A DNA stretch of 64,000 nt from Radicibacter daui (GTDB lineage Bacteria; Pseudomonadota; Alphaproteobacteria; Radicibacterales; Radicibacteraceae): assembly GCA_030657355.1 (NCBI GenBank), contig CP131057.1:641501-705500 (forward strand), read 5' to 3'. The notes below the pieces were generated by a model that saw nothing but the letters and a program-made list of their open reading frames with translations, made no database searches and had not been told where the DNA came from. Position 1 is the stretch's first letter. Every line of letters starts with the position of its first letter. The translations under genes and the position numbers were made by a program. Below are positions 1 through 64,000 of the stretch, in pieces.

Positions 1-2
1 GC

Positions 3-161
3 CGGGAAGCCGATATCCCCGGCCTGATCCAGCCCGACTGGCAAAAAGTGCTCAACCGCAGTTACTCCCCCTGGCTTGAGGCAGAGCTGAGGATTGATAC
101 GGCATCCACATCGGCAGACCACGCCGTTGCCGCCATCGCAGCGCGCTTGGGAGACTGGTGA
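3..161 (+). CDS. C-terminal fragment of a P-loop kinase-like protein
   Basis: An open frame enters from the left edge and stops at TGA 159-161, giving the last 52 residues of a protein. The tail contains SPWLEAELRIDTAS, followed by a helix rich in Ala and ending GDW. A pattern of the type 'R..Y.PWL...DLRIDT...S..EAV..I...L' is common at the C-termini of small P-loop kinases and nucleotide-binding ATPases, where the IDT strand is followed by a lid-associated helix. The Walker A end lies outside the window, so the class cannot be fixed. It is followed by 42 bases and then the operator of the marR gene, so it is probably a separate transcription unit. Confidence 0.4.
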   Translation, partial: READIPGLIQPDWQKVLNRSYSPWLEAELRIDTASTSADHAVAAIAARLGDW

Positions 162-203
162 TACCGGCTGTCCGGCCTTCCTGATCTTCTGCCCATCAAG
201 ATA

Positions 204-242
204 GTTGACTAGGAAACAATATGTGATAGTTTCCTAGTCAAC
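204..242. promoter_or_regulatory. Double MarR-type operator, perfect 14-bp inverted repeat
   Basis: GTTGACTAGGAAAC (204-217) is repeated exactly in inverted form as GTTTCCTAGTCAAC (229-242), with an 11-base AT-rich spacer. Each 14-base arm is itself a near palindrome of the form GTTnnCTAGnnAAC, so the site reads as two operators whose centres are 25 bp apart. It ends 15 bases before the marR start codon. The TTGACT at 205-210 could serve as a -35 box. The layout fits autorepression by two dimers of the downstream MarR protein (inference). Confidence 0.75.
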
Positions 243-257
243 AAACAGGATCGTTCC

Positions 258-716
258 ATGCCCGATACTCCCCTCTCCGCCCTTGAGACCCATCTCGGCT
301 ACTGGCTGCGCATGGTCTCCAATCAGGTCTCACACCGCTTCGCCCTCAAGGTGGAGGCAATGGAGGTGACGGTGGCCGAGTGGGTGATGCTGCGCGAACT
401 TTACGAAGTGCCCGCCATGGTGCCGAGCCAGCTGGCCGGGAAGCTGGATTTGACCCGCGGCGCCATCTCCAAACTGGCCGACCGGCTGGAAAACAAGGGC
501 CTCGTCACCCGCACCGCCGATGAGACGGACAAACGCTCTCACACCCTCGCCATCACCGGCGCCGGGCGGGAACTGGTGCCGCAGCTGGCGGCACTGGCCG
601 ATGAAAATGATGCTCTCTTCTTCGGCCACCTGAGCGCCGGGGAACGCCAGACCTTGCTGGACATCCTCGGAAAAATCACCCGGCAGACCGGCATCCGCAC
701 GCCGCCGACCGGATAA
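258..716 (+). CDS. MarR-family transcriptional regulator
   Basis: A 152-residue protein of the usual MarR length. The winged helix-turn-helix lies at about residues 50-100: a recognition helix with the motif LTRGAISKLADRLENKGLV, followed by the wing sequence ADETDKRSH, which has the D.R arrangement typical of the family. Flanking helices (about 8-45 and 110-145) would form the dimer interface. MarR proteins repress their own and nearby genes and release DNA on binding small phenolic ligands, oxidants or metals; the ligand cannot be told from sequence. The gene is preceded by a very clear double operator and followed by a DUF1398 gene 95 bases downstream, so co-transcription with it is possible. 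Confidence 0.9.
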   Translation: MPDTPLSALETHLGYWLRMVSNQVSHRFALKVEAMEVTVAEWVMLRELYEVPAMVPSQLAGKLDLTRGAISKLADRLENKGLVTRTADETDKRSHTLAITGAGRELVPQLAALADENDALFFGHLSAGERQTLLDILGKITRQTGIRTPPTG

Positions 717-811
717 GCCGCACGTCCATCCTCCCGATGAACCCTGACCACACCGCCTGCCGATGCAGGCGGCAATGCCGCCCTGTGGCCAGACAATGGA
801 GCCCGAACGAG

Positions 812-1234
812 ATGAACACCCACATCCCCGCCCTGCCCGAAGCCGCCCGCGCCGCGATACACGCCTGCACCACAGGATCGGACGAAGAACGCCTGAGCTT
901 TCCCGAAGTCATCGGACAGCTGAGAGCTGCCGGGGTCGAGCGTTATCACGCCGATCTGATGCGGAATGAAAAGACCTATTATCTGCCGGATGGCACCAGC
1001 CTCACACTCGCTTGCCATCCGCTTGCAAGCCCGGTGGCTCGGCAGTTTTCAGCTGCCGGCGTCGAGGCGGCCGTACGCTCTGTGCAGGCCGGGCTGATCA
1101 AATATCGCGCTTTCTGCACCCTTATCGCCGAGGCCGGCTGCGCCGGATATCTGGTCTCCCTCAGCGGCCGCCGGGCGGTCTATTATGGCCGCCGCGCCGA
1201 AATGCATGTCGAACTTTTCCCGCCGGCGCCCTGA
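812..1234 (+). CDS. DUF1398 family protein
   Basis: A 140-residue protein. The central stretch, about residues 22-60, has the family pattern: FPEVIGQLRAAGVERYHADL, a short turn, then YYLPDGTSLTL. DUF1398 proteins (Escherichia coli YbcV is one) are small soluble proteins of unknown function. The ATG at 812 is preferred because GGAG lies ten bases upstream and the protein then begins just before the conserved helix; the frame is open back to an ATG at 737, but that stretch is Arg- and Cys-rich and has no ribosome site. It sits between marR and a VOC gene in the same direction, so it may belong to the MarR regulon. Confidence 0.75.
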   Translation: MNTHIPALPEAARAAIHACTTGSDEERLSFPEVIGQLRAAGVERYHADLMRNEKTYYLPDGTSLTLACHPLASPVARQFSAAGVEAAVRSVQAGLIKYRAFCTLIAEAGCAGYLVSLSGRRAVYYGRRAEMHVELFPPAP

Positions 1235-1289
1235 TCTCTCCCGCACTGCCCCGATCAGCCCCGGAACCTGAAGACAGAAGGAAATCACC

Positions 1290-1655
1290 ATGCTGGACCA
1301 TATCGGCCTGCGCACCCGTCAGCCCGCCGCGATGATGAGTTTCTACGACAAGGCGCTGGCGCCGCTGGGATACGCCAAACAGATGGATTTTGGCGACGTG
1401 GCCGGCTACGGCACGCCGCAGCACCCGGCGCTGTGGATCGGCGCCGCCGATGAGGCAACATCCCCGCTGCATATTGCGCTGGCGGCAGAAACCCGTGCCG
1501 CGGTGGATGCTTTTTATGCTGCCGCTCTTGCCGCCGGGGCGAAGGATAACGGGGCGCCGGGGCTGCGCCCCGACTATCACCCCAACTATTACGGCGCCTT
1601 CGTCATCGATCCCGACGGGCACAATCTGGAAGCGGTCTGCCACCTGCCCGAATAA
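1290..1655 (+). CDS. VOC (glyoxalase/bleomycin resistance) family protein
   Basis: A 121-residue single-module VOC protein with the two beta-alpha-beta-beta-beta units expected. It opens with MLDHIGLRT, where His4 is the usual first metal ligand, and ends with DPDGHNLEAVCH, which carries the Asn-hydrophobic-Glu ligand segment typical of glyoxalase-like proteins. AGAAGGAAATCACC before the ATG is a good ribosome site. Substrate is unknown: VOC members include glyoxalase I, extradiol dioxygenases and antibiotic-binding proteins. Position third after marR is compatible with a small detoxification unit, but that is inference. Confidence 0.85.
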   Translation: MLDHIGLRTRQPAAMMSFYDKALAPLGYAKQMDFGDVAGYGTPQHPALWIGAADEATSPLHIALAAETRAAVDAFYAAALAAGAKDNGAPGLRPDYHPNYYGAFVIDPDGHNLEAVCHLPE

Positions 1656-1679
1656 GCGACGCCTCGCGGTCCGCCATCC

Positions 1680-2036
1680 TCAGTTGGCCACCACCCAGCC
1701 ATCCGAGGCTTTCAGCATCTTCACATTGCTGGTGGTGGCCGTATGGCCGGGCAGCGCCACGGTCACCACCACGATGTAGGAGCCATCGGGCTGCCCGGTC
1801 TTCTTGCCGACACCGATGACGGCGGCGTCGAGCGTCTTTTGCGTCTCGGCCTCTACCTCACCCTTGCCGCCGCCCTGGCCGGTGAGGGTGTGGAAGAAGG
1901 AGAGCACCGTCTTTTCCCCGCGCACCTGGCTGGCAAGGTCTGCCCGCACTGCCTTTTCGACATCGCTGTCGCTCGGTGCGCAGGCCGCAAGCAACAGGGC
2001 GGCAGCAAGGGCGGGAAGAAGAGTCCTGAGCTTCAT
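1680..2036 (-). CDS. Small lipoprotein, function unknown
   Basis: A 118-residue protein. Residues 1-18 form a short signal peptide (MKLRTLLPALAAALLLAAC) with a lipobox LAAC, making Cys19 the likely lipidated residue. The rest is a small alpha/beta domain with SYIVVVTVALPGH and a C-terminal strand DGWVVAN. The start at 2036 is chosen because AAGGATCTCC lies just upstream and it begins at the signal peptide, although the frame is open to 2288 inside cutC. It lies 13 bases after cutC on the same strand, so it is probably the last gene of a cutC transcript. It converges with the VOC gene. I do not recognise the family. Confidence 0.7.
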   Translation of the reverse strand: MKLRTLLPALAAALLLAACAPSDSDVEKAVRADLASQVRGEKTVLSFFHTLTGQGGGKGEVEAETQKTLDAAVIGVGKKTGQPDGSYIVVVTVALPGHTATTSNVKMLKASDGWVVAN

Positions 2037-2049
2037 TGTCCGGAGATCC

Positions 2050-2769
2050 TTAAAGTGCGGCAAGGGCCGCCTTGATGCGGGAGACTTCATCGCGGCTGGT
2101 GCGCCGGCGCTCGAGCGGAGCAAAACCGAACTCACGCACCCGTCCTTCCGCTTCCGGCAGGATGAGGGAGGCTGAGGCGTGGATTTCCTTGACGCCCGTT
2201 GCCGCCACCAGCGTTGCGGCATTGATCGGCCGCACGCCCGCGCCCGGCATGATGGAAATGCGCCCGCCCGCACGGCTGCTAAGGGCATAGAGCAATTCCG
2301 TCGCCTGCGTGGCGGAGCGGGCCTGGCCGGAGGTAAGGATGCGCTCGAAGCCGAGTTCCACCGCCTCTTCCAGCGCGGCGAACGGGTCGGGCGTCAGGTC
2401 GAAGGAGCGGTGCAGCGTGGTGCCCATGCCTTCGGCCCGGCGCTTGAGCCGGGCCAGCACCTCGATATCCAGCGTGCCATTTTCGCGGTTGGCACCAAGG
2501 ACGACACCGGCAAGCCCTGCAGCCCGGGCGGCATCGATATCCGCCTCCATCATCGCCACCTCCACCGGGCTGAAGGTGAAGTCACCCCCACGCGGGCGGA
2601 TCATGGCGTAGGAAGGGGCGCTCTGCCGGGCGGCAAAACCCATGAGGCCGGGGCCCGGCGTCATCCCGCCCAGTTCCAGCGCCGAGCACAACTCGATACG
2701 GTCGGCGCCGCCGGCAATCGCCTCGTCGATGCTCTCGGCAAGGTCGACGCACACTTCCAGACGGATCAT
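2050..2769 (-). CDS. cutC: Copper homeostasis protein CutC family
   Basis: A 239-residue TIM-barrel protein, close to the usual length of about 245. The N-terminus IRLEVCVDLAESIDEAIAGG followed by ADRIELCSALELGGMTPG matches the CutC signature, and MIRPRGGDFTF is the next conserved segment. CutC was named from copper-sensitive Escherichia coli mutants, but its biochemical role is unsettled and the copper link has been questioned. Here the neighbours are a ROK sugar kinase 15 bases upstream and a small lipoprotein downstream, which hints at carbohydrate metabolism rather than copper. Likely co-transcribed with the ROK gene. Confidence 0.9.
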   Translation of the reverse strand: MIRLEVCVDLAESIDEAIAGGADRIELCSALELGGMTPGPGLMGFAARQSAPSYAMIRPRGGDFTFSPVEVAMMEADIDAARAAGLAGVVLGANRENGTLDIEVLARLKRRAEGMGTTLHRSFDLTPDPFAALEEAVELGFERILTSGQARSATQATELLYALSSRAGGRISIMPGAGVRPINAATLVAATGVKEIHASASLILPEAEGRVREFGFAPLERRRTSRDEVSRIKAALAAL

Positions 2770-2784
2770 TCCGGTTTTCCTTTA

Positions 2785-3732
2785 TCAGAACTGGCCATCA
2801 GAACCTGCAACAGGGCTTGCACCCTGCCATTCCTGCGCACCGAGTACGGCAGCGCCGATAAGTCCGGCATCGCCGCCCAGCGTCGCCGGCACCACCAGCG
2901 GCGCCGCAAGCCGTCGCAGGATGCGCATACGCACAGCCTCATCCAGCAAGGTAATGAGCCCCGGCTCGCCGGAAAGCCCCCCGCCTACAGGAATAATCGA
3001 CGCACCGACCACATTGACCACCAGCGCCAGCGGATCCGCCAGCACATCGCGCCAGCCATGGATGGTGCGGGTGGCAACCACCTCGCCGACCTTCCAGCGC
3101 TCGACGATCTGCTGGCTGGCCAGCCGCTCGCCGCTCAGCACCTCATGCAACCGTTCAAGACCGCGCGCGCCGCCAACGGCATCAAGGCAGCCCACCTGCC
3201 CGCAGCCGCAGCCGAGCCGCGCGCTGACCGGCCCGTCGGCACCGGCCACCATGCCGGCAACCGGCCCGTGGCCCCACTCGCCGGTAATGCCGCCCGCCCC
3301 GCGCACCATGCGCCCGTCGACGATCAGCCCGCCGCCAACCCCGGTGCCGAGAATGGCGCCGAAGACGATGCGATGCCCGCGCCCCGCGCCGGCAACCGCC
3401 TCGGCCAGGGCAAAACAATCGGCATCATTGGCAACGGAGACCGGGCGGCCAAGGGCCGCGCCCAGTTCCACCGGCAGCCGGTGGCCTTCAAGGCAGGGGA
3501 TATTGGCAACCGTGGTGGCGTAACCACTGTCGGGGTCGAAGATACCGGCAATGGAAAGCGCCACCGGCGCCCCGGCCGGCACCTCAGCCGCCGCAATCAG
3601 CGTGGCGACGGCGCAAACAAAGGCGTCCCAGTCCCGCGCCGGGGTTGCAACCTTGCCACGATAGGTAACCTCGGCCCCTTCGGCAGTGCCGAACTTGATG
3701 AAACTGCCGCCCACATCCAGACAACACAGCAC
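2785..3732 (-). CDS. ROK family sugar kinase
   Basis: About 315 residues from a GTG at 3730-3732; the frame is also open to an ATG at 3780, which would add the unlikely head MHMFARFWWQ. The GTG places the ATP-binding strand CLDVGGSFIKFG at the extreme N-terminus as in other ROK kinases. Further motifs: a phosphate-binding LGTGVGGGLIVDG segment, NDADCFALAEA, and the zinc site made of GHGPVAG followed by CGCGQVGCLDAVGG. ROK kinases phosphorylate glucose, N-acetylglucosamine, N-acetylmannosamine or similar hexoses. It is divergent from a LacI regulator and near a glycosylasparaginase-type hydrolase, so a released amino sugar is a plausible substrate (inference). Confidence 0.85.
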   Translation of the reverse strand: MLCCLDVGGSFIKFGTAEGAEVTYRGKVATPARDWDAFVCAVATLIAAAEVPAGAPVALSIAGIFDPDSGYATTVANIPCLEGHRLPVELGAALGRPVSVANDADCFALAEAVAGAGRGHRIVFGAILGTGVGGGLIVDGRMVRGAGGITGEWGHGPVAGMVAGADGPVSARLGCGCGQVGCLDAVGGARGLERLHEVLSGERLASQQIVERWKVGEVVATRTIHGWRDVLADPLALVVNVVGASIIPVGGGLSGEPGLITLLDEAVRMRILRRLAAPLVVPATLGGDAGLIGAAVLGAQEWQGASPVAGSDGQF

Positions 3733-3854
3733 TTGTTTTCTAAGGCCCCCTTGCCACCAAAAGCGCGCGAACATATGCACGCTCTATGTTACAACCCTTT
3801 GGAAGTAGTTTTCTTTCCCCATTCAAGCATCAGCGCCCGACCCCCGCGAGCAGC

Positions 3855-4868
3855 ATGACACGAAACACCAGGACGCCCGGCATAGCCGACCCGACCAGGC
3901 AGCCCACCATCTCCGATGTGGCAGCGCTGGCCGGCGTATCCCGCGCCGCAGCAAGCCGCGCCCTTTCTGCCTCGCCCCGTCCGGTCTCGGCGGAAAAACG
4001 CGAGCGCGTGCTGGCTGCCGCCGCCGAGCTTGGTTTCCGCCCCAACATCCTGGCGCAGAGCCTCACGCGCAAGAGCGTCAATCTGGTGGCCGTGCTGGTC
4101 AATCACCTGCACGATCTCAGCGACCTCGACCTTTTTGATTCGCTCATCGCCCGCATCCAGGGCAGCGGCAAGCAGGTGATGTTCGTCCGGGTGGGCGATG
4201 TGGCGAGCGTGCAGGATTTCCTGCGCGACGGGCTTGCCTACCATGTCGATGCCGCCATCGTCTTTTCCGATTTTGCCGACGCTGCCAGCGTGCGCGAGAT
4301 GTTCCGCTCCGAGCGGGTGATCATGCTGAACGGCCGCCACGATGCCGAAAGCCCGGCGGTGATCGCCGACGAGGCGGTGGGCATCCATCAGGCCATTTCC
4401 CATGCCGCCCGCCAGGGGGTGAAGACGGCGGCGCTGGTGACCGGCCGCTCCTCCTCCCTCGTCGAGCAGGCGCGCATCGGATATTACCGCGCCGCGCTCG
4501 GCATCGAGGGCATCCAGCTTATCCGCACCTTCCAGGGCGACTATTCCTATGAAAGCGGCCGGGCTGCTGCTGCTGCCCTGTGCGGGGAACGCTGCGCCGA
4601 TGCCATCTTCTGCACCTCCGACGCCATGGCGATGGGCCTGCTGGACGTGCAGCGCAAGGACTTCCCCGAAGGGCGCCCCACGCGCTTCCGCCTCTATGGC
4701 TATGACGACCTGTCGCTGCTGAGCTTCGAGGCCTATCCGATCTCGTCCATCGGTTATGACCACCGCGCCTTCGTCGATGCCATAATCGCCCACCTCACCG
4801 CCTCCGACAGCCGCGTCGGCGGCGTCAGCCACATCGCCACCCGTTTTACCGAGCGGCTGACCGGGTAA
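3855..4868 (+). CDS. LacI-family transcriptional regulator
   Basis: A 337-residue LacI-type repressor. Residues 17-40 form the helix-turn-helix (TISDVAALAGVSRAAASRAL), followed by the hinge helix region EKRERVLAAAAELGFRPN and a periplasmic-binding-protein-like ligand domain to the C-terminus. The ATG at 3855 is preferred; the frame is open to 3786 but that would add a non-conserved head. It is transcribed away from the ROK kinase, and a LacI-type palindrome (8906-8919) lies upstream of the ABC transporter operon that points toward it, so it probably controls both. A strong hairpin terminator follows. Ligand is unknown; a sugar or glycosyl amino acid would suit the neighbourhood. Confidence 0.9.
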   Translation: MTRNTRTPGIADPTRQPTISDVAALAGVSRAAASRALSASPRPVSAEKRERVLAAAAELGFRPNILAQSLTRKSVNLVAVLVNHLHDLSDLDLFDSLIARIQGSGKQVMFVRVGDVASVQDFLRDGLAYHVDAAIVFSDFADAASVREMFRSERVIMLNGRHDAESPAVIADEAVGIHQAISHAARQGVKTAALVTGRSSSLVEQARIGYYRAALGIEGIQLIRTFQGDYSYESGRAAAAALCGERCADAIFCTSDAMAMGLLDVQRKDFPEGRPTRFRLYGYDDLSLLSFEAYPISSIGYDHRAFVDAIIAHLTASDSRVGGVSHIATRFTERLTG

Positions 4869-4898
4869 AGGCTTCGGCCCGACGTCAATCGACCCAGC

Positions 4899-4934
4899 AA
4901 AAAGGGCCGCACCGGTAACGGGCGGCCCTTTTTT
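4899..4934. terminator. Bidirectional rho-independent terminator
   Basis: A stem GGGCCGC (4904-4910) pairs with GCGGCCC (4922-4928) across an 11-base loop. It is followed by six T on the plus strand and preceded by five A, so it should work in both directions. It separates the convergent lacI-type gene and the solute-binding protein gene. Confidence 0.85.
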
Positions 4935-4950
4935 CAGTACCTGAAAGTGC

Positions 4951-5751
4951 TTACCAGAGCGGATTCAGCTTCGGCGGATTGGCTTCGGCGCCCCACCACT
5001 TCTTGTAGTTCTCTTCATAGGCACCCGAGGTGATGTAGTCGGACACGAACATGTCGAGCCAGCGCACGAAATCCGGATCGCCCTTGGCGGCGCCGATGCC
5101 GATCGGGTCGTTGGAGTAAAGCTCAGGCAGCGTCTCGAGATCGGCATTCTTGGTCACCACATAGTCGATGAGCGAGCTGTCCTCGATGGCGGCATCGACA
5201 CGGTGCTGCTGGATGAGCAGCAGCCCGTCCGGCGCGAAATTGTCGGTATAGACCAGCTCGGCCCCCGGCACGGCGCGCTTCAGGAAGGTCTCGCCCGTGG
5301 TGCCACGGCCGACGACCACCTTCTTGCCGGAGAGATCAGCAAGGCTCTTGATGCCGGCCGACTTCTGCACGGCAATACGCAGGCCGGCGCGGTTATAGGG
5401 GATGGAGAAGCTGACGGTCTTGGCGCGCTCCAGCGTGGCCGACATGTTGGCAATCGCCACGTCGATCTGGCCGGAGACCAGCATGCTCACGCGGGCGTCG
5501 CCCGAAACATCGGTGAACTCGTATTTGACGCCCAGCTTCTCGGCGAGGCGCTTGGCCACATCCACGTCATACCCGACGGGATTGTTGGCATCGTCATGGA
5601 AACCCACCGGCTCGCCGCCCAGCGACACACCGATGCGCACCACGCCGCGCTGGCGGATATCATCCAGCTTGCCGGCATGGGCCGCGGCAGAAAGGCCGCC
5701 CACGGCCAGCGCTGCCACGAGGGCTACAGAAGTGATCAGACGTCTCATCAT
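4951..5751 (-). CDS. Amino-acid ABC transporter solute-binding protein
   Basis: A 266-residue periplasmic binding protein (family 3). Residues 1-27 form a signal peptide ending AAAHA, with cleavage before GKLDDIR. The mature start RQRGVVRIGVSLGGEPVGF and then GYDVDVAKRLAEKLGV are typical of polar amino-acid receptors, as are GQIDVAIANM and GRGTTGETFL. The start is fixed by AAGGAGA a few bases before the ATGATG at 5751; an upstream in-frame ATG at 5778 would put extra charged residues before the signal. It is the last gene of the operon with ATPase, two permeases and a glycosylasparaginase-family enzyme. Ligand probably an asparagine or aspartate derivative (inference). Confidence 0.9.
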   Translation of the reverse strand: MMRRLITSVALVAALAVGGLSAAAHAGKLDDIRQRGVVRIGVSLGGEPVGFHDDANNPVGYDVDVAKRLAEKLGVKYEFTDVSGDARVSMLVSGQIDVAIANMSATLERAKTVSFSIPYNRAGLRIAVQKSAGIKSLADLSGKKVVVGRGTTGETFLKRAVPGAELVYTDNFAPDGLLLIQQHRVDAAIEDSSLIDYVVTKNADLETLPELYSNDPIGIGAAKGDPDFVRWLDMFVSDYITSGAYEENYKKWWGAEANPPKLNPLW

Positions 5752-5785
5752 CTCTCGGCTCTCCTTGTTCGATAACATATTGATG

Positions 5786-6706
5786 TTATTTTATTATTTT
5801 TGCCATGTGCCTTTCAGGGGCGGACATGGAAGGCTGCCAGATCCAGTAGGCGATCTCGCCCGGGCAGCGGAAATTGACGACCTCGTGATTGCCGTGCGCA
5901 TCGATGGCATGCAGCACCACGCCGGCCAGGAACCCGCCCTTAAGCTCCGCCAGCTCGTCGATGGCAAGCTTCACCGCATCGGCGAGCGAATAGCCGAGCT
6001 TCATCGCCAGCACGACGGTGCGGGCAGTGCCGCAGCGCACCGTCATCTCGCCGGTATGGGTGCAGGCGGCGGCGCCGTAGCGGCTGTCGGCATAAAAACC
6101 GGCACCGGCAATCGGGCTGTCGCCCAGCCGCCCGGGATATTTCCACGCCCAGCCGGAGGTGCTGGTGGCGCTGTGGATGCCGCCGGCCTTGTCCTGGCCC
6201 AGAAATACCGTGGTATCGCGCACCCGCTCGGGGTCGGTGACGGAGCGGCTGAGCGAGGCCAGCGGCAGCTCGGGGAAGCGCTTCAGATCTTCCGGCGAGA
6301 GTTCCTTCTCCAGCCGTTCCCACCACACCTTGCGGCTATCCTCGATCAGCGTCTCTTCCGGCTTGAGACCGATTTCAAGCGCAAAACGACGAGCGCCATC
6401 CCCGGTCAGCAAGGTATGGGGCAGGCGCCGCATCACCTCGCGCGCCACCTGCGCCGCCGGAATGACATCGCGCAGCGCGCCGACGGCGCCGGTCTCGCGC
6501 GTATTGCCATCCATCACGCCGGCATCGAACTCCATGACGCCCAGCATGTTGGGCCAGCCGCCGTAACCGACGCTGCGCACGGTGACTTCCCGCTCCACGC
6601 GGCTGATGCCTTCCACCAGCGCATCAAGCCCGTTCTCGCCACGGGCAAGCGCCTCGGCGGACTGGTTGATGCCGGGCCAGGCTTCGGAATTGGCGAGGAG
6701 GATCAT
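5786..6706 (-). CDS. Glycosylasparaginase-family N-terminal nucleophile hydrolase
   Basis: A 306-residue protein like N4-(beta-N-acetylglucosaminyl)-L-asparaginases, which split the amide of glycosylated asparagine and self-cleave to expose a catalytic Thr. Visible family blocks: GYGGWPNMLGVMEFDAGVMDG (48-67), the cleavage region RDTTVFLGQDKAGG (163-176), SATSTSGWAWKYPGRLGDSP (179-198) with the substrate-binding GRLGDSPIAGAG, and CTHTGEMTVR (215-224). Thr165 is the expected nucleophile. The usual His before Asp-Thr is Arg here. No signal peptide, so the enzyme acts in the cytoplasm. It overlaps the ATPase gene by four bases and precedes the binding protein, so imported substrate is likely hydrolysed by it. 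Some members act on beta-aspartyl peptides or plain asparagine instead. Confidence 0.85.
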   Translation of the reverse strand: MILLANSEAWPGINQSAEALARGENGLDALVEGISRVEREVTVRSVGYGGWPNMLGVMEFDAGVMDGNTRETGAVGALRDVIPAAQVAREVMRRLPHTLLTGDGARRFALEIGLKPEETLIEDSRKVWWERLEKELSPEDLKRFPELPLASLSRSVTDPERVRDTTVFLGQDKAGGIHSATSTSGWAWKYPGRLGDSPIAGAGFYADSRYGAAACTHTGEMTVRCGTARTVVLAMKLGYSLADAVKLAIDELAELKGGFLAGVVLHAIDAHGNHEVVNFRCPGEIAYWIWQPSMSAPERHMAKIIK

Positions 6707-7488
6707 GATGCCTCGTGTGCGTCGGTTGGGGCCGGGGAGAGAGGGGCTGCCGCTTCCGGCGCCGCCATGCGGGAGAGGAAGCGGGCAATGCGCGGATTGG
6801 CGAGGCCGCCCGCCTCGGAAAAGAACTCGGCTGTCGGCAGGTTCACCTCGATGCGGCCCTTCTCCAGAAAGACCACGCGGGTGGAGATGCGCCGGGCAAA
6901 TTCGATCTCGTGGGTCACGAACAGCATGGTCGTGCCCTCGCGCGCCAGCTGGGCGAGAATGGCCAGCACCTCGGCCGTCATCTCCGGATCGAGCGCGCTT
7001 GTCACTTCATCCAGCAGCAGATAACGCGGCTTCATGGCCAGCGCCCGGCAGATGCCCACGCGCTGGCGCTGCCCGCCGGAAAGCTGCGCCGGATAGGCTT
7101 CGGCCCTTGCCGCAAGGCCGACACGCTCCAGCAAGGCCCGCGCTTCCGCTTCCACCTCGGCGCGCGGGCGCTTTAGCACCATGGTCGGCGCCAGCATCAC
7201 ATTTTCCAGCGCCGTCATATGCGGGTAGAGGTTGAAGAGCTGGAACACGGTGGCAGAGCGGCGGCGTGCCTCGGCAAGGCCGGCCTTTTCCGCCACATCG
7301 AAACCATCCACGGTGATGCGCCCGGCATCCACCGTCTCCAGCCCGTTGATGCAGCGGATGAGCGTGCTCTTGCCCGAGCCACTGGCCCCGAGGATGGAGA
7401 CAACCTCCCCCGGCGCAATGGCAAGTTCCACCCCGTCCAGCACGGTAGTGCTGCCGAAGTTTTTGCCGACTTTTTCGATGGCGATCAT
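6703..7488 (-). CDS. Amino-acid ABC transporter ATP-binding protein
   Basis: A 261-residue ATPase of the GlnQ type. Walker A is GASGSGKST, the signature is LSGGQRQR, and Walker B is YLLLDEVTSALDPE, followed by the switch His in FVTHEIEFA. The start at 7488 gives MIAIEKVGKNFG, the normal N-terminus, with GGGTGG upstream; the frame extends to 7569 but that overlaps the permease end. It powers the two permeases encoded just upstream and overlaps the hydrolase gene downstream, evidence for translational coupling. Confidence 0.93.
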   Translation of the reverse strand: MIAIEKVGKNFGSTTVLDGVELAIAPGEVVSILGASGSGKSTLIRCINGLETVDAGRITVDGFDVAEKAGLAEARRRSATVFQLFNLYPHMTALENVMLAPTMVLKRPRAEVEAEARALLERVGLAARAEAYPAQLSGGQRQRVGICRALAMKPRYLLLDEVTSALDPEMTAEVLAILAQLAREGTTMLFVTHEIEFARRISTRVVFLEKGRIEVNLPTAEFFSEAGGLANPRIARFLSRMAAPEAAAPLSPAPTDAHEAS

Positions 7489-7504
7489 CTGTTTCCACCC
7501 GCCC

Positions 7505-8176
7505 TCAAAGCCCGGCCCAGGCCGCATGGGCGCGCAGGCGCCGCTCCAGCGCCCCGCCCAGCGCCGCAATCAGCCGCGCGATGATGAAATAGACCGCCCC
7601 CACCACCGTCCACACGACGAAGGGTTTCAGGGTGCGCATGTTGAGGATGTTGCCAACCTTGGTGAGGTCCATCACCCCGACCACGGAGACGAGGGAGGTG
7701 ACCTGCAACTGGTTGACGGCAAGGCCGATCAGCGGGCCGATGGCAAAGGCCAGCGCCTGCGGCGCGATGATACGCCAGACGATCTGGCCCCTCGTAAGGC
7801 CAAAGACCCTTGCCGCCTCCACCTGGTCGCGGCCCACCTGCTCCATGGCGGAGACGGCGATGACATAAACGAAGGCCGCCGTATTGCCGGCAAGCGTGAT
7901 CATCGCCGCTTCCACCGGCGTCACATTGATATGCGCCATGGCCGGCAGGCCGAAAAAGACGAGGAAAAGCTGGACCAGCACCGGCGAGTTCTTGAGGAAT
8001 TCGGCCACCACCTGCACCAGCCGGGCGACAACCGGCACCCTGTAATAGCGGGTGAGCGCAAGGCCGATGCCCAGCGCAAGGCCGATGGCGGAAGTGGCAA
8101 GGAACAGCCAGAGAGAAACCCCGAGGCCCTGCAGCAGGATGATCGGGTCGTGCCAGGTAAAATCGGCGTACCGCAT
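7505..8176 (-). CDS. Amino-acid ABC transporter permease (second subunit)
   Basis: A 223-residue membrane protein of the HisM/GlnP type. It has about five hydrophobic spans, first GVSLWLFLATSAIGLALGIG, and the cytoplasmic EAA loop DQVEAARVFGLTRGQIVWRI that contacts the ATPase. FLKNSPVLVQLFLVFFGLP is the conserved segment of the polar amino-acid family. It lies five bases after the other permease and 16 bases before the ATPase, in one operon, and should pair with the first permease as a heterodimer. Confidence 0.92.
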   Translation of the reverse strand: MRYADFTWHDPIILLQGLGVSLWLFLATSAIGLALGIGLALTRYYRVPVVARLVQVVAEFLKNSPVLVQLFLVFFGLPAMAHINVTPVEAAMITLAGNTAAFVYVIAVSAMEQVGRDQVEAARVFGLTRGQIVWRIIAPQALAFAIGPLIGLAVNQLQVTSLVSVVGVMDLTKVGNILNMRTLKPFVVWTVVGAVYFIIARLIAALGGALERRLRAHAAWAGL

Positions 8177-8181
8177 TCCCC

Positions 8182-8847
8182 TCAGCCCTCCGCCATGTAG
8201 CGGTTGAGCCGCCGGTGCAGCAGGCTGATGGCCAGCGACATCAGATAAGTGAGCCCCGCATAGACCACCAGCAGCACAAAATAGACCTCGAACGGGCGGA
8301 AGGTGGTGGAGGCCACGATCTTCGCCGCACCGGTCAGCTCATTGAGCGTGATGGTGGAAAGGATGGAGGAGGTAAGGATCAGGTTGATGAAAACCGAGCC
8401 CAGCGGCCGCACCGAAGCACGCAGCGCGATGGGCAGCACGATCAGGCGAAAGGTCGCGAGGCGCGTCAGGCCACTGACCTTTGCCGCTTCCACCACGCCG
8501 GGATCAACGGACAAAATGCCGGCGCGCAGCACATCGGCGGCATAGGCCCCGCCGGCGATGGAAAGTGCGATGCAGCCGGTGGTGAAGGCATCGATATAAA
8601 GCCCGATCTCCGGCAGCCCGAAATAGAAGAAGAACAGCTGCACGATGAAGGGGATGTTGCGGAAGAGCCCCGTATAGGCCCCGGCAATCCGGCGCAGCCC
8701 CGGCTCCGCGCTGGTGGCGGCAAAAGCGGCCAGCGTGCCGCAGACAAAACTGCCAAGCACGGCGAAAAAACAGGCCTCGGCGGTCAGCAAAGCGCCGTCC
8801 GCCAGTTGCCCCAGATAGGGCACAAGCACTGTCAGATCAAAAGCCAT
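8182..8847 (-). CDS. Amino-acid ABC transporter permease (first subunit)
   Basis: A 221-residue inner-membrane permease of the polar amino-acid family. It has hydrophobic spans starting at GALLTAEACFFAVLGSFVCG, the segment GLFRNIPFIVQLFFFYFGLP, and the EAA loop GVVEAAKVSGLTRLATFRLI. It is the first gene of the five-gene operon running leftward to 4951. A LacI-type palindrome 59 bases upstream of its start suggests control by the LacI regulator at the other end of the locus. Confidence 0.92.
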   Translation of the reverse strand: MAFDLTVLVPYLGQLADGALLTAEACFFAVLGSFVCGTLAAFAATSAEPGLRRIAGAYTGLFRNIPFIVQLFFFYFGLPEIGLYIDAFTTGCIALSIAGGAYAADVLRAGILSVDPGVVEAAKVSGLTRLATFRLIVLPIALRASVRPLGSVFINLILTSSILSTITLNELTGAAKIVASTTFRPFEVYFVLLVVYAGLTYLMSLAISLLHRRLNRYMAEG

Positions 8848-8905
8848 GCTCCTCCCTGCCCGCTACGCCGCCCCGGCGCAATCCGGAAACAGTGTTCAAA
8901 GTCAT

Positions 8906-8919
8906 TGAAATCGGTTTCA
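8906..8919. promoter_or_regulatory. LacI-type operator upstream of amino-acid ABC operon
   Basis: TGAAATCGGTTTCA is palindromic at 12 of 14 positions and has the central CG typical of LacI/PurR-family sites. It lies 59 bases before the first permease gene. The LacI regulator encoded at 3855-4868 is the obvious candidate to bind it. The rest of the 238-base gap (8848-9085) shows nothing else I can support. Confidence 0.65.
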
Positions 8920-9085
8920 ACGATGCTTGGACGCAAACGGGCTGTCAAGCCTCTGTCATCAGCCCGTCGATGCGCCGATGCCAAATTTGGGGAGCTGCGC
9001 TTCATACTGTTCCGGCGCAAATTCGGCTAGAACACGATTGCCTGCCGTAAACCGGGGGCCAGACCAACACTCCCGCGGGGTCGTC

Positions 9086-9781
9086 ATGAACAAGGACCAG
9101 TTATCCCGGCTCGACAATCCCGCCTGGTCCGCCCTGACGTCGGACCATCGGCCACTTTCCAGCGGCGGCGCCCTCGCACGACGGTATGACCCGGCGATAT
9201 CCGTCTTTGCCGGCATGGAAGCGGAAACGCCGGATGCCTATGCCGAGCTGGGCAGCCTGCTGGGGGGCGGCGGCAAGGCCGTGCTGTTTACGCCGCAACA
9301 GCTTTCGCCGCCCGGAGATTTCACCAGCACCGCACTGGGAGAAGGCTTCCAGATGGTGGCGCAGACCGTGCCCCCTCCCTCCGGCAATCCCGCTGCAGAT
9401 TTTGTCCGGCTGACCGCTGAAGACGTGCCCGAGATGCAGCAACTGGTGGAGCTGACCAAACCGGGCCCTTTCGCCCCCCGCACCATTGAACTGGGCCAGT
9501 ATCTGGGCGTACGCGAAAAGGGCGCCCTGGCGGCGATGGCCGGCGAGCGCATGCGCTTTGGCGAGTTTGTCGAGATCAGCGCCGTCTGCGTCCACCCGGA
9601 TCATCGCGGCAAGCAACTGGCACACAAGCTGATGCTTGAACTGGCAGCGCGTATCAGGGCGGAAGGCAGGACCCCTATCCTCCATGTGTTCACCAATAAT
9701 AGCCCGGCGATCGCGCTCTATGAAAAACTCGGCTTCGTCATCCGCCAGCGCTTCAAGGTCGCGCTGCTGGGGCTCGCCTGA
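9086..9781 (+). CDS. GNAT-family N-acetyltransferase
   Basis: A 231-residue protein with a C-terminal acetyltransferase fold at about residues 110-231. The acetyl-CoA site is seen as VCVHPDHRGKQLAHKLM (motif A, the Q/R-x-x-G-x-A loop), followed by HVFTNNSPAIALYEKLGFV, typical of FR47-like acetyltransferases. The N-terminal half (about 1-105) is a degenerate companion domain. The start at 9086 begins MNKDQLSRLDNP; the frame is open to 8927 but without conserved sequence. It converges on the glutaminase gene, and its last 16 codons lie inside the direct repeat that flanks the inserted cassette. Confidence 0.85.
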   Translation: MNKDQLSRLDNPAWSALTSDHRPLSSGGALARRYDPAISVFAGMEAETPDAYAELGSLLGGGGKAVLFTPQQLSPPGDFTSTALGEGFQMVAQTVPPPSGNPAADFVRLTAEDVPEMQQLVELTKPGPFAPRTIELGQYLGVREKGALAAMAGERMRFGEFVEISAVCVHPDHRGKQLAHKLMLELAARIRAEGRTPILHVFTNNSPAIALYEKLGFVIRQRFKVALLGLA

Positions 9782-9958
9782 CGGGAGCCGGAACGCGCGA
9801 TAAAAAGCTTAAGCCCTTCCGACGCCGGGCAAGCGGAAAGGCTCCGGCTCGAACAGCGACAGGCCGAGCCGTTTGGAGAGCAATTCCAGCGCCTGCGTGC
9901 CCAGCTTGGAATTGCCAAAGCTGTTGAGCCCCGGCGACCAGACGGCGATGGAGGCGGT
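9733..9958. repeat. Left copy of the GNAT/glsA junction direct repeat
   Basis: About 226 bases align without gaps to 13805-14030 (offset 4072). I count roughly 25 differences, so about nine bases in ten agree; in the glutaminase-coding part from about 9826 onward nearly all agree. The repeat spans the last codons of the GNAT gene, the short convergent intergenic gap, and the last 49 codons of glsA. The left copy has the whole GNAT gene but only the glsA end. It marks the left border of the inserted cassette. Confidence 0.9.
9809..9957 (-). pseudogene. Truncated 3' end of a glutaminase gene
   Basis: Reading leftward, this encodes a stretch starting [19 protein letters not shown], then [19 protein letters not shown] and the end RLPGVGRA, nearly identical to the C-terminus of the intact glutaminase at 13881-14825 (which ends RLPGVAAA). 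No start codon or catalytic part is present, and sequence similarity stops abruptly near 9958. It is a remnant created by duplication of the gene junction, not a functional gene. Confidence 0.88.
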
Positions 9959-10289
9959 CCCTGTAGGGAAGTCCCTGAGCCCAAGAAGTCTGGGAGGGCG
10001 CAATTTTCGGTCAAAAAGTTCGGGAGGAAAAAAATGACGAAATCCAAAAGGGCCTTCTGTTCGACCGTTTCTGCATTCAGCTCCGGCATTTCCCGTTAAC
10101 CTTGCCAACGTTCGCCAACAAGATGTTGCGAGTTCCATAGCCGAAAAAATCTTGAACCTCGACTACACCCCCAGCAGCAGACACGACACTGTTCGATCTC
10201 GATCCAAACACACAGGATGTCAAAAACACCCCCGCAGTCACCCACAACGAGCTCTGACACAATATAGAAAAACAAGCGCGTTGAGCAAA
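9959..10289. other. Left flank of the inserted cassette, no confident gene
   Basis: This 331-base stretch lies between the repeat border and the stop codon of the large coiled-coil gene. It holds the small inverted repeat TCCCTGTAGGGA at the border and one tiny frame (10034-10099, 21 codons) behind a strong GGGAGGAAAAAA ribosome site. A minus-strand open frame at 10077-10262 lacks a ribosome site. No terminator hairpin with a T run was seen after the coiled-coil gene, and no integrase or transposase remnant. Confidence 0.5.
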
Positions 10290-12233
10290 TTACATCTCCC
10301 TCCCGTGAAGTCTGATAACCAGCAAAACACGCTCTATCATTTCAGTCCGCATTCTTTGGTATGTATTGTCTAAATCAGCGGTGTCAAAGCCGTCCTGCTG
10401 TACATTAGGTGAATACAAAGCTTGCCCTCCATTATTCCAGTACCGGTGATAACTATACCCCTGGCTTACGACTGTTGCATGAATTCGGTGATACCATACG
10501 ACCGTTGTGAAAAGTTGGTTACATATAGCTATCGCCCCATTCTCTGTATCCTCGACATTATAGACACTGACTGCCGTTCCGACCGGCACAGAATTATTGA
10601 AAGTAGTGTAATGGTTATTGACCGATCCATTAATATTTTCCCCTGCTATACCCAAGCGAGTTAGCCACTTGTCCCGGCTGACAGCGCATTGCCTCTGATA
10701 TTTGTCCTCAAGCCTCTCAAGCATTACGCTCAGATCTTCGTCCTGTTCTCTTATCATATCTCCTGCCAACAAGCGGCATGTTGAAGTGCGCGACCTTTCA
10801 ACCAAAGCGTAATACGCAAGTTTCTCAATATATTCGTCATAATGATCGATGGTTAACCGGGTGCGTTTGATCTGCTCTCCAGCAATATCATATTTAAAAT
10901 CGGATATAAGGTTATTTATAATTTCAATTTGAAGATACAAATCTTCTATTTTATATTGAAACCTGGGAAATTTTACCTCAGACATTCTTAATTCTAATAG
11001 TTTTATAGAGCGAGATAATTCTTTTTTTATTTTCACCAACCTTGCAACGGCGTCTTCTTTTTGCTGTACATCGTTCTCATATTGTTTGATCAAGTCATCC
11101 AGCTGATTGATGCTTCTAAAAATAGGTTTCAATCTTTCGGTAAATTCTGCCTTTTTGATATCCTGAATGAGCTGATCCCTGTCGCCGAATTCAGTATTAT
11201 AGTATTCATTAACATTGTCGAACAAAACATTTACCCTTACGCCGCGAGCCGTCAAACTACCGCTTCTAGAATTATGGTATACAGAGGTAATATGTTCCAG
11301 TTTTATTAAAATATCCTCTTTTAATTTACCTAGTTCTTCTATCTCACGTTCTTTTTTTATTACATTAGCTTCATAGATTTTTATCATAACATTTAATTTT
11401 TTTATATTTTCCAAAATTAACTTTAACTCATCTACTGAACTTACGCCATTGATGTATTGAATAACAACTTCTTCATCGCCAAATTTACTATTATAAAATT
11501 CAACTATGTCTCCACATGTAATATCTACCTCTTCCCCGCGAATCGGCAAATCTCCACTTATGAATATTTGGTAACTTAAATTAATATCGTCAATTTTTTT
11601 CTTAATCTCTGTTATTTCTTTATAGAGTAAAAAAGACACTTCATATTTTTCATATTTTTTCATAATAAAATCAAATCTTTGCTTAATATAAGCAAATACC
11701 TCGTCTGTTTTACTAAAAAATGGCACGATAATAACATCAGTATGTTCTCTTCTTTTTTTAAAAAGAGCTTTTTTTAAATTAGTTTTTTTTGGCCCGTTTC
11801 TTAATTCATCGATACTACCTCTATAATTTTTCCATTCAATTAATAATTCTTCAAATTGAATAATTATACCAGAAAATCCAAGGTGTAATTCTGTAATTTT
11901 TGCTCCTGTTTGCTCCAAAATAACTTCTAGCAATTTAACATCATTTTCTACCGTACTTTCGTGGCGGGCTTTTACAAATGGATAATCCATCATCTCCCGA
12001 TACCTGCCACAGAGGTCGCTCATCTCCTGAAATCTAAATTCAGCTTCTTTTTGCTTACTTTCAGCTTTTGCAATTTCATCGGAAAAATCCGGCAATTGTA
12101 CCTTAAGAGCCCGACTTCGCTCATTCGGACCCGGCTCTGGCGTTGTTACGCTGGTGGACTGTGCAAAAAACACCTGGCCAAGGCTTTCGATTGCTTTTTT
12201 TTGGGATGAATTTTCGGAATCTTGCATAGACAT
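10290..12233 (-). CDS. Large coiled-coil protein with internal 98-residue repeat, function unknown
   Basis: A 647-residue soluble protein of unknown function, second gene of the inserted cassette. Residues 50-110 and 180-460 are rich in Lys/Glu with coiled-coil character. A tandem duplication is visible: SGDLPIRGEEVDI at 226 matches SGSLTARGVRVNV at 324, and YNSKFGD at 248 matches YNTEFGD at 346, a period of 98 residues. The C-terminal 120 residues (from about 525) are different: Asn-, Tyr- and Trp-rich, predicted beta (VNNHYTTFNNSVPVG, YHRYWNNGG). No Walker motif, signal peptide or membrane span. GGAGG precedes the ATG. The middle (about 10850-12000) is extremely AT-rich, unlike the gene ends and all neighbours, a sign of transfer. 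Confidence 0.75.
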   Translation of the reverse strand: MSMQDSENSSQKKAIESLGQVFFAQSTSVTTPEPGPNERSRALKVQLPDFSDEIAKAESKQKEAEFRFQEMSDLCGRYREMMDYPFVKARHESTVENDVKLLEVILEQTGAKITELHLGFSGIIIQFEELLIEWKNYRGSIDELRNGPKKTNLKKALFKKRREHTDVIIVPFFSKTDEVFAYIKQRFDFIMKKYEKYEVSFLLYKEITEIKKKIDDINLSYQIFISGDLPIRGEEVDITCGDIVEFYNSKFGDEEVVIQYINGVSSVDELKLILENIKKLNVMIKIYEANVIKKEREIEELGKLKEDILIKLEHITSVYHNSRSGSLTARGVRVNVLFDNVNEYYNTEFGDRDQLIQDIKKAEFTERLKPIFRSINQLDDLIKQYENDVQQKEDAVARLVKIKKELSRSIKLLELRMSEVKFPRFQYKIEDLYLQIEIINNLISDFKYDIAGEQIKRTRLTIDHYDEYIEKLAYYALVERSRTSTCRLLAGDMIREQDEDLSVMLERLEDKYQRQCAVSRDKWLTRLGIAGENINGSVNNHYTTFNNSVPVGTAVSVYNVEDTENGAIAICNQLFTTVVWYHRIHATVVSQGYSYHRYWNNGGQALYSPNVQQDGFDTADLDNTYQRMRTEMIERVLLVIRLHGREM

Positions 12234-12292
12234 TTGATGTCCTCCGGCCGACCGCCCGCATCCAATTTATAAACCGAAAAATATCCGCTATT

Positions 12293-13651
12293 TTAACCGC
12301 TTCCAGTCAGAAGTTCTGTCTGGAGGAAATCTACAAACAGAACTCCTGGGCTAACGATATTAAATTCTTCACCAGCTATTTTAAGACGCCGGTATTTTTC
12401 ATCAGCAAAGATCATGTCTTTCCACTCGCCAGCAAGAAAAACGGCATCAGCGCGCTGGCCGGATTCGATAGCGGCGCCTAAGCTTTCCGTCATTTTTTCA
12501 TACGTATTCCAACAATATTTCCGTATTTCCTCTATCAACTTTCCGGTATCCGGCGAAACGGCGGAAAACGCTTTTTGGAAACTCTGCAAGGATCGGTCGA
12601 CATCGGCCCTTAACCGTGAAGACCCGAGGGATATGCCATCCTCCCGTTCCTCCGGTCCGGTGGAGCCGATCATCGCTTCCACTCTTTCCAGCGCCCGGGC
12701 GGCGGCGTCGGAATTGGAGGCGGAAAGGGCGGAATCCAGCTCGCGATACAGGTCGCGTATTTCTTTTTCTGTTTCCGGTCTGGTTTTAATTATCGATTGA
12801 AGCGGCCCGATATAGTCGTCCCGCTTCCGTTTGAATTCGGCCAGCCGCTCTGAAACGGCATCCGAGCCTTCCGATTGCCGTTCTTCCAGGTCGCCGTCGG
12901 GTTCGATCACGCCGTCGGGGCCGAGAACGACAGGCCTGAAAGGCAGTTTCCAACCTTTGAACAGCTTCATCAGCCGCCTCGGAAGGCCCGCCGGGGGTCG
13001 CCTCTCGCACTGGAAGGTCGCAATCTTGCCGTCCAGCGTCACTGTCCCGAAAGCACCCTTTACCGCACCGTTATTCTGCTTGATCAGGGCTGCCAGTTTT
13101 CGGCCCGCGGCGCGTTTATGGAGCGCCAGCAGATCGTCGGCCCCATCGGCGCCGGCACCATAAGCGAAGTGAAAGGGCTCGTTCCTGGCGCGCAGGATGT
13201 TTTTTTTAATGGTTTGCGGTCGGAAGATTTTTTGACCCGGCTCTTCTTCTCCGTCGTCTTCTTCCTCTGCCTCCTCCTCACGTGCCTTTGGAAGGTCGGT
13301 TGCTGTATCCGGCTCCATATCGGCGCCGTCCCCGGCCGGGGCCACCGCCACCTTCAAAGGCAGCCCGTGCTCCCGCAACCATTCGGTCAGAAGTTTCTGC
13401 TGGCCGGTGATTTCCTTGTTCACCGTAAATTCGATGGAGGAGCCTTCAAAGGAAAGTTCGCCCCAGAATCCCTTGGTGTATTTTTTCTTTTTCAATAAAG
13501 CGAATAGCTGAGGTCCGGTTCTTATCTTGTCGGCAACCAGCGCATTCTCCAGCGGCCCGCTGAAAGCAAAGGCGAAATTCATCGGTTTTTGGCGGGACGC
13601 CTTGATCATCTTGATCGCATATTCACTCTCCAGAAGTGCGTCAGTCGACAT
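12293..13651 (-). CDS. Two-module protein with acidic linker, function unknown
   Basis: A 452-residue protein, first gene of the cassette, 59 bases before the coiled-coil gene. Residues about 23-106 and 158-247 are two copies of one module: each begins with an FAF/FHFAY strand, has LxALxK followed by a KG.(F/W)G strand pair, an extended F..(N/C) strand, and ends GLP.k..V..G. Between them lies a highly acidic linker (111-139, almost all Glu/Asp). The C-terminal third (265-452) is helical with short Leu-rich repeats. No signal peptide or catalytic motif. Start 13651 has GAGG seven bases upstream. I recall similar modules in uncharacterised large bacterial proteins but cannot assign a role. Confidence 0.72.
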   Translation of the reverse strand: MSTDALLESEYAIKMIKASRQKPMNFAFAFSGPLENALVADKIRTGPQLFALLKKKKYTKGFWGELSFEGSSIEFTVNKEITGQQKLLTEWLREHGLPLKVAVAPAGDGADMEPDTATDLPKAREEEAEEEDDGEEEPGQKIFRPQTIKKNILRARNEPFHFAYGAGADGADDLLALHKRAAGRKLAALIKQNNGAVKGAFGTVTLDGKIATFQCERRPPAGLPRRLMKLFKGWKLPFRPVVLGPDGVIEPDGDLEERQSEGSDAVSERLAEFKRKRDDYIGPLQSIIKTRPETEKEIRDLYRELDSALSASNSDAAARALERVEAMIGSTGPEEREDGISLGSSRLRADVDRSLQSFQKAFSAVSPDTGKLIEEIRKYCWNTYEKMTESLGAAIESGQRADAVFLAGEWKDMIFADEKYRRLKIAGEEFNIVSPGVLFVDFLQTELLTGSG

Positions 13652-13804
13652 ATCAGGCCTCGCAAAGGGACCAACCGGACGATCACGGCAGCATGCTAAA
13701 CGTTCATTTTTATTCTTACCATACCACTTATAAATATACGCCCCCTCCCTGCATTCGCACCTCCAGCGATGCCGAGATATGCTTGATACCACACGGAAAA
13801 TTAA

Positions 13805-14030
13805 CTTCGTGACATGCCAGCGCTTCAAGGTCGGCTTGCCGGGACCCGCCTGACGAGAGCCCGAACCGACGGTTAAAAGCTTAAGCCGCAGCGACGCCGG
13901 GCAACCGGAAAGGCTCCGGCTCGAACAGCGACAGGCCGAGCCGTTTGGAGAGCAATTCCAGCGCCTGCGTGCCCAGCTTGGAATTGCCGAAGCTGTTGAG
14001 CCCCGGCGACCAGACGGCAATGGAGGCCGC
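13805..14030. repeat. Right copy of the GNAT/glsA junction direct repeat
   Basis: Matches 9733-9958 without gaps. This copy contains only the last few codons of a GNAT gene (reading FVTCQRFKVGLPGPA and stop, against FVIRQRFKVALLGLA in the intact gene), then the intergenic gap and the intact end of glsA. The GNAT-side portion is clearly more diverged than the glsA side. It marks the right border of the cassette. Between it and the first cassette gene (13652-13804) is an AT-rich stretch that probably holds the cassette promoter, with TATAAG and TAAGAAT on the minus strand, but no pair of boxes is convincing. Confidence 0.9.
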
Positions 14031-14825
14031 CCCCGGCACGACAGCCAGAATGCCGCCGCCCACGCCGCTCTTGGCCGGGATGCCGACGCGGAAGGCAAAC
14101 TCGCCCGAGCCATCATAATGGCCGCAGGTCATCATCAGCGCGTTGATGTTGCGTACATTATCCGCCGCAATCAGCGGCGGGCCGCTCTGGATGCCGGCAA
14201 GGAAGCGCCCCGCCCGGGCCAGCTGGGCGCAGCTCAATTCAATGGCGCACTGATGGAAATAGGTGCCGAGCACCAGATCCACCGTGTTGGTCAGATTGCC
14301 GCAGGAGCGCAGGTAATGGGCAAGCGCCCAGTTGCGGTCGCCGGTCGCCTTTTCCGAAGCGGCAACCACCGGATTGATGAGGATGCTGTCATCCCCCGCC
14401 GCCGCGCGGATGAAGTGCAACAGCTCGGCCAGCGTGTGGCGCGGCACGCCTTTGGCGAGGATGGCATCGGTCACCAGAATGGCGCCGGCATTCATGAACG
14501 GGTTGCGTGGCCGCCCGGCGCTCAGCTCCACCTCGACGATGGAATTAAAGGCGGAGTTGGAAGGCTCGCGCCCCACCCGGCGCCACAGCCCCTCCCCCAG
14601 CCGGCCAAGCGCGATGGCCAGCGTGAACACCTTGGAGATGCTCTGCATGGAAAAATGCTGGTCCGCATCGCCGGTGCTGAACTGCTCCCCGCTGGCAAGG
14701 CAGACGGACAGGGCGAACTGGCGCGGATCGATGCAGGAAAGCTCGGGGATATAATCGGCGACCTTGCCGCGATCTTCTTCCCCGCGCATCTGCGCGCCGA
14801 TCTCGTCAATGATGGTCTGGAGCAT
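13881..14825 (-). CDS. glsA: Glutaminase (serine-type)
   Basis: A 314-residue glutaminase that hydrolyses L-glutamine to glutamate and ammonia in the cytoplasm; length matches the family (about 310). The serine-beta-lactamase-like fold shows the nucleophile motif [11 protein letters not shown] (the S-x-x-K), the conserved [10 protein letters not shown], the Tyr of [19 protein letters not shown], and the C-terminal block [20 protein letters not shown]. The start at 14825 ([10 protein letters not shown]) is the usual family N-terminus; the frame is open to 14957 but adds an Arg-rich head. Its last 49 codons lie in the direct repeat, and a copy of them remains at 9809-9957. It originally converged directly on the GNAT gene. 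Confidence 0.95.
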
Positions 14826-14966
14826 GTTGTGCTTCTTGTCCCGGACGGGATGACGGCGCCCCCGAACAATGCCGGAAGGCGCCGAAACCGGCTCCCGGAA
14901 TACCATCACCGCAGCCCGCACCGCCAGTACCGTGCAGGCTCCAGGGAGTTTTCGCAAATCGTCTGC

Positions 14967-15608
14967 TCAGCCGTGCCAGTGCGACCCGCGGATGACGCTG
15001 CAGAAGTTTCCACGGTGGAAGTGCGGGTCCTTGTCGGCCAGTACATCGGCTTTCACATTGCCGAAGGTCGTCTCCGGCTTGTGTTTGATGCCGTCATAAA
15101 AGGCCTCGAGGATATCCTCCTTGAAATGCGGCGTGCGGGGAAACTGGCTCACCACCGCCTCGCGTTCATGATCCGGGAACTCCTTGTAGGTAAGGCCCAG
15201 CACATCCATTTCCACGCCCGCCGTCACCAGCGCCACCACGGGGTGCATATGCTGGGGAATGCCCGGCGTCGTGTGCAGGGCAATTGCGGTCCACACCGTT
15301 TCGATATCGCTCTGGCTGATGCCCTGTCGCTTCAGGAAGTCTCGCGCGGCATTGGCGCCATCGACCTCAAAACGTTCCGTCGCGCTGCTGTGCGCCGCCG
15401 TCAGCCCCATGTCATGGAACATGGCGCCGGTATAGAGCAGCTCCGGATCGAAAGTCAGGCCACGGCGCACGCCGGAAAGCGCGCCGAACAGATAGACCCG
15501 GCTTGAATGGTTGAAGAGCAGCTCGCTTTCGGTGTCGCGCACAAGCTGCGTCACCTCCCGCGCCAGCTTGCTATCCGGGATTTTCAAGGGATCGAAGATG
15601 TAGCTCAT
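14967..15608 (-). CDS. HD-domain hydrolase, cyanamide hydratase-like
   Basis: A 213-residue metal-dependent HD protein. The ligands can be read in order: His in LLFNHSSRVYLFG, the His-Asp pair in GAMFHDMGLT, His in IALHTTPG, and Asp in TAGVEMDVLG. The spacing and the segments HSSATERFEVDGANAARDFL resemble cyanamide hydratases and related HD proteins, which add water to nitriles or hydrolyse small amides; that substrate is not proven here. It is divergent from a GlxA-type regulator with an 85-base promoter gap, suggesting that this regulator controls it. Confidence 0.85.
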   Translation of the reverse strand: MSYIFDPLKIPDSKLAREVTQLVRDTESELLFNHSSRVYLFGALSGVRRGLTFDPELLYTGAMFHDMGLTAAHSSATERFEVDGANAARDFLKRQGISQSDIETVWTAIALHTTPGIPQHMHPVVALVTAGVEMDVLGLTYKEFPDHEREAVVSQFPRTPHFKEDILEAFYDGIKHKPETTFGNVKADVLADKDPHFHRGNFCSVIRGSHWHG

Positions 15609-15656
15609 GGTGTGAAGCTCCTTTCACCCATGATGCTAGGCGGCACCCCGCTTGTC

Positions 15657-15672
15657 TTATATAGTTGTATAA
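15657..15672. promoter_or_regulatory. Inverted repeat in the HD/GlxA divergent promoter
   Basis: TTATA (15657-15661) and TATAA (15668-15672) form an inverted repeat with a six-base spacer in the gap between divergent genes. Either arm could act as a -10 element, one in each direction. This is the only notable signal in the gap. Confidence 0.4.
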
Positions 15673-15693
15673 CGACGATTATGGACATTTGCC

Positions 15694-16707
15694 ATGAGAT
15701 CGGGACGCCCAATGAAACCGGCACACAAGGTAAAACCGCACCATGTCGGCATCCTCGCCCTGCCCGGCGTGCAGCTTCTCGATGTGGCGGGCCCGCTCGA
15801 TGTCTTTGCCGAAGCAAACCTCCAGGCCGGTTTCGAAGCCTACCGGCTGAGTGTTGTCGGGCTTTCCGGCCGCGACATCCGCAGCTCCTCCGGCGTGCGA
15901 CTTGTGCCGGATATTGTGCTGGCAGAGGCAAGAGGCAGTGACTTCGACACCTTTCTGGTCGCCGGTGCGCCGCATCTGGGCCGCAAGGCGCCGGAGGAAG
16001 CAGCGCTTGCCTGGCTCGCCGCCAACAGTCCGGCGCTCAGGCGCTGCGGCTCGGTTTGCAGCGGCGCGCTGATCCTCGCGGCGGCAGGCCTGCTGGACGG
16101 GCATCGCGCGACAACCCACTGGTCAGTCGCGGACTGGCTCCGGCAGCACTACCCGCAGGTCGCGCTGGAAGAGGATGCCATCCATGTCCGCGACGGGCGG
16201 CTGCGCACCTCGGCGGGCGTGACGGCAGGGCTCGATCTTGCTCTCAGCCTTGTGGAGGAAGATCTGGGCCCGGAGGTCGCGCGTCATGTCGCCTCCCAGC
16301 TCGTCATGTTCTTCCGCCGGCCCGGCGGCCAGCGCCAGTTCAGCCGCCATGGCGAGACCAACCCCGCCGGCCGATCCGCGCTTCAGGAAATACAGCGCTG
16401 GGTTCTCGCGCATCCGGCCGCCGACTGCACCCTTACGGCCCTGGCCACACGGGCTGGCCTCAGCCCCCGGCATTTCGCCCGGCTTTTTCGCAGCGAGGTC
16501 GGGCTCACTGTCGCCGCCTGGGTGGAAAAAGCCCGTATCGACAAGGCCCGCGACCTGCTGGAAGCCGGCGAAAGGCCCAAACAGGTTGCGGCCTTTTGCG
16601 GCTTCGGGGATGTCGACACATTCCGCCGCGCCTTTTCCCGCCAGCTTGGTGTGACGCCGGCCGATTATCGCCGCCGGTTCGAAACACTGAAGGAAGAAGT
16701 CCCTTGA
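15694..16707 (+). CDS. GlxA-type transcriptional regulator (DJ-1/PfpI plus AraC domain)
   Basis: A 337-residue regulator with two domains. Residues about 14-190 are a class I glutamine-amidotransferase-like (DJ-1/PfpI) domain, seen as GILALPGVQLLDVAGPLDVF, and the nucleophile-elbow region RRCGSVCSGALILAAAGLL with HRATTHW after it. Residues about 225-335 are an AraC DNA-binding domain with two helix-turn-helix units (TALATRAGLSPRHFARLFR and PKQVAAFCGFGDVDTFRRAF). An alternative start six codons later (15712) is possible. Members sense small metabolites. The divergent HD hydrolase is the probable target. Confidence 0.9.
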   Translation: MRSGRPMKPAHKVKPHHVGILALPGVQLLDVAGPLDVFAEANLQAGFEAYRLSVVGLSGRDIRSSSGVRLVPDIVLAEARGSDFDTFLVAGAPHLGRKAPEEAALAWLAANSPALRRCGSVCSGALILAAAGLLDGHRATTHWSVADWLRQHYPQVALEEDAIHVRDGRLRTSAGVTAGLDLALSLVEEDLGPEVARHVASQLVMFFRRPGGQRQFSRHGETNPAGRSALQEIQRWVLAHPAADCTLTALATRAGLSPRHFARLFRSEVGLTVAAWVEKARIDKARDLLEAGERPKQVAAFCGFGDVDTFRRAFSRQLGVTPADYRRRFETLKEEVP

Positions 16708-16813
16708 TCCCGACTGCAGGCCAAAAGCTAAATCTGGCGTGACAGCGGTTGACCGACCGCACCCCGGGGTGAGAATCCTCCCTGAGGTGTAGTTTCATCG
16801 GTACAGGATAGAA

Positions 16814-17266
16814 ATGATCCGGTGGATTGATATCGTTTCACCCCGCCTGCGCAGCGTGCACCAGGCCTGGTGCACGCTGCGCGGCCATGGGATCATTCCG
16901 CATCTGAAATCCTATAACGGCTTTGTCGGCTCCCCTGCCGTGCAGGAGAATTTCTCGCTGGCAGCCGTGTTTCCGGAAATGCCGAAGCCGCCCAGCTTCC
17001 GCGCTGTCGGCTCGGTGGTTTCCTTTGTCATTCCGGAGCTTCAGCCCGGAATGAGTTTCGCCGATATCTCGTCCATTCCCGTGCGCACCTTCATCACCAC
17101 GCCGTTTCACGAGGTGGAGACCGCCCGGCAGCCCGATTGCCGGCGCGGCAATCTGCGCGGCATGGCCAGCGGGCGCCCGTTCGAGCAGTTGCTGCTGCCC
17201 TTCGGCGATGACAAGGCGCGTGTGCGCCTCGTCCATGCCCTCTTCGAACTCGCGCCCCAGAGCTGA
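16814..17266 (+). CDS. PAS_5-like sensory domain protein
   Basis: A 150-residue single-domain protein. The ends are the most telling: an opening SPRLRSVHQAWCTLRG and a closing LRGMASGRPFEQLLLPFGDD followed by KARVRLVHALFEL, as in the alphaproteobacterial PAS_5 family, small cytoplasmic PAS-like proteins of unknown ligand. The middle (YNGFVGSPAVQENFSLAAVF) is atypical, so the match is moderate. A possible ribosome site AGGATAG precedes the ATG. The 106-base gap before it holds the perfect palindrome CACCCCGGGGTG (16760-16771). A GAF protein follows after ten bases, so the two are probably co-transcribed and work together. Confidence 0.6.
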   Translation: MIRWIDIVSPRLRSVHQAWCTLRGHGIIPHLKSYNGFVGSPAVQENFSLAAVFPEMPKPPSFRAVGSVVSFVIPELQPGMSFADISSIPVRTFITTPFHEVETARQPDCRRGNLRGMASGRPFEQLLLPFGDDKARVRLVHALFELAPQS

Positions 17267-17276
17267 GGACCAAAGC

Positions 17277-18095
17277 ATGCAGGCCCCCGCCTTTCCCGAT
17301 GACGAGGAATTCCGTACCCTGGCCCTGGACGGGCTCAATCTCCTCGACACCGATCCGGACCCGGCCTTCGACACCATCGTTGCCCTCGGCAAGGCGCTTT
17401 TCGATGTCCCGACCTGCCTCGTCACCCTCATCGACCGGGACCGGCAGTGGTTCAAGGCCAGGGTCGGGCTGGAAGCCACCGAGACGCCCCGCAACATCTC
17501 CTTCTGCGGCCACGCCATCCTCGCCCGTGACGTCTTCATCATTCCCGACGCGCGGGAAGATGCCCGGTTTCATGACAATCCGCTTGTCACCGGCGCGCCC
17601 TTCATCCGGTTTTATGCCGGCGCCCCGATCCTGCTGCCCAATGGCTACACCATCGGCACCGTCTGCCTGCTCTCGCCTGAACCGCGCCCGGTTTTCAGCA
17701 CGGCGCAGGCCGCGCGCCTTGCCTCGCTGGCTGAAATGGTCGTCACCATAATAAGTGTCGGCGCCCTGCGGCAGGAACTGGACCGGGAGCGCGCAGCCCG
17801 CCTGCGGCTGGCGCAGGCAACGGATCTTCTGGACCAGCCGCTGGCCATTCTGGACCGTGACGGAAAAATCATTCAGGCCAACCAGGCCTTCAGCGCCCTT
17901 TGCCGCTTCTATGTCGCCCCCGGCCTCTCGCTACTGGAAGCGGGCGTGCTGAGCCGCAGCGACCTGCAGGCGGCGACCGTCGGGCAGGAAGGCCAGATCA
18001 TCGTTCAGCCCGGTAACGATCAGCTCGCCCGCAGCCTGATTCTTCGACCTGACGCAGAGGGGTTTGTGCTGACCGGTGCGGCAACAAAAGCCTGA
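17277..18095 (+). CDS. GAF-domain sensory protein with C-terminal PAS-like segment
   Basis: A 272-residue soluble protein. Residues about 10-160 are a GAF domain of the type often fused to kinases: LNLLDTDPDPAFDTIVALG, then LVTLIDRDRQWFKARVGLE, TPRNISFCGHAIL and GAPILLPNGYTIGTVCLL. After a short coiled coil (160-185) comes a PAS-like stretch starting LDQPLAILDRDGKIIQANQAF. No output domain is present, so it must pass its signal to another protein; the membrane histidine kinase 190 bases downstream is a candidate. GAGGAC precedes the ATG at 17277, which is preferred over the longer frame from 17208 overlapping the PAS_5 gene. Confidence 0.85.
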   Translation: MQAPAFPDDEEFRTLALDGLNLLDTDPDPAFDTIVALGKALFDVPTCLVTLIDRDRQWFKARVGLEATETPRNISFCGHAILARDVFIIPDAREDARFHDNPLVTGAPFIRFYAGAPILLPNGYTIGTVCLLSPEPRPVFSTAQAARLASLAEMVVTIISVGALRQELDRERAARLRLAQATDLLDQPLAILDRDGKIIQANQAFSALCRFYVAPGLSLLEAGVLSRSDLQAATVGQEGQIIVQPGNDQLARSLILRPDAEGFVLTGAATKA

Positions 18096-18112
18096 ACATG
18101 CACCGAACGGAT

Positions 18113-18190
18113 TGATTACTATTTTAATCATTCATGACTTTGCGCTGCCGCTTCCCCGCAAGCAGCGATATGTAAACTTGTGTAAATACT
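18113..18190. promoter_or_regulatory. Repeats in the gap before the histidine kinase gene
   Basis: TGATTA (18113-18118) and TAATCA (18125-18130) make a perfect six-base inverted repeat. Downstream, TGTAAACTTG (18171-18180) is followed directly by TGTAAATACT (18181-18190), two side-by-side ten-base repeats that would face the same side of the helix. The AT-rich stretch is a likely promoter and regulator-binding region for the kinase gene. Confidence 0.4.
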
Positions 18191-18282
18191 GCGTTATCTT
18201 GTGCAAAGGTTGTATTTAGCCCCAGCTTCCGATCCTATTCTGGTATTATCGAGGGCCATGGTGCGCGTTCCGGACAACAGGG

Positions 18283-20256
18283 ATGCCCTGTGGCTCATCG
18301 AGGCAGGGAGCTATTTTGTCGTCGCAGGCACAGACCACCGGAGAGGACAGGAAGACGGACGTTCGGGCGCCGGTAGCCCGCCTGCTACCGCTTTATCGGC
18401 TGATTTATTCTGCGCTGCGCATCAAACCGCTTGATGGACAATGGCCGGTTTTCTGGCGCCAGTTTGGCGTCCTCGGCATTCTCCTGCTGTTTTTCTGGTT
18501 GGCCTGCAGCGCAGGCGGCCTCTGGTTTGCCAGGCAACAGAGTGAAATCGCCACCAGGGTGGAGGTGGAGGACCTCGCCGACCGGCTCGCAACCTGGTTC
18601 GGGCGCTTCGCCGCACAGTTTTTTGTCGAGGCTCGCAGTCCCCTGATCGGCCGGCTGCTGGCGTCAGGAAACGCCACAGACGAAAGACTGATTACAGAGC
18701 GGTTTGTCGTGACCATGCAGGAAGAGCCCGGGGTGAGGCATCTGCGCTATCTCGACCTGCAAGGAAATGAACTCCTGCGCATCGACCGTACCCAGACCGG
18801 CATTATCCCGGCTGGCAAGGATGCCCTGCAGAACAAGGCCGAGAGATACTATTTCACCGAAACTATGAAGCTGCAGCCCGGCGAGCTCTACATCTCCCCT
18901 CTGGATCTCAATATCGAATATAAAAAAATTGTCGTTCCCTGGGAGCCCACAATCCGGTTTTCAACGCGGGTTGTCGGCGCCGACGATACGCCGGCAGGCG
19001 CCCTTGTCGCCAATCTGGACCCGCAGGACCTTCTCGCCCGCTTCTCCCTCGGCGAGCGACACTCAGGACTCGATCGCTGGCTTTTGAACCAGGACGGTTT
19101 CTGGCTGGCCGGTCGGCCCTCAGAAAATCTCTGGGGCTTCATGCTCGGCACCGACTTTTCCTTGCGCAAGGAAAACGAGACGCTGTGGTCCGTGATCAAG
19201 GCCAGCGAAAGCGGAAACCTTAGCCAGAGCGGCATAGAATATTCTTTCATAACGGTCGATCCGGGCAAACTCTCGAGCGCCTATCTCTCGGAAGGCCACA
19301 AGGTCATCACGCCCGATGTGTTTCACATCGTCGTGGCCGATCACTATGGTTTGCGCTTCCTGCGCTGGAGCCTGTGGTCACTTCCATTGCTGGGACTTGG
19401 TCTGCTTGTTCTGGCCTCGGTCAGCTGGTATCGCAGCGCCGGCGTCATCCTGCGCCGTCGCGCCAGGCTAGGGGAAGAACAGCTGGCCCGCACCGAACGC
19501 ATGGCCTCGCTGGGAGAGCTGGTCGCCGGCGTCGCGCACGAGCTCAACACACCCATCGGCAATGCCGTCACCATCGCCAGCACCCTGCAGGACAGGATGG
19601 CCGCCTTCAGCCGGGAGATCGCCGCCGGACCGGTGCGCAAGGCAAGCTTCCAGTCCCTGATGGACGATCTTGGACAGGGGACGGCCCTGATGCTCTCCGG
19701 GCTGGAGCGGGCCGCCAGCCTGATCGGCCAGTTCAAGCAGGTCGCGGTTGACCAGACCAGCGAACAGCGCCGCGTCTTCAACCTTGATGACTATGTGAGC
19801 CAGCTCGCCACCTCCATCCGGCCCACCTTCAAGCACACGCCGATTGAACTCGATCTGGTGACCCGCAGCGGACTTGAGCTGGACAGTTATCCGGGCGCGC
19901 TGGCGCAGGTGGTCATGAACCTCGTCAACAACGCCGTGCTGCACGGCTTTGATGCCGGAGAAGCCGGAACGATAACGCTTGAATCCGGGCGCACCGAGGA
20001 CGGCATGGCCGTGATCAGTGTCACCGACACCGGGCGAGGCATACCGCTCGCCTTCATCGAGCGGATATTCGACCCCTTTTTCACCACCCGTTCAGGCACC
20101 GGCGGCAGCGGCCTCGGCCTCAGCATCGTCCACAACATCGTGGTCGAGCTGCTGGGCGGTTCCGTCTCCGTAGCCAGCCAGCCCGGCGGCCCGACTGTCT
20201 TCTCTTTAAAGATACCGTTGAAGCCCCGGCCCGCCCCCTCGTCATCGGAGGATTAA
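18283..20256 (+). CDS. Membrane sensor histidine kinase
   Basis: A protein of up to 657 residues; a TTG at 18316 with AGGGAG five bases upstream is a likely start and would shorten it by 11 residues. A first membrane span (about residues 62-84, GVLGILLLFFWLACSAGGLW) and a second near 365-388 (SLPLLGLGLLVLASVSW) bracket a large periplasmic sensor of about 280 residues, compatible with a Cache-type fold. The cytoplasmic part has the phospho-acceptor box GELVAGVAHELNTPIGNA (His419), then the HATPase boxes: VMNLVNNAVLHGF, DTGRGIP and GTGGSGLGLSIV. One base separates it from the receiver-EAL gene, its probable partner. Confidence 0.92.
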   Translation: MPCGSSRQGAILSSQAQTTGEDRKTDVRAPVARLLPLYRLIYSALRIKPLDGQWPVFWRQFGVLGILLLFFWLACSAGGLWFARQQSEIATRVEVEDLADRLATWFGRFAAQFFVEARSPLIGRLLASGNATDERLITERFVVTMQEEPGVRHLRYLDLQGNELLRIDRTQTGIIPAGKDALQNKAERYYFTETMKLQPGELYISPLDLNIEYKKIVVPWEPTIRFSTRVVGADDTPAGALVANLDPQDLLARFSLGERHSGLDRWLLNQDGFWLAGRPSENLWGFMLGTDFSLRKENETLWSVIKASESGNLSQSGIEYSFITVDPGKLSSAYLSEGHKVITPDVFHIVVADHYGLRFLRWSLWSLPLLGLGLLVLASVSWYRSAGVILRRRARLGEEQLARTERMASLGELVAGVAHELNTPIGNAVTIASTLQDRMAAFSREIAAGPVRKASFQSLMDDLGQGTALMLSGLERAASLIGQFKQVAVDQTSEQRRVFNLDDYVSQLATSIRPTFKHTPIELDLVTRSGLELDSYPGALAQVVMNLVNNAVLHGFDAGEAGTITLESGRTEDGMAVISVTDTGRGIPLAFIERIFDPFFTTRSGTGGSGLGLSIVHNIVVELLGGSVSVASQPGGPTVFSLKIPLKPRPAPSSSED

Positions 20257-20257
20257 G

Positions 20258-22534
20258 ATGCCCCCCTCGTCCCACCATGGCGAAAACACCCCCCTCGAAG
20301 ACGAGGAGGAACTCCTGACCTTCAGTGATGACATCGCGCCGGCCGCGGCCTCCACCGGGGTGTGGAATGTGCTGGTGGTCGATGATGACGAAGAAGTGCA
20401 CCAGACAACCGATCTGGCGCTGCGGGGGGTGGAACTGCTTGGGCGCCGCATCGTCCTGATGCATGCCCGCAATGTCGGTCAGTCACTCGACCTGCTGGCC
20501 GGCACAGACAAGATTGCCGTAGCCCTCATCGATGTGGTGATGGAGGAGAAGGACAGCGGGCTCCAGCTGGTGGCCAAGATCCGGGATGCCGGCCGCTCGG
20601 ATATCCGCCTTGTCCTGCGCACGGGGCAGCCCGGCAGCGCGCCCGAATTTTCGGTCATTTCCCGCTATGACATCAATGACTACCGGACCAAGTCGGAGCT
20701 GACGCGCGGCAAGCTGCTGAGCGTGCTGACCGCGGCCCTCAGGTCCTACTCGCAGATCACCCAGATCGAAGAGAGCAAGGCCGGGCTGGAGATGGTCGTC
20801 TCGGCGACGTCCGACCTCTTTAACCGGCGCAACCTTGCCCTGTTTTCCCGCGGCGTCCTTACCCAGCTCGCCGCCCTTATCGGCGTCTCGCCGAACGGCC
20901 TCGTCAGCGTGGCGGTAGGGTCCAGCAGCCCGGACCCGCACTTCCCCGAAATGATGGTGGTGAGCGATGCCGGTGATTTTTCCGGCAGCATCGGCAAACG
21001 CCTGGAAGAGATTTCAAATCATCCCTTGCAGGTAGCCTTCGAGGCAGCGGCAAGCAGCAATGAGCCGGCGGTGATCGACGGGCATATTGCGATGTATTTT
21101 CGCTGCCCGCAGGGCCGTAAACTTTTCGTCTATCTCGATTCTGGTCCGTCGGCCGGCGAGCTCGATCTGAGCCTGCTGAAAATTTTCGCCACCAACATCG
21201 CTATCACTTTCGAGAATGTGGATCTGGTCGAGAAGCTCGACCGCCTGGCCTTCACCGACCAGACGCTGGGCGTCCCCAACATCAATGCCTTCCGCGCCGC
21301 GCTGGACAACCTGCTTGTCAGAAAGACCCCCGGCCTGTGCGTACTCAAGGTTTTCCTCAACGATGTTCGTCTTGTCTCTGCAAGCTTCGGAGCCCAGTTT
21401 ACCGATCAGGCATTGAAAGCCTTTTACGAACTGCTTCAGCGCCTGCTTCCCGAAGCACGCATGATCGCCCGGACAAGCTTCAGCGCCTTCATGGTCATTG
21501 CCGACATCGGGGCCATTAGTTTCGGTGTGCTGGAGGAGGCGCTGGCGCGTCCGATCTCTGTAGGCGGTGTCAGCGTCCTGATGCCGTCAACCCTCGCGCT
21601 TGTTGAAGTTTCCGTGGAGATGAAAAACGCCGAGCAGATCCGCCAGCACGCGATGGCAACCGTGTTGGCCGCCCGGCAGGAGCAGCGCAGCACCGGCGTC
21701 TACAGCCCCGCCGCCAGCGAGGCCATGGCAGAGCGGGCCCGCCTGCAGGCAGCCCTCCACCAGGCCCTTGAAAACGGCCAAGGGCTCTACGCCGCCCTGC
21801 AGCCGAAAATCGACCTCATCAGGGGAGAAATCATTGGCACCGAAGCGCTGGTGCGCTGGCAACTGGGTGACAGAAACATTCCGCCGTCTGTTTTCATCCC
21901 GATTGCCGAGGTTAGTGGCCTTGCCAGCGCCATCACCCGCCTGATGATCCGCAAGGTCGGAGAGTGGGCCTCCGCGCGGCGCATCCGCGGACTGGCCGTG
22001 CTGCCGACGGCCGTCAACCTCTCCATGTTCGAATTGCAGGAAGAAGGCTTTGCCGCCAGCCTGATGCAGATCGCGGCCGGAGCCGGGCTCGGCCCCGACA
22101 GCCTGGAGTTCGAGGTCACTGAGTCCGGGGTCATGCGTTATCCGGCCCGGACGATCCCCGGCCTCAAGAGCCTGCGGGACGCCGGCTTCCGTATCGCGAT
22201 TGATGATTTTGGAGCGGGTTATTCGTCACTCGGCCATCTTGATCGCCTGCCGGCGCAAATCCTCAAGATCGACCGCTCGCTGATCGACCGCTTGCGGCCG
22301 GAAACCGCCACCACCAGCGTGGCGGCGCTGGCGGTCACACTCGGTGGCACGCTTGAAATGGATGTGGTGGCGGAGGGAATTGAAACCCCGGCACAGCACG
22401 CGGCCTTGCTCCGGCTGCAGTGCCGGTATGGCCAGGGATACCTCTACGGCAAACCTGTCGCGGCGCAGGATTTTGACGGGCTCTATGCCGGCTGGACCCT
22501 GGACCGTGCGCTGGAGCGTGCACAGGCGGGCTAG
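20258..22534 (+). CDS. Receiver-DUF3369-degenerate GGDEF-EAL phosphodiesterase
   Basis: A 758-residue cytoplasmic response regulator. Receiver domain at about 36-165 with VLVVDDDEEVH and acceptor Asp92 (ALIDVVMEEKDSG). DUF3369 follows at about 170-345, a GAF-like companion usual in this architecture. Residues about 350-480 occupy the GGDEF position but the signature is lost (ARTSFSAFMV), so no cyclase activity is expected. The EAL domain (about 505-750) keeps its key motifs: GTEALVRW (Glu529), VNLSMFEL, EVTESGV, IDDFGAGYSS, LKIDRSLI and AEGIET, so c-di-GMP hydrolysis is likely. The kinase one base upstream should phosphorylate it. Confidence 0.92.
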   Translation: MPPSSHHGENTPLEDEEELLTFSDDIAPAAASTGVWNVLVVDDDEEVHQTTDLALRGVELLGRRIVLMHARNVGQSLDLLAGTDKIAVALIDVVMEEKDSGLQLVAKIRDAGRSDIRLVLRTGQPGSAPEFSVISRYDINDYRTKSELTRGKLLSVLTAALRSYSQITQIEESKAGLEMVVSATSDLFNRRNLALFSRGVLTQLAALIGVSPNGLVSVAVGSSSPDPHFPEMMVVSDAGDFSGSIGKRLEEISNHPLQVAFEAAASSNEPAVIDGHIAMYFRCPQGRKLFVYLDSGPSAGELDLSLLKIFATNIAITFENVDLVEKLDRLAFTDQTLGVPNINAFRAALDNLLVRKTPGLCVLKVFLNDVRLVSASFGAQFTDQALKAFYELLQRLLPEARMIARTSFSAFMVIADIGAISFGVLEEALARPISVGGVSVLMPSTLALVEVSVEMKNAEQIRQHAMATVLAARQEQRSTGVYSPAASEAMAERARLQAALHQALENGQGLYAALQPKIDLIRGEIIGTEALVRWQLGDRNIPPSVFIPIAEVSGLASAITRLMIRKVGEWASARRIRGLAVLPTAVNLSMFELQEEGFAASLMQIAAGAGLGPDSLEFEVTESGVMRYPARTIPGLKSLRDAGFRIAIDDFGAGYSSLGHLDRLPAQILKIDRSLIDRLRPETATTSVAALAVTLGGTLEMDVVAEGIETPAQHAALLRLQCRYGQGYLYGKPVAAQDFDGLYAGWTLDRALERAQAG

Positions 22535-22915
22535 CAACTTCCCGACGGGTACGGGCTAAACCCAAACGGCTAATTCCCCATACCCATGAACAGCCCGTTG
22601 CTCCCGATGGACAGGCTGTATCCCGCGCCTTTTTTTGTCAGAACTGCCTCCTGACGTTACGTGCGGCCGAGGCACAGCGACGTCCGCCACGCTGCCTGCG
22701 GCGGGATGCCGCACATACACGCTTAACCCCAAGGAATGTCTCGGCAATCTGGCCTTACCGCGAACAGGGCTCCCCATTGGCGCCCTTCCGGCATCCTGGC
22801 CACCAAGATTTTGTCGCAATCCGCGACAAGGAATACGCGCAACTCGCGAGGAAGGGGCAATGCCGCAGGCGGCAACAGGCCCCCGCCCGCCCTTGATGAG
22901 CCGACGTGACAACCG
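22535..22915. other. Intergenic region before mprF with an inverted repeat
   Basis: These 381 bases have no supported gene. The one clear element is TTGTCGC (22812-22818) and GCGACAA (22824-22830), a perfect seven-base inverted repeat with a five-base spacer about 90 bases before the mprF start, a possible regulator site. A run of seven T occurs near 22630 after a GC-rich stretch but I could not find a matching stem. No known riboswitch fold was recognised. Confidence 0.45.
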
Positions 22916-25531
22916 ATGACCAGCCAAGTGATAGCCGACAGCAAGACCACCCTGACCGCAACCGCAACTCCGCGCCGGCGCAGCCATCTGCGCCTGCTCA
23001 GCCTTGTCGCCGGCCTGCTGCTGGTAAGCGGCGCCGGATATGTGCTGTTCCACTACGCTCGTCATATCCAGCTACAGGATCTGGCCTCTGCGCTGGACGC
23101 CGCCTCCCCCACGGCCGTCCTCGCCGCCATCGCCCTGACGGTCATCAGCTTCACCGCCCTTGCCGCCTATGACTGGCTGGCCGTACGCAGCGCGGTGGCA
23201 GAGCCGGTGCGGGTGCGCACGGCCCTGCTTGCCGGCGCCACCGGTTATGCCGTCTCCAATGCCCTGGGCTTCCCGGTTCTCACGGGCGGCACGGTGCGCT
23301 ACCGCATCTATTCCGCCGCCGGCCTCAACCTTACCGACATCAGCCGCATCGTCGCCCTGTCCTGGATGACGCTGTGCCTCGGCATCGGTTTCGTCACCGC
23401 GCTCGGCCTCGCCTTCGGCCCGGCAGGGATCGAAGAGGTGACCGGCATCGATGCCCATCTGACCGGTATCCTCGGTTATGGCGGCCTTGCCCTGATCGGC
23501 GCGCTGGTCCTCTGGGCCTCGACCGGGCGGCGCGCGATCCGCATCGGCCGCTGGCATCTGCCGATGCCGGCCGGGCGCACTACCATTGTGCAGCTCGCCT
23601 TCGGCACTATCGACATCATGGCGTCGGGCGCCGCCCTCTGGGTGCTGCTGCCGGCCGACGTCACCCCGACGCTGCTGCCCTTCCTCGCCATCTACACTGC
23701 GGCCCTCACCCTTGGCATCGCCAGCCACACCCCCGGCGGCGTTGGCGTATTCGAAGCAGCAATCGCCACCGGCCTTGGCCTTTCCGGCCGGGCGGATATC
23801 GCGGCGGCCTTCATCCTCTACCGCATCATCTATTTCATCCTGCCGCTCACCGTTGCCGGCATCGTGCTGGCGGTGAACGAGGTCATGCACCGCCATGAGC
23901 ATGTGGCCACCGCAGGCCGCGTCGTTGCCCGCACCGTCGGCAATGTCGTGCCGCTGGCAACCGGCACGCTGGTGCTCATCAGCGGCGTGCTGCTGCTGCT
24001 CTCTTCTTCGCTGCCGCGCATCCATCACCATCTGAGCAACCCGGAAAACATCGTTCCGCTGCCGTTCGTGGAAGCCTCGCACATTCTGGCAAGCCTCATC
24101 GGCCTTCTGCTGCTGGTGATCTCGCGCGGCCTTTTTGCCCGCCGCCGCCCGGCCTGGCTTGCTGCGCTTACCCTTCTCAGCGCCAGCATCGTCTTCTCGG
24201 TCATGCAGAATCAGGACTGGCTGGAGACGACCGTGCTGACGGCCTTCACCCTGTTTCTCGCTGCTTTCCCGGAAGCCTTCTACCGCCGCGGCTCGCTGCG
24301 CGACCTGCGTCCGACCCTGCCCTGGCTCGGCACCGTCACCGCGCTGATCGCCGTGGCCGTCTGGCTCGGTTACTTCTTCTCCCAGCATCGCGCCTATGAC
24401 GATGACATGTGGTGGCAGTTCGCCTGGAACAGCGACGCCCCGCTCTTCCTGCGCGCCATGGTCGCCTCCTCCGTCGTCATCGCCATCATCGCCTTCGACG
24501 CTGCGCTCAATCGCCCGCTGATGCGTCTGCGTGACGAGCGCCATATCCCCGATGTGGTGCGTGACGGTCTTGCCGTCAGCAGCCATGCCAGTTCCGCGCT
24601 CGCCCTGCTTGGCGACAAGCGTTTCCTGTTCGCTCCGTCCGGCAAACCCGGTTTCGTGATGTACGGCATCAAGGGCCGCAGCTGGATCGTCATGGGCGAC
24701 CCGGTCGCCGGCGATGAAGAGACCCGCAGGGCCCTTGCCTGGCGTTTCCGCGAGCAGGCAGATCTTAATGACGGCCGCTGCGTCTTCTACAGCATCGGCC
24801 CGGACAGCCTGCCGCTCTATCTCGATATGGGCCTGTCGCTGCACAAGATCGGTGAAGTGGCGCGGGTGGATCTTGCTGCCTTTACCATGGCCGGCACGCC
24901 GCGCCAGCCGCTGCGCACCGCCCTTAACAAGACCGAACGCGAAGGCATCTCCTTCTCCGTCGTGCCGGCGGCGGACGTGCCTGCGCTGATGGATGAGCTG
25001 CGCGCCGTTTCCGACCATTGGCTTGAAGCCAAGAACGCTGCCGAAAAAGGCTTCTCGCTTGGCCGCTTCGATCCGGCATTCCTGGCGGAATTCGACTGCG
25101 CGGTCATGCGCCAGAACGGTGAGATCGTTGCCTTCTCCAATCTCTGGCGCAGCGGCGACAGGAACGAGATGGCCTGCGATCTCATCCGCTACCGCTCCGG
25201 CGTCTCCCGCACGCTCATGGATGCGCTGATAGTGCACATGATTCTTCACGCCCAGGCCGAGGGCTATCGCTGGTTCAATCTCGGTGCCGCGCCGCTCTCC
25301 GGGCTGCCCAGCCATCGTTTGGCTCCGCTCTGGAGCAAGATCGGCGCGCTCATCTTCCGCCGCGGCGGTGAGTTTTATCCCTTCAATGGCCTGCGGGCCT
25401 TCAAGGACAAGTTCCACCCGGTCTGGACCCCGCAATACATGGCCTGCCGCGGCTCGCTGTCGCTGCCGCAGGCGCTGATGGATGTAACCGCCCTTATTGC
25501 CGGCGGCCGCCTGGAGATCATCCGCAAATGA
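22916..25531 (+). CDS. mprF: Lysyl-phosphatidylglycerol synthase and flippase
   Basis: An 871-residue protein, full family length. The first 500 or so residues hold about 14 hydrophobic spans, the flippase part (for example GYAVSNALGFPVLTGGTVRYR and ASHTPGGVGVFEAAIATG). The C-terminal 320 residues form the cytosolic transferase, which moves lysine from Lys-tRNA to phosphatidylglycerol: YGIKGRSWIVMGDPV, LSLHKIGEVARVDL, RFDPAFLAEFDCAV, WFNLGAAPLSGLP and FKDKFHPVW. The product makes the membrane less negative and protects against cationic peptides and acid. In rhizobia the gene is called lpiA and is acid induced. It overlaps acvB by four bases (ATGA). Confidence 0.95.
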   Translation: MTSQVIADSKTTLTATATPRRRSHLRLLSLVAGLLLVSGAGYVLFHYARHIQLQDLASALDAASPTAVLAAIALTVISFTALAAYDWLAVRSAVAEPVRVRTALLAGATGYAVSNALGFPVLTGGTVRYRIYSAAGLNLTDISRIVALSWMTLCLGIGFVTALGLAFGPAGIEEVTGIDAHLTGILGYGGLALIGALVLWASTGRRAIRIGRWHLPMPAGRTTIVQLAFGTIDIMASGAALWVLLPADVTPTLLPFLAIYTAALTLGIASHTPGGVGVFEAAIATGLGLSGRADIAAAFILYRIIYFILPLTVAGIVLAVNEVMHRHEHVATAGRVVARTVGNVVPLATGTLVLISGVLLLLSSSLPRIHHHLSNPENIVPLPFVEASHILASLIGLLLLVISRGLFARRRPAWLAALTLLSASIVFSVMQNQDWLETTVLTAFTLFLAAFPEAFYRRGSLRDLRPTLPWLGTVTALIAVAVWLGYFFSQHRAYDDDMWWQFAWNSDAPLFLRAMVASSVVIAIIAFDAALNRPLMRLRDERHIPDVVRDGLAVSSHASSALALLGDKRFLFAPSGKPGFVMYGIKGRSWIVMGDPVAGDEETRRALAWRFREQADLNDGRCVFYSIGPDSLPLYLDMGLSLHKIGEVARVDLAAFTMAGTPRQPLRTALNKTEREGISFSVVPAADVPALMDELRAVSDHWLEAKNAAEKGFSLGRFDPAFLAEFDCAVMRQNGEIVAFSNLWRSGDRNEMACDLIRYRSGVSRTLMDALIVHMILHAQAEGYRWFNLGAAPLSGLPSHRLAPLWSKIGALIFRRGGEFYPFNGLRAFKDKFHPVWTPQYMACRGSLSLPQALMDVTALIAGGRLEIIRK

Positions 25532-26904
25532 AGAAGCTTGTTCTGGCCGGGATGGCGCTGGTGCTGGCTGCCGCCGGTGGCACGGCGCTGGAATGGCGCC
25601 CGCTCATGGCACGGTTTTTCCCGCCGGACGAAAAGATCGCTTCCGACAATGTGCCGGAAACCGAGCTCATGCTGCCCAAGGGCGCACCGCTGGGTTTTGC
25701 CGTCTTCGTCTCCGGCATGGAAGGCTGGACACCGCAGCGGCAGTATCAGGCAAAGGCCCTTGTCGATGCCGGCATGATCGTGCTGCCGGTCGACGGCAAG
25801 AGTTACCTTGCCGGGATCGACAAGGCCTCGGACGACTGCATCTATACCATCAGCGATTTTGAGGGGCTGGCGCGCAACGCCGGCCGCGCACTCGGCCTTT
25901 CCACCTATTTCCGTCCGGTGATTGTCGGCGCCGGCATAGATGCCGGCACGCTCGCCTATGCCTCGCTCGCCAACGCGCCGGATAACACCATCGCCGGTGC
26001 GGTCGCCCTCGGCTTCAGCAACCATCTGGCAAGCGCTCATCCCTTCTGCCCCGGCCCGACACAGAAAGAGCAGCTGGCTGACGGCGCCTGGAGCTATGGC
26101 TTCGACGGTCCGATGGTCGCCCCGATGACCTTCATTACCAACGACGCCGACACCGCCCGCATCGACCCCTCCTATGCCGCCCATACCGGGGTGCGTGTCG
26201 TGCGGGACAACGTGCCGGAGGAAGAGGCGCACAAGCTGGTCGTCGAGGTGACCGCCCTTGCCCGCGCCGATGCGCTGGTGGCCAGCCAGTTGCCGATCAC
26301 CACCCTTGGCCCGCAGCGCGGTGCCCGTGCGGTGGCTGTAATCTGGTCCGGGGACGGCGGCTGGCGCGACATCGACGAGGGCATTGGCGAGACCCTGGCC
26401 GGCAAGGGCTTTGCCGTCGCCGGCTTCGACAGCCTGCGTTATTTCTGGGCAGAACGTAAACCGGAGGAAATGGCGCGCGACATGGCAATTGCCATCAAGC
26501 GGGCCGATCCAACCGGCAAGCTGCCGGTCCTGCTGGCCGGTTATTCCTTCGGCGCCAACACGCTGCCCTTCGCCTGGCAATATCTGGACCCCGCCATCCG
26601 CGACCGCACCCAGTTGATCGCCCTGCTGGCCCCGGAGCCGAAGACCGGATTTGAAATCAAGGTCGATGGCTGGCTCGGTCGCACCACGGGCGAACAGGAT
26701 GTAACGGCTGCCATAGCCACGCTACCGGCCAATACCCTCGGCTGCTATTACGGCGCGGAAGAGGAGGAGAGCGGCTGTACGGGCCCAGGTGTTTCTCCGC
26801 AGTCGCAGATCAAACTGGAAGGCGGCCATCATTTCGATGGGGACTATGAAAAGCTGGCCAGCACGCTGCTCCAGCATTTCCATGTCGCCATTGCCTCGCG
26901 CTAG
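25528..26904 (+). CDS. acvB: AcvB/VirJ-like periplasmic hydrolase
   Basis: A 458-residue protein with a signal peptide (residues 1-20). The C-terminal alpha/beta-hydrolase domain (from about 265) starts with IWSGDGGWRD and carries the nucleophile elbow LAGYSFGAN (Ser340) and the family end GGHHFDGDY (His434 or His435). The N-terminal half is a related but degenerate domain. In Agrobacterium, AcvB acts on lysyl-phosphatidylglycerol in the periplasm and is needed for virulence; the rhizobial homologue is AtvA. Translational overlap with mprF fits the standard lpiA-acvB operon, where one enzyme makes the lipid and the other removes it. Confidence 0.92.
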   Translation: MKKLVLAGMALVLAAAGGTALEWRPLMARFFPPDEKIASDNVPETELMLPKGAPLGFAVFVSGMEGWTPQRQYQAKALVDAGMIVLPVDGKSYLAGIDKASDDCIYTISDFEGLARNAGRALGLSTYFRPVIVGAGIDAGTLAYASLANAPDNTIAGAVALGFSNHLASAHPFCPGPTQKEQLADGAWSYGFDGPMVAPMTFITNDADTARIDPSYAAHTGVRVVRDNVPEEEAHKLVVEVTALARADALVASQLPITTLGPQRGARAVAVIWSGDGGWRDIDEGIGETLAGKGFAVAGFDSLRYFWAERKPEEMARDMAIAIKRADPTGKLPVLLAGYSFGANTLPFAWQYLDPAIRDRTQLIALLAPEPKTGFEIKVDGWLGRTTGEQDVTAAIATLPANTLGCYYGAEEEESGCTGPGVSPQSQIKLEGGHHFDGDYEKLASTLLQHFHVAIASR

Positions 26905-26915
26905 GCCCTTCCGGC

Positions 26916-26988
26916 GCAGGTTGAAAATCCGGTAAGATACCGGCAGGAAACGGTTTTTCTCCTGTCCCCCTGCCGGAAGCCAACCTGC
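26916..26988 (+). promoter_or_regulatory. Nested inverted repeats in the leader before the DUF4010 gene
   Basis: GCAGGTTG (26916-26923) pairs with CAACCTGC (26981-26988), and inside it CCGGCAGG (26940-26947) pairs with CCTGCCGG (26969-26976). The outer right arm ends one base before the ATG at 26990, and no ribosome site is exposed. In RNA this would fold into a two-tier stem hiding the start region, so it may control translation or act as a processing or termination structure after acvB. Confidence 0.55.
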
Positions 26989-26989
26989 C

Positions 26990-28252
26990 ATGTCCTCCTT
27001 CGACCAGATGCAGCGCCTTGGCGTTGCACTTGCCATCGGCCTGCTGGTCGGCCTTGTGCGTGGCTGGCAGGATCGCGACCAGGCCGAAAGCCAGCGGGTT
27101 GCCGGCCTTCGCACCTATGCGCTCTCTGCCCTGATGGGCGGGGTAAGCGGGGTGCTGACCCCGCTCACCACACCGCTGATGGTGCCGCTGGCGCTTGCCG
27201 CCTATTGCGCAGCCATGCTGGTCTTCTTCCGCCTGCAGGCCATCGCGCAGGAGAATTTCAGCGTCACCGGGCTCGTGGCCGGGCTGCTCACCTTCGTGCT
27301 GGGCGCCTATGCGGTTCTGGGAGAGCTGGAAGTCGCCGTCGCCGCTGCTGTTGCCAGCATGGTGCTGCTGGCCCTGCGCCAGCCGCTACATGCCTGGGTG
27401 CAGCGCATCAGCTGGATAGAGCTGCGGGCCGTCATCATCCTGCTGGCGATGAGTTTCCTGCTACTGCCGTTGTTGCCGGATCGCACTTTCGACCCCTGGC
27501 AGGCCATCAACCCGGCACAAATCTGGCTGCTCGCCATCATCATCGCCGGCATTTCCTTTGTCGGTTATGTGGCGATCCGCCTGATGGGAGAAAATGCCGG
27601 CGTGCTGGCCGCGTCCCTGGCCGGCGGCCTTGCCTCATCCACCGCCACCACCGTCACCTTCTCGCGCATGGCAAAGGAAAGCCCCCAGGCAGCGCCCCTG
27701 CTGGCCGGTGGCATCCTGATGGCCGGGGCGACTATGTTCGTGCGTGTGCTGATCGTCGCGTCGGTCGTCAACCAGTCGCTGCTCACGCCGCTGCTGGCAC
27801 CGCTGCTGGCGCCGGCGCTGATCATGGCACTTGCCGGCGGGTGGCTGCTGCGCCGGCGTGCCGGGCGTGAAAAGCCGGCGGATATCCAGCTGAGCAACCC
27901 TTTCGACCTCGGCACCGCGCTCAAGCTCGCCGGGCTCATTGCCCTCATCTCGCTGCTCAGCCGCCTGCTCAACACATGGCTCGGTGGCGGCGGTGTGCTC
28001 GCACTGGCCGCAATCTCCGGCCTTGCCGACGTCGATGCGATTACCCTGTCGCTGTCCCGCATGCCGGCAGGCGATATCGCCCAGGCAACGGTTGTTGCCG
28101 GCATCGCCATCGTGTGCGCCGTCAACACGCTCACCAAGGCCGGCCTCGCCTGGACACTCGGCGGCCGGCGATTGGGGATAATAACCGGCGGCGTCAGTCT
28201 TGCCGCCGTTCTCATCTCCGGGCTGCTTTTCCTGGCACCTGCCCTGCCCTGA
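26990..28252 (+). CDS. DUF4010/MgtC-like membrane protein
   Basis: A 420-residue inner-membrane protein with about eleven hydrophobic segments. The N-terminus RLGVALAIGLLVGLVRGWQ followed by RVAGLRTYALSALMGGVSG matches the MgtC/SapB-like part; the rest, including GLASSTATTVTFSRMAKE and ISGLADVDAITLSLSRM, is the DUF4010 domain. Function is unknown; MgtC-type proteins affect survival under low magnesium or acid in other bacteria. It follows the mprF-acvB pair and could share a role in envelope stress. The start lacks a clear ribosome site and is buried in an inverted repeat. Confidence 0.88.
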   Translation: MSSFDQMQRLGVALAIGLLVGLVRGWQDRDQAESQRVAGLRTYALSALMGGVSGVLTPLTTPLMVPLALAAYCAAMLVFFRLQAIAQENFSVTGLVAGLLTFVLGAYAVLGELEVAVAAAVASMVLLALRQPLHAWVQRISWIELRAVIILLAMSFLLLPLLPDRTFDPWQAINPAQIWLLAIIIAGISFVGYVAIRLMGENAGVLAASLAGGLASSTATTVTFSRMAKESPQAAPLLAGGILMAGATMFVRVLIVASVVNQSLLTPLLAPLLAPALIMALAGGWLLRRRAGREKPADIQLSNPFDLGTALKLAGLIALISLLSRLLNTWLGGGGVLALAAISGLADVDAITLSLSRMPAGDIAQATVVAGIAIVCAVNTLTKAGLAWTLGGRRLGIITGGVSLAAVLISGLLFLAPALP

Positions 28253-28474
28253 CGGACAACCGAAAGTTTCGCGGCCTATCCCTCTGCACCGCGCGCCCGT
28301 CCCGCACTTTTGATCCAGCGCAAAACTGGCCGGCAGGCTTCCATAAGATAGTCGTCCTATACCGAAAGGCAGATTGCACGCAATGCCGGTGTAATTCAGC
28401 TTTCGGCGCCAAAACCACCGACAAACAGCCCAATCTCATCGATCCGGCTGATCGTCTGTTTCCGGAGCCACTCC

Positions 28475-30484
28475 ATGCGCCTTAGCCTCAGCCTCAAACT
28501 GCTTGCCTCCAACATCACCCTGCTTGCCCTTCTGGTTATTGCCGCCGGCATGATGTTTTTTGGTGCCGAGCAGCTGAAATCCCAGATGGATGAGGCCCAG
28601 AAGGCAGCAGATGTTGTCGGCGAGAAGGTGCTGACGCTCGAGATTTCCACCAAGGAAGCCCGGTTCGACATCGTCCAGATTCAGCAGTGGTTGACCGATG
28701 TTTCCGCCACGCGTGGCCTTGATGGTCTCGATGATGGCTGGGAAGAAGCGAAGCAGGCACGCGCTGGCGCAGAAAAAAGCCTCTCGGAAGTTCGCGCCCT
28801 CGCTACAGAGCTCGGCGCGCAGGATGTCGTGAAGGGCGTTGATGCTGTCGCGGCAGCCATCGGCCCTTACTACGACACTGGCGTAACCATGGCCCATGCC
28901 TATGTCGATCAGGGGCCGGCAGGCGGCAACAAGATCATGAGCGATTTTGATGCGACGGCCGAAAAACTGTCCGAAGCGCTGGAAGCCCTGCTGGCGGATG
29001 TCGATGCCATCGCCGAAACCGCCCATCACACCATGGATAACGAGCTGGGCAAGACGGACGCCCTGGCGCACCAGCTCTCCTCAACCTCGCTCGTCATTGC
29101 GGTCATCGGCATTCTCGTCGCCATTGCCGTCATGGTTGTCATGCAGCGCCATGTCGTAAAGCCGCTCAGTACAATGACCACGGCACTGAAGCATATCGGC
29201 AATGGCAACCCCGACACCCACGTACCGGCAACCGGCAGCCGCAAGGACGAAATCGCCGAAATGGCGACCGCCCTCACCATCCTGCGGGACCGCACGAGCG
29301 AGAACATCTCCCTGCGCAAGGCCCAGGCGGAGGAGCAGGCCCGTTCCGAAGAGGCACGGCGCAGCGCCCTTGCCGGCATGGCCGAGACGGTCGAGCAGGA
29401 ATCCCGCTCTGCGGTAAGTACCGTTGCTGAAAAAGCGAGCGCCATGAGCAGCACGGCCGAAGCCATGTCCGCCTCGGCCCGCCATGTCAGCGAAAATGCC
29501 GAAAACGTCGCCGCAGCGGCCCAGGAAGCCCTCGCCAATGCCGAGGCAGTCGCCGGCGCAACCGAAGAGTTGACCGCCTCGATCCGCGAGATTACTGGCC
29601 AGATCACCCATGCCCGCACCCTCAGCACCACCGCGGTTGAAAATGGCCGCCATGCCCGCGAAACCATCGAAAGCCTGAGCCAGGTCGTGGCGCAGATCAG
29701 CGATGTCGCCAATCTCATCGGCGAAATCGCCAGCCAGACCAACCTGCTGGCGCTCAATGCCACCATCGAGGCGGCACGTGCCGGTGAAGCCGGCAAGGGC
29801 TTTGCCGTGGTGGCCAGCGAGGTCAAGAACCTCGCCAACCAGACGACGCGCTCGACCGAGGTGATCAGCCAGAAGATCAGCGAAATCCAGTCCGTCACCG
29901 CCGATGCCGTCTCCGCTGTCGCCCAGATCGGCATGGCCGTCGATGACATGAACACCATCTCCACCACCATTGCCGCGGCCATGGATCAGCAGAGCGCCGC
30001 CACGCAGGAGATCGCCCGCAATGTGAGCGAGACGGCGGAGGCCAATCGCGAGGTTGCCCGCCGGATCACCTTCGTCTCCCAGGAAGCGCAGAGCACTGAC
30101 GAAAAGGCAGGCCAGCTTCAGTCGGCGGCCAGCGATGTCACCGATGGCGTCACCACCTTGCGCCAGACCCTCGTGCGCGTCGTACGTACCGCCACGGATG
30201 ATGTCGACCGCCGCACCCATGAGCGCCATGACGTGAAAGAGGCCTGCTCCCTCACCATCGGCAACACCGAGCAGAAGGCGGAAATCGTCAACCTCTCCGC
30301 CAGCGGTGCCCTGCTGCAGGGCGTGAAGCTGGTTGACGGGACCGTGGGTAAATTGCGCTCCGCCGGTTACTTCAGCCGCCCCGTTACCTTCCGCGTCGTT
30401 TCCTCCGGGGAACACGGCTGCAGCATCCGTTTCGACCTCAATGACGAGGAACAGGTGAGTCTGGCGCGCCGTCTCGCCGCCTGA
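28475..30484 (+). CDS. Methyl-accepting chemotaxis protein with C-terminal PilZ domain
   Basis: A 669-residue chemoreceptor. It has an N-terminal membrane span (about 10-32), a helical periplasmic sensor of about 170 residues, a second span (about 205-225, [17 protein letters not shown]), HAMP (226-280), and the signalling hairpin whose tip reads [20 protein letters not shown], then [20 protein letters not shown]. After the receptor, residues about 575-669 form a PilZ domain: RRTHERHDV gives the R...R part and NLSASGALL the (D/N)xSxxG part of the c-di-GMP site. A receptor that also binds c-di-GMP would let that messenger tune chemotaxis directly. Followed by a strong terminator. Confidence 0.92.
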
Positions 30485-30510
30485 TCCACAGCCGGGTTCG
30501 AAACGATAAG

Positions 30511-30548
30511 AAAAAGCGGGTGTGCCCTAACGGCACACCCGCTTTTTT
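30511..30548. terminator. Strong bidirectional rho-independent terminator
   Basis: A 16-base arm (30511-30526, starting with five A and ending GTGTGCC) pairs perfectly with 30532-30547 across a five-base loop, and ends in a run of T. It serves the convergent chemoreceptor and pobA genes. Confidence 0.93.
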
Positions 30549-30566
30549 ATTCCCTGCTAACAGGCC

Positions 30567-31751
30567 TCAATCGTCGAACGGCAGGCCGACATACTGCTCC
30601 GCCAGCGCCGCCGCCCCGCGACGGGAGCTGGTGATGAAATCGAGTTCGGCCTGCTGCACCTCATGCTCGAACGGCGTCGCCTCCTCGAACCGGTGCATCA
30701 GCTGCGTCATCCACCAGGAGAAACGCTGCGCCTTCCACACCCGGGCTAGGCACTTGTCGGAATAGCCATCCAGCCCGGCCATATCGTTATGGCGATACCA
30801 GCGCTCCAGCGCGCGGCAAAGGTAGCGCACATCGGCTACAGCGAGATTCATGCCCTTGGCGCCGGTGGGCGGCACGATGTGGGCGGCATCGCCGGCCAGA
30901 AACAGCCGGCCATGGCGCATCGGCCCGGCCACGAAACTGCGCATCGCCGTTACGCTCTTTTGCAGGATCGGCCCTTCCTTGAGCTTCCAGCCATCGCTGT
31001 CCTCCAGCCGGCGATGCAGCTCCGACCACACACGCTCATCCGGCCACTCCTTGAGGTCCTCCTCCGGATGGCACTGCAGATAAAGCCGGGTCACCGTCGG
31101 CGAGCGCATGCTGTAAAGCGCAAAACCACGCTCGTGATTGGCATAGATCAGTTCGTCATTGGTGGGCTCGGCTTCCGCCAGAATGCCCAGCCAGCCGAAC
31201 GGGTAGGTCCGCTCGTAAACTTTGAGCGCACTTTCGGGCAGGCTCGGGCGGCAGATGCCGTGGAAACCGTCGCAGCCGGCAATGAAATCGCACTCCAGCC
31301 GGTGCTCCACGCCGTCCTTGCGGTAGCGGATCACCGGGCGGGTGGTGCTGCTTTCCTCATAATTCTCGATGCCGACATCCTCGGCCTCGAACACGATCTG
31401 GCCGCCCCGTTCCAGGCGCGCGGCTATCAGGTCCTTCACCACCTCATGCTGGCCATAGACCATGGTGGTCTTGCCGACGAGGCTTTCAAAATCGATGCGG
31501 TGCTTGCGTCCGCGAAAGGCAAGGTCGATCCCGCGATGGACAAGACCCTCGCGTTCCATGCGGGCATTGACGCCGGCTTCGCGCAGCATTTCCACCGTGC
31601 CCCATTCCAGCACGCCGGCACGGATGCGCGCCTCAAGATAGGCCCGGTCCCGGGCCTCGATGATGACGGATGAAATACCAGCCAGATCCAGAAGCTGGGC
31701 GAGCAACAGGCCCGCCGGCCCGGCACCCACGATGCCGACTTCGGTACGCAT
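30567..31751 (-). CDS. pobA: 4-Hydroxybenzoate 3-monooxygenase
   Basis: A 394-residue FAD enzyme of the exact family length that converts 4-hydroxybenzoate to protocatechuate with NADPH and oxygen. It opens with TEVGIVGAGPAGLLLAQLL (FAD dinucleotide site), then the segment RAYLEARIRAGVLEWGTVEM typical of PobA, the DG motif AGCDGFHGICR (about 160), and the second FAD motif GRLFLAGDAAHIVPPTGAKG (about 275-295). Protocatechuate would enter the beta-ketoadipate pathway, whose genes are not in this window. It is divergent from an AraC-type regulator that should be PobR. Confidence 0.97.
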   Translation of the reverse strand: MRTEVGIVGAGPAGLLLAQLLDLAGISSVIIEARDRAYLEARIRAGVLEWGTVEMLREAGVNARMEREGLVHRGIDLAFRGRKHRIDFESLVGKTTMVYGQHEVVKDLIAARLERGGQIVFEAEDVGIENYEESSTTRPVIRYRKDGVEHRLECDFIAGCDGFHGICRPSLPESALKVYERTYPFGWLGILAEAEPTNDELIYANHERGFALYSMRSPTVTRLYLQCHPEEDLKEWPDERVWSELHRRLEDSDGWKLKEGPILQKSVTAMRSFVAGPMRHGRLFLAGDAAHIVPPTGAKGMNLAVADVRYLCRALERWYRHNDMAGLDGYSDKCLARVWKAQRFSWWMTQLMHRFEEATPFEHEVQQAELDFITSSRRGAAALAEQYVGLPFDD

Positions 31752-31856
31752 AATCGTTTCCTCCTGAGGGGCGGTCTCTGCATCGTCGGCGATGCCGGCG
31801 GCCGCTTCTTTGCCTTGTGGAAATCATGCGCTTCTGTCGCCAGTTCCAGAATGGAC

Positions 31857-31948
31857 GGACTGCGCGAATAATTGGACAAATTCCGCAGTCCTGGCATTTT
31901 ATTCAGCGCCCCATAGCGCATGAATGCTGGTTTTGTCCGCATAGCGCA
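31857..31948. promoter_or_regulatory. Candidate PobR sites in the pobA/pobR gap
   Basis: GGACTGCG (31857-31864) and CGCAGTCC (31884-31891) form an eight-base inverted repeat with a 19-base spacer. Nearer the regulator gene, CATAGCGCA occurs twice in the same direction (31912-31920 and 31940-31948, 28 bases apart). Direct half-sites are typical of AraC-family binding; the arrangement fits one element for pobA activation and one for autoregulation (inference). Confidence 0.5.
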
Positions 31949-31968
31949 CAAAAGAGCCTTGGATTAAA

Positions 31969-32844
31969 ATGGCAACCCCGATCCCCAGTTACTGGCTCTA
32001 TGGCGACAGCCCGGCCCCGCCGGTGCCGCGGTTCCTCCACGCCGAACGCATCGTTGCGCGCGCCCCGCGGCATGACTGGAACATCAGCCCGCACCGCCAT
32101 GCCGACCTGTTTCAGGCCTTTCTCATTACCGAAGGCGGGGCGGTGCTGGAGCTTGAAGGCGGGCGCCAGGAGATCACCGCCCCCTGGCTCCTCTGGCTGC
32201 CGGCCGGCACCGTGCATGGTTTTCATTTCTCGCCGGATACGGACGGGCAGATCATTACCGTCTCGGCGGATTTTCTGACGGCCATCCTGAGCGAGCAGAA
32301 CCTTGCGGAAATCGGGGCCGCCCTGTCAGCCCCCCTCTCCTGTCCCGCGCAGCGGGAGGAGCTTGCCCCCTCCTTCACCGCCATTGCCCGCGCCCTCACC
32401 CAGGATGACGGCGCCCTCCACACCACCATCGAGGCACATCTCAAGCTGCTGCTGGCGAGCTTCTGCGCATTGCTGGAACCCGGCCGCGGCGCAGGCGGGC
32501 GTGAAGAACCCGGCGCCCTGCTGTTCCGCCGTTTCCGCCAGCTGGTAGAGCAGCATTATCGCCAGCAATGGGCCGTCAGTCTTTATGCGCGCGAGCTCGG
32601 CGTCAGCGAGGACAGGCTGCACACCAGCTGTCACCGCCATGCCGGCAAACCGCCACGCCAGGTGCTGCAGGACCGGTTGCTGGTCGAAGCCCAGCGCGAC
32701 CTCATCTACACCACCCTCGATGTTGCCCAGATCGCCTACGGGCTCGGTTTTCGCGACGCCGCCTATTTTTCCCGCTTCTTCAGCAAGCGGACCGGGCTAC
32801 CGCCTGCCGCCTTCCGGCGCACACGCGGCAAAACCGGGAGCTGA
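31969..32844 (+). CDS. pobR: AraC-family regulator of pobA (PobR-like)
   Basis: A 291-residue regulator. The N-terminal cupin (about 25-110) binds the effector: ISPHRHADLFQAFLITEGG and WLLWLPAGTVHGFHFSP. The C-terminal AraC domain (about 190-288) has two helix-turn-helix units, VSLYARELGVSEDRLHTSC and LDVAQIAYGLGFRDAAYFSR, the second with the family FSR.F..R.G motif. AraC-type PobR activates pobA in response to 4-hydroxybenzoate in Agrobacterium and relatives, and the divergent position supports that here. Symbol given from context, not from specific residues. Confidence 0.85.
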   Translation: MATPIPSYWLYGDSPAPPVPRFLHAERIVARAPRHDWNISPHRHADLFQAFLITEGGAVLELEGGRQEITAPWLLWLPAGTVHGFHFSPDTDGQIITVSADFLTAILSEQNLAEIGAALSAPLSCPAQREELAPSFTAIARALTQDDGALHTTIEAHLKLLLASFCALLEPGRGAGGREEPGALLFRRFRQLVEQHYRQQWAVSLYARELGVSEDRLHTSCHRHAGKPPRQVLQDRLLVEAQRDLIYTTLDVAQIAYGLGFRDAAYFSRFFSKRTGLPPAAFRRTRGKTGS

Positions 32845-33433
32845 CATTCCGGTCAGATGGTTTTTTTGGTGCCAAACCACCCGGCAGCGATTTTTTTTCG
32901 TCTTCCGCCCTGACGAGCCGATTAGTCACTGATGCTTGTTACCCCTTGAACACACCCCAAAAGGCGTACTGCCGCCACCTTTCAGGTCGGCAGATCTTTC
33001 CTCCCGCATTGCAAAAAATCCATTCTATATCAGGCAGTTATTTCCCATCTGAGGAAAAGGGTGCCGGTCATGCGGCAATTTCTGCCGGGCAGACTCCGCG
33101 TGGCAGGTTCTGCCTGTTGTCGGCACGATTGAGGATGGCAGGCCACCCCTCACAACAGTCAGGATAAAAATCGGGGCGTTAAAAATAAAAACGGCGCATT
33201 ATTCGTACTAATTTCTTAAATATACTTCACTAGGCAAAAAATGCATTGCTCTTTTACAAAGTAGGCAAAAATTTCCCTTTATAGATCGGCAATTTTTTCT
33301 CAAAATTTAGCGACAGTTTTCTTTTGGCCGCCCGTAACACTACCGGCAATGGAGCAAAGCCAAGACCGCCCCCAAGGTCAGGAAACAGGCAAAAAGCCGG
33401 CCAATCTTAGGGGTAATTCAAGGGGTGCAGCAG
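32845..33433. other. AT-rich intergenic region upstream of the ECF sigma gene
   Basis: No gene is supported in these 589 bases. The left part is ordinary GC-rich sequence with scattered T runs. From about 33170 to 33330 it becomes AT-rich and carries TAGGCAAAAA twice (33231-33240 and 33262-33271, 31 bases apart), with a further AGGCAAAAA at 33387-33395. These repeats could be binding sites for the sigma factor's own control or for another regulator. The AT-rich block is the probable promoter of the sigma gene. Confidence 0.45.
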
Positions 33434-34045
33434 ATGACATCGGCGCTAATGTCTCGGCCTCAGGTAACAACGTCCGCCGCGTCGGACAGTGACGACAGCC
33501 TTCTGGCCCGCATGCGGGCCGATGACACGGCAGCCTACCGGTTGCTGGTTGAGCGGCACATCGACAGGGCCTTCGGCCTTGCCTTGCGGGTTTTGAAGAA
33601 CTCGGCCGATGCCGAGGATGTGACGCAGGAAGCCTTCGTGAAGGCCTGGCAAAAACGGCATGACTGGCAGGAAGGCCGGGCGAAATTCTCGACCTGGCTC
33701 TACCGGGTCATCGTCAATGCCTGCATCGACCAGCTGCGCGGGCCGCGCGGCGAAAATCTCGACGATGTGCCCGAACCCCGGGATGAGAGCGAAGACGCCG
33801 TCTCCTGCATTCACCGCCAGCAGGTGGTGCTGCAGCTCGACAAGGCACTCTCCCGCCTGCCCGCCCCCCAGCGCGCCGCCATCACGCTCTCCTACCATGA
33901 AGGGCTCAGCAACAAGGAAATCGCCGAAGTGATGGGCACCAGCCTGTTTGCGGTGGAATCCCTGCTGAAGCGCGGCCGCCAGCGCCTGCGCGAGCTGCTG
34001 AAGCGTGCGGAAGGGGACGTCCGCTCCATGCTGTCGGGGGACTGA
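33434..34045 (+). CDS. ECF-type RNA polymerase sigma factor
   Basis: A 203-residue sigma-70 family protein with only regions 2 and 4. Region 2 (about 28-95): YRLLVERHIDRAFGLALRVL, then the core-binding DAEDVTQEAFVKAWQ and the -10-reading FSTWLYRVIVNACIDQLR. Region 4 (about 135-190): LDKALSRLPAPQRAAITLSY and the helix-turn-helix GLSNKEIAEVMGTSLFAVES. The ATG at 33434 has AGGGG eight bases upstream; a GTG nine bases earlier lies on top of that site. No anti-sigma follows directly; the flagellin gene starts 201 bases later. A small WP-motif protein of the kind often paired with such sigma factors lies at 37572-37856. Confidence 0.92.
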   Translation: MTSALMSRPQVTTSAASDSDDSLLARMRADDTAAYRLLVERHIDRAFGLALRVLKNSADAEDVTQEAFVKAWQKRHDWQEGRAKFSTWLYRVIVNACIDQLRGPRGENLDDVPEPRDESEDAVSCIHRQQVVLQLDKALSRLPAPQRAAITLSYHEGLSNKEIAEVMGTSLFAVESLLKRGRQRLRELLKRAEGDVRSMLSGD

Positions 34046-34246
34046 ACCCGGCCGAAAAGTCACAGGCCCTCAGCCGCCGGCACCTTGCCCGCGGCAAAAA
34101 TCCTATTTGAGTCAATGCCATAAACACCCAGCGCATTTTTTGCGCCTGCTTTGCCCTGCCCCACCGTGGAAATCAGTGTGGGCGATGACGGCAACCCCGT
34201 TGCGTCCGCGGCTTTCAAGTCATCCGGCAACCGATGGAGCCGTTTC

Positions 34247-35077
34247 ATGCCCGTTATCTCCACCAACGTCGCAGCCAACTCCGCGCTGCGCTACCTGAAC
34301 CAGAACTCCGACGCCCAGTCGTCGTCCATCTCCAAGCTCGCCAGCGGCTCGTCGATCATCAAGGCGTCCGACAACGCAGCCGGCCTTGCCATCGGCACCC
34401 AGCTGGGCGCCGATGTCACGGTGCTGAACCAGGCAGCGACCAACGCCTCGCAGGGTTCCTCGATCCTGCAGACTGCCGACGGCGGCCTTGCCCGCATCAG
34501 CGACATTCTCTCCCGCCTCAAGACCCTGGCCGCCCAGTCGGACAGCGGCGCCGTCACCGACGACCAGCGCTCCGATGACATCGACGCGGAATTCCAGGAA
34601 CTGCTGAGCGAAATCGACGATATCGCCAGCTCCACCCGCTACAATGGCGACGCGCTGCTGGACGGCACCAGCCAGTTCGCCTCCGGCGTGTCCTTCCTCG
34701 TCGGCACCAACTCCAGCGACACGCTGACCATCACCATCGACAGCTCCGACACCACGGCGCTCTCGATCGACAGCCTCGACGTCACCACCCAGACCAACGC
34801 CGAGAGCGCGCTCGACGCCCTCGACACCGCGATCGACACCATCTCGGCCCAGCGCGCCACGCTTGGCGCCACCATGTCGCGCTTCGACTACCGCTCGGAG
34901 ACGATCGCCACCCAGGTGGAAAACTCCGAAGCCTCGCAGTCCACCGTCATGGACGTCGATGTCGCGGCGGAAAAGACCAAGCTCTCGGCCGAAGACGTCA
35001 AGACCCAGGCGGCCATCGCCGCCCTGACCCAGGCCAACAAGATGCCGTCCGAACTGCTCAACCTGCTGCAGTCCTGA
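34247..35077 (+). CDS. fliC: Flagellin
   Basis: A 276-residue short flagellin, exported through the flagellar type III system to build the filament. It has conserved N-terminal D0/D1 (VISTNVAANSALRYLNQN, ISKLASGSSIIKASDNAAGL, QAATNASQGSSILQTADGGL) and C-terminal D1/D0 (ALDTAIDTISAQRATLGAT, RFDYRSETIATQVEN). The middle is short, so the outer D2/D3 domains are absent. No Cys. The start at 34247 gives the normal MPVISTN; GGAG lies upstream. The 201-base gap before it has the small hairpin GCGCA-TTTTT-TGCGC at 34131-34145, and I could not find a convincing sigma-28 or sigma-54 promoter. Confidence 0.95.
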   Translation: MPVISTNVAANSALRYLNQNSDAQSSSISKLASGSSIIKASDNAAGLAIGTQLGADVTVLNQAATNASQGSSILQTADGGLARISDILSRLKTLAAQSDSGAVTDDQRSDDIDAEFQELLSEIDDIASSTRYNGDALLDGTSQFASGVSFLVGTNSSDTLTITIDSSDTTALSIDSLDVTTQTNAESALDALDTAIDTISAQRATLGATMSRFDYRSETIATQVENSEASQSTVMDVDVAAEKTKLSAEDVKTQAAIAALTQANKMPSELLNLLQS

Positions 35078-35187
35078 TGGTTCGAGCGGTACTGGCCGGC
35101 AGCCCCTTCCCGCTGCCGGCCGGTGCCGGTTCGTCTTCCTTCCCGTTCCAGACCAGCCGGGCTCGTGCGTAGCCTGCCGGAGGCATC

Positions 35188-36849
35188 ATGGCATCGACCT
35201 CTTCCGTCAGCAGCTCCACGACGACCTATTCGACCGACGCGTTCGACTTCGATACCGACGCCATCGTCGAGGCCGCCGTTGCCGCGCGCACCGACCGCGC
35301 CGACGAGATCGACACCAAGATCTCCGCCAACGAAACCAAGATCAGCGCCTATGAGCAGACCCAGACGCTGCTGCAGGATCTGGAAGACACCATCGACGCG
35401 CTGAACGACCCTTCGGACGAAGACAACGTCTTTGAAGAGCGCATCGGCACCCTCACTTCCAGCACCTCCACCGATGCCACCGAACTGCTCGACACCACCA
35501 TCGAGAACGGCACCGCCACCGGCAGCCACACGGTTGAGATCACCCAGATCGCTACCGCCCAGCGCCTTGGCAGCACCTACCAGACGTCACGCTCCGAAGA
35601 GCTTGGCCTCACCGGTACGCTCTCCATCTCCACCGACACCGGCAGTGCGGATATCTCCATCACCGACGACATGTCGCTGGAAGAAATCGCCGACGCCATC
35701 AACCTGATGAATGACGATACCGGCGTCACCGCCTCGATCCTCACGGTATCGAGCGGCGAATACATGCTGGTGCTGACGGCGGATAACACCAACCAGGAAA
35801 TCTCCGTCACCTCCGACAGCACGACGGATATGGCCCAGAGCCTCGGCATCACCGACAGCTCGGGCGATTACACCAACGTGCTGCAGGAAGCCCAGCCCGC
35901 CATCGTCACCGTCGACGGCATCAGCGGCATCGAGCGCGACAGCAACGATATCGACGATGTGATCGACGGCATCACCCTGCATCTGCTGAAGGCCGAAAGC
36001 GGCACCACCATCACCATCAAGGTGGAGCAGGACACCGACGCCATCGAGACGGCGCTCAATGATTTCGTCACCGCCTACAACAGCTGGCGCTCGTGGGTGG
36101 CACAGAACCAGGCGACCAACTCCGACGGCACAGCCTCCGACACCGCCTATCTCTTCGGCGATTCAACCCTGCGCTCTGCCTCCACCAGCCTCGGCTCCAT
36201 TCTCGGCAATATGGTCGGCGGGCATTCGCTGGCCGAATTCGGCATCACGCTCAATGACGACAACGAGCTGGAGATCGACGACGACACGCTGGAAGACGCG
36301 CTCGACAACAATCTCTCCGAACTTCAGGCCCTGCTGGAATATTCCGGCAAGACCTCCTCGACGGAACTGACGCTCGATAGCCATGACGGCGCCAGCTATT
36401 CCGGCAGCTTCCAGATGAAGATCACCGTCGATGCCGATGGCGATCTCTCCGGCGTCTCGGTGAATGGCGACAGCTCGCTCTTCACGGTTTCCGGCAACAC
36501 CATCACCGGGGCGGAAGGCAGCATCTATGAGGGGCTGGTCTTCAAATATACCGGCGACACCGCCGCGACGGTCACCGTGACCATCAGCCAGGGTCTTGCC
36601 GACCAGATGTACCAGGTGACCCACGCGGCGTCCGACAGCGATACCGGCACGTTGCAGACCCTGATCGACGATCTGGAATCCACCGACGACGATTTGCAGG
36701 ACCAGAGCGACCAGATCCGCTCCGACGCGGAAGAGTACCGCGATTACCTGCTGACCTATTACGCCAAGATCGAGGCCAAGATTGCCGCGGCCGAGTCAAC
36801 GCTCACCGTGCTCAAGGCACTCAACGCCGCGGATTCTTCCGACAGCTGA
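35188..36849 (+). CDS. fliD: Flagellar filament cap protein FliD
   Basis: A 553-residue FliD that caps the growing filament. The N-terminal part has the FliD pattern: DFDTDAIVEAAVAARTDRAD, a coiled coil (about 45-75), then HTVEITQIATAQRL and AEFGITLNDDNELEIDDDTL later on. The C-terminal coiled coil (about 505-550) ends YYAKIEAKIAAAESTLTVLK. The central domain is enriched in Asp, Ser and Thr, as in the other exported proteins of this cluster, and lacks Cys. It sits 110 bases after fliC and 25 before fliS, the classical order. Confidence 0.93.
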   Translation: MASTSSVSSSTTTYSTDAFDFDTDAIVEAAVAARTDRADEIDTKISANETKISAYEQTQTLLQDLEDTIDALNDPSDEDNVFEERIGTLTSSTSTDATELLDTTIENGTATGSHTVEITQIATAQRLGSTYQTSRSEELGLTGTLSISTDTGSADISITDDMSLEEIADAINLMNDDTGVTASILTVSSGEYMLVLTADNTNQEISVTSDSTTDMAQSLGITDSSGDYTNVLQEAQPAIVTVDGISGIERDSNDIDDVIDGITLHLLKAESGTTITIKVEQDTDAIETALNDFVTAYNSWRSWVAQNQATNSDGTASDTAYLFGDSTLRSASTSLGSILGNMVGGHSLAEFGITLNDDNELEIDDDTLEDALDNNLSELQALLEYSGKTSSTELTLDSHDGASYSGSFQMKITVDADGDLSGVSVNGDSSLFTVSGNTITGAEGSIYEGLVFKYTGDTAATVTVTISQGLADQMYQVTHAASDSDTGTLQTLIDDLESTDDDLQDQSDQIRSDAEEYRDYLLTYYAKIEAKIAAAESTLTVLKALNAADSSDS

Positions 36850-36874
36850 TCCTTCCTTAGTTGAGGAAAACCCC

Positions 36875-37348
36875 ATGACCCGGACCAAGACTTCCCCCGC
36901 CCGTGGTGCCTCCGCCTACAAGGCCGCGGTACAGACCACCCCGCCGCTCTTTGCCGTCGTCATGCTCTATGACAAGGCGCTCTATCACATGGCCAATGCA
37001 GCCCGTGCCGCCGAGAAGCGCGATTTCGAGGGGCATTTCAACGAGGTCAGCAAGGCCGTCACCATCTTCAACGGCCTCAACCGCAATCTCGAGATGGAGC
37101 GGGGCGGCAGGGTCGGCACATCGCTCAGGGATATGTACACCTCGCTCGCCAATGTGCTGCTGGGCTCAATCCGCCGGCCCAATGGCGCCGAGATCATCCA
37201 GAAGCTGATCGAAGCCGTGCGCATCACCCGCGATGCCTGGGCCGAGATTGCCAACAGCCCGGCCGCGCATATGCCGCCTGCCGGCGGCGGCGAACACAAC
37301 ACCTCCGGCCGTATCGGTGCCGCTTCCGGCGTCTTCGGCCGGGCCTGA
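36875..37348 (+). CDS. fliS: Flagellar secretion chaperone FliS
   Basis: A 157-residue cytoplasmic chaperone that keeps flagellin unfolded for export. The helical core reads SAYKAAVQTTPPLFAVVMLY, then AEKRDFEGHFNEVSKAVTIF and NLEMERGGRVGTSLRDMYTS, ending in a disordered Gly/Ala tail. The start at 36875 follows TTGAGGAAAACCCC; the frame is open upstream within fliD but without a ribosome site. The core has the P-L-x-x-V-V-M-L-Y-D pattern of FliS. Confidence 0.9.
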   Translation: MTRTKTSPARGASAYKAAVQTTPPLFAVVMLYDKALYHMANAARAAEKRDFEGHFNEVSKAVTIFNGLNRNLEMERGGRVGTSLRDMYTSLANVLLGSIRRPNGAEIIQKLIEAVRITRDAWAEIANSPAAHMPPAGGGEHNTSGRIGAASGVFGRA

Positions 37349-37571
37349 GCCCCGATCACCGGGAATTGATCATGCTCTGCCACCCCCGCCTTGTTTCGGC
37401 CTTGCGCGGCTCTTACGGTAGCGGCCAGCCGGCCTCTGCCGGAAGGGCCGCATCAGGGGGTGTATTCCCTTGCGGCATTTACCTATTATCGGTTTGCCCC
37501 ACCCGCCGTCAGGCTGGTGGCCGGCATTCCTGCGGCAAGGATAGAGCGTCTTTATCGTGGCACGAGCGCCG

Positions 37572-37856
37572 ATGACCATGCGGGCCTTTCAGGATCTCGT
37601 CGACCGTTGCGGCGACAACCCGGCCAATTGGCCCGGAGACGAACGCACTGCCGCTGAGGCGCTGCTGGCCCAGTCGGTCAAGGCGCGCCAGATCCTCGCG
37701 GACGCGCAGCGTCTGGGCGACGGCTTTGCCGCCACCAATACCGACGTAAAGGCACCGTCCGGCCTTGCCGACCGCATCTTCTCAGCTGCACTTGGCAGCG
37801 ATGACGATGCAGACAGCGATCTGGACGACAAATCCTCCGCCAAATCCCGCGGCTGA
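37572..37856 (+). CDS. Small acidic-tailed protein with a W-P-x-D/E-E-R motif
   Basis: A 94-residue soluble protein. Its N-terminus reads MRAFQDLVDRCGDNPANWPGDERTAAEALLAQ (given here only as the key points: Cys-Gly at 9-10, NWPGDER at 16-22), then a helix with DAQRLGDGF, and a hydrophobic LADRIFSAAL before a Ser/Asp tail. Short proteins with a G.NP..WP..ER..A..LL pattern often sit next to ECF sigma genes in Alphaproteobacteria, where they may act as anti-sigma or co-regulator; that is recalled, not shown. Here the nearest sigma gene is 3.5 kb upstream. Starts at 37572 or 37578 are equally possible. No clear ribosome site. Confidence 0.6.
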   Translation: MTMRAFQDLVDRCGDNPANWPGDERTAAEALLAQSVKARQILADAQRLGDGFAATNTDVKAPSGLADRIFSAALGSDDDADSDLDDKSSAKSRG

Positions 37857-38119
37857 AACCGGCCTTCCCGGCCCCGTCTCACGCCCGACAGTCTCCGGCG
37901 TCCTGTAGCCTTAACGCGGCAGGCGATTAACTTCCGTCGCACCGGCCCCAAATTTTTTCTTCAAAACTTTACCGCCCGGAACCCGAGGCCCCGTCCGTAG
38001 TAACCGCCAGAAGGGAAAGACGGACCTCACCAGACCAATAACGGCTCCGCTTCCCATGCATCGATCCAAGGGCTGACCGCGCGCTAGGCGGGGGCCCGCA
38101 GCCTGGGAAGGACGGACCA

Positions 38120-38776
38120 ATGTCTCTGGCGGTCACCTCCTCGACATCCACTACCTCCTCGTCCTCGAGCTCTTCCAGCTCGTCGGCAACGGATGCCTAC
38201 AACACGTTCCTGACGCTGCTGACCACCGAGCTGCAGAACCAGAACCCGGTCGACCCCACGGATACGACGGCCTTCACCAACCAGCTCATCGCACTGGCCG
38301 GGGTCGAGCAGCAGCTCATCACCAACTCCTCGCTCAGCACCATCACCGACAGCCTTTCCTCCCTCACCGCCTCCAACGGTGTCGGCTACATCGGCAAGAC
38401 GGTGACGCTGGAAGGCGACACGACGGCCCTTCAGGACGGCTCCGCCAACTGGAGCTATGACCTCGACAGCACGGCAAGCGACGTGACGCTCACCATCTCC
38501 GACAGCGACGGCAATGTCGTCTGGACCGGTTCGGGCGACACTTCGTCCGGCAGCCACGACCTTTCCTGGGATGGCACCGGCAGCGACGGCACCGAATACA
38601 CCAGCGGCGACTACACGCTCACCGTCAGCGCCACCGATGCCAGCGGCAACGACGTCGACAGCACCACCTACATCAAGGGCAAGGTGACCGGCGTGGACAG
38701 CTCCAGCGGCACGACCGAACTCCTGATCGGCGACATCTCCGTCGACATGGACGATGTGATCGGCATCTCGACCTGA
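38120..38776 (+). CDS. flgD: Flagellar hook assembly protein FlgD
   Basis: A 218-residue hook-cap protein. A run of Ser opens it, followed by the conserved core TDAYNTFLTLLTTELQNQNP, VDPTDTTAFTNQLIALAGVE and then a two-domain C-terminus with the typical GYIGKTVTLEG strand and a FlgD-like Ig fold. It has more than twenty Asp but only three Lys and no Arg. The 263-base gap upstream has no supported gene or promoter. A stable hairpin CGGCCGG-CAAGC-CCGGCCG (38787-38805) lies directly after the stop, before flgE, and may lower read-through or protect the mRNA end. Confidence 0.93.
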   Translation: MSLAVTSSTSTTSSSSSSSSSSATDAYNTFLTLLTTELQNQNPVDPTDTTAFTNQLIALAGVEQQLITNSSLSTITDSLSSLTASNGVGYIGKTVTLEGDTTALQDGSANWSYDLDSTASDVTLTISDSDGNVVWTGSGDTSSGSHDLSWDGTGSDGTEYTSGDYTLTVSATDASGNDVDSTTYIKGKVTGVDSSSGTTELLIGDISVDMDDVIGIST

Positions 38777-38846
38777 CGGGGCCCGGCGGCCGGCAAGCCC
38801 GGCCGTTACGGCACGCCCCATCCCCCTGCTCTCCGGGAGAGAGATC

Positions 38847-40142
38847 ATGAGCCTCAGCGGTGCAATGAACAGCGCGGTTTCCGCGCTGAATGCCCAGAGC
38901 TACGCCCTTTCGCTGATTTCCAGCAATCTCGCGAACTCCAGCACCGTCGGTTACAAGACCGTCGATGCCAGTTTTTCCGACATCGTTACCCAGCAGAGCT
39001 CGCTTGGCACCAAATACGCCTCCGGCGCCGTGCGGGCCACCTCGGTGCAGAACATCTCTACGCAGGGTCTGCTGAGTTCCAGCACCAGCGCCACCAGCCT
39101 TGCCATTTCCGGCGACGGGTTCTTCCCCATCACCGACGGCGTCGACGGCGAGCAGACCTACTACACCCGCGACGGCGAATTCACCGTCAATGATGACGGG
39201 TATCTGGTGAATGGCGACTACTACCTCGTCGGCTGGACCACGGATTCCGACGGCAATGTCACCTCGGCCAACACCAACAGCGTCGATGCGCTGGAGCCGA
39301 TCAACATCGAAAAATATTCCTCGTCTGCCGAAGCGACGACGACGGCCTCCCTTGAGGCGAACCTGCCGGCCGACGCTGAAGTCGGCGATACCTTCGACAC
39401 CTCGATCGATGTCTATGACAGCCTCGGCAATACCCAGGCTGTCTCCGTCACCTGGACCAAGACGGACACCAACGAGTGGACGATGACCGTCAACGACCCG
39501 ACGGACCCGTCCTCGGGAGAGGCGACGGGCACCGCCGGCGGCACCACCAGCTACACCATCAGCTTCAATGATGATGGCACGCTTAACACCATCACCGACA
39601 GCTCGGGCAACACGGTTACCGAACCTACCATCACCATCGACAGCTGGGATGACGGTGCCGGCGCCAGCAGCATCTCGCTCAATCTCGGCACCTCGGGCGA
39701 GGCGGATGGCCTCACCCAGTACACCACCGGCGATGATGACCCGCAGGTGTCGGTGGAATCCATCGATACCGACGGCGTGCAGTATGGCTCGCTCACCGGC
39801 GTCAGCATTGCCAGCGACGGCACGGTGACGGCGGTCTATTCCAACGGCCAGGAACTGCCGATCTACAAGATCCCGATCGTTACCTTCCCGGCGGAAAACA
39901 ATCTCGAGATCCTCTCGGACGGCGTCTACGCCCAGACCACGGACAGCGGCAATTACACGCTGCACGTCGCCGGTGAAGACGGGGCAGGCTCGATCAGCAG
40001 CTATTATCTGGAAGAGTCGACCACTGACACGGCGACCGAATTTTCCAAGATGATCGTTGCCCAGCAGGCCTACTCCGCCGCCTCGCAGGTCGTCACCACC
40101 GTCAAGGATATGTACGACAGCCTGCTGCAAGCGGTGCGGTGA
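38847..40142 (+). CDS. flgE: Flagellar hook protein FlgE
   Basis: A 431-residue hook protein. The N-terminal rod/hook motif MSLSGAMNSAVSALNAQSYA leads into SLISSNLANSSTVGYKTVDA and LAISGDGFFPITDG, and the C-terminal motif reads EFSKMIVAQQAYSAASQVV, then VKDMYDSLLQAVR. A flexible Thr/Asp-rich middle forms the outer domains. GGGAGAGA precedes the ATG. Length is in the usual range. It overlaps the next gene by four bases, so the chaperone-like genes behind it are translated together with it. Confidence 0.94.
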   Translation: MSLSGAMNSAVSALNAQSYALSLISSNLANSSTVGYKTVDASFSDIVTQQSSLGTKYASGAVRATSVQNISTQGLLSSSTSATSLAISGDGFFPITDGVDGEQTYYTRDGEFTVNDDGYLVNGDYYLVGWTTDSDGNVTSANTNSVDALEPINIEKYSSSAEATTTASLEANLPADAEVGDTFDTSIDVYDSLGNTQAVSVTWTKTDTNEWTMTVNDPTDPSSGEATGTAGGTTSYTISFNDDGTLNTITDSSGNTVTEPTITIDSWDDGAGASSISLNLGTSGEADGLTQYTTGDDDPQVSVESIDTDGVQYGSLTGVSIASDGTVTAVYSNGQELPIYKIPIVTFPAENNLEILSDGVYAQTTDSGNYTLHVAGEDGAGSISSYYLEESTTDTATEFSKMIVAQQAYSAASQVVTTVKDMYDSLLQAVR

Positions 40143-40516
40143 GGCAGGCGGCGATGAAAAACTCCGCCCAGACCTCCCGCAAGGCCCGTGCGCTGCACGA
40201 TCAGGCAGCCGCTGCAGCCGGCCGGCGCCTTGCCCAGATCCGGGTCGGCCTGTGCCCGGACGTGCCGGGCGAGGCTCCGGTGCTGGATTTCGCCCGCGGC
40301 CTCGGCCGCCAGCTGGAAACAGCGGACACCGCCGCCCGCAACGATCTGATGCTGCGCGCCGCCATGGCGATCGCCGACATCCGCGACCTCGTGAATTCGC
40401 TCGACGCCCAGCTGCGGCAGACCCGCGAGGAACTGCAACGTCTGAACGGCCACAGCCGGGCAGCGCTGGCTTATGCCGGTGCCGTCGGCACGGCAAAAAT
40501 GGGAAGACCCCGATGA
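40139..40516 (+). CDS. Unknown helical protein in the hook operon
   Basis: A 125-residue protein starting at GTG 40139, overlapping the flgE stop (an ATG at 40154 is an alternative). It is all helix: an Ala/Arg-rich N-terminus (RKARALHDQAAAAAGRRLAQ), a segment CPDVPGEAPVLDFARGLGRQ, and a C-terminal coiled coil (DIRDLVNSLDAQLRQTREEL). No signal or membrane span. It overlaps the FlgN-like gene by four bases. The position between flgE and flgN-like suggests a role in hook or junction protein export, perhaps as a chaperone or length-control helper, but I do not recognise the family. Confidence 0.65.
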   Translation: MRQAAMKNSAQTSRKARALHDQAAAAAGRRLAQIRVGLCPDVPGEAPVLDFARGLGRQLETADTAARNDLMLRAAMAIADIRDLVNSLDAQLRQTREELQRLNGHSRAALAYAGAVGTAKMGRPR

Positions 40517-41052
40517 ACGCTTCGCCCCGTCCCGCCCTCCGCCCGGCCGCCCCCCGCCCTGCCGCACTCAAGGCCGGTCCCGATACCGTGCTGCCGATGC
40601 CGGGCCCGACGCTTGCCGATGCCGAAACCGCCGGCCCCGACCCTGTCGTCGGCATGCTGAAGGTAATGGACGATCTGTGCGACCTGCTGCGCGAGGAAAA
40701 CGAGCTGCTCTCCGAAGGGCTGCCCGCCAAGCTCTCGCTCAAGACCGAACGCAAGGTGGCGCTGACGCATGAGTATAGCCAGCTGCGCGAAGCCATGATG
40801 CAGACGGCAGAAGTACAAGGTGCAAGCCGCGTTGCCGGCATGCGCGAGCAGCTTTTGAGCGCTGCCGGGGTGCTGGACGGGCTTGCCCGCGAAAATACCC
40901 GCCGTATCGAGGTTGCCATCACCGCCAGCCGCCGGCGCATTAACGCCGTCATGCAGGCCATCCGCGATGTGGCCGAAGCAGACCGCCCTTACTGCGAAGC
41001 CGGCGTACGTGCCAGCGGCCCCGCCCCCACCACCCGCAGCTACGAGGCCTGA
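40513..41052 (+). CDS. flgN: FlgN-like export chaperone
   Basis: A 179-residue helical protein. After a disordered Pro/Ala-rich head (residues 1-45), the core reads MLKVMDDLCDLLREENELLS, then LSLKTERKVALTHEYSQLRE and a coiled coil to about 165. This matches the FlgN pattern of a helical protein with an 'LL..E...L...' head and 'K..L...Y' second helix. FlgN escorts the hook-filament junction proteins FlgK and FlgL, which are the next two genes. It overlaps the preceding gene by four bases. Assignment rests on pattern and position. Confidence 0.75.
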   Translation: MNASPRPALRPAAPRPAALKAGPDTVLPMPGPTLADAETAGPDPVVGMLKVMDDLCDLLREENELLSEGLPAKLSLKTERKVALTHEYSQLREAMMQTAEVQGASRVAGMREQLLSAAGVLDGLARENTRRIEVAITASRRRINAVMQAIRDVAEADRPYCEAGVRASGPAPTTRSYEA

Positions 41053-41118
41053 GCGCCGCTTTTACGGCGTTGATGGCCCCGGGCTCGCCCTTGACCTGAG
41101 GCAGGAGATCCTGAAGCC

Positions 41119-42873
41119 ATGACCCTCAGCGCCTCCCTTTATACTGCTCTCAGCTCGCTGAGCGTCATCCAGCAGCAGATGAGCGTGACCTCGTCCAACA
41201 TCGCCAACGCCGATGTTGCGGGCTACACCAAGAAAACGCTCAGCGTCTCCACGGACGTCCAGGGTTCCACCACCCTTGGCGTGACCTCAAGCGGCATCAC
41301 CGCCGCCACCAACAGCTATCTGTTGAAGACCATTGCCGCCGCAGCCTCCGACAGCGGTTACGCCACCACCTACAGCGACTATTTCGACCAGCTCGATCAG
41401 GCGATGGGCTCCATCGACGGGTCGGACAGCAACGGCACCAGCCTTGCCTCCATGCTCACCGATCTGTCGACCGATCTGGCCAATCTTGCCGCCACGCCGG
41501 AAAGCGACACGCTGAAGAACCAGGTCGTGGCCGACCTTGAGGACACCACCGCGACCCTGCGCGAGACGTCCGACACCATTCAGGACATGCGCACCCAGGC
41601 GGATCAGGAGATCTCCGACACCGTCGACGAGATCAACAGCCTGCTCTACCAGATCGACGATCTGAACGACCAGATCAACAAGGCCGCCGCCAATGGCCAG
41701 TCGACCTCCGATCTGGAAGACCAGCGCACCCAGGCGCTGCAGGATCTCGCCGACAAGATCGACGTTTCCTATTACGTCGATTCAAACAACAAGATGCAGA
41801 TCTACACGACGTCGGGTGTGACGCTGCTGGGCTCGGAAGTGCGGGAGCTGTCGCACACGGCGGTCTCCTCCGCGAGTGCCGACACCACCTATGCCAGCGG
41901 CGGCTTCGACGGCATTACCGTCGGCGGGGTCGACATCACCACCTCGATCAATTCCGGCTCGCTGAAGGCGCTGATCGACCAGCGCGATACCGTCCTGCCG
42001 GCCGCGCAGGATGAGCTGGACGAGCTGGCGAGTTCGCTCATTACCACGCTCAACAGCATCTATAACGCCAGCACCTCCAACCCGCCGCCCACTTCGCTGA
42101 CCGGTACCACCAGCGTCAGCGCCACCGATGCCTTCTCCGGCACCGGCACGGTGCGTGTCGCTGTCACGGACAGCGACGGCAATGTGACGAGCTATGCCGA
42201 TCTTGATCTTTCCAGCTATTCCACCGTGCAGGATGTGGTGGATGCGCTGAATGGCATCACCGGCGTTACCGCTTCGGTGGATAGCGACGGTAACCTTTCC
42301 ATCGCCTCCAGCGATGGCACCAGTGGCATCGCTATTAACGAGATGGACAGCGCGGTCGGCAGCGATGATGAGGGTTTTTCCTCTTATTTCGGCCTTAACG
42401 ACCTGCTGACCGGTACCTCGGCCACCGACATCGCGGTGCGCGCCGACATCGCCGCCTCCCCTGGCACACTGGCAACGGGCTCGCTCAGCGACAGCTCCAG
42501 CCTTGCCGTCGGCGACAGTGCGGTCGGGTCGGGTGATGGCACTGTCGCCACGGCGCTTTCCGATGCCTTCACCTCGACGCAGAGCTTCTCCGCTGCCGGG
42601 GAGCTGGGGGCCAGCACCAAGACCTTTGCCGACTATGCCGCGGCCATCGTCTCCAAGGTCGCGACCGATACCAGCAACGCCTCGACGGCCGCTACCACCG
42701 CCTCCGATACGCTCGACACCCTCACCACAAGCTACAGCTCGCAATTCGGCGTCAATACCGACGAGGAAACTGCACGCCTGACCGAGCTGCAGAACGCCTA
42801 CAGCACCTCCGCCCAGATCGTCAGCACTGTGCAGTCCATGTTCGAGGCACTGCTGAACGCCGTGGCAAGCTAG
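41119..42873 (+). CDS. flgK: Hook-filament junction protein FlgK (HAP1)
   Basis: A 584-residue junction protein. N-terminus: LSASLYTALSSLSVIQQQMS, SSNIANADVAGYTKKTLSVS, the signature of the family. A long coiled segment (about 120-200) includes DEINSLLYQIDDLNDQINKA, and the end reads DEETARLTELQNAYSTSAQI followed by STVQSMFEALLNAV. The middle is again Asp/Ser/Thr-rich and Cys-free. The ribosome site GGCAGGAGATCCTGAAGCC precedes the ATG. Lies between the FlgN-like chaperone and flgL. Confidence 0.95.
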   Translation: MTLSASLYTALSSLSVIQQQMSVTSSNIANADVAGYTKKTLSVSTDVQGSTTLGVTSSGITAATNSYLLKTIAAAASDSGYATTYSDYFDQLDQAMGSIDGSDSNGTSLASMLTDLSTDLANLAATPESDTLKNQVVADLEDTTATLRETSDTIQDMRTQADQEISDTVDEINSLLYQIDDLNDQINKAAANGQSTSDLEDQRTQALQDLADKIDVSYYVDSNNKMQIYTTSGVTLLGSEVRELSHTAVSSASADTTYASGGFDGITVGGVDITTSINSGSLKALIDQRDTVLPAAQDELDELASSLITTLNSIYNASTSNPPPTSLTGTTSVSATDAFSGTGTVRVAVTDSDGNVTSYADLDLSSYSTVQDVVDALNGITGVTASVDSDGNLSIASSDGTSGIAINEMDSAVGSDDEGFSSYFGLNDLLTGTSATDIAVRADIAASPGTLATGSLSDSSSLAVGDSAVGSGDGTVATALSDAFTSTQSFSAAGELGASTKTFADYAAAIVSKVATDTSNASTAATTASDTLDTLTTSYSSQFGVNTDEETARLTELQNAYSTSAQIVSTVQSMFEALLNAVAS

Positions 42874-42886
42874 GGAGACCGACATC

Positions 42887-43786
42887 ATGGCCGGCATTTC
42901 CACCTACGCCCTCAACAAGACGCTGCTGGATGCCTCCTTGCGCACGCAGACCTCGCTTGCCCAGAAGCAGGTACAGGAGGCGACCGGCGTCGTTGGCGAC
43001 ACCTATGGCGATTATGGCGTCTCCTCCCAGCGCATGATCAGCCTCGCCAACGAAATCAGCCAGGCGCAGAGCTGGTCTGACAACGCCTCCCTTGCCGGAG
43101 ACCGTACGGAAGTCATGTATTCCGCCGTTGGCGACATGGTCGACATCATCAGCAGCCTGCGCACCGACATCAGCGCCGCGCTTTCCAACACCGACAACAC
43201 CACCCTCAATGCCGAAGGCGAGTCAGCGCTGGACTCCCTGGCCGAGCTGATGAACACCAAGTCGGAGGGACGTTATCTCTTCGCCGGCAGCCAGACCGAT
43301 ACTGCCCCGGTCGATCTTGACAGCTATTCGATGCCGACGGACGCCTCGACGGCAGATACCAGCTATTACCAGGGCGACGACATTACGGCATCGGCCCGTG
43401 TTTCGGAGAGCCAGAGCATCAGCTATGGCGTTGCCGGCGATACCAGCGCCTTCGAGATGGCGCTGCGCGTCGCCAGCATCATTTCCCAGATCAGCACCGA
43501 CCCCATCGACACCGACGCCCTGCAGGACGCCTACGACCTGGCAACGGAAGCGCTCAATTCGCTCACCACCGTGCAGACCACGCTCTCCATCGCCGCCAAC
43601 CGGCTGGAGAATGCCGAGGAAACGCAGGACACCTTCGTCTCCTACGCCCAGGACGTCGTCGACAACGTCAAGAATGTCGACGTGGCGCAGGTAACGGCGG
43701 AGGCAACCCAGTACCAGACCATTCTGGAAGCCTCCTATTCCGCCATCTCCAGCGCCTCCAAGATGCACCTGGTGGATTATCTGTAA
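42887..43786 (+). CDS. flgL: Hook-filament junction protein FlgL (HAP3)
   Basis: A 299-residue flagellin-like junction protein. The N-terminus MAGISTYALNKTLLDASLRT and the helix TSLAQKQVQEATGVVGDTYG match FlgL; the core has LAELMNTKSEGRYLFAGSQT, the Y-L-F-(S/A)-G motif, and the end is VTAEATQYQTILEASYSAIS. It follows flgK by 13 bases with AGGGAGACCG as ribosome site and is the last flagellar gene of the cluster. No Cys, acidic. Confidence 0.93.
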   Translation: MAGISTYALNKTLLDASLRTQTSLAQKQVQEATGVVGDTYGDYGVSSQRMISLANEISQAQSWSDNASLAGDRTEVMYSAVGDMVDIISSLRTDISAALSNTDNTTLNAEGESALDSLAELMNTKSEGRYLFAGSQTDTAPVDLDSYSMPTDASTADTSYYQGDDITASARVSESQSISYGVAGDTSAFEMALRVASIISQISTDPIDTDALQDAYDLATEALNSLTTVQTTLSIAANRLENAEETQDTFVSYAQDVVDNVKNVDVAQVTAEATQYQTILEASYSAISSASKMHLVDYL

Positions 43787-43828
43787 GGTCGGCTCCCGGC
43801 GGTATGGTATGATGCGATAGCGACTGCT

Positions 43829-44749
43829 TCACATCTCCGGCAGCGGAATAAATTCGGTCTCGTCCGGCACCGGTCCGAAGCGGCCCATCTTCCAGTCTTC
43901 CTTGGCCTGCTCGATGCGCTCCTTGCTGGAGGAAACAAAGTTCCACCAGATATAGCGCGGCCCGTCGGCAACCGCGCCGCCCAGCAGCATGAGGCGCGCG
44001 GGGCCGTCAACGGCCGTCACCGTGATACGGTCACCCGGACGGAAGATCAGCAATTGCGAGGGGCCAAAACGGTCGCCCCGGATCTCAACCGACCCGGCGC
44101 AGACATAGATCGCGCGTTCCTCGTAATCGCTGTCGAGCGGGGCGCTGGCCCCCTCCTGCAATCGCACCTCGGCATAAAACCAGTCCGACAATGTGCCGAC
44201 GGGAGACGTCAGGCCAAAGGCCTTGCCGGCCACCACGCGGGCCCACAGGCCGCCATCCTCGGTAAAGGGTAGCGTGTCCGCGGCATAATGCTGGAAGCCC
44301 GGGTCACCCTCCTCCTGCGTTTTTGGCATCGCCACCCAGCTTTGCAGGCCGAACATCACCTGCCCGTCCCGGCGCTGCATATCCGGTGTCCGCTCGGAAT
44401 GGGCAATGCCCCGCCCGGCCGTCATCAGGTTCATCGCGCCCGGCGTGATGTCCTGGATATTGCCTTCGCTGTCGCGGTGAGTGATGCGGCCATCGAAGAG
44501 GTAGGTGACGGTGGAAAGCCCGATATGCGGATGCGGGCGCACATCCATGCCGCTGCCGGCGATGTATTGAACCGGCCCCATCTGGTCGAGAAAGATAAAC
44601 GGCCCGACCATGCGGCGCTTGACGTTGGGCAGCGCCCGCTTCACCTCCATGCCGCCGATGTCGCTGGTGCGCGGAACGATCACCAGTTCCAGCGCATCGC
44701 AGGATTGCTTGTCGCCCGCGATGGGGTCGAGGGAGGGGTGCCAGCTCAT
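43829..44749 (-). CDS. Pirin-family protein
   Basis: A 306-residue cupin-type protein. The N-terminal metal site reads GSGMDVRPHPHIGLSTVTYL (two His and the following His-Gln region) and RGIAHSERTP, the standard pirin pattern. The second cupin lies at about 190-290. Bacterial pirins of this kind include quercetin-2,3-dioxygenase activity (YhhW), and others interact with metabolic enzymes; the role here is open. It is on the opposite strand after flgL and stands alone with the M24 peptidase divergent from it across 151 bases. Confidence 0.92.
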   Translation of the reverse strand: MSWHPSLDPIAGDKQSCDALELVIVPRTSDIGGMEVKRALPNVKRRMVGPFIFLDQMGPVQYIAGSGMDVRPHPHIGLSTVTYLFDGRITHRDSEGNIQDITPGAMNLMTAGRGIAHSERTPDMQRRDGQVMFGLQSWVAMPKTQEEGDPGFQHYAADTLPFTEDGGLWARVVAGKAFGLTSPVGTLSDWFYAEVRLQEGASAPLDSDYEERAIYVCAGSVEIRGDRFGPSQLLIFRPGDRITVTAVDGPARLMLLGGAVADGPRYIWWNFVSSSKERIEQAKEDWKMGRFGPVPDETEFIPLPEM

Positions 44750-44900
44750 TTTCTTGCCTCGTTCAGCTTGCCTGACGCAGAAGATGCGGCAAGCCGGGGA
44801 CAGAGAAAACCATCGACTGACGAGATCTCTTGTCGTCGGTAAAAATTTTAGTAATGCTAAAAATTAAACAAACCCATCTTTCAAGAAAGGCGCCATCAGC

Positions 44901-46019
44901 ATGGCCTCCCGCGCTTCCCTTCCCCCGGCGACCCTCCGGCTTCAGGGACTCATGAAGGAGCGGGGCATCGCCGCCGTGGCCGTGGGCCCCACCGCCTACA
45001 TGACCTATCTTACCGGCGCGAAACCCCATGCCGACGAGCGCGCCTGCCTTTATGTGGTGACGCCGGAAAAGGCTGCCTTCCTGATGCCGGCCCTCAATGC
45101 CGACCAGATCCGCAGCCAGCTGCCGGCGGGCGCCGGCCTGCCCTTCTATGTCTGGAGCGATGCCGAAGGTCCGCAGGGCGAACTGGCAAAACTGGTGGCC
45201 GATCTCGGCCTTGCCGGGGCGAAGCATGTCGATGTCGACGAAAGCATGCGGGCCGATTTTGCCCTGCTGTTCCTCGACGCGGTAAAACCCGCCGCCCGCG
45301 CTTTTGCCGGCGCCAGCCTCGGGGCCTTGCGCATGTGCAAGACGGCCGAGGAAATCGCCGAGATCGACCGCAACGCCGCTATTGATGACGAGGCGATGCT
45401 GGCGGCCTTTGCCTGCGTGAAGGCGGGCCTGCGTGAAAGCGATGTGGCGGCCGAAGTCATCCGGGTCTTCGGCCAGCACGAGGCAAAACCGCTCTTCACC
45501 ATCATCGGCGCCGGCTCCAACGGCGCCTTCCCGCATCATTCGGTGAGCGAGCGGGTGATTGCCGAGGGCGATGCCATCGTCATCGATATCGGCGCCCGAC
45601 AAGGCCTGTTCTCCAGCGACATCACCCGCATGGCAGTCATCGGCACGCCGTCGGCGGAATATCTGGAAGTCCACGGCACGGTGGAGCGGGCGGTGCAGGC
45701 CGCGCTCAAGGCGGCAAAGCCGGGCGTCAAGGCGCGGACCGTCGATGAGGCCGCTCGCAGCGTCATCGCCGCCGCCGGGTACGGCGAATACTTCACCCAC
45801 CGCACCGGCCATGGTCTCGGCCTTGAAGGGCACGAGCCGCCCTACCTCACCGAGACGAGCGAGACAGTGCTGGAAGAGGGCATGGTGTTTTCCATCGAGC
45901 CCGGCATTTATCTGCCCGGCAAGTTCGGCGTGCGGCTGGAAGAGATCGTGGTGCTGGAAAAGGACGGCCCCCGCATCGTCAGCAAACTGCCGCGTGACCC
46001 GCATGTGGTGAAGGGCTGA
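44901..46019 (+). CDS. M24-family Xaa-Pro aminopeptidase-like metallopeptidase
   Basis: A 372-residue cytoplasmic enzyme. The N-terminal creatinase-like domain covers about 1-135. The C-terminal pita-bread domain has the metal ligands in order: Asp in IVIDIGARQG, Asp in SSDITRMAV, His in TGHGLGLEGHEPP, Glu in FSIEPGIY and Glu in VRLEEIVVLE, plus FPHHSVSE for the substrate site. Family members cut X-Pro dipeptides or act on small amides such as ectoine derivatives; sequence does not decide. Stands apart from the convergent TetR gene by nine bases. Confidence 0.93.
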   Translation: MASRASLPPATLRLQGLMKERGIAAVAVGPTAYMTYLTGAKPHADERACLYVVTPEKAAFLMPALNADQIRSQLPAGAGLPFYVWSDAEGPQGELAKLVADLGLAGAKHVDVDESMRADFALLFLDAVKPAARAFAGASLGALRMCKTAEEIAEIDRNAAIDDEAMLAAFACVKAGLRESDVAAEVIRVFGQHEAKPLFTIIGAGSNGAFPHHSVSERVIAEGDAIVIDIGARQGLFSSDITRMAVIGTPSAEYLEVHGTVERAVQAALKAAKPGVKARTVDEAARSVIAAAGYGEYFTHRTGHGLGLEGHEPPYLTETSETVLEEGMVFSIEPGIYLPGKFGVRLEEIVVLEKDGPRIVSKLPRDPHVVKG

Positions 46020-46028
46020 ACCGGCCCT

Positions 46029-46652
46029 TTAACCGGCACCCGCGAGGTATAGCCCGACCAACGTCAACAGCTCGCCGCGAACCTCCGGCATCTGCAAGGT
46101 TCCGCGGCGGGCGGCGTTATGAACCACACCGTCGATGGCGTCCGACAGCAGGGTGCCCATTACCGCGTCCGGAACTTGCCGCGGCCGGCAGCAATAGCGG
46201 CTGACCATTTCCCGGAAGCAGCCGAGATAGTCTTTCTCGAAAGCACTTTGCGGGTCCCGATAGGCCTCTGAACTCGGCGCCTCATCCAGCAAGACCCGGT
46301 GCAGGCCCGGATGGATGCTGTGCTGCGCAATGATCCCGTCCACCAGCTCTTCGGCAAAGACGGGGAAAGGTTTTTCGCCCGCCAATGCCGCCTTGAGGCT
46401 CGCCAGACAATCTGCCAGATGCCGCGCCCGGATGGCCTCGATCAGCGAAAACTTGTCCGGGAAATACTGGTAATAGGAGCCGATGCTGACCCCGGCGGCT
46501 GCCGCCACCTTGTTGGTGGTAAAGCCGGCCCAGCCCTCGGCGCTCAAAATGCGAGCCGCCGCTTCCACCACGGCATCCACCGTCGCACGCGAACGCGCCT
46601 GGCTCGGGCGTTTGCGCATGGCCGGCCCGGTTTTCCCGATGCGAGTAGACAA
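46029..46652 (-). CDS. TetR-family transcriptional regulator
   Basis: A 207-residue TetR protein if started at TTG 46650-46652, which has AGGGAGG six bases upstream; an ATG at 46619 (MRKRPSQ) is the other candidate. The DNA-binding domain reads ATVDAVVEAAARILSAEGWA then TTNKVAAAAGVSIGSYYQYF and DKFSLIEAIRARH. A longer frame (to 46913) includes an ATG at 46679, but that codon lies inside the operator, so it is unlikely to be the start. The C-terminal ligand domain is variable. It is divergent from a DinB gene and probably represses it and itself. Confidence 0.85.
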   Translation of the reverse strand: MSTRIGKTGPAMRKRPSQARSRATVDAVVEAAARILSAEGWAGFTTNKVAAAAGVSIGSYYQYFPDKFSLIEAIRARHLADCLASLKAALAGEKPFPVFAEELVDGIIAQHSIHPGLHRVLLDEAPSSEAYRDPQSAFEKDYLGCFREMVSRYCCRPRQVPDAVMGTLLSDAIDGVVHNAARRGTLQMPEVRGELLTLVGLYLAGAG

Positions 46653-46671
46653 AGCCGGCCTCCCTTTCAAG

Positions 46672-46694
46672 AATATGAGCACTTTACTCATATT
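46672..46694. promoter_or_regulatory. TetR operator between tetR and dinB-like genes
   Basis: AATATGAG (46672-46679) and CTCATATT (46687-46694) form a perfect eight-base inverted repeat with a seven-base spacer. It is centred 31 bases from the TTG start of the regulator and 39 from the DinB start, the expected place for a shared operator. Confidence 0.75.
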
Positions 46695-46721
46695 TTTGAC
46701 CTGCACGGAAGGACGCCGGCA

Positions 46722-47234
46722 ATGCCCGGAATGCTGACCCGCTTCTTTGAGTATCAGGCCTGGGCCAACAGGGCGTTCCTCGAGGCGCTGGAGACGGTGC
46801 CTGCCGGGCAGCGCGGCGCCGGGCTCGACGAGGCCCTTGGCCTGATGAACCACATCTATGCGGTCGCCGACATCTTCGCGCACCACCTGACCGGCCAGCC
46901 GCATGGCTACCAAAGCGACGTGCCGGCGCCCCTCTTGCCACTGCCGGACCTACGCGCTGCCTGCGAGACGCTTGATCGCTGGTATATCGGCTACGTTGCC
47001 GACATCGGCGCGGCGGAGCTTGCAGCGCCCCTTGCCTTCTCCTTCACCGATGGCGATCCCGGCTGCATGTCGCGCGAAGATATGCTGGGCCATGTGCTGC
47101 TTCATGGTGGCTATCACCGCGGCGAAATCGGCCGGCTGCTGAAGTCGCTTCAGCCAGCCAGACTGCCGTGGGACACCTTCGCCGTCTTCCTGCATCAGAA
47201 TGAGCCTGGGCGCCGCCAGGCCCCTGCCGCCTGA
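46722..47234 (+). CDS. DinB-family protein
   Basis: A 170-residue four-helix-bundle protein of the DinB/YfiT type. Visible: FFEYQAWANRAFLEALETVP, LMNHIYAVADIFAHHL with a metal His, and MLGHVLLHGGYHRGEIGRLL with the second and third His ligands (H..H..YHRG). Members include metal-dependent thiol transferases for bacillithiol or mycothiol and many of unknown role. Start 46722 has AAGGAC upstream. Divergent TetR is the likely regulator. Confidence 0.9.
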   Translation: MPGMLTRFFEYQAWANRAFLEALETVPAGQRGAGLDEALGLMNHIYAVADIFAHHLTGQPHGYQSDVPAPLLPLPDLRAACETLDRWYIGYVADIGAAELAAPLAFSFTDGDPGCMSREDMLGHVLLHGGYHRGEIGRLLKSLQPARLPWDTFAVFLHQNEPGRRQAPAA

Positions 47235-47248
47235 GCCACTCAAAAGTC

Positions 47249-47275
47249 GGCCGGTGCAGGAGAGCTGCACCGGCC
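47249..47275. terminator. Hairpin between convergent dinB-like and GH51 genes
   Basis: GGCCGGTGCAG (47249-47259) pairs perfectly with CTGCACCGGCC (47265-47275) across a five-base loop. No T run follows, so it is a stable stem that probably ends transcripts from both sides rather than a textbook terminator. Confidence 0.6.
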
Positions 47276-47323
47276 AGGCAGCGGAATGCCCCGTGACAAA
47301 GCCTTCCGCGGGAGAAGGGAAAA

Positions 47324-48832
47324 CTAGCGGCTGGTGACAATCATGTTCCAGGAAGCAGGCTTGAGCTGCACACTTACCCGCTCTCCCGCTATCGCCACTC
47401 CCGCTAGCGGTTTGGGCGAAACGGTGTGCGGCGCCTCCTTGGTGTTGGCGACCTTGAGGTTCGGGTGGTGCAACTCCAGCGCCTCCTCGACCCGGCGCCC
47501 GTCCCCGAGGCCGAAGAGATCGACCGTCAGCTCCATCGGCTCGGTCAGGTGCCGGTTGAGGGCAAAGATGGTCACCCGGCCGCTTGCCTCATCCTCGACT
47601 ACCGTCGCCGTCAGGTAGGGCACTTCCGGTACCGTCTTGGCCGTATAGGCCGGGCCGTCGGCAATAGCGCGCAGCACGCGGCCATGACCGTAGCGTGCCG
47701 TCAGCGCAAAGGGATGGAAGATGGTCTGCCGCCAGGCCGCCCCGCCGGTTTCGGTCATGATCGGGCCGATCACATTCACCAGCTGGGCAATGCAGGCGCA
47801 CTTCACACGGTCGGCATTGTTGAGCAGCACCATCAGCGCACCGCCTACCAGCAGCGCATCCTCGGCGTTGTAGACCTCCTCGATCAGCTTGGGCGCCTGC
47901 GGCCAGCCGGGCTTGCGCAGATCAAGGTGGGAGCGCGCCTTGTACCAGACGTTCCACTCATCCAGTGACAGCATGATGCGCTTGGGCGAGCGCCGCTTGG
48001 CCGCCACCGCATCGCAGATCGCCACCACATCCTTGATGTAGGTATCAAGCATCTCGATGTTGCCGAGATACTCCTCCGTCGCGTCGTGCGGATTGGTGAA
48101 ATAGGTGTGCAGCGAGATGAAATCGACATCGTCGAAGCAATGGTCCAGCACCTCATATTCCCAGCTCGCGAAGGTTGGCATGTCACGGTGGGAAGAGCCG
48201 CAGGCCGCAAGCTCGATGGAGGGGTCGACCCAGTGCATCACCTTGGCCGCCTCGTGCGCCAGGCGGCCATATTCCTGGGCCGTCTTGCCGCCGATCTGCC
48301 AGGGACCGTCCATCTCGTTGCCGAGGCACCAGAACTTGATGTCGTGCGGCTGCTCGTAACCGTGCGCGCGGCGCAGGTCGCTGAGCTGCGTGCCGCCTGG
48401 ATGATTGCAATATTCCACGAAGCGGCGTGCCTCATCGATACCGCGGGTGCCGAAATTGACCCCGAACATCGGCTCCACGCCGGCCGCCCGGCACCAGTCG
48501 ATAAATTCGTTGGTGCCGAAGCGGTTGGTCTCGGTTGAAAACCAGGCGAGGTCAAGCCGGCGCGGACGCTCGTCCACCGGGCCCACCCCGTCTTCCCAAT
48601 TGTAGCCGGAGAGGAAGTTGCCGCCCGGATACCGCACGATGGTGGGCCCAAGCTCGCGCACCAGTTCCATCACATCGCCGCGAAAACCATGGGCATCGGC
48701 GGTAGGGTGCCCCGGCTCGAAGATGCCGCCATAAACGCAGCGCCCCATATGTTCGACGAAGGTGCCGAAGATCCGGCGGTCAATATCCGCGATGGCAAAG
48801 TTGCGATCGACGATCAGGCTGGCGGAGATCAT
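47324..48832 (-). CDS. abfA: Alpha-N-arabinofuranosidase, GH51
   Basis: A 502-residue cytoplasmic enzyme that removes L-arabinofuranose from arabinan or arabinoxylan oligosaccharides. Family blocks: FGTFVEHMGRCVYGGIFEPG, VRYPGGNFLSGYNWEDGVGP, the acid/base in CLGNEMDGPWQIG (Glu173) and the nucleophile in LSLDEWNVWYK (Glu292). No signal peptide, as usual for GH51. The start at 48832 (MISASLIVDRNF) is preferred over the longer frame to 48940. It is the last gene of the sugar ABC operon, so imported oligosaccharides are hydrolysed inside the cell. Confidence 0.95.
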   Translation of the reverse strand: MISASLIVDRNFAIADIDRRIFGTFVEHMGRCVYGGIFEPGHPTADAHGFRGDVMELVRELGPTIVRYPGGNFLSGYNWEDGVGPVDERPRRLDLAWFSTETNRFGTNEFIDWCRAAGVEPMFGVNFGTRGIDEARRFVEYCNHPGGTQLSDLRRAHGYEQPHDIKFWCLGNEMDGPWQIGGKTAQEYGRLAHEAAKVMHWVDPSIELAACGSSHRDMPTFASWEYEVLDHCFDDVDFISLHTYFTNPHDATEEYLGNIEMLDTYIKDVVAICDAVAAKRRSPKRIMLSLDEWNVWYKARSHLDLRKPGWPQAPKLIEEVYNAEDALLVGGALMVLLNNADRVKCACIAQLVNVIGPIMTETGGAAWRQTIFHPFALTARYGHGRVLRAIADGPAYTAKTVPEVPYLTATVVEDEASGRVTIFALNRHLTEPMELTVDLFGLGDGRRVEEALELHHPNLKVANTKEAPHTVSPKPLAGVAIAGERVSVQLKPASWNMIVTSR

Positions 48833-48982
48833 GGATATGCCTATCTGTTGCTGGCAACGGGGTGGGCCGCAAGGCGGCCGGACTGAACCGGGAAAACATC
48901 GCCCGCCCCGGCATTTCAGGGGCCGGACGATGAGCCGCATCGAGAGAAGCTCCCGGAGCCCGTGGGCCCCGGGAGAAGAGGG

Positions 48983-50326
48983 TCAGCGGGCGGCGGAAAC
49001 CAGCTCGTTGACCCGGCCTTGCATATCGGCAAGCGCGTCATCCACGCTCTTGCCGGTCAGCATCACATTGTCGAATTCCTCGCCAACGATCTGCTGGATG
49101 CCGAACTGGCGCGGCGTGCCGGCCGGCAGCGTCCTGGCGACCTCGGAGATGATCTTGATGTTCTTGCGGAAGGGCAGGTCCTGGAATGCGGCGCTGTCGA
49201 TCACCGATTTGCGGATCGAGAGATGGCCGGTGCGCGCCCATTGCAGGTTGTTGTCATAGAGATATTTAAGGAACTTGAGCGTGGCCGCCTTGTTGTCGTC
49301 ATTGAGGCCGCCCTTCAGCAGCACCCAGGAATGGCCGTCCGCCCAGATCGCCGGCTTGCCGAGCAACGTCGGGAAAGCGGTGACGTAATAGCCATCGGAA
49401 AGGCCGGTATCCTTCTTGGCCGCAGCCTCCATATAGCTGTCGATCAGCCATGTGCCGCAGATATAGACGCCGGCATTGCCATTGATGAAGCCGGCGGTCG
49501 CGCCCTCGTAATCAAGCGCGGGGGTCAGGTCGCCATCCTTGTAGAGGTCCGCCCAGACCTGGAGCGCCTTTTTGGCCTCGGGCGAGGAGAAGTTGGCGTC
49601 GCCATCCGGACCGTCCGGGAACACAGTGCCCCCCTGCTGGTAGAGCAGTGTGTAGAAATTACGCGCCGGGCCGGCCACATCCTGGGTGGTCGAAATGGCG
49701 ATCAGCGGCTTGCCGGTCGCTTCCTTGAATTTTTTCGCCTGCGCCTTCAGCTCATCGAGGGATTTGGGTACCACCGGGTTGCCGTCGGCATCCGTCAGTC
49801 CGGCCTTCTTCATGAGCCCGACATTGTAGTGCCAGAGCCAGGAGTGGGTGTCCCAGGGCAGGGCGTAGATCTTGCCGTTAACCGTCACGCCATTGGTCGC
49901 CGCGTCGGTAAAGTCGCCGGCATCGATGCCGGCTTCCTTGAACAGGTCATTGAGCGGCAGCACCACCTTGCGGTTCACATAGTCGCCAAGCTGCGCCATG
50001 TGCATCACCGCCACCGTCGGCACATCATGCCCCACGATGCGGGCCGTCAGCTGATCATAGTAGGTGTTCCACTCCATGATCTGCGGCTTGACGACGATCT
50101 CGCCCTTGTTGTCGGCGTTGAACTTGTTGATCAGCGTCGTGATGATGCCGCACTCGCCGCGCGCCGCCGGCACATCGGTAGAGGTGCCATAGTCGCCTTC
50201 ACAGGCGCCGAAAAAGCGCGCGAAGCTGATCTCCACCGGGGCGGCCGAGGCGGCCGGCGCGGTGAAGGCTAGGGGCATCGCCAGTGTGGTCAGGGCAAGT
50301 GCCCCGGCCAGTCTTGTCTTGAGCAT
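48983..50326 (-). CDS. Sugar ABC transporter solute-binding protein
   Basis: A 447-residue extracellular binding protein of family 1. Residues 1-28 form a signal peptide ending ASAA. Motifs include VEISFARFFGACEGDYG at the start of the mature part, IGKIYALPWDTHSWLWHYN in altered form (NGKIYALPWDT), and GNAGVYICGTWLIDSY. It is preceded by GGAGGAAACCAG. Together with two permeases and a MalK-type ATPase it would bring in arabino-oligosaccharides, as judged from the GH51 gene behind it. The 203-base gap to the permease upstream (50327-50529) holds no gene. Confidence 0.93.
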   Translation of the reverse strand: MLKTRLAGALALTTLAMPLAFTAPAASAAPVEISFARFFGACEGDYGTSTDVPAARGECGIITTLINKFNADNKGEIVVKPQIMEWNTYYDQLTARIVGHDVPTVAVMHMAQLGDYVNRKVVLPLNDLFKEAGIDAGDFTDAATNGVTVNGKIYALPWDTHSWLWHYNVGLMKKAGLTDADGNPVVPKSLDELKAQAKKFKEATGKPLIAISTTQDVAGPARNFYTLLYQQGGTVFPDGPDGDANFSSPEAKKALQVWADLYKDGDLTPALDYEGATAGFINGNAGVYICGTWLIDSYMEAAAKKDTGLSDGYYVTAFPTLLGKPAIWADGHSWVLLKGGLNDDNKAATLKFLKYLYDNNLQWARTGHLSIRKSVIDSAAFQDLPFRKNIKIISEVARTLPAGTPRQFGIQQIVGEEFDNVMLTGKSVDDALADMQGRVNELVSAAR

Positions 50327-50529
50327 CTGGTTTCCTCCTCTGGTTAGGCCCATCGCGGCAGGCCTTTTCGGTTCTTGTTCCTAAAAACTCCCTTCCGGCC
50401 TCTTCCTTTCAGGCCGTTTGCAGACGGAGCACTCCCGCAGGTGTCGCGAAGACGCACCCCTCCCCTTTCCGGCCAGCTCCTTTTTGAAAAGCCCGGCCTT
50501 CCGGTTCACTCACTCGCGGCCTGCACCCC

Positions 50530-51417
50530 CTACCGCACAGTCGTGCCCGCCACGGCCGTCACGATGTGACGCTGGAAAAACAGGTAGAGGATGAGAATGG
50601 GCAGCCCGGCGAAGATGGCCTGGGCCATCAAAAAGCCGATGCCTTCGGACTGCGCGAAATTCATCTGGGTTGAGGCCAGCCCCACCGTCAGCGTGAACAT
50701 CTCCGGCTTCGACGCCGAAATCAGCGGCCAGAGATAGTCGTTCCACGAGGCAAGGAAGGTGTAGATGCCGAGTGTTGCCTGCGCCGGGATAGACAGCGGC
50801 AGCACCACGACAAGGAAGATTTTGAGCCGCGAGGCGTTGTCGAGCAGCGCCGCTTCCTCAATCTCCCGCGGCACGGCACGGAAATACTGCGTCATCAAGA
50901 AGACGCCGAACGGCACGGCAAGACGCGGCAGGATCAGCGCGGCATAGGTGTTGTGCAGGTTGATGTCGGCAAACATCTTGAAGAGCGGAATGACGATCGC
51001 CTGCTCCGGCACGGCAAGACCCGCCAGCACCAGCGCAAAGATCACGCCCTTGAAGGGAAACTCGGTGCGCGCGAAGCCGTAGCCGGCAAGCGAGCAGACC
51101 ACCAGCGTCAGCACGGTCTGCCCGCCGGAGACGATGATGCTGTTGAGTATCCAGGTAAAGACATTCGAGCTCGCCAGGATGTCGGCATAGTTCTTGAGCG
51201 TGAAGGGCGCCGACAGGATGCCGCCGGTCGAGTGCATCAGCACGTCATTGGGCTTGAAGGAAAGGCCCAGTACCCAGACAAGCGGGACCGTCCACAGAAT
51301 GGCGAGCAGAATGACAAGCCCGAGCAGCAGCCGGTCGCCGAACTGGTGACTGTCCATCCGGCCGGCCCGTACCCGGGAGGCCGTGCCGGAGGCGCTGCGG
51401 GCCGATGAAAGGCTCAT
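50530..51417 (-). CDS. Sugar ABC transporter permease, MalG-type
   Basis: A 295-residue inner-membrane protein with six expected spans. The N-terminal span is LLLGLVILLAILWTVPLVWV and the EAA loop is VPREIEEAALLDNASRLKIF, followed by LPLSIPAQATLGIYTFLASW and NDYLWPLI, the typical MalG-like end block. The frame starts in a four-base overlap with the other permease (51414-51417), evidence of coupling. It would pair with the MalF-type subunit. Confidence 0.93.
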   Translation of the reverse strand: MSLSSARSASGTASRVRAGRMDSHQFGDRLLLGLVILLAILWTVPLVWVLGLSFKPNDVLMHSTGGILSAPFTLKNYADILASSNVFTWILNSIIVSGGQTVLTLVVCSLAGYGFARTEFPFKGVIFALVLAGLAVPEQAIVIPLFKMFADINLHNTYAALILPRLAVPFGVFLMTQYFRAVPREIEEAALLDNASRLKIFLVVVLPLSIPAQATLGIYTFLASWNDYLWPLISASKPEMFTLTVGLASTQMNFAQSEGIGFLMAQAIFAGLPILILYLFFQRHIVTAVAGTTVR

Positions 51418-52334
51418 GCCTCACCCCCTTGCCGGCGCCGGCCAAGCCAGAGCTGCAGCGATGCCGCCACCAGCATGAGGAAGAAGAGGATCTGCGCGGC
51501 CGCCGCCGCATATCCGAGGCGCCAGTCGCGAAAACCGCTTTCGTAGATGAAGAGCACAATGGGCCGCGAAGAATTGTTGGGCCCGCCTTGCGTCATGATC
51601 TGTGCCTGGCCGAAAAGCTGGAACTGCAGCACGATCTCGATGACGGCGACCAGAATGACGGTGCGCTTGATCGACGGCAGGGTGATGGAAAAGAGCGTGC
51701 GCCACCAGCCGGCATTGTCGAGCTTGGCCGCTTCGTAGATTTCCTGCGGGATCTGCTGCAGCGCGGCCAGAAACAGCATCATCGGCAACCCGACGATCCA
51801 CCACACCGTCACCCCGGCAATCGAGGGCAGCGCCAGATGCACGTCGATGAGAAACGGCACCGGCGGCAGGCCGAACCATTCCAGCACATTGGCAATCAGC
51901 CCCTTGTCCGGCCGCAGCACCATGCGCCACACCAGCGTGACGATGGTGACCGACAGCACCGACGAGCCGAAGAAGATGAAGCGCAGCACGGCGCCGGTGC
52001 GGCTTGCCCGGTTGAGCGCCAGCGCCAGCGCCAGGCCAAGCACCACGAAGGCTGGTGTCGTCATCGCGACAAACCAGAGGGTGTTGCGCACGGTGCCGAG
52101 AAAGATGCTGTTCCTGAAGAGTTTGATGAAGTTGGCAAGTCCGAGAAACTCGGACTCTCCGCTCAGCAGGTCATAGTCATGCAGGCTCATCCACATGCCC
52201 TGGAAGAGCGGATAGACCAGCAGGCCGGCATAAAGCAGCAGGAAGGGCAGCACGAAAAGCAGGTTGCTCCAGCTCGGCCGGGCGATACCGGCAGCACGCA
52301 CCGGCCGGGAACGGGAAAGATCGGCAAAGGCCAT
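51414..52334 (-). CDS. Sugar ABC transporter permease, MalF-type
   Basis: A 306-residue membrane permease with an N-terminal span LLFVLPFLLLYAGLLVYPLF and the EAA loop IPQEIYEAAKLDNAGWWRTL. LFVLPF..LYAGLLVYPLFQGMWMSLHDY is the typical opening of MalF-like sugar permeases (shown here in pieces). It lies 15 bases after the ATPase gene and overlaps the MalG-type gene by four bases. Confidence 0.93.
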   Translation of the reverse strand: MAFADLSRSRPVRAAGIARPSWSNLLFVLPFLLLYAGLLVYPLFQGMWMSLHDYDLLSGESEFLGLANFIKLFRNSIFLGTVRNTLWFVAMTTPAFVVLGLALALALNRASRTGAVLRFIFFGSSVLSVTIVTLVWRMVLRPDKGLIANVLEWFGLPPVPFLIDVHLALPSIAGVTVWWIVGLPMMLFLAALQQIPQEIYEAAKLDNAGWWRTLFSITLPSIKRTVILVAVIEIVLQFQLFGQAQIMTQGGPNNSSRPIVLFIYESGFRDWRLGYAAAAAQILFFLMLVAASLQLWLGRRRQGGEA

Positions 52335-52349
52335 GGTTTCCGCTCCCCC

Positions 52350-53435
52350 TCAGGCCGCGCTGTAGGCGCGGTCGGCGGCATCGAAGAGATGCAGCCGCGC
52401 CCCGTCCGCCGTGAGCGCGATATGCTCGCCGGCCCGCACAACACTCTCGCCCGCATCCTCCACCACAAGCTGCGCACCGCCCGGCAACGCGACATGCAGG
52501 TGGGTGCGGTCCCCCAGATGCTCGACGAACTCCACCTCCGCCTTCACCGGCCCGTCCGGATTGACCCGCACCGCCTCCGGCCGTACGCCCAGCGTCAGGG
52601 ACCCGGCATTTGACGGCAGGTTGCGGCTCGGGATGCCGGTAGCGAGCCGGGTGCCGCCGGGCAGCACCACTTCGGCATGTCCGCCCGCTCCCTCTGCCAT
52701 ATCCACCGGCAGGAAGTTCATCCCCGGCGTGCCGATAAAGCCGGCGACGAAGCGGGTAGCAGGCCGGCGGTAAATCTCCAGCGGCGAGCCGATCTGCTCG
52801 ATGCGCCCCTTGTTGAGCACCACGATGCGGGTCGCCATGGTCATGGCTTCCACCTGATCGTGGGTCACGAAAATCATCGTCGAGCCCATGCGCTGGTGCA
52901 GGCGGGCAATTTCCACCCGTGTGCGGGCCCGGAGCGCTGCATCCAGGTTGGAAAGCGGCTCGTCAAACAGGAAGGCCTGCGGCTCCTTGACGATGGCACG
53001 ACCGATGGCGACACGCTGGCGCTGGCCGCCGGAGAGCTGCATCGGCTTGCGTTCGAGCAGATGCTCGATCTCAAGGATGCGCGCGGCCTCCCGGGTGCGG
53101 GTCGCGATCTCCTCTTTCGCCATGCCGATATTGCGCAGGCCGAAGGCCAGATTGTCGGCAACGCTCATATGCGGATAAAGCGCGTAGCTCTGGAACACCA
53201 TCGCCACACCGCGCTGGCCCGGGGGTAGACCGTCGACCCGGCGACCGCCGATATGGATTTCGCCGGCGGTCAGTGCCTCCAGCCCCGCCATCATGCGCAG
53301 CAGGGTGGATTTGCCGCAGCCGGAGGGGCCCAGCAGGACGGCGAATTCGCCCGGCTCGATTTCCAGCGACAGTTCCGGAATGACCTCGGCCGTGCCGAAA
53401 CGCTTGGTCACCCCGACCAGTTCGATCCGTCCCAC
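52350..53435 (-). CDS. Sugar ABC transporter ATP-binding protein, MalK/UgpC-type
   Basis: A 361-residue ATPase. Walker A is LGPSGCGKSTLLR, the signature LSGGQRQRVAIGR, Walker B AFLFDEPLSNLDA and the switch FVTHDQVEAMT. The C-terminal 120 residues form the regulatory TOBE domain (LTLGVRPEAVRVN). It is the first gene of the operon that runs leftward to the GH51 gene and lies downstream of the FadR-type operator region. Confidence 0.95.
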   Translation of the reverse strand: MGRIELVGVTKRFGTAEVIPELSLEIEPGEFAVLLGPSGCGKSTLLRMMAGLEALTAGEIHIGGRRVDGLPPGQRGVAMVFQSYALYPHMSVADNLAFGLRNIGMAKEEIATRTREAARILEIEHLLERKPMQLSGGQRQRVAIGRAIVKEPQAFLFDEPLSNLDAALRARTRVEIARLHQRMGSTMIFVTHDQVEAMTMATRIVVLNKGRIEQIGSPLEIYRRPATRFVAGFIGTPGMNFLPVDMAEGAGGHAEVVLPGGTRLATGIPSRNLPSNAGSLTLGVRPEAVRVNPDGPVKAEVEFVEHLGDRTHLHVALPGGAQLVVEDAGESVVRAGEHIALTADGARLHLFDAADRAYSAA

Positions 53436-53483
53436 GCGTTTGCCTCCCGCAGAAATGCCGGTTTCTGTCGCCCGGCTTCCTGC

Positions 53484-53531
53484 TTATGAACATTATTATA
53501 TTATCATCTGATGAAAGCGATGTTATGAACA
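53484..53531. promoter_or_regulatory. Candidate operator region for the arabinoside operon
   Basis: Between the divergent ATPase and GntR genes, TTATGAACA occurs twice in the same direction (53484-53492 and 53523-53531, 39 bases apart), and a perfect palindrome TCATCTGATGA (53504-53514) lies almost midway. The region is strongly AT-rich in an otherwise GC-rich area. It is the best place for promoters in both directions and for binding of the FadR-type regulator (inference). Confidence 0.5.
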
Positions 53532-53706
53532 ATGACAGGCACTGTCAATCGGGTGAAACCCATCCTTTCAGCTGGCTTGCGCCGCGGCGTCTGCCGCGAG
53601 ACTCTGTCGGGGTGGCGACGCTCCGGTCTGGCCGGCGCTGGCCGCACGGACAACACAAAACCTGACCGAAAAGCAGGCTCCCCAGGACGGGAAACAAAAA
53701 ACAACG

Positions 53707-54441
53707 ATGTTCGAACGCGATACCACCGTCGGCACGATGAGTTCCCAGGTCGCCAAGATCCTTGGCCTGCGCATCGTCTCCGGCGAATTCAAACCCGGCG
53801 AAGTGCTGCCGATCGAAAATGAGCTCTGCCGGATTTATGGCGTCAGCCGCTCGACGATCCGCGAGGCCGTGCGCAACCTGATGGCCAAACGGCTGATCGA
53901 GGTGGCACCGAAACTGGGCACCCGCGTCCTGCCCTTTGCCGAATGGAATCTGCTCGATCCCGAGGTCCTGTCCTGGCGCCTCAACTCGCAGTTCGATACC
54001 CGCATCGTCGAGGATCTCTACGAGATGCGATTCTGCTTCGAGCCGCGCGCCTGTTTTCTGGCCGCGCGGGACGGCACGGCGGACGATCTGGAGATGGTTC
54101 GCCGCAAATATCATGATCTGGAAGCCTATTTCGGCCAGCCCGATCTCGCGGCAACGGCGGATGCCGAATTCCATCTCGCCATCATCGCCGCCACCCGCAA
54201 CGGCCTCTTCGTCTCGATTGGCGGGGCCGTCAAAACAGCGTTGCGGGTCTCGTTTGCCGTCATGCGCAGCCAGGGCCAGATGCCCCGGCACGATCTTTCG
54301 CATTACGACGCTGTCCTCAACCACATTCTGGCGCGCGAGGGCGATGCTGCCGCAAAGGCCATGCACCGCCTGCTGGAAATCTCGCGCCAGCATCTGCTCG
54401 ACGCTATCGGTGGCGGCACCAATGGCGCTACGGGGCCCTAA
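53707..54441 (+). CDS. GntR-family regulator, FadR subfamily
   Basis: A 244-residue protein. The N-terminal winged helix covers about 10-75: VAKILGLRIVSGEFKPGEVL, ENELCRIYGVSRSTIREAVR and NLMAKRLIEVAPKLGTRVLP. The C-terminal FCD domain (about 90-235) has the metal-binding residues in TADAEFHLAIIAATRN and later SHYDAVLNHILA. FCD domains bind small acids or sugars and usually a metal. Divergent from the sugar ABC operon, so it probably represses it until an arabinose-derived signal appears. Confidence 0.92.
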   Translation: MFERDTTVGTMSSQVAKILGLRIVSGEFKPGEVLPIENELCRIYGVSRSTIREAVRNLMAKRLIEVAPKLGTRVLPFAEWNLLDPEVLSWRLNSQFDTRIVEDLYEMRFCFEPRACFLAARDGTADDLEMVRRKYHDLEAYFGQPDLAATADAEFHLAIIAATRNGLFVSIGGAVKTALRVSFAVMRSQGQMPRHDLSHYDAVLNHILAREGDAAAKAMHRLLEISRQHLLDAIGGGTNGATGP

Positions 54442-54716
54442 CTCCCCCGGCTTGACAGCCTCCTGCCCCCCGCGTTACTCCCGAAGCCGCAGCTGCTCCT
54501 CAAAGTGCTGCCGTAGGCGTTACCGTCATCCAACGCACCTTTCCCGAGAAGGTCCCGGCTGGGAAATCTCGATCAGGGAGGTGCGTGGAGTGCGAGGATT
54601 TCTCTCCATTCAGGGCCTGTTTTTATCCGCGCCTCAGGGTGCGGAAAGTGCTGGCCTTTGGTGAGAAACGGTCACGCCGCCGCCTCGGATCCCATCCGAA
54701 ACGGAGCAGTTTCATC

Positions 54717-55472
54717 ATGCAGATGACAGGCAACACCATCCTGGTTACCGGCGGCACCAGCGGCATCGGCCGCGCGCTGGCGGAAGCCTTTCACGACCTT
54801 GGCAACAAGGTCATCATCACCGGCCGGCGCACGGCCCTTCTGGCCGAAATCTGCGCTGCCCGCCCCGGCATGAGCGGTCTGGAGCTCGATCTTGGCGATC
54901 CGGCATCGCTCGCCCGGCTCAGCGGTGAGGTTCAGGCCTCTTTCCCTGACCTTAATGTGCTCATCGCCAATGCCGGCATCTCGCGCGGCGAAGACATGAC
55001 GGCTGAGGGCTGGAATACCACCACCGCCCGCGCAATCGTCGAGACCAACATCATGGGCGTGCTCGACGGTGTCGCGGCATTCCTGCCGCTTCTGAAGCAG
55101 CGGCCCGGCGCCACCATTCTGGCCACCAGTTCCAACCTTGCCTTCATTCCACGCGCGGATTTTCCCACCTACTGCGCCAGCAAGGCCTTCCTGCATTCCT
55201 GGCTGCAGTCGCTGCGCCACCAGTTGCGGCACATTCCGGTCGAGGTGCTTGAGCTGGCCCCGCCTTATGTGCAGACGGAACTCACCGGTACTGCCCAAGC
55301 CAGTGATGCCCGCGCCATGCCGGTTGCCGCCTATATCGCCGAGGTCCTGCAGCTGCTGGCGGCGGGCAATCACCCACGTGGAGAGGTTCTTGTCGAACGG
55401 GATCGCTCCCGCCGCTCCGCCGAGCGCGATGGCCGTTATGAGGAGGTGTTTGCCGCCCTCAACCCGTCCTGA
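54717..55472 (+). CDS. Short-chain dehydrogenase/reductase, DltE-like
   Basis: A 251-residue SDR oxidoreductase. The NAD(P)-binding TGGTSGIGRALAEAF is at about 10-24, IANAGISRG is the NAG motif, and the catalytic set is Ser (TSSNLAFIP), Tyr-x-x-x-Lys as TYCASKAF. The sequence looks like the DltE-type subgroup, whose substrates are not settled. The start at 54717 (MQMTGN) is preferred over longer frames because the protein then begins at the Rossmann strand; GGAG lies 11 bases upstream. The 275-base gap before it (54442-54716) contains AGGGAGG at 54575-54581 but no supported gene. Confidence 0.9.
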   Translation: MQMTGNTILVTGGTSGIGRALAEAFHDLGNKVIITGRRTALLAEICAARPGMSGLELDLGDPASLARLSGEVQASFPDLNVLIANAGISRGEDMTAEGWNTTTARAIVETNIMGVLDGVAAFLPLLKQRPGATILATSSNLAFIPRADFPTYCASKAFLHSWLQSLRHQLRHIPVEVLELAPPYVQTELTGTAQASDARAMPVAAYIAEVLQLLAAGNHPRGEVLVERDRSRRSAERDGRYEEVFAALNPS

Positions 55473-55480
55473 CGGCAGGG

Positions 55481-55502
55481 GTGCCGGCCCCAAGGCCGGC
55501 AC
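55481..55502. terminator. Hairpin after the SDR gene
   Basis: GTGCCGGCC (55481-55489) and GGCCGGCAC (55494-55502) pair perfectly with a CCAA loop. There is no T run on either strand. It begins eight bases after the SDR stop codon and abuts the stop of the small reverse-strand frame, so it may end both transcripts. Confidence 0.55.
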
Positions 55503-55583
55503 CTACCACAGGAACATGACCACCCGGGCATAGAAGGCGACAAAACACAGCGCAGCCACGGCAAGGAACAGAGAACCCCACAT
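55503..55583 (-). CDS. Possible 26-residue membrane peptide
   Basis: A short frame encodes MWGSLFLAVAALCFVAFYA followed by RVVMFLW, a single hydrophobic span with one Arg near the end. AGGGAAGGGAAAGCC directly before the ATG is a good ribosome site, and the frame is followed by a stable hairpin. Small one-span peptides often help membrane complexes, but no partner is evident: the neighbours are an SDR and the MipA gene. It could be chance. Confidence 0.4.
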   Translation of the reverse strand: MWGSLFLAVAALCFVAFYARVVMFLW

Positions 55584-55676
55584 GGCTTTCCCTTCCCTGA
55601 AGGCGCCGGCAACAAACCGGCGGCGAGTAAAATCGGAAGGAAGCCCGCCCTGCCGGGACGAGGCGGGTTTTCCATC

Positions 55677-56486
55677 CTAGAACCGGTAACCAAGCATCAG
55701 CATCGTCTCCGGCTGCAGCTTTTCCTTCACCAGCGGGCTATCGGCCGCATCGCCCACCAGTACGCCGAGGCTTTGTTTTGCGGTGAGGGAGACGTTTTCA
55801 TTGACGCTCCAGGTCACGCCAATCGAGGCATCGACGCTCTTCAGGCCGGCCGAGGGCTTGTACTCGGCATAACCCGAGCGCGCCGCCTGCCCGGCATCGA
55901 CGCCGAAATAGCTTTCCATGTAATTGCTGTCCGCCATGGTCAGGCCCAGGCTCGCCTCAAGGCTCAGACGGTCGCTGAACGCGTGACGGGTCTCGATGCC
56001 GGCAACGCCGACGAGGCCATCGCTGCCGCCCATCGTCTTGGTGGCCGAGACGAAAAGATCGGCAGGGCCGACATCGAAACTCATCTTGGCCCCGCCGGTG
56101 AAACCGAAATCGACATCGCCCATACCGTCGAGGGCGTCATCGTCATCCTCGCTGCGGCCCATGTCGTAACCCGCCTTGAGATCGAGCCGGAACGGCCCGC
56201 TCTCATAGGCCTTGAGCTCAAGCCCGGTGATATCAACCGTCAACCGGTCGAAGAACTCGGCGGAGAAATAGGGCAGAGGCGTAACCTCAAGATGGCTGCT
56301 GCCTTCATAGGTGGGCTTGAAGTTTACCCCGACGCCGAGGGTAAGATTGTAGTCGTGCAGCGTCTGCCCGATCGTACCGCCTTCGTCTGCCAGTGCCGTC
56401 GCCGGCAGGGCGGCGAACAGAGAAAATCCGGTTACCGCCCAGAAGGGGGCGAGGCGAAAAGTCTTTGTGCTTTTGAGGGAGGGCAT
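55677..56486 (-). CDS. MipA/OmpV-family outer-membrane protein
   Basis: A 269-residue outer-membrane barrel. The signal peptide ends ATALA at about residue 33. The mature protein begins DEGGTIGQTL and has alternating strands ending in the aromatic residue MLMLGYRF, the usual barrel end. Blocks LGVGVNFKPTYEGSSHLEVT and FSDRLSLEASLGLTMADSNY match MipA/OmpV, a family of scaffold or porin-like proteins that in some bacteria are induced by kanamycin or polymyxin. The divergent two-component system (56768-58851) is a likely regulator. Confidence 0.9.
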   Translation of the reverse strand: MPSLKSTKTFRLAPFWAVTGFSLFAALPATALADEGGTIGQTLHDYNLTLGVGVNFKPTYEGSSHLEVTPLPYFSAEFFDRLTVDITGLELKAYESGPFRLDLKAGYDMGRSEDDDDALDGMGDVDFGFTGGAKMSFDVGPADLFVSATKTMGGSDGLVGVAGIETRHAFSDRLSLEASLGLTMADSNYMESYFGVDAGQAARSGYAEYKPSAGLKSVDASIGVTWSVNENVSLTAKQSLGVLVGDAADSPLVKEKLQPETMLMLGYRF

Positions 56487-56767
56487 GAAATCTCCAGCGT
56501 TCCGTCCAAACGCGCCCTCCCGCAGCAGGCCGTCCAGCCCGGCCGCGTAAGGCGCTTCTTCACGCCCCCAGCTTTCCCATGTCCCGAACCGCCCCGGTGT
56601 TGCGTAATATTAATTTATATTGCGGCGCGGGATGGCTGCCGGGTGTGGCCCTTCAGGCCCGGCAACAAAAATTAATAACTCCGGACGCTCCGGGCCGGCA
56701 TATGCGGTGCTAATGCTCGGCCACGCCCGCAGCGGCTAACCGGATGGAAGAGGGATCCTGACAGGCA

Positions 56768-57484
56768 GTGAGTGCGGAAAGTCCCCGGATACTCGTCGTC
56801 GAAGATGACCGCGAGATTGCCCTTATGCTCAAGGGCAGCCTTGCCGAGCAAGGCATGGTGGTGGAGATCGCCAGCGACGGCGCCGCCATGGACGCACGCA
56901 CCCGCACCGCGGGTTTCGACCTCATCGTGCTGGATGTAATGCTGCCGGGGGAAGACGGGTTCAGCATCTGCCGGCGCCTGCGCGCGCAGAGCAACATCCC
57001 CATCCTGATGCTGACCGCCGTCGACAGCGATATCGACCGTATCGTCGGGCTGGAGATCGGCGCCGACGATTACGTCGCCAAACCTTTCATCCTGCGCGAG
57101 CTGACCGCCCGCATCAAAGGCCTGCTGCGCCGCGCGAGCCTGCCACCGCAGCGCAGCGCTTCCGCCCGCCAGCTTTCTTTCGATGGCTGGAGGATCGACC
57201 TGATCCGTCGGCAGGTGCATGACCCCAGCAACGCCCGCGTGGCCCTTACCACCCATGAGTTCGATATTCTGGTGGCCTTCTGCCGCAATGCCGGCCGGAT
57301 CCTCACCCGCGAGCAGCTTTTGACCCTGACCCACGCCGGGCTCGCCGGCCCCATCGAGCGCAGCGTCGACGTGCATATCAGCCGCCTGCGCCAGAAGATC
57401 GAGGCCGATCCGCGTAATCCTGAATTCATCAAGACCGTACGTCTTGGCGGGTATCTCTTTACCGCGCTGGTGGAGGAGCACTGA
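56768..57484 (+). CDS. OmpR-family response regulator
   Basis: A 238-residue regulator starting at GTG 56768. Receiver domain at about 7-122 with the acidic pair VVEDDRE, acceptor Asp in LIVLDVMLPGEDG, the Thr in MLTAV and Lys in DYVAKPF. The winged-helix output (about 135-235) has VALTTHEFDILVAFCRNAGR and RSVDVHISRLRQKIE. It overlaps the kinase gene by one base and is divergent from mipA by 281 bases, so MipA is a natural target. I saw no clear direct repeat of the kind OmpR proteins bind in the gap. Confidence 0.94.
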   Translation: MSAESPRILVVEDDREIALMLKGSLAEQGMVVEIASDGAAMDARTRTAGFDLIVLDVMLPGEDGFSICRRLRAQSNIPILMLTAVDSDIDRIVGLEIGADDYVAKPFILRELTARIKGLLRRASLPPQRSASARQLSFDGWRIDLIRRQVHDPSNARVALTTHEFDILVAFCRNAGRILTREQLLTLTHAGLAGPIERSVDVHISRLRQKIEADPRNPEFIKTVRLGGYLFTALVEEH

Positions 57485-58851
57485 TGGCCTTCGGCTGGTG
57501 GAAACTCCCGCGCACCATCCGCGGCCAGTTATTGCTGGTTCTCCTGGTAGCGCTGGTCGTCACGATCACCTCGATCAGCCACCTCCACCCCTGGGGTCCC
57601 AAGGAAGGGGGTGGCGATCTGGAAACCGTTGCCAGGCGCCTCGACACCGTTGCCACCCTGCTCGGCAAGACACCGCCCACCCAACGGGGAGTTTTGCTGG
57701 AGGCGACCCGGCAGGCCGGGTTTGAGGTGGAGCTGATGCCCCTCACCCGGCAAAAGGAATTCACCTTCCCGCCGCCGTTGCAGAACCTCGCCCTGACGGT
57801 CATCAACTGGTTCTTTCCGCTTGATGGCGCCTATCCGATACAGGGCTGGCGCACCTATCTGGACGGCGAGCGTGTCATGGCCTTTGTCGTCGATGAGGGC
57901 ACGATGCTGGTATTGCAGGGCCTGCCGGACGGAATCATCACCGAGCAGGTGGTCAGCGACGCTTCGAATTACTTCCTGGCCTACATGATCCTGGTCGTGT
58001 TCTGCGTCTTCTTCGCGGTCACCGCCATCACCCGGCCGCTACGGCGCATCTCCGAGGCGGCCAGCAAATCCGACATCGTCGGCAACGGGCAGATCTTCGA
58101 CGAAAATGGCCCGGAGGAGATCGCCTCCCTTGCCCGCGCTCTCAACGGCATGCGCAGCCGCATCCGCATGATGGTCGATACCCGCACCCGCATGCTGCGC
58201 GGCATAAGCCATGATCTGCGCACGCCGCTTACCCGCCTGCGCCTGCGCGCCGATACCATGCGCGAGGGCCGCGTGCAGGACGGCGCGCTGCGTGAGGACA
58301 TGCTGTCGGATATCGACCAGATCGACAGCCTCCTGACCGAGAGCCTCAATTACCTGCGCGACGATTATGCCACCGAAGGCATCGTGCGCACGGATGTCGC
58401 CAGCATTCTGCAGACCGTCTGCAGCGATTTTTCCGACGTCGGCTTCAATGTCTATTACAGCGGCCCCAACCGGCTGATCGCCAACTGCAAGCCGCTTTCC
58501 ATCACGCGGGCCGTCACCAACCTGTGCGACAACGCGATGAAGTTCGCGAGCGAAGCCTGCGTGGAACTGGCCTGGCTGGGGCAAGATCTCAGCATCACCG
58601 TCGTCGACAACGGCCCCGGTGTGCCGGAGCATCTGCACGCAAGGCTGTTCGAACCCTTCTTCAAGGCAGACGATGCCCGCACCGGCCAGAAGGCCGGTTT
58701 CGGCCTCGGCCTTTCCATCGTGGCGGATATCGTCGAGGCCCATCACGGGCAGATCGAGCTGCTCTCCCGCCAGCCGCACGGTTTGCAGGTACGAATTACA
58801 TTCCCAAGGACATTGCGCCTGACGCCGCAGCCGGCGGAAGAGGATCGCTGA
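57484..58851 (+). CDS. Two-component sensor histidine kinase
   Basis: A 455-residue inner-membrane kinase. It has two spans (about 12-32 and 157-178, YMILVVFCVFFAVTAI) around a short periplasmic loop of about 125 residues, then HAMP (TRPLRRISEAASK). The acceptor box MLRGISHDLRTPLTRLRLRA places the His near residue 243. HATPase boxes are VTNLCDNAMKFA, DNGPGVP and AGFGLGLSIV. It should phosphorylate the regulator one base upstream. The signal is unknown. Confidence 0.94.
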   Translation: MAFGWWKLPRTIRGQLLLVLLVALVVTITSISHLHPWGPKEGGGDLETVARRLDTVATLLGKTPPTQRGVLLEATRQAGFEVELMPLTRQKEFTFPPPLQNLALTVINWFFPLDGAYPIQGWRTYLDGERVMAFVVDEGTMLVLQGLPDGIITEQVVSDASNYFLAYMILVVFCVFFAVTAITRPLRRISEAASKSDIVGNGQIFDENGPEEIASLARALNGMRSRIRMMVDTRTRMLRGISHDLRTPLTRLRLRADTMREGRVQDGALREDMLSDIDQIDSLLTESLNYLRDDYATEGIVRTDVASILQTVCSDFSDVGFNVYYSGPNRLIANCKPLSITRAVTNLCDNAMKFASEACVELAWLGQDLSITVVDNGPGVPEHLHARLFEPFFKADDARTGQKAGFGLGLSIVADIVEAHHGQIELLSRQPHGLQVRITFPRTLRLTPQPAEEDR

Positions 58852-58886
58852 GGGAGCCTGACAAGGCCGTTTCCGGCCACGGCCCT

Positions 58887-59096
58887 TCAGCGCGCGCTGC
58901 CAACCCGCTCAAGACGGCTGTGGATTTCCCGGCGCTGCTGGCGGCGGTCCGTCACATTCTCGATGACGTAACTCGGCTCATGCGTGCCGATATCGTTGCG
59001 GCGCACGATGACATATTCACCGGCACCGACATTTCCGGGCCCCGAAGGCAGCAGACGGACATGCTGGCCGACAGTGTAGGGATGCGGGTGCGCCAT
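58887..59096 (-). CDS. Small conserved protein of unknown function
   Basis: A 69-residue basic soluble protein. It reads VGQHVRLLPSGPGNVGAGEY then VIVRRNDIGTHEPSYVIENV and ends in a helix with RRQQRREIHSRLE. A 'GxxVRL.P......GxYxVVR.....G.....Y.I.......E' pattern is common in small alphaproteobacterial proteins of unknown role. Start at 59096 gives MAHPHPYTVG; the frame is open to 59183 but runs into the terminator hairpins. The last gene before the two-component pair on the opposite strand. Confidence 0.65.
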   Translation of the reverse strand: MAHPHPYTVGQHVRLLPSGPGNVGAGEYVIVRRNDIGTHEPSYVIENVTDRRQQRREIHSRLERVGSAR

Positions 59097-59131
59097 GGGA
59101 TGGTCTTTCAGTTCCGGGAGAAAACACGAAA

Positions 59132-59197
59132 GGGCACCCCTGCCTGATGCCGGGGTGCCCTTCGAACCTCTTCTGCCCGGCATAATGCCGGGCAGAA
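59132..59197 (-). terminator. Tandem hairpins after the cold-shock gene
   Basis: Two stems lie one behind the other. TTCTGCCCGGCAT (59171-59183) and ATGCCGGGCAGAA (59185-59197) form a perfect 13-base inverted repeat with a single centre base. GGGCACCCC (59132-59140) and GGGGTGCCC (59152-59160) form the second, with a T-rich tail on the minus strand. The second acts as a terminator for the cold-shock gene; the first may stabilise the 3' end of its mRNA. Confidence 0.75.
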
Positions 59198-59215
59198 TGA
59201 TAACGGGCCGGTCGC

Positions 59216-59425
59216 TTACGCGTCGGCGAGGTTGGCAGCAGAGGATTTGCCGCTGCGCTGGTCAGCCTGGATGTCGAAAGACAGCTTCTGCCCTTCGCTC
59301 AGCGTCTGCATGCCGGCGCGCTCGACGGCGGAAGCGTGAACGAACACGTCCGGGCCGCCGGAATCCTGCACGATGAAGCCGAAACCCTTCTGGGAATTGA
59401 AAAACTTGACGGTACCAGTGGCCAT
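59216..59425 (-). CDS. Cold-shock domain protein
   Basis: A 69-residue CspA-like protein, a single-stranded nucleic-acid-binding OB fold. RNP1 is NSQKGFGFI and RNP2 is [16 protein letters not shown] sits seven bases before the ATG at 59425, so the longer frame (to 59449) is not used. Such proteins melt mRNA structure, often at low temperature. Stand-alone gene with paired terminator hairpins after it. Confidence 0.95.
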
Positions 59426-59808
59426 GAGAAGCCTCCTTAACAAACGCAATTAACGCGCAAAATGAACACCATCTTGCACGGATTCAAATTCAGCGATGCC
59501 AAGAAAAAGCCTCAAAGGGCCAATTGGTGACAAACTATATTCGAACATCTCTCCTATATAATTTTTTCAACATTTTTACAAATAAAAACGGATTTATTTT
59601 TGATTGCGTGGGTATTTTTCTCGGATTTACCGCATTAAATCTGACACTTGGTCGAACTTTATATCCCGTCAATTCCGCACCGCGCCCCATAGGTCCGGGA
59701 CCTCTGCGACACCCGCGCCCGCAGCCCCTGCCCCTTGTAAAAAGGACATGCAGCCGGTCGGCATTACGGTATCGTCCCGGGTGAGCCACCGCCGGAAGGG
59801 AGCCTTGT
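59426..59808. other. AT-rich leader/promoter region of the cold-shock gene
   Basis: No supported gene in these 383 bases. About 59520-59640 is AT-rich in a GC-rich setting and probably holds the cold-shock promoter and a long untranslated leader, as is common for csp genes. A plus-strand open frame (59524-59784) has no ribosome site and a composition that flips midway, so it is taken as chance. The LysE gene promoter must also lie here. Confidence 0.45.
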
Positions 59809-60429
59809 ATGAGCCTCGATTTCCTGATCACCACGCTGATCGTCGTCATCTCGCCGGGCACCGGTGTGCTCTTCACCATGGCGGCAGGGCTGACGCGCGG
59901 GGCGCGGGCCAGCATCGTGGCCGCTTTCGGCTGCACGCTCGGCATCGTGCCGCATATGGCGGCCGCCATCTTCGGCCTGGCGGCGCTACTCCATGCCAGC
60001 GCCCTCGCCTTCCAGACGCTGAAGGTGCTGGGCGTGATCTATCTGCTTTATATGGCGTGGATGACGCTGAAGGAAAAAGGCGCACTTTCGGTCGAGACCA
60101 GCGAGGCGGACAAGGCGCCGCGCCCGGCCCTGCAGGTCATCACCTCGGCCATCCTCGTCAATATCCTCAACCCCAAGCTCTCGATCTTCTTCTTCGCCTT
60201 CCTGCCGCAGTTTGTCCAGGTGGGAGAGGCAAGCCCGCTGCCGCGCATGACCGAGCTCAGCGCCGTCTTCATGGCGCTCACCTTCATCGTCTTTTGCGGT
60301 TACGGCCTCTTTGCCGCCTCCATTCGCCGCCACATCATCTCCCGCCCGCGCGTGCTCACCTGGATGCGCCGCACTTTTGCCGGCGCCTTCGTGGCGCTGG
60401 GGGCGAAGCTGGCGGTGACGAGCCGGTAG
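59809..60429 (+). CDS. LysE/RhtB-family amino-acid exporter
   Basis: A 206-residue inner-membrane protein with about six spans. The N-terminal signature is FLITTLIVVISPGTGVLFTM with the conserved SPGP-like segment (here SPGTG), followed by GLTRGARASIVAAFGCTLGI. ILVNILNPKLSIFFFAFLPQ is the second family block, including the N-x-x-N-P-K motif. Members export amino acids such as lysine, homoserine or threonine. Substrate unknown here. GGGAGCC precedes the ATG. Confidence 0.92.
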   Translation: MSLDFLITTLIVVISPGTGVLFTMAAGLTRGARASIVAAFGCTLGIVPHMAAAIFGLAALLHASALAFQTLKVLGVIYLLYMAWMTLKEKGALSVETSEADKAPRPALQVITSAILVNILNPKLSIFFFAFLPQFVQVGEASPLPRMTELSAVFMALTFIVFCGYGLFAASIRRHIISRPRVLTWMRRTFAGAFVALGAKLAVTSR

Positions 60430-60489
60430 CCGACGCCATGAAGGATCATGCCGTATAGTTAAACAAGCCCCCCAAACTTCCGGGCCATT

Positions 60490-60915
60490 ATGAAATTCAA
60501 CATCCGGCCTTCGGTGGGTTTTGATCAAATCGACTTCGGCACGCCCGTCGCGGAAGTTCGCGCGCGAATGGGCACCACCTTCGAAAGTTTCAAACGCACC
60601 CCGGAGCAAGCCTTTCCGGCAGACTATTTTCCGGAGGACGGGGCCTTTCTCTATTACGACGCACAAGGCCAGCTGGAGGCAGTTGAGCTCGCATCCCCCG
60701 CACAGGCAAGGATCGGAGAACACGATCTTCTGGCGCTCACTTTCAAGGAAAGTCTGGCCTGCCTGAAACGGCTCGACCCTGATACTGTCGCCGACAACAG
60801 CGGAGCGAACGCGCCCGCTCTTGGTATCGGGCTCTGGTCCCCGTTGTGCAGAGGGGATGAGGCCGCTCCGGTCGAAGCGGTCATCATTTTCCGTAAAGGT
60901 TATTACGGCAGATAA
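60490..60915 (+). CDS. Unknown small soluble protein
   Basis: A 141-residue acidic protein with no signal peptide or membrane span. It opens with IRPSVGFDQIDFGTPVAEVR and continues with AFLYYDAQGQLEAVELASPA, a beta-rich pattern with a calculated-charge look seen in some small immunity-like or scaffold proteins. The 'IDFG.p...V....G..F..F......D.f...g.f..YD..g.LEAVE' layout is recognisable as a family trait but I cannot name it. No toxin gene adjoins it. A weak ribosome site precedes the ATG. Ends nine bases before the convergent livF stop. Confidence 0.6.
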   Translation: MKFNIRPSVGFDQIDFGTPVAEVRARMGTTFESFKRTPEQAFPADYFPEDGAFLYYDAQGQLEAVELASPAQARIGEHDLLALTFKESLACLKRLDPDTVADNSGANAPALGIGLWSPLCRGDEAAPVEAVIIFRKGYYGR

Positions 60916-60924
60916 ATCCCCGGC

Positions 60925-61644
60925 TCAGCCCACCCCGAGATACTCGACGATCGTCTTCTCGTCATTCGCCAGCTCTGCGCTTGGCGCCTGATGCACGACG
61001 AGGCCGCGCTCCAGGATGATGGCGTCGTCGGTGAAGGGCAGGATGAGCTGGGCGCTCTGCTCCACGAGGATGACGGCCATGCCCTCATCCGCGATCAGGC
61101 GGCCGATGATCGCCATCAGCTCTTCCACGATGATCGGGGCGAGGCCTTCCAGCGGCTCGTCCAGCAACAGAAGGCGCGGGTTCAGCATCAGCGCACGGCC
61201 CATGGCCAGCATCTGCTGCTCGCCGCCCGACAGCTGGTTGCCCATGTTGGCCTTGCGCTCGGCAAGGCGCGGAAAGGTGCGGTAGACGCGCTGAAGGTCC
61301 CAGCCGGTTCCTGCCCCGCCGCGCGGCGGGCGGGAGACGCTGGTGAGGTTTTCTTCCACCGTCAGGGAGGCGAAGATGTTGCGCTCCTGCGGCACCCAGC
61401 CGATACCGGCAGCCGCCCGGCGATAACCGGGAAGACGCGTCATGTCCTGCCCGTCAAAAACCAGCTTGCCGCCCATCAGGTCGGTCGCGCCAACGATGGT
61501 GTTGATAAGCGTGGTCTTGCCGGTGCCATTGCGGCCGAGCAATGCGAGCGAACGCCCGGCTTCCAGCTCCAGCGAGATGCCGCCCAGCACCTCCGCCTCG
61601 CCATAACCGGCGCGCACGCCTTCCAGCGTCAGAAGAGCCGTCAT
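60925..61644 (-). CDS. livF: Branched-chain amino-acid ABC transporter ATPase LivF
   Basis: A 239-residue ATPase. Walker A is LGRNGTGKTTLINTI, the signature LSGGEQQMLAMGRAL, Walker B LLLLDEPLEGLAP and the switch LVEQSAQLIL. The head LEGVRAGYGEAEVLGGISLE and the Y-x-G-Y start are typical of LivF. It follows livG by three bases and completes the cluster livH-livM-livG-livF. No binding-protein gene lies in the window. Confidence 0.94.
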   Translation of the reverse strand: MTALLTLEGVRAGYGEAEVLGGISLELEAGRSLALLGRNGTGKTTLINTIVGATDLMGGKLVFDGQDMTRLPGYRRAAAGIGWVPQERNIFASLTVEENLTSVSRPPRGGAGTGWDLQRVYRTFPRLAERKANMGNQLSGGEQQMLAMGRALMLNPRLLLLDEPLEGLAPIIVEELMAIIGRLIADEGMAVILVEQSAQLILPFTDDAIILERGLVVHQAPSAELANDEKTIVEYLGVG

Positions 61645-61647
61645 ATC

Positions 61648-62460
61648 TCAGGCCCCCTTGCGCGCATGGGCTGCGGTGGCGGTGGCATGGGCGCCGCCCA
61701 GATAAACCTCGCGCACCAGCGGACTTGCCGCCACTTCCTCGGGTGTGCCTTCCATGGCAAGCGCCCCGGAGACCAGCACCGAAATACGCTCGGCAAAGCG
61801 GAAGACCATTTCCATATCGTGCTCGATCAGAACCAGCGTCACGTCACGTGGAAGTTCACTGATGGTTTCAAGGATTTCATCGCGTTCGCCATGCGGCACG
61901 CCGGCTGCCGGCTCGTCCAGCAGCAGCACCTGCGGCTGGCAGGCAAGCGCCAGCGCCACCTCCAGCAGCCGGCGCTTGCCATAGGCAAGGGTCGAGGTGC
62001 GCTCCGCCATCACGCTGCCAAGGCCAAGCCGCTCCAGGAGGGCCACCGCCTCGTCGCAGGCTTCCCTCTGGCGGGTAACCGGCTGCCACCAGCGCATGAG
62101 ATTGCCGCGCCGCTGCATGATCGCCATCACCAGCGTTTCCAGCGGTGTCAGCTCGGCATAGAGCTGGTTGATCTGGAAGGTGCGGGCAAGGCCGCGCTGC
62201 ACCCGCTGCTGGGCACTGGCCGTCGTCACATCCTCGCCAGCCAGCAAAATGCGCCCGGCCGAGGGTTTCAGCACACCCGTCAGCAGGTTGATGAGAGTGG
62301 TCTTGCCGGCGCCATTGGGGCCGATCAGCGCATGGCGCGCACCGCGTGGCAGGGTGAGCGACACATTGTCGGTGGCGGTGATGCCGTTGAAGTGCTTCAC
62401 CAGCCCTTCCGCAGCAAGTGCGGTCGATCCGGCAACTCCCGGGGAAGCGATGGCGTTCAT
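61648..62460 (-). CDS. livG: Branched-chain amino-acid ABC transporter ATPase LivG
   Basis: A 270-residue ATPase. Walker A is IGPNGAGKTTLINLLTG, the signature region TLAYGKRRLLEVALALACQP, Walker B VLLLDEPAAGVPHGE and the switch LIEHDMEMV. LivG-type features include the longer loop with RTFQINQLYAELTPLETLVM. It starts four bases inside the livM end (62457-62460). Confidence 0.94.
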   Translation of the reverse strand: MNAIASPGVAGSTALAAEGLVKHFNGITATDNVSLTLPRGARHALIGPNGAGKTTLINLLTGVLKPSAGRILLAGEDVTTASAQQRVQRGLARTFQINQLYAELTPLETLVMAIMQRRGNLMRWWQPVTRQREACDEAVALLERLGLGSVMAERTSTLAYGKRRLLEVALALACQPQVLLLDEPAAGVPHGERDEILETISELPRDVTLVLIEHDMEMVFRFAERISVLVSGALAMEGTPEEVAASPLVREVYLGGAHATATAAHARKGA

Positions 62461-63491
62461 GCTGCGCCTCCCTTGCGGCCGGGGTGACGGGAGCGGGCAA
62501 ACCGCGCCGCGACCCTCAGGTAAAGTCCGCGCACGCCCTCGCGGGAGGAGAGCACCAGTACCACCAGCAGGATGCCGAGCCAGAACTGCCAGTATTGCGG
62601 CGTAAGGTCGGAGAGCAGGTCATGCATCAGCTTGAACAGCACCGCCCCGATGAGCCCGCCATAGAGATATCCGCTGCCGCCGATCAGCAGCACCAGCAGC
62701 ACCTCGGCGGAGCGCTGGAACTCCAGCACGTCGAGCGAGGCAAACTGCGTCGTCTGCGCCAAAAGGCCGCCGGCAACACCGGCATAGGCCGCGCCGATGG
62801 TGTAGGCCGTCACCAGATTGAGGTTCACCGGCGCGCCGATGGCGGCCATGCGCAGCGAATTGCCCTTGATGCCGCGCAGCGTCAGCCCGAAGACCGAACT
62901 GGCAAGATAACGTGCCAGGCAGAAGAGCACGAACAGCACGCCCACCGCATACCAGTAGGCGGTCACGCCAAAGATATCGAACTCGAAGACACCGAAGACG
63001 GGACCGATCATCACGCCGGTGAGGCCGTCCGCACCGCCGGTGAGCCAGCCCAGACGGTTGGCAGCTTCCGCCAGCATGAGCGACACGCCCAGCGTGACCA
63101 TCAGGCGCGTCAGGTCATTGCCGCGCAGCACGAGAAAGCTGGTGATAAAACCGACGGCGCCGGCAACCAGCGCGGCAATAGCCAGGCCTGAGAGCGGCTC
63201 CGTCCAGCCATATTTGCCCAGAATGCCGGCCGTATAGGCACCAAGGCCGAAGAAGGCGGCATGGCCGAGCGACACGATACCGGCAAAACCCAGCAGGATG
63301 TCGAGTGAGAGGGCAAAGAGACCAAGGATGGCGATCTCGCTGAGCAGCGCCAGCCGGTCCGGGAAGAGGAAATAACCGGCAATCGGCATGAGCCAGAAGG
63401 CGATTTCCGCCGGGCGCAGGCGGCGGGCCGCCACCAGCGAGGCATGGGCGGCCGCGCGCGAGGCGAGGCCGGTTTCGCTCACGGCGCTCAT
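62457..63491 (-). CDS. livM: Branched-chain amino-acid ABC transporter permease LivM
   Basis: A 344-residue membrane protein with about nine spans. The conserved stretch LDILLGFAGIVSLGHAAFFG and then LGAYTAGIL is the LivM signature; later KGNSLRMAAIGAPVNLNLVT and LFKLMHDLLS follow the family. It overlaps livH and livG by four bases each. It should form a heterodimer with LivH. Confidence 0.94.
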   Translation of the reverse strand: MSAVSETGLASRAAAHASLVAARRLRPAEIAFWLMPIAGYFLFPDRLALLSEIAILGLFALSLDILLGFAGIVSLGHAAFFGLGAYTAGILGKYGWTEPLSGLAIAALVAGAVGFITSFLVLRGNDLTRLMVTLGVSLMLAEAANRLGWLTGGADGLTGVMIGPVFGVFEFDIFGVTAYWYAVGVLFVLFCLARYLASSVFGLTLRGIKGNSLRMAAIGAPVNLNLVTAYTIGAAYAGVAGGLLAQTTQFASLDVLEFQRSAEVLLVLLIGGSGYLYGGLIGAVLFKLMHDLLSDLTPQYWQFWLGILLVVLVLSSREGVRGLYLRVAARFARSRHPGRKGGAA

Positions 63492-64000
63492 CGGGTCGCT
63501 CTCCGCCCCATAAGGCCTTCGGGCCGGATCATCAGGATAACCACCATGACTGTGTAGATGACGAAGGCGCCGACCTGCGGCACGTAATATTTACCCGCTA
63601 CATCGGCGACGCCGATGATAAGGGCGGCGATGAAGGGGCCGACCATCGAGCGCGTGCCGCCCACCGTCACCACGATCAGGAAATAGATCATGTATTTGAT
63701 CGGGAAGACGGGATCGACACCCAGCAGATCAAGGCCGAGCGCCCCGCCAAGCCCGGCAAGGCCGGAGCCGAAGGCAAAGGTGCCGGCGAAGATGCGCGAG
63801 ACATTGATGCCGAGCCCGCCCGCCACCCGCGCGTCATCCACCGCGGCGCGCAGCTGGCTGCCGATGCGGGTGCGGGAGACGAAGAGCTGCAGCGCGATGG
63901 TGATGAGGCCGCACAGGATGATGAGAAAGAGCCGGTAGACGCCGATGCGGGCGCCGAACACCTCAAACTGGCCGCGCAGGAAATCCGGCAGGGTGATGAG
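63488..64000 (-). CDS. livH: Branched-chain amino-acid ABC transporter permease LivH (partial)
   Basis: The C-terminal 170 residues of LivH; the gene continues past the right edge in frame. Visible: RLFLIILCGLITIALQLFVS, TRIGSQLRAAVDDARVAGGL with the EAA-type loop, INVSRIFAGTFAFGSGLAGL and GGTRSMVGPFIAALIIGVAD. It is upstream of livM on the minus strand. The start and N-terminal spans are not in the window. Confidence 0.92.
   Translation of the reverse strand, partial: LITLPDFLRGQFEVFGARIGVYRLFLIILCGLITIALQLFVSRTRIGSQLRAAVDDARVAGGLGINVSRIFAGTFAFGSGLAGLGGALGLDLLGVDPVFPIKYMIYFLIVVTVGGTRSMVGPFIAALIIGVADVAGKYYVPQVGAFVIYTVMVVILMIRPEGLMGRRATR

What the first reader, a model, noticed from the sequence alone, without database searches (positions are those of the whole stretch)
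10290..13651. Two-gene cassette of unknown function: candidate undescribed system
Two large unknown proteins (452 and 647 residues) are encoded in one direction 59 bases apart, both with good ribosome sites, as the only content of a recent insertion. Gene content swapped as a pair at a fixed site is typical of defence or conflict systems. Neither protein shows ATPase, nuclease, protease or membrane motifs, so any such activity would be new. This is inference from architecture only.
Basis: inference. Interest (0 to 1): 0.78.

Follow-up and report, generated by a model that had tools for sequence, protein, structure and literature searches.

The report
Type VI secretion effector with adaptor
Two unknown genes dropped between two ordinary genes most likely encode a weapon protein and the adaptor that loads it onto the bacterium's type VI secretion harpoon; the adaptor carries a small, apparently undescribed domain that marks a whole family of such weapons in alphaproteobacteria.

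Summary
Both ORFs are real: 452 aa upstream, 647 aa downstream, minus strand, 59 bp apart, the only genes between 229-bp direct repeats (89%) at the convergent GNAT/glutaminase 3' ends. The 452-aa protein carries two copies of a ~100-aa domain ("ND") absent from Pfam, NCBIfam, PHROGs and PADLOC. Three more ND loci lie in the same genome. ND occurs in 34 of 396 sampled Rhodobacteraceae genomes (87 places): stand-alone beside a large variable protein, or fused N-terminally to long helical proteins. Tips of these proteins include known toxin domains (CdiA_C, Endonuclea_NS_2) and a zincin, often followed by a small, immunity-like gene. The T6SS sheath gene tssC is in 33/34 ND+ but 7/45 ND- genomes (p = 3e-14); in 18 genomes an ND gene lies 2.3-3.0 kb from tssC. 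The eCIS marker shows no link. The host genome has a T6SS cluster. Best reading: the 452-aa protein is a T6SS adaptor with ND as loading domain, and the 647-aa helical orphan is its cargo effector, as in RIX or MIX modules. Shown: domain family, architectures, T6SS linkage. Inferred: secretion, binding, toxicity. Phage defence is unlikely. The 647-aa protein has no detectable homologue and no adjacent immunity gene.

The parts
12293..13651 (-). 452-aa protein, proposed T6SS adaptor: two ND domains plus a helical C-terminal region
   Evidence: ORF; paralogues in own genome; ND family in Rhodobacteraceae; AlphaFold mean pLDDT 81.5
13328..13633 (-). ND copy 1 (residues about 7-108)
   Evidence: HMM match; fold order H-E-E-H-E-E-H-E
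12902..13231 (-). ND copy 2 (residues about 141-250)
   Evidence: HMM match; pLDDT about 90-96
12296..12874 (-). helical C-terminal region (residues about 260-452), proposed cargo-holding platform
   Evidence: AlphaFold secondary structure; role inferred
10290..12233 (-). 647-aa orphan protein, proposed cargo effector: helical shaft and unique C-terminal tip
   Evidence: ORF; no homologue; role inferred from paralogous loci
11310..11558 (-). internal duplication in the 647-aa protein, unit 1 (residues 226-308)
11016..11264 (-). internal duplication in the 647-aa protein, unit 2 (residues 324-406)
9733..9961 (.). left direct repeat: end of intact GNAT gene plus truncated glutaminase 3' end
13805..14033 (.). 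right direct repeat: truncated GNAT 3' end plus end of intact glutaminase gene
8927..9781 (+). flanking GNAT acetyltransferase gene (not part of the cassette; start codon not settled)
   Evidence: Pfam FR47 and Acetyltransf_1
13881..14957 (-). flanking glutaminase gene (not part of the cassette; start codon not settled)
   Evidence: Pfam Glutaminase

Best explanation
The cassette is an orphan (auxiliary) type VI secretion effector module. The 452-aa protein is an adaptor: its two ND domains dock on a part of the T6SS (which part is unknown), and its helical C-terminal region holds the downstream-encoded 647-aa protein. The 647-aa protein is the cargo effector: a helical shaft with a unique C-terminal tip that acts in the target cell. 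Elsewhere the same ND domain is fused directly to the effector, so the split pair is the two-gene form of a one-protein design, as with MIX or RIX. Shown by computation: the ND family, its fused and split architectures, toxin tips in relatives, and co-occurrence and physical linkage with T6SS genes. Inferred: that this pair is secreted, that the two proteins bind each other, and that the tip is toxic.
For: tssC (PF05943) in 33/34 ND+ against 7/45 ND- Rhodobacteraceae genomes, p = 3e-14; still 15/16 when ND genes lie outside the T6SS cluster, p = 3e-8. In 18 genomes an ND gene lies 2.3-3.0 kb from tssC, beside tssA. The host has a T6SS cluster (tssA, B, C, F, G, H, K, L, M, VgrG). ND-linked proteins carry toxin domains: CdiA_C (L095), Endonuclea_NS_2 (L129), a zincin shared with the C-terminus of the own-genome 1079-aa protein. 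Small genes of recurrent families follow the fused forms, as immunity genes would. The same roles are fused in one chain or split in two or three genes. RIX secreted adaptors are an experimental precedent (PMC10435454).
Against: The 647-aa protein has no homologue and no recognisable toxin domain, and no immunity gene lies next to it. The host T6SS is diverged from the Rhodobacteraceae one, and no ND gene lies in its cluster. ND also occurs with ExbB/ExbD genes and a protein kinase, so it is not only an effector tag. Co-occurrence genomes share some ancestry. Nothing here measures secretion or binding.
Confidence: 0.62

Rival explanations
1. ND proteins are T6SS accessory or regulatory components that stay in the cell, for example docking near TssA or on an ExbB/ExbD-type energised complex. 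The 647-aa protein is then a scaffold or regulator and not a delivered effector.
For: ND genes beside tssA in 18 genomes; ND + ExbB + two ExbD operons in L110, L115, L138, L139; ND with a protein kinase in L066.
Against: Most ND places (62 of 87) are more than 20 kb from tssC or on other contigs, with variable partners and toxin tips, which is effector-like and not machine-like.
Confidence: 0.15
2. An intracellular conflict system, such as abortive infection: ND senses an invader or binds a regulator, and the large partner is an effector kept silent until triggered.
For: Mobile cassette between repeats, variable partners, no signal peptide seen, effector-type domains in relatives.
Against: No PADLOC match for the pair and only one weak one among ten relatives; the near-perfect T6SS association is not expected of a defence system; no ND in phages or viral contigs with the queries used.
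Confidence: 0.12
3. Delivery by another machine (extracellular contractile injection system, type I secretion).
For: The zincin tip also occurs in a Streptomyces protein whose N-terminus resembles eCIS cargo (resemblance recalled, a lead only); one ND operon lies beside type I secretion genes.
Against: eCIS tube gene PF06841 in 4/34 ND+ and 4/45 ND- genomes, none in the host; type I genes seen at one locus only.
Confidence: 0.05
4. A decaying or non-functional insertion whose ORFs survive by chance.
For: GC mosaic and AT-rich middle of the 647-aa gene, no homologue, no immunity gene.
Against: Both frames are intact with ribosome sites and 59-bp spacing; the duplicated 83-aa unit is still recognisable at protein level; both ND copies fold with high confidence.
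Confidence: 0.06

Closest known systems
RIX-domain T6SS effectors and secreted adaptors (Vibrionaceae; PMC10435454)
   Same: One N-terminal domain is either fused to varied toxins or sits in an adaptor encoded just upstream of a separate cargo effector; some members lack an immunity gene
   Different: RIX is arginine-rich and reported from Vibrionaceae; ND is a ~100-aa alpha/beta domain, often duplicated, on very long helical proteins in Alphaproteobacteria; secretion is proven for RIX, not for ND
MIX domain and the six vgrG-locus domain families (PMC10673891)
   Same: Stand-alone or fused use of a T6SS effector-recruitment domain
   Different: Those were found beside vgrG; ND cassettes are mostly orphan loci without VgrG or PAAR genes within the stretches read
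T6SS adaptors DUF4123, DUF2169, DUF1795 (EagR)
   Same: Proposed role: an adaptor gene next to its effector gene
   Different: No Pfam match of the 452-aa protein to these families
Roseobacter T6SS with long sheath protein TssCL (PMC9515649)
   Same: ND+ Rhodobacteraceae genomes carry tssC plus a second tssC-like match in a long ORF, as described for that system
   Different: The host of the window has one tssC-like match only and a divergent T6SS cluster
CdiA and other polymorphic toxins
   Same: Variable toxin tips, small gene after the toxin, shared N-terminal part
   Different: No CdiB/FhaC-type secretion or signal peptide was seen for ND proteins; delivery is proposed to be by T6SS

Membership tests
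T6SS effector/adaptor module (functional class) | T6SS present in the genome | tested here: met
   tssC at C1:1173913; tssA, B, C, F, G, H, K, L, M and VgrG
T6SS effector/adaptor module (functional class) | Family co-occurs with T6SS across genomes | tested here: met
   33/34 against 7/45, p = 3e-14
T6SS effector/adaptor module (functional class) | Family members carry toxin domains or immunity-like neighbours | tested here: met
   CdiA_C, Endonuclea_NS_2, recurrent small downstream genes; not met for the window's own 647-aa protein
T6SS effector/adaptor module (functional class) | T6SS-dependent secretion | not testable with these tools
   Needs a secretion assay
RIX class | RIX sequence domain | not tested
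   RIX sequences were not at hand; no Pfam, NCBIfam or PHROG family matched
DUF4123 / DUF2169 / DUF1795 adaptors | Pfam match to the family | tested here: not met
   No such match for the 452-aa protein
Known anti-phage defence systems (PADLOC) | Match to a PADLOC model | tested here: not met
eCIS cargo | eCIS tube gene (PF06841) in the genome | tested here: not met
   None in G000

The most novel reading that the evidence does not exclude
[quoted passage not shown] It couples long helical effectors (up to about 1950 aa in one chain, or split over two or three genes) to T6SSs whose effectors are otherwise unknown, and the window pair is a mobile split member with a new kind of effector tip.
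Probability: 0.55. Interest if true: 0.75.

Novelty: new variant of a known kind. Interest (0 to 1): 0.63.

Why it matters
A published survey states that no function had been described for roseobacter T6SSs (PMC9515649), and cargo effectors are hard to find because they lack a universal signal (PMC10435454). A domain whose presence tracks the T6SS almost perfectly and sits on proteins with toxin tips gives a direct handle: 87 candidate places in 34 sampled genomes, including new tips such as the 647-aa protein, and a possible docking partner near TssA.

Tried and rejected
Pfam, NCBIfam, PHROGs, PADLOC and PDB sequence searches of both proteins: nothing significant. Both genome-contig scans (647-aa protein; ND alignment A4): no relatives, the second probably because its degenerate patterns were too weak. 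Viral-contig scans: none. Plasmids with the 647-aa protein: none; phages searched only with the 418-aa paralogue: none. 385 Alphaproteobacteria drawn evenly by family: no ND outside the host, which misled until Rhodobacteraceae were sampled densely. Foldseek of the 452-aa model against PDB and BFVD: nothing at E <= 0.001; weak gelsolin/cofilin and PscP hits discarded. AlphaFold of the 647-aa protein without homologues: mean pLDDT 35, not used for any argument. eCIS delivery: tested, not supported. Type I secretion as a general partner: one locus only. Defence system: not supported. A 109-aa ORF downstream of the 647-aa gene (9809-10138, -) considered as immunity gene: its C-terminal half is the glutaminase fragment of the left repeat, so rejected.

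Full report
What is there. Two minus-strand ORFs of 452 aa (12293-13651) and 647 aa (10290-12233) are separated by 59 bp; the 452-aa gene comes first in transcription. They are the only genes between two copies of a 229-bp stretch (9733-9961 and 13805-14033, 89% identical, 83-bp identical core) that contains the facing 3' ends of a GNAT acetyltransferase gene and a glutaminase gene. The left copy carries a truncated glutaminase end, the right copy a truncated GNAT end. This is the structure expected after single-crossover integration of a circular molecule carrying the junction, or after att-like recombination; no integrase is in the cassette, so the mechanism is inference. GC is mosaic: 55% in the 452-aa gene, 24-28% in much of the middle of the 647-aa gene, about 64% around.

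The 452-aa protein. Profile libraries and PDB sequences give nothing significant. It holds two copies of a ~100-aa domain, called ND here. The same genome has three further ND loci: a 510-aa protein (two ND) followed by a 1079-aa protein with an HEVGH zincin motif and a CpXC gene; a ~419-aa protein followed by a 684-aa protein; and a 111-aa single ND. AlphaFold with 37 relatives gives mean pLDDT 81.5, with most ND positions around or above 90 and the order helix-strand-strand-helix-strand-strand-helix-strand, followed by helical bundles. No solved or viral structure matched at E <= 0.001.

The family. Plasmid searches found fused forms in Phaeobacter and Leisingera (about 1840-1890 aa: ND, long helical part, zincin; followed by a CpXC gene), a fused form in Qingshengfaniella (698 aa) and a split operon in the latter (429 + 939 + 1022 aa). 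In a sample of 396 Rhodobacteraceae genomes, 34 have ND, at 87 places. I fetched 78 stretches around these and mapped operons. The main classes are: fused zincin protein + CpXC gene; split ND + helical protein + ~1000-aa protein (13 loci); large proteins followed by a 144-152-aa gene of one family (six loci, five of them after a fused ND protein); ~470-520-aa ND proteins + 93-95-aa gene (four loci); two-gene pairs with unique partners, as in the window; and ND genes inside T6SS clusters. Toxin domains above curated cut-offs occur: CdiA_C in the partner of a two-ND protein (L095) and Endonuclea_NS_2 in a fused two-ND protein (L129). The best match of the 452-aa protein after its 510-aa paralogue is the fused two-ND L096; L129 and L095 follow further down.

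T6SS. The sheath family PF05943 is in 33 of 34 ND+ genomes and 7 of 45 ND- genomes of the same family (Fisher p = 3e-14). The ND+ genomes come from 33 genera, which limits but does not remove shared ancestry. Restricting to ND+ genomes whose ND genes all lie more than 3.2 kb from tssC leaves 15 of 16 (p = 3e-8). In 18 genomes an ND gene lies 2.3-3.0 kb from tssC; tssA lies between the two in the loci read, and is divergent from ND in those whose strands I compared. These genomes also have a second tssC-like match in a long ORF, as described for the roseobacter TssCL protein (PMC9515649). The eCIS marker PF06841 is not associated (4/34 against 4/45) and is absent from the host. The host genome has tssA, B, C, F, G, H, K, L, M and VgrG at C1:1165-1183 kb; its cluster is diverged from the Rhodobacteraceae one, has one sheath-like gene and no ND gene.

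The 647-aa protein. No homologue was found in GTDB genomes with the degenerate-pattern search, in plasmids, in viral contigs or in any fetched ND locus. It contains an 83-aa internal duplication (residues 226-308 and 324-406). Its AlphaFold model is too poor to use. Long helical stretches are common in partners of this family, so a shaft-plus-tip layout is likely; the tip (about the last 120 residues) is unknown. No immunity gene is present beside it, as for the 684-aa pair and the three-gene class; RIX-type effectors with anti-eukaryotic domains also lack one (PMC10435454).

Mechanism proposed. ND docks on the T6SS, the helical C-terminus of the 452-aa protein holds the 647-aa cargo, and firing delivers it. 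The RIX secreted-adaptor operons are the closest proven parallel. DUF4123, DUF2169 and DUF1795 are not matched in Pfam; RIX, MIX, FIX and WHIX were not compared by sequence. The papers searched name no ND-like domain for alphaproteobacterial T6SS, but most subscription papers and all preprints are outside that library, so the domain may have been described elsewhere.

Verdict. [quoted passage not shown]

Noticed in passing
L110 5905-12583, L115, L138, L139 (Rhodobacteraceae T6SS clusters): An ND gene beside tssA heads an operon with ExbB/TolQ, two ExbD/TolR and a DUF4384/BON-like protein: an energised envelope complex linked to a T6SS.
   Followed up: partly
L066 537-5837: Two ND genes (141 and 552 aa) precede a 1031-aa protein with a protein kinase domain; a related ~1030-aa protein follows ND in L089.
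   Followed up: no
G000:C2:479049-484600 (L009 9049-14600): Own-genome paralogous operon: two-ND protein, 1079-aa zincin protein, CpXC protein; the 1079-aa protein has an AT-rich-looking helical insert.
   Followed up: partly
window 9733-9961 and 13805-14033: Duplication of a convergent gene-end junction around a cassette without an integrase; how it integrated is unexplained.
   Followed up: partly
L147 (NZ_CP042263 255000-295000) and many ND loci: A caspase-family protein gene lies next to tssA in Qingshengfaniella, and caspase-like matches recur near T6SS-cluster ND loci.
   Followed up: no
window 10290-12233: Sharp GC mosaic within one gene: about 45-49% at both ends, 24-28% in much of the middle.
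   Followed up: partly
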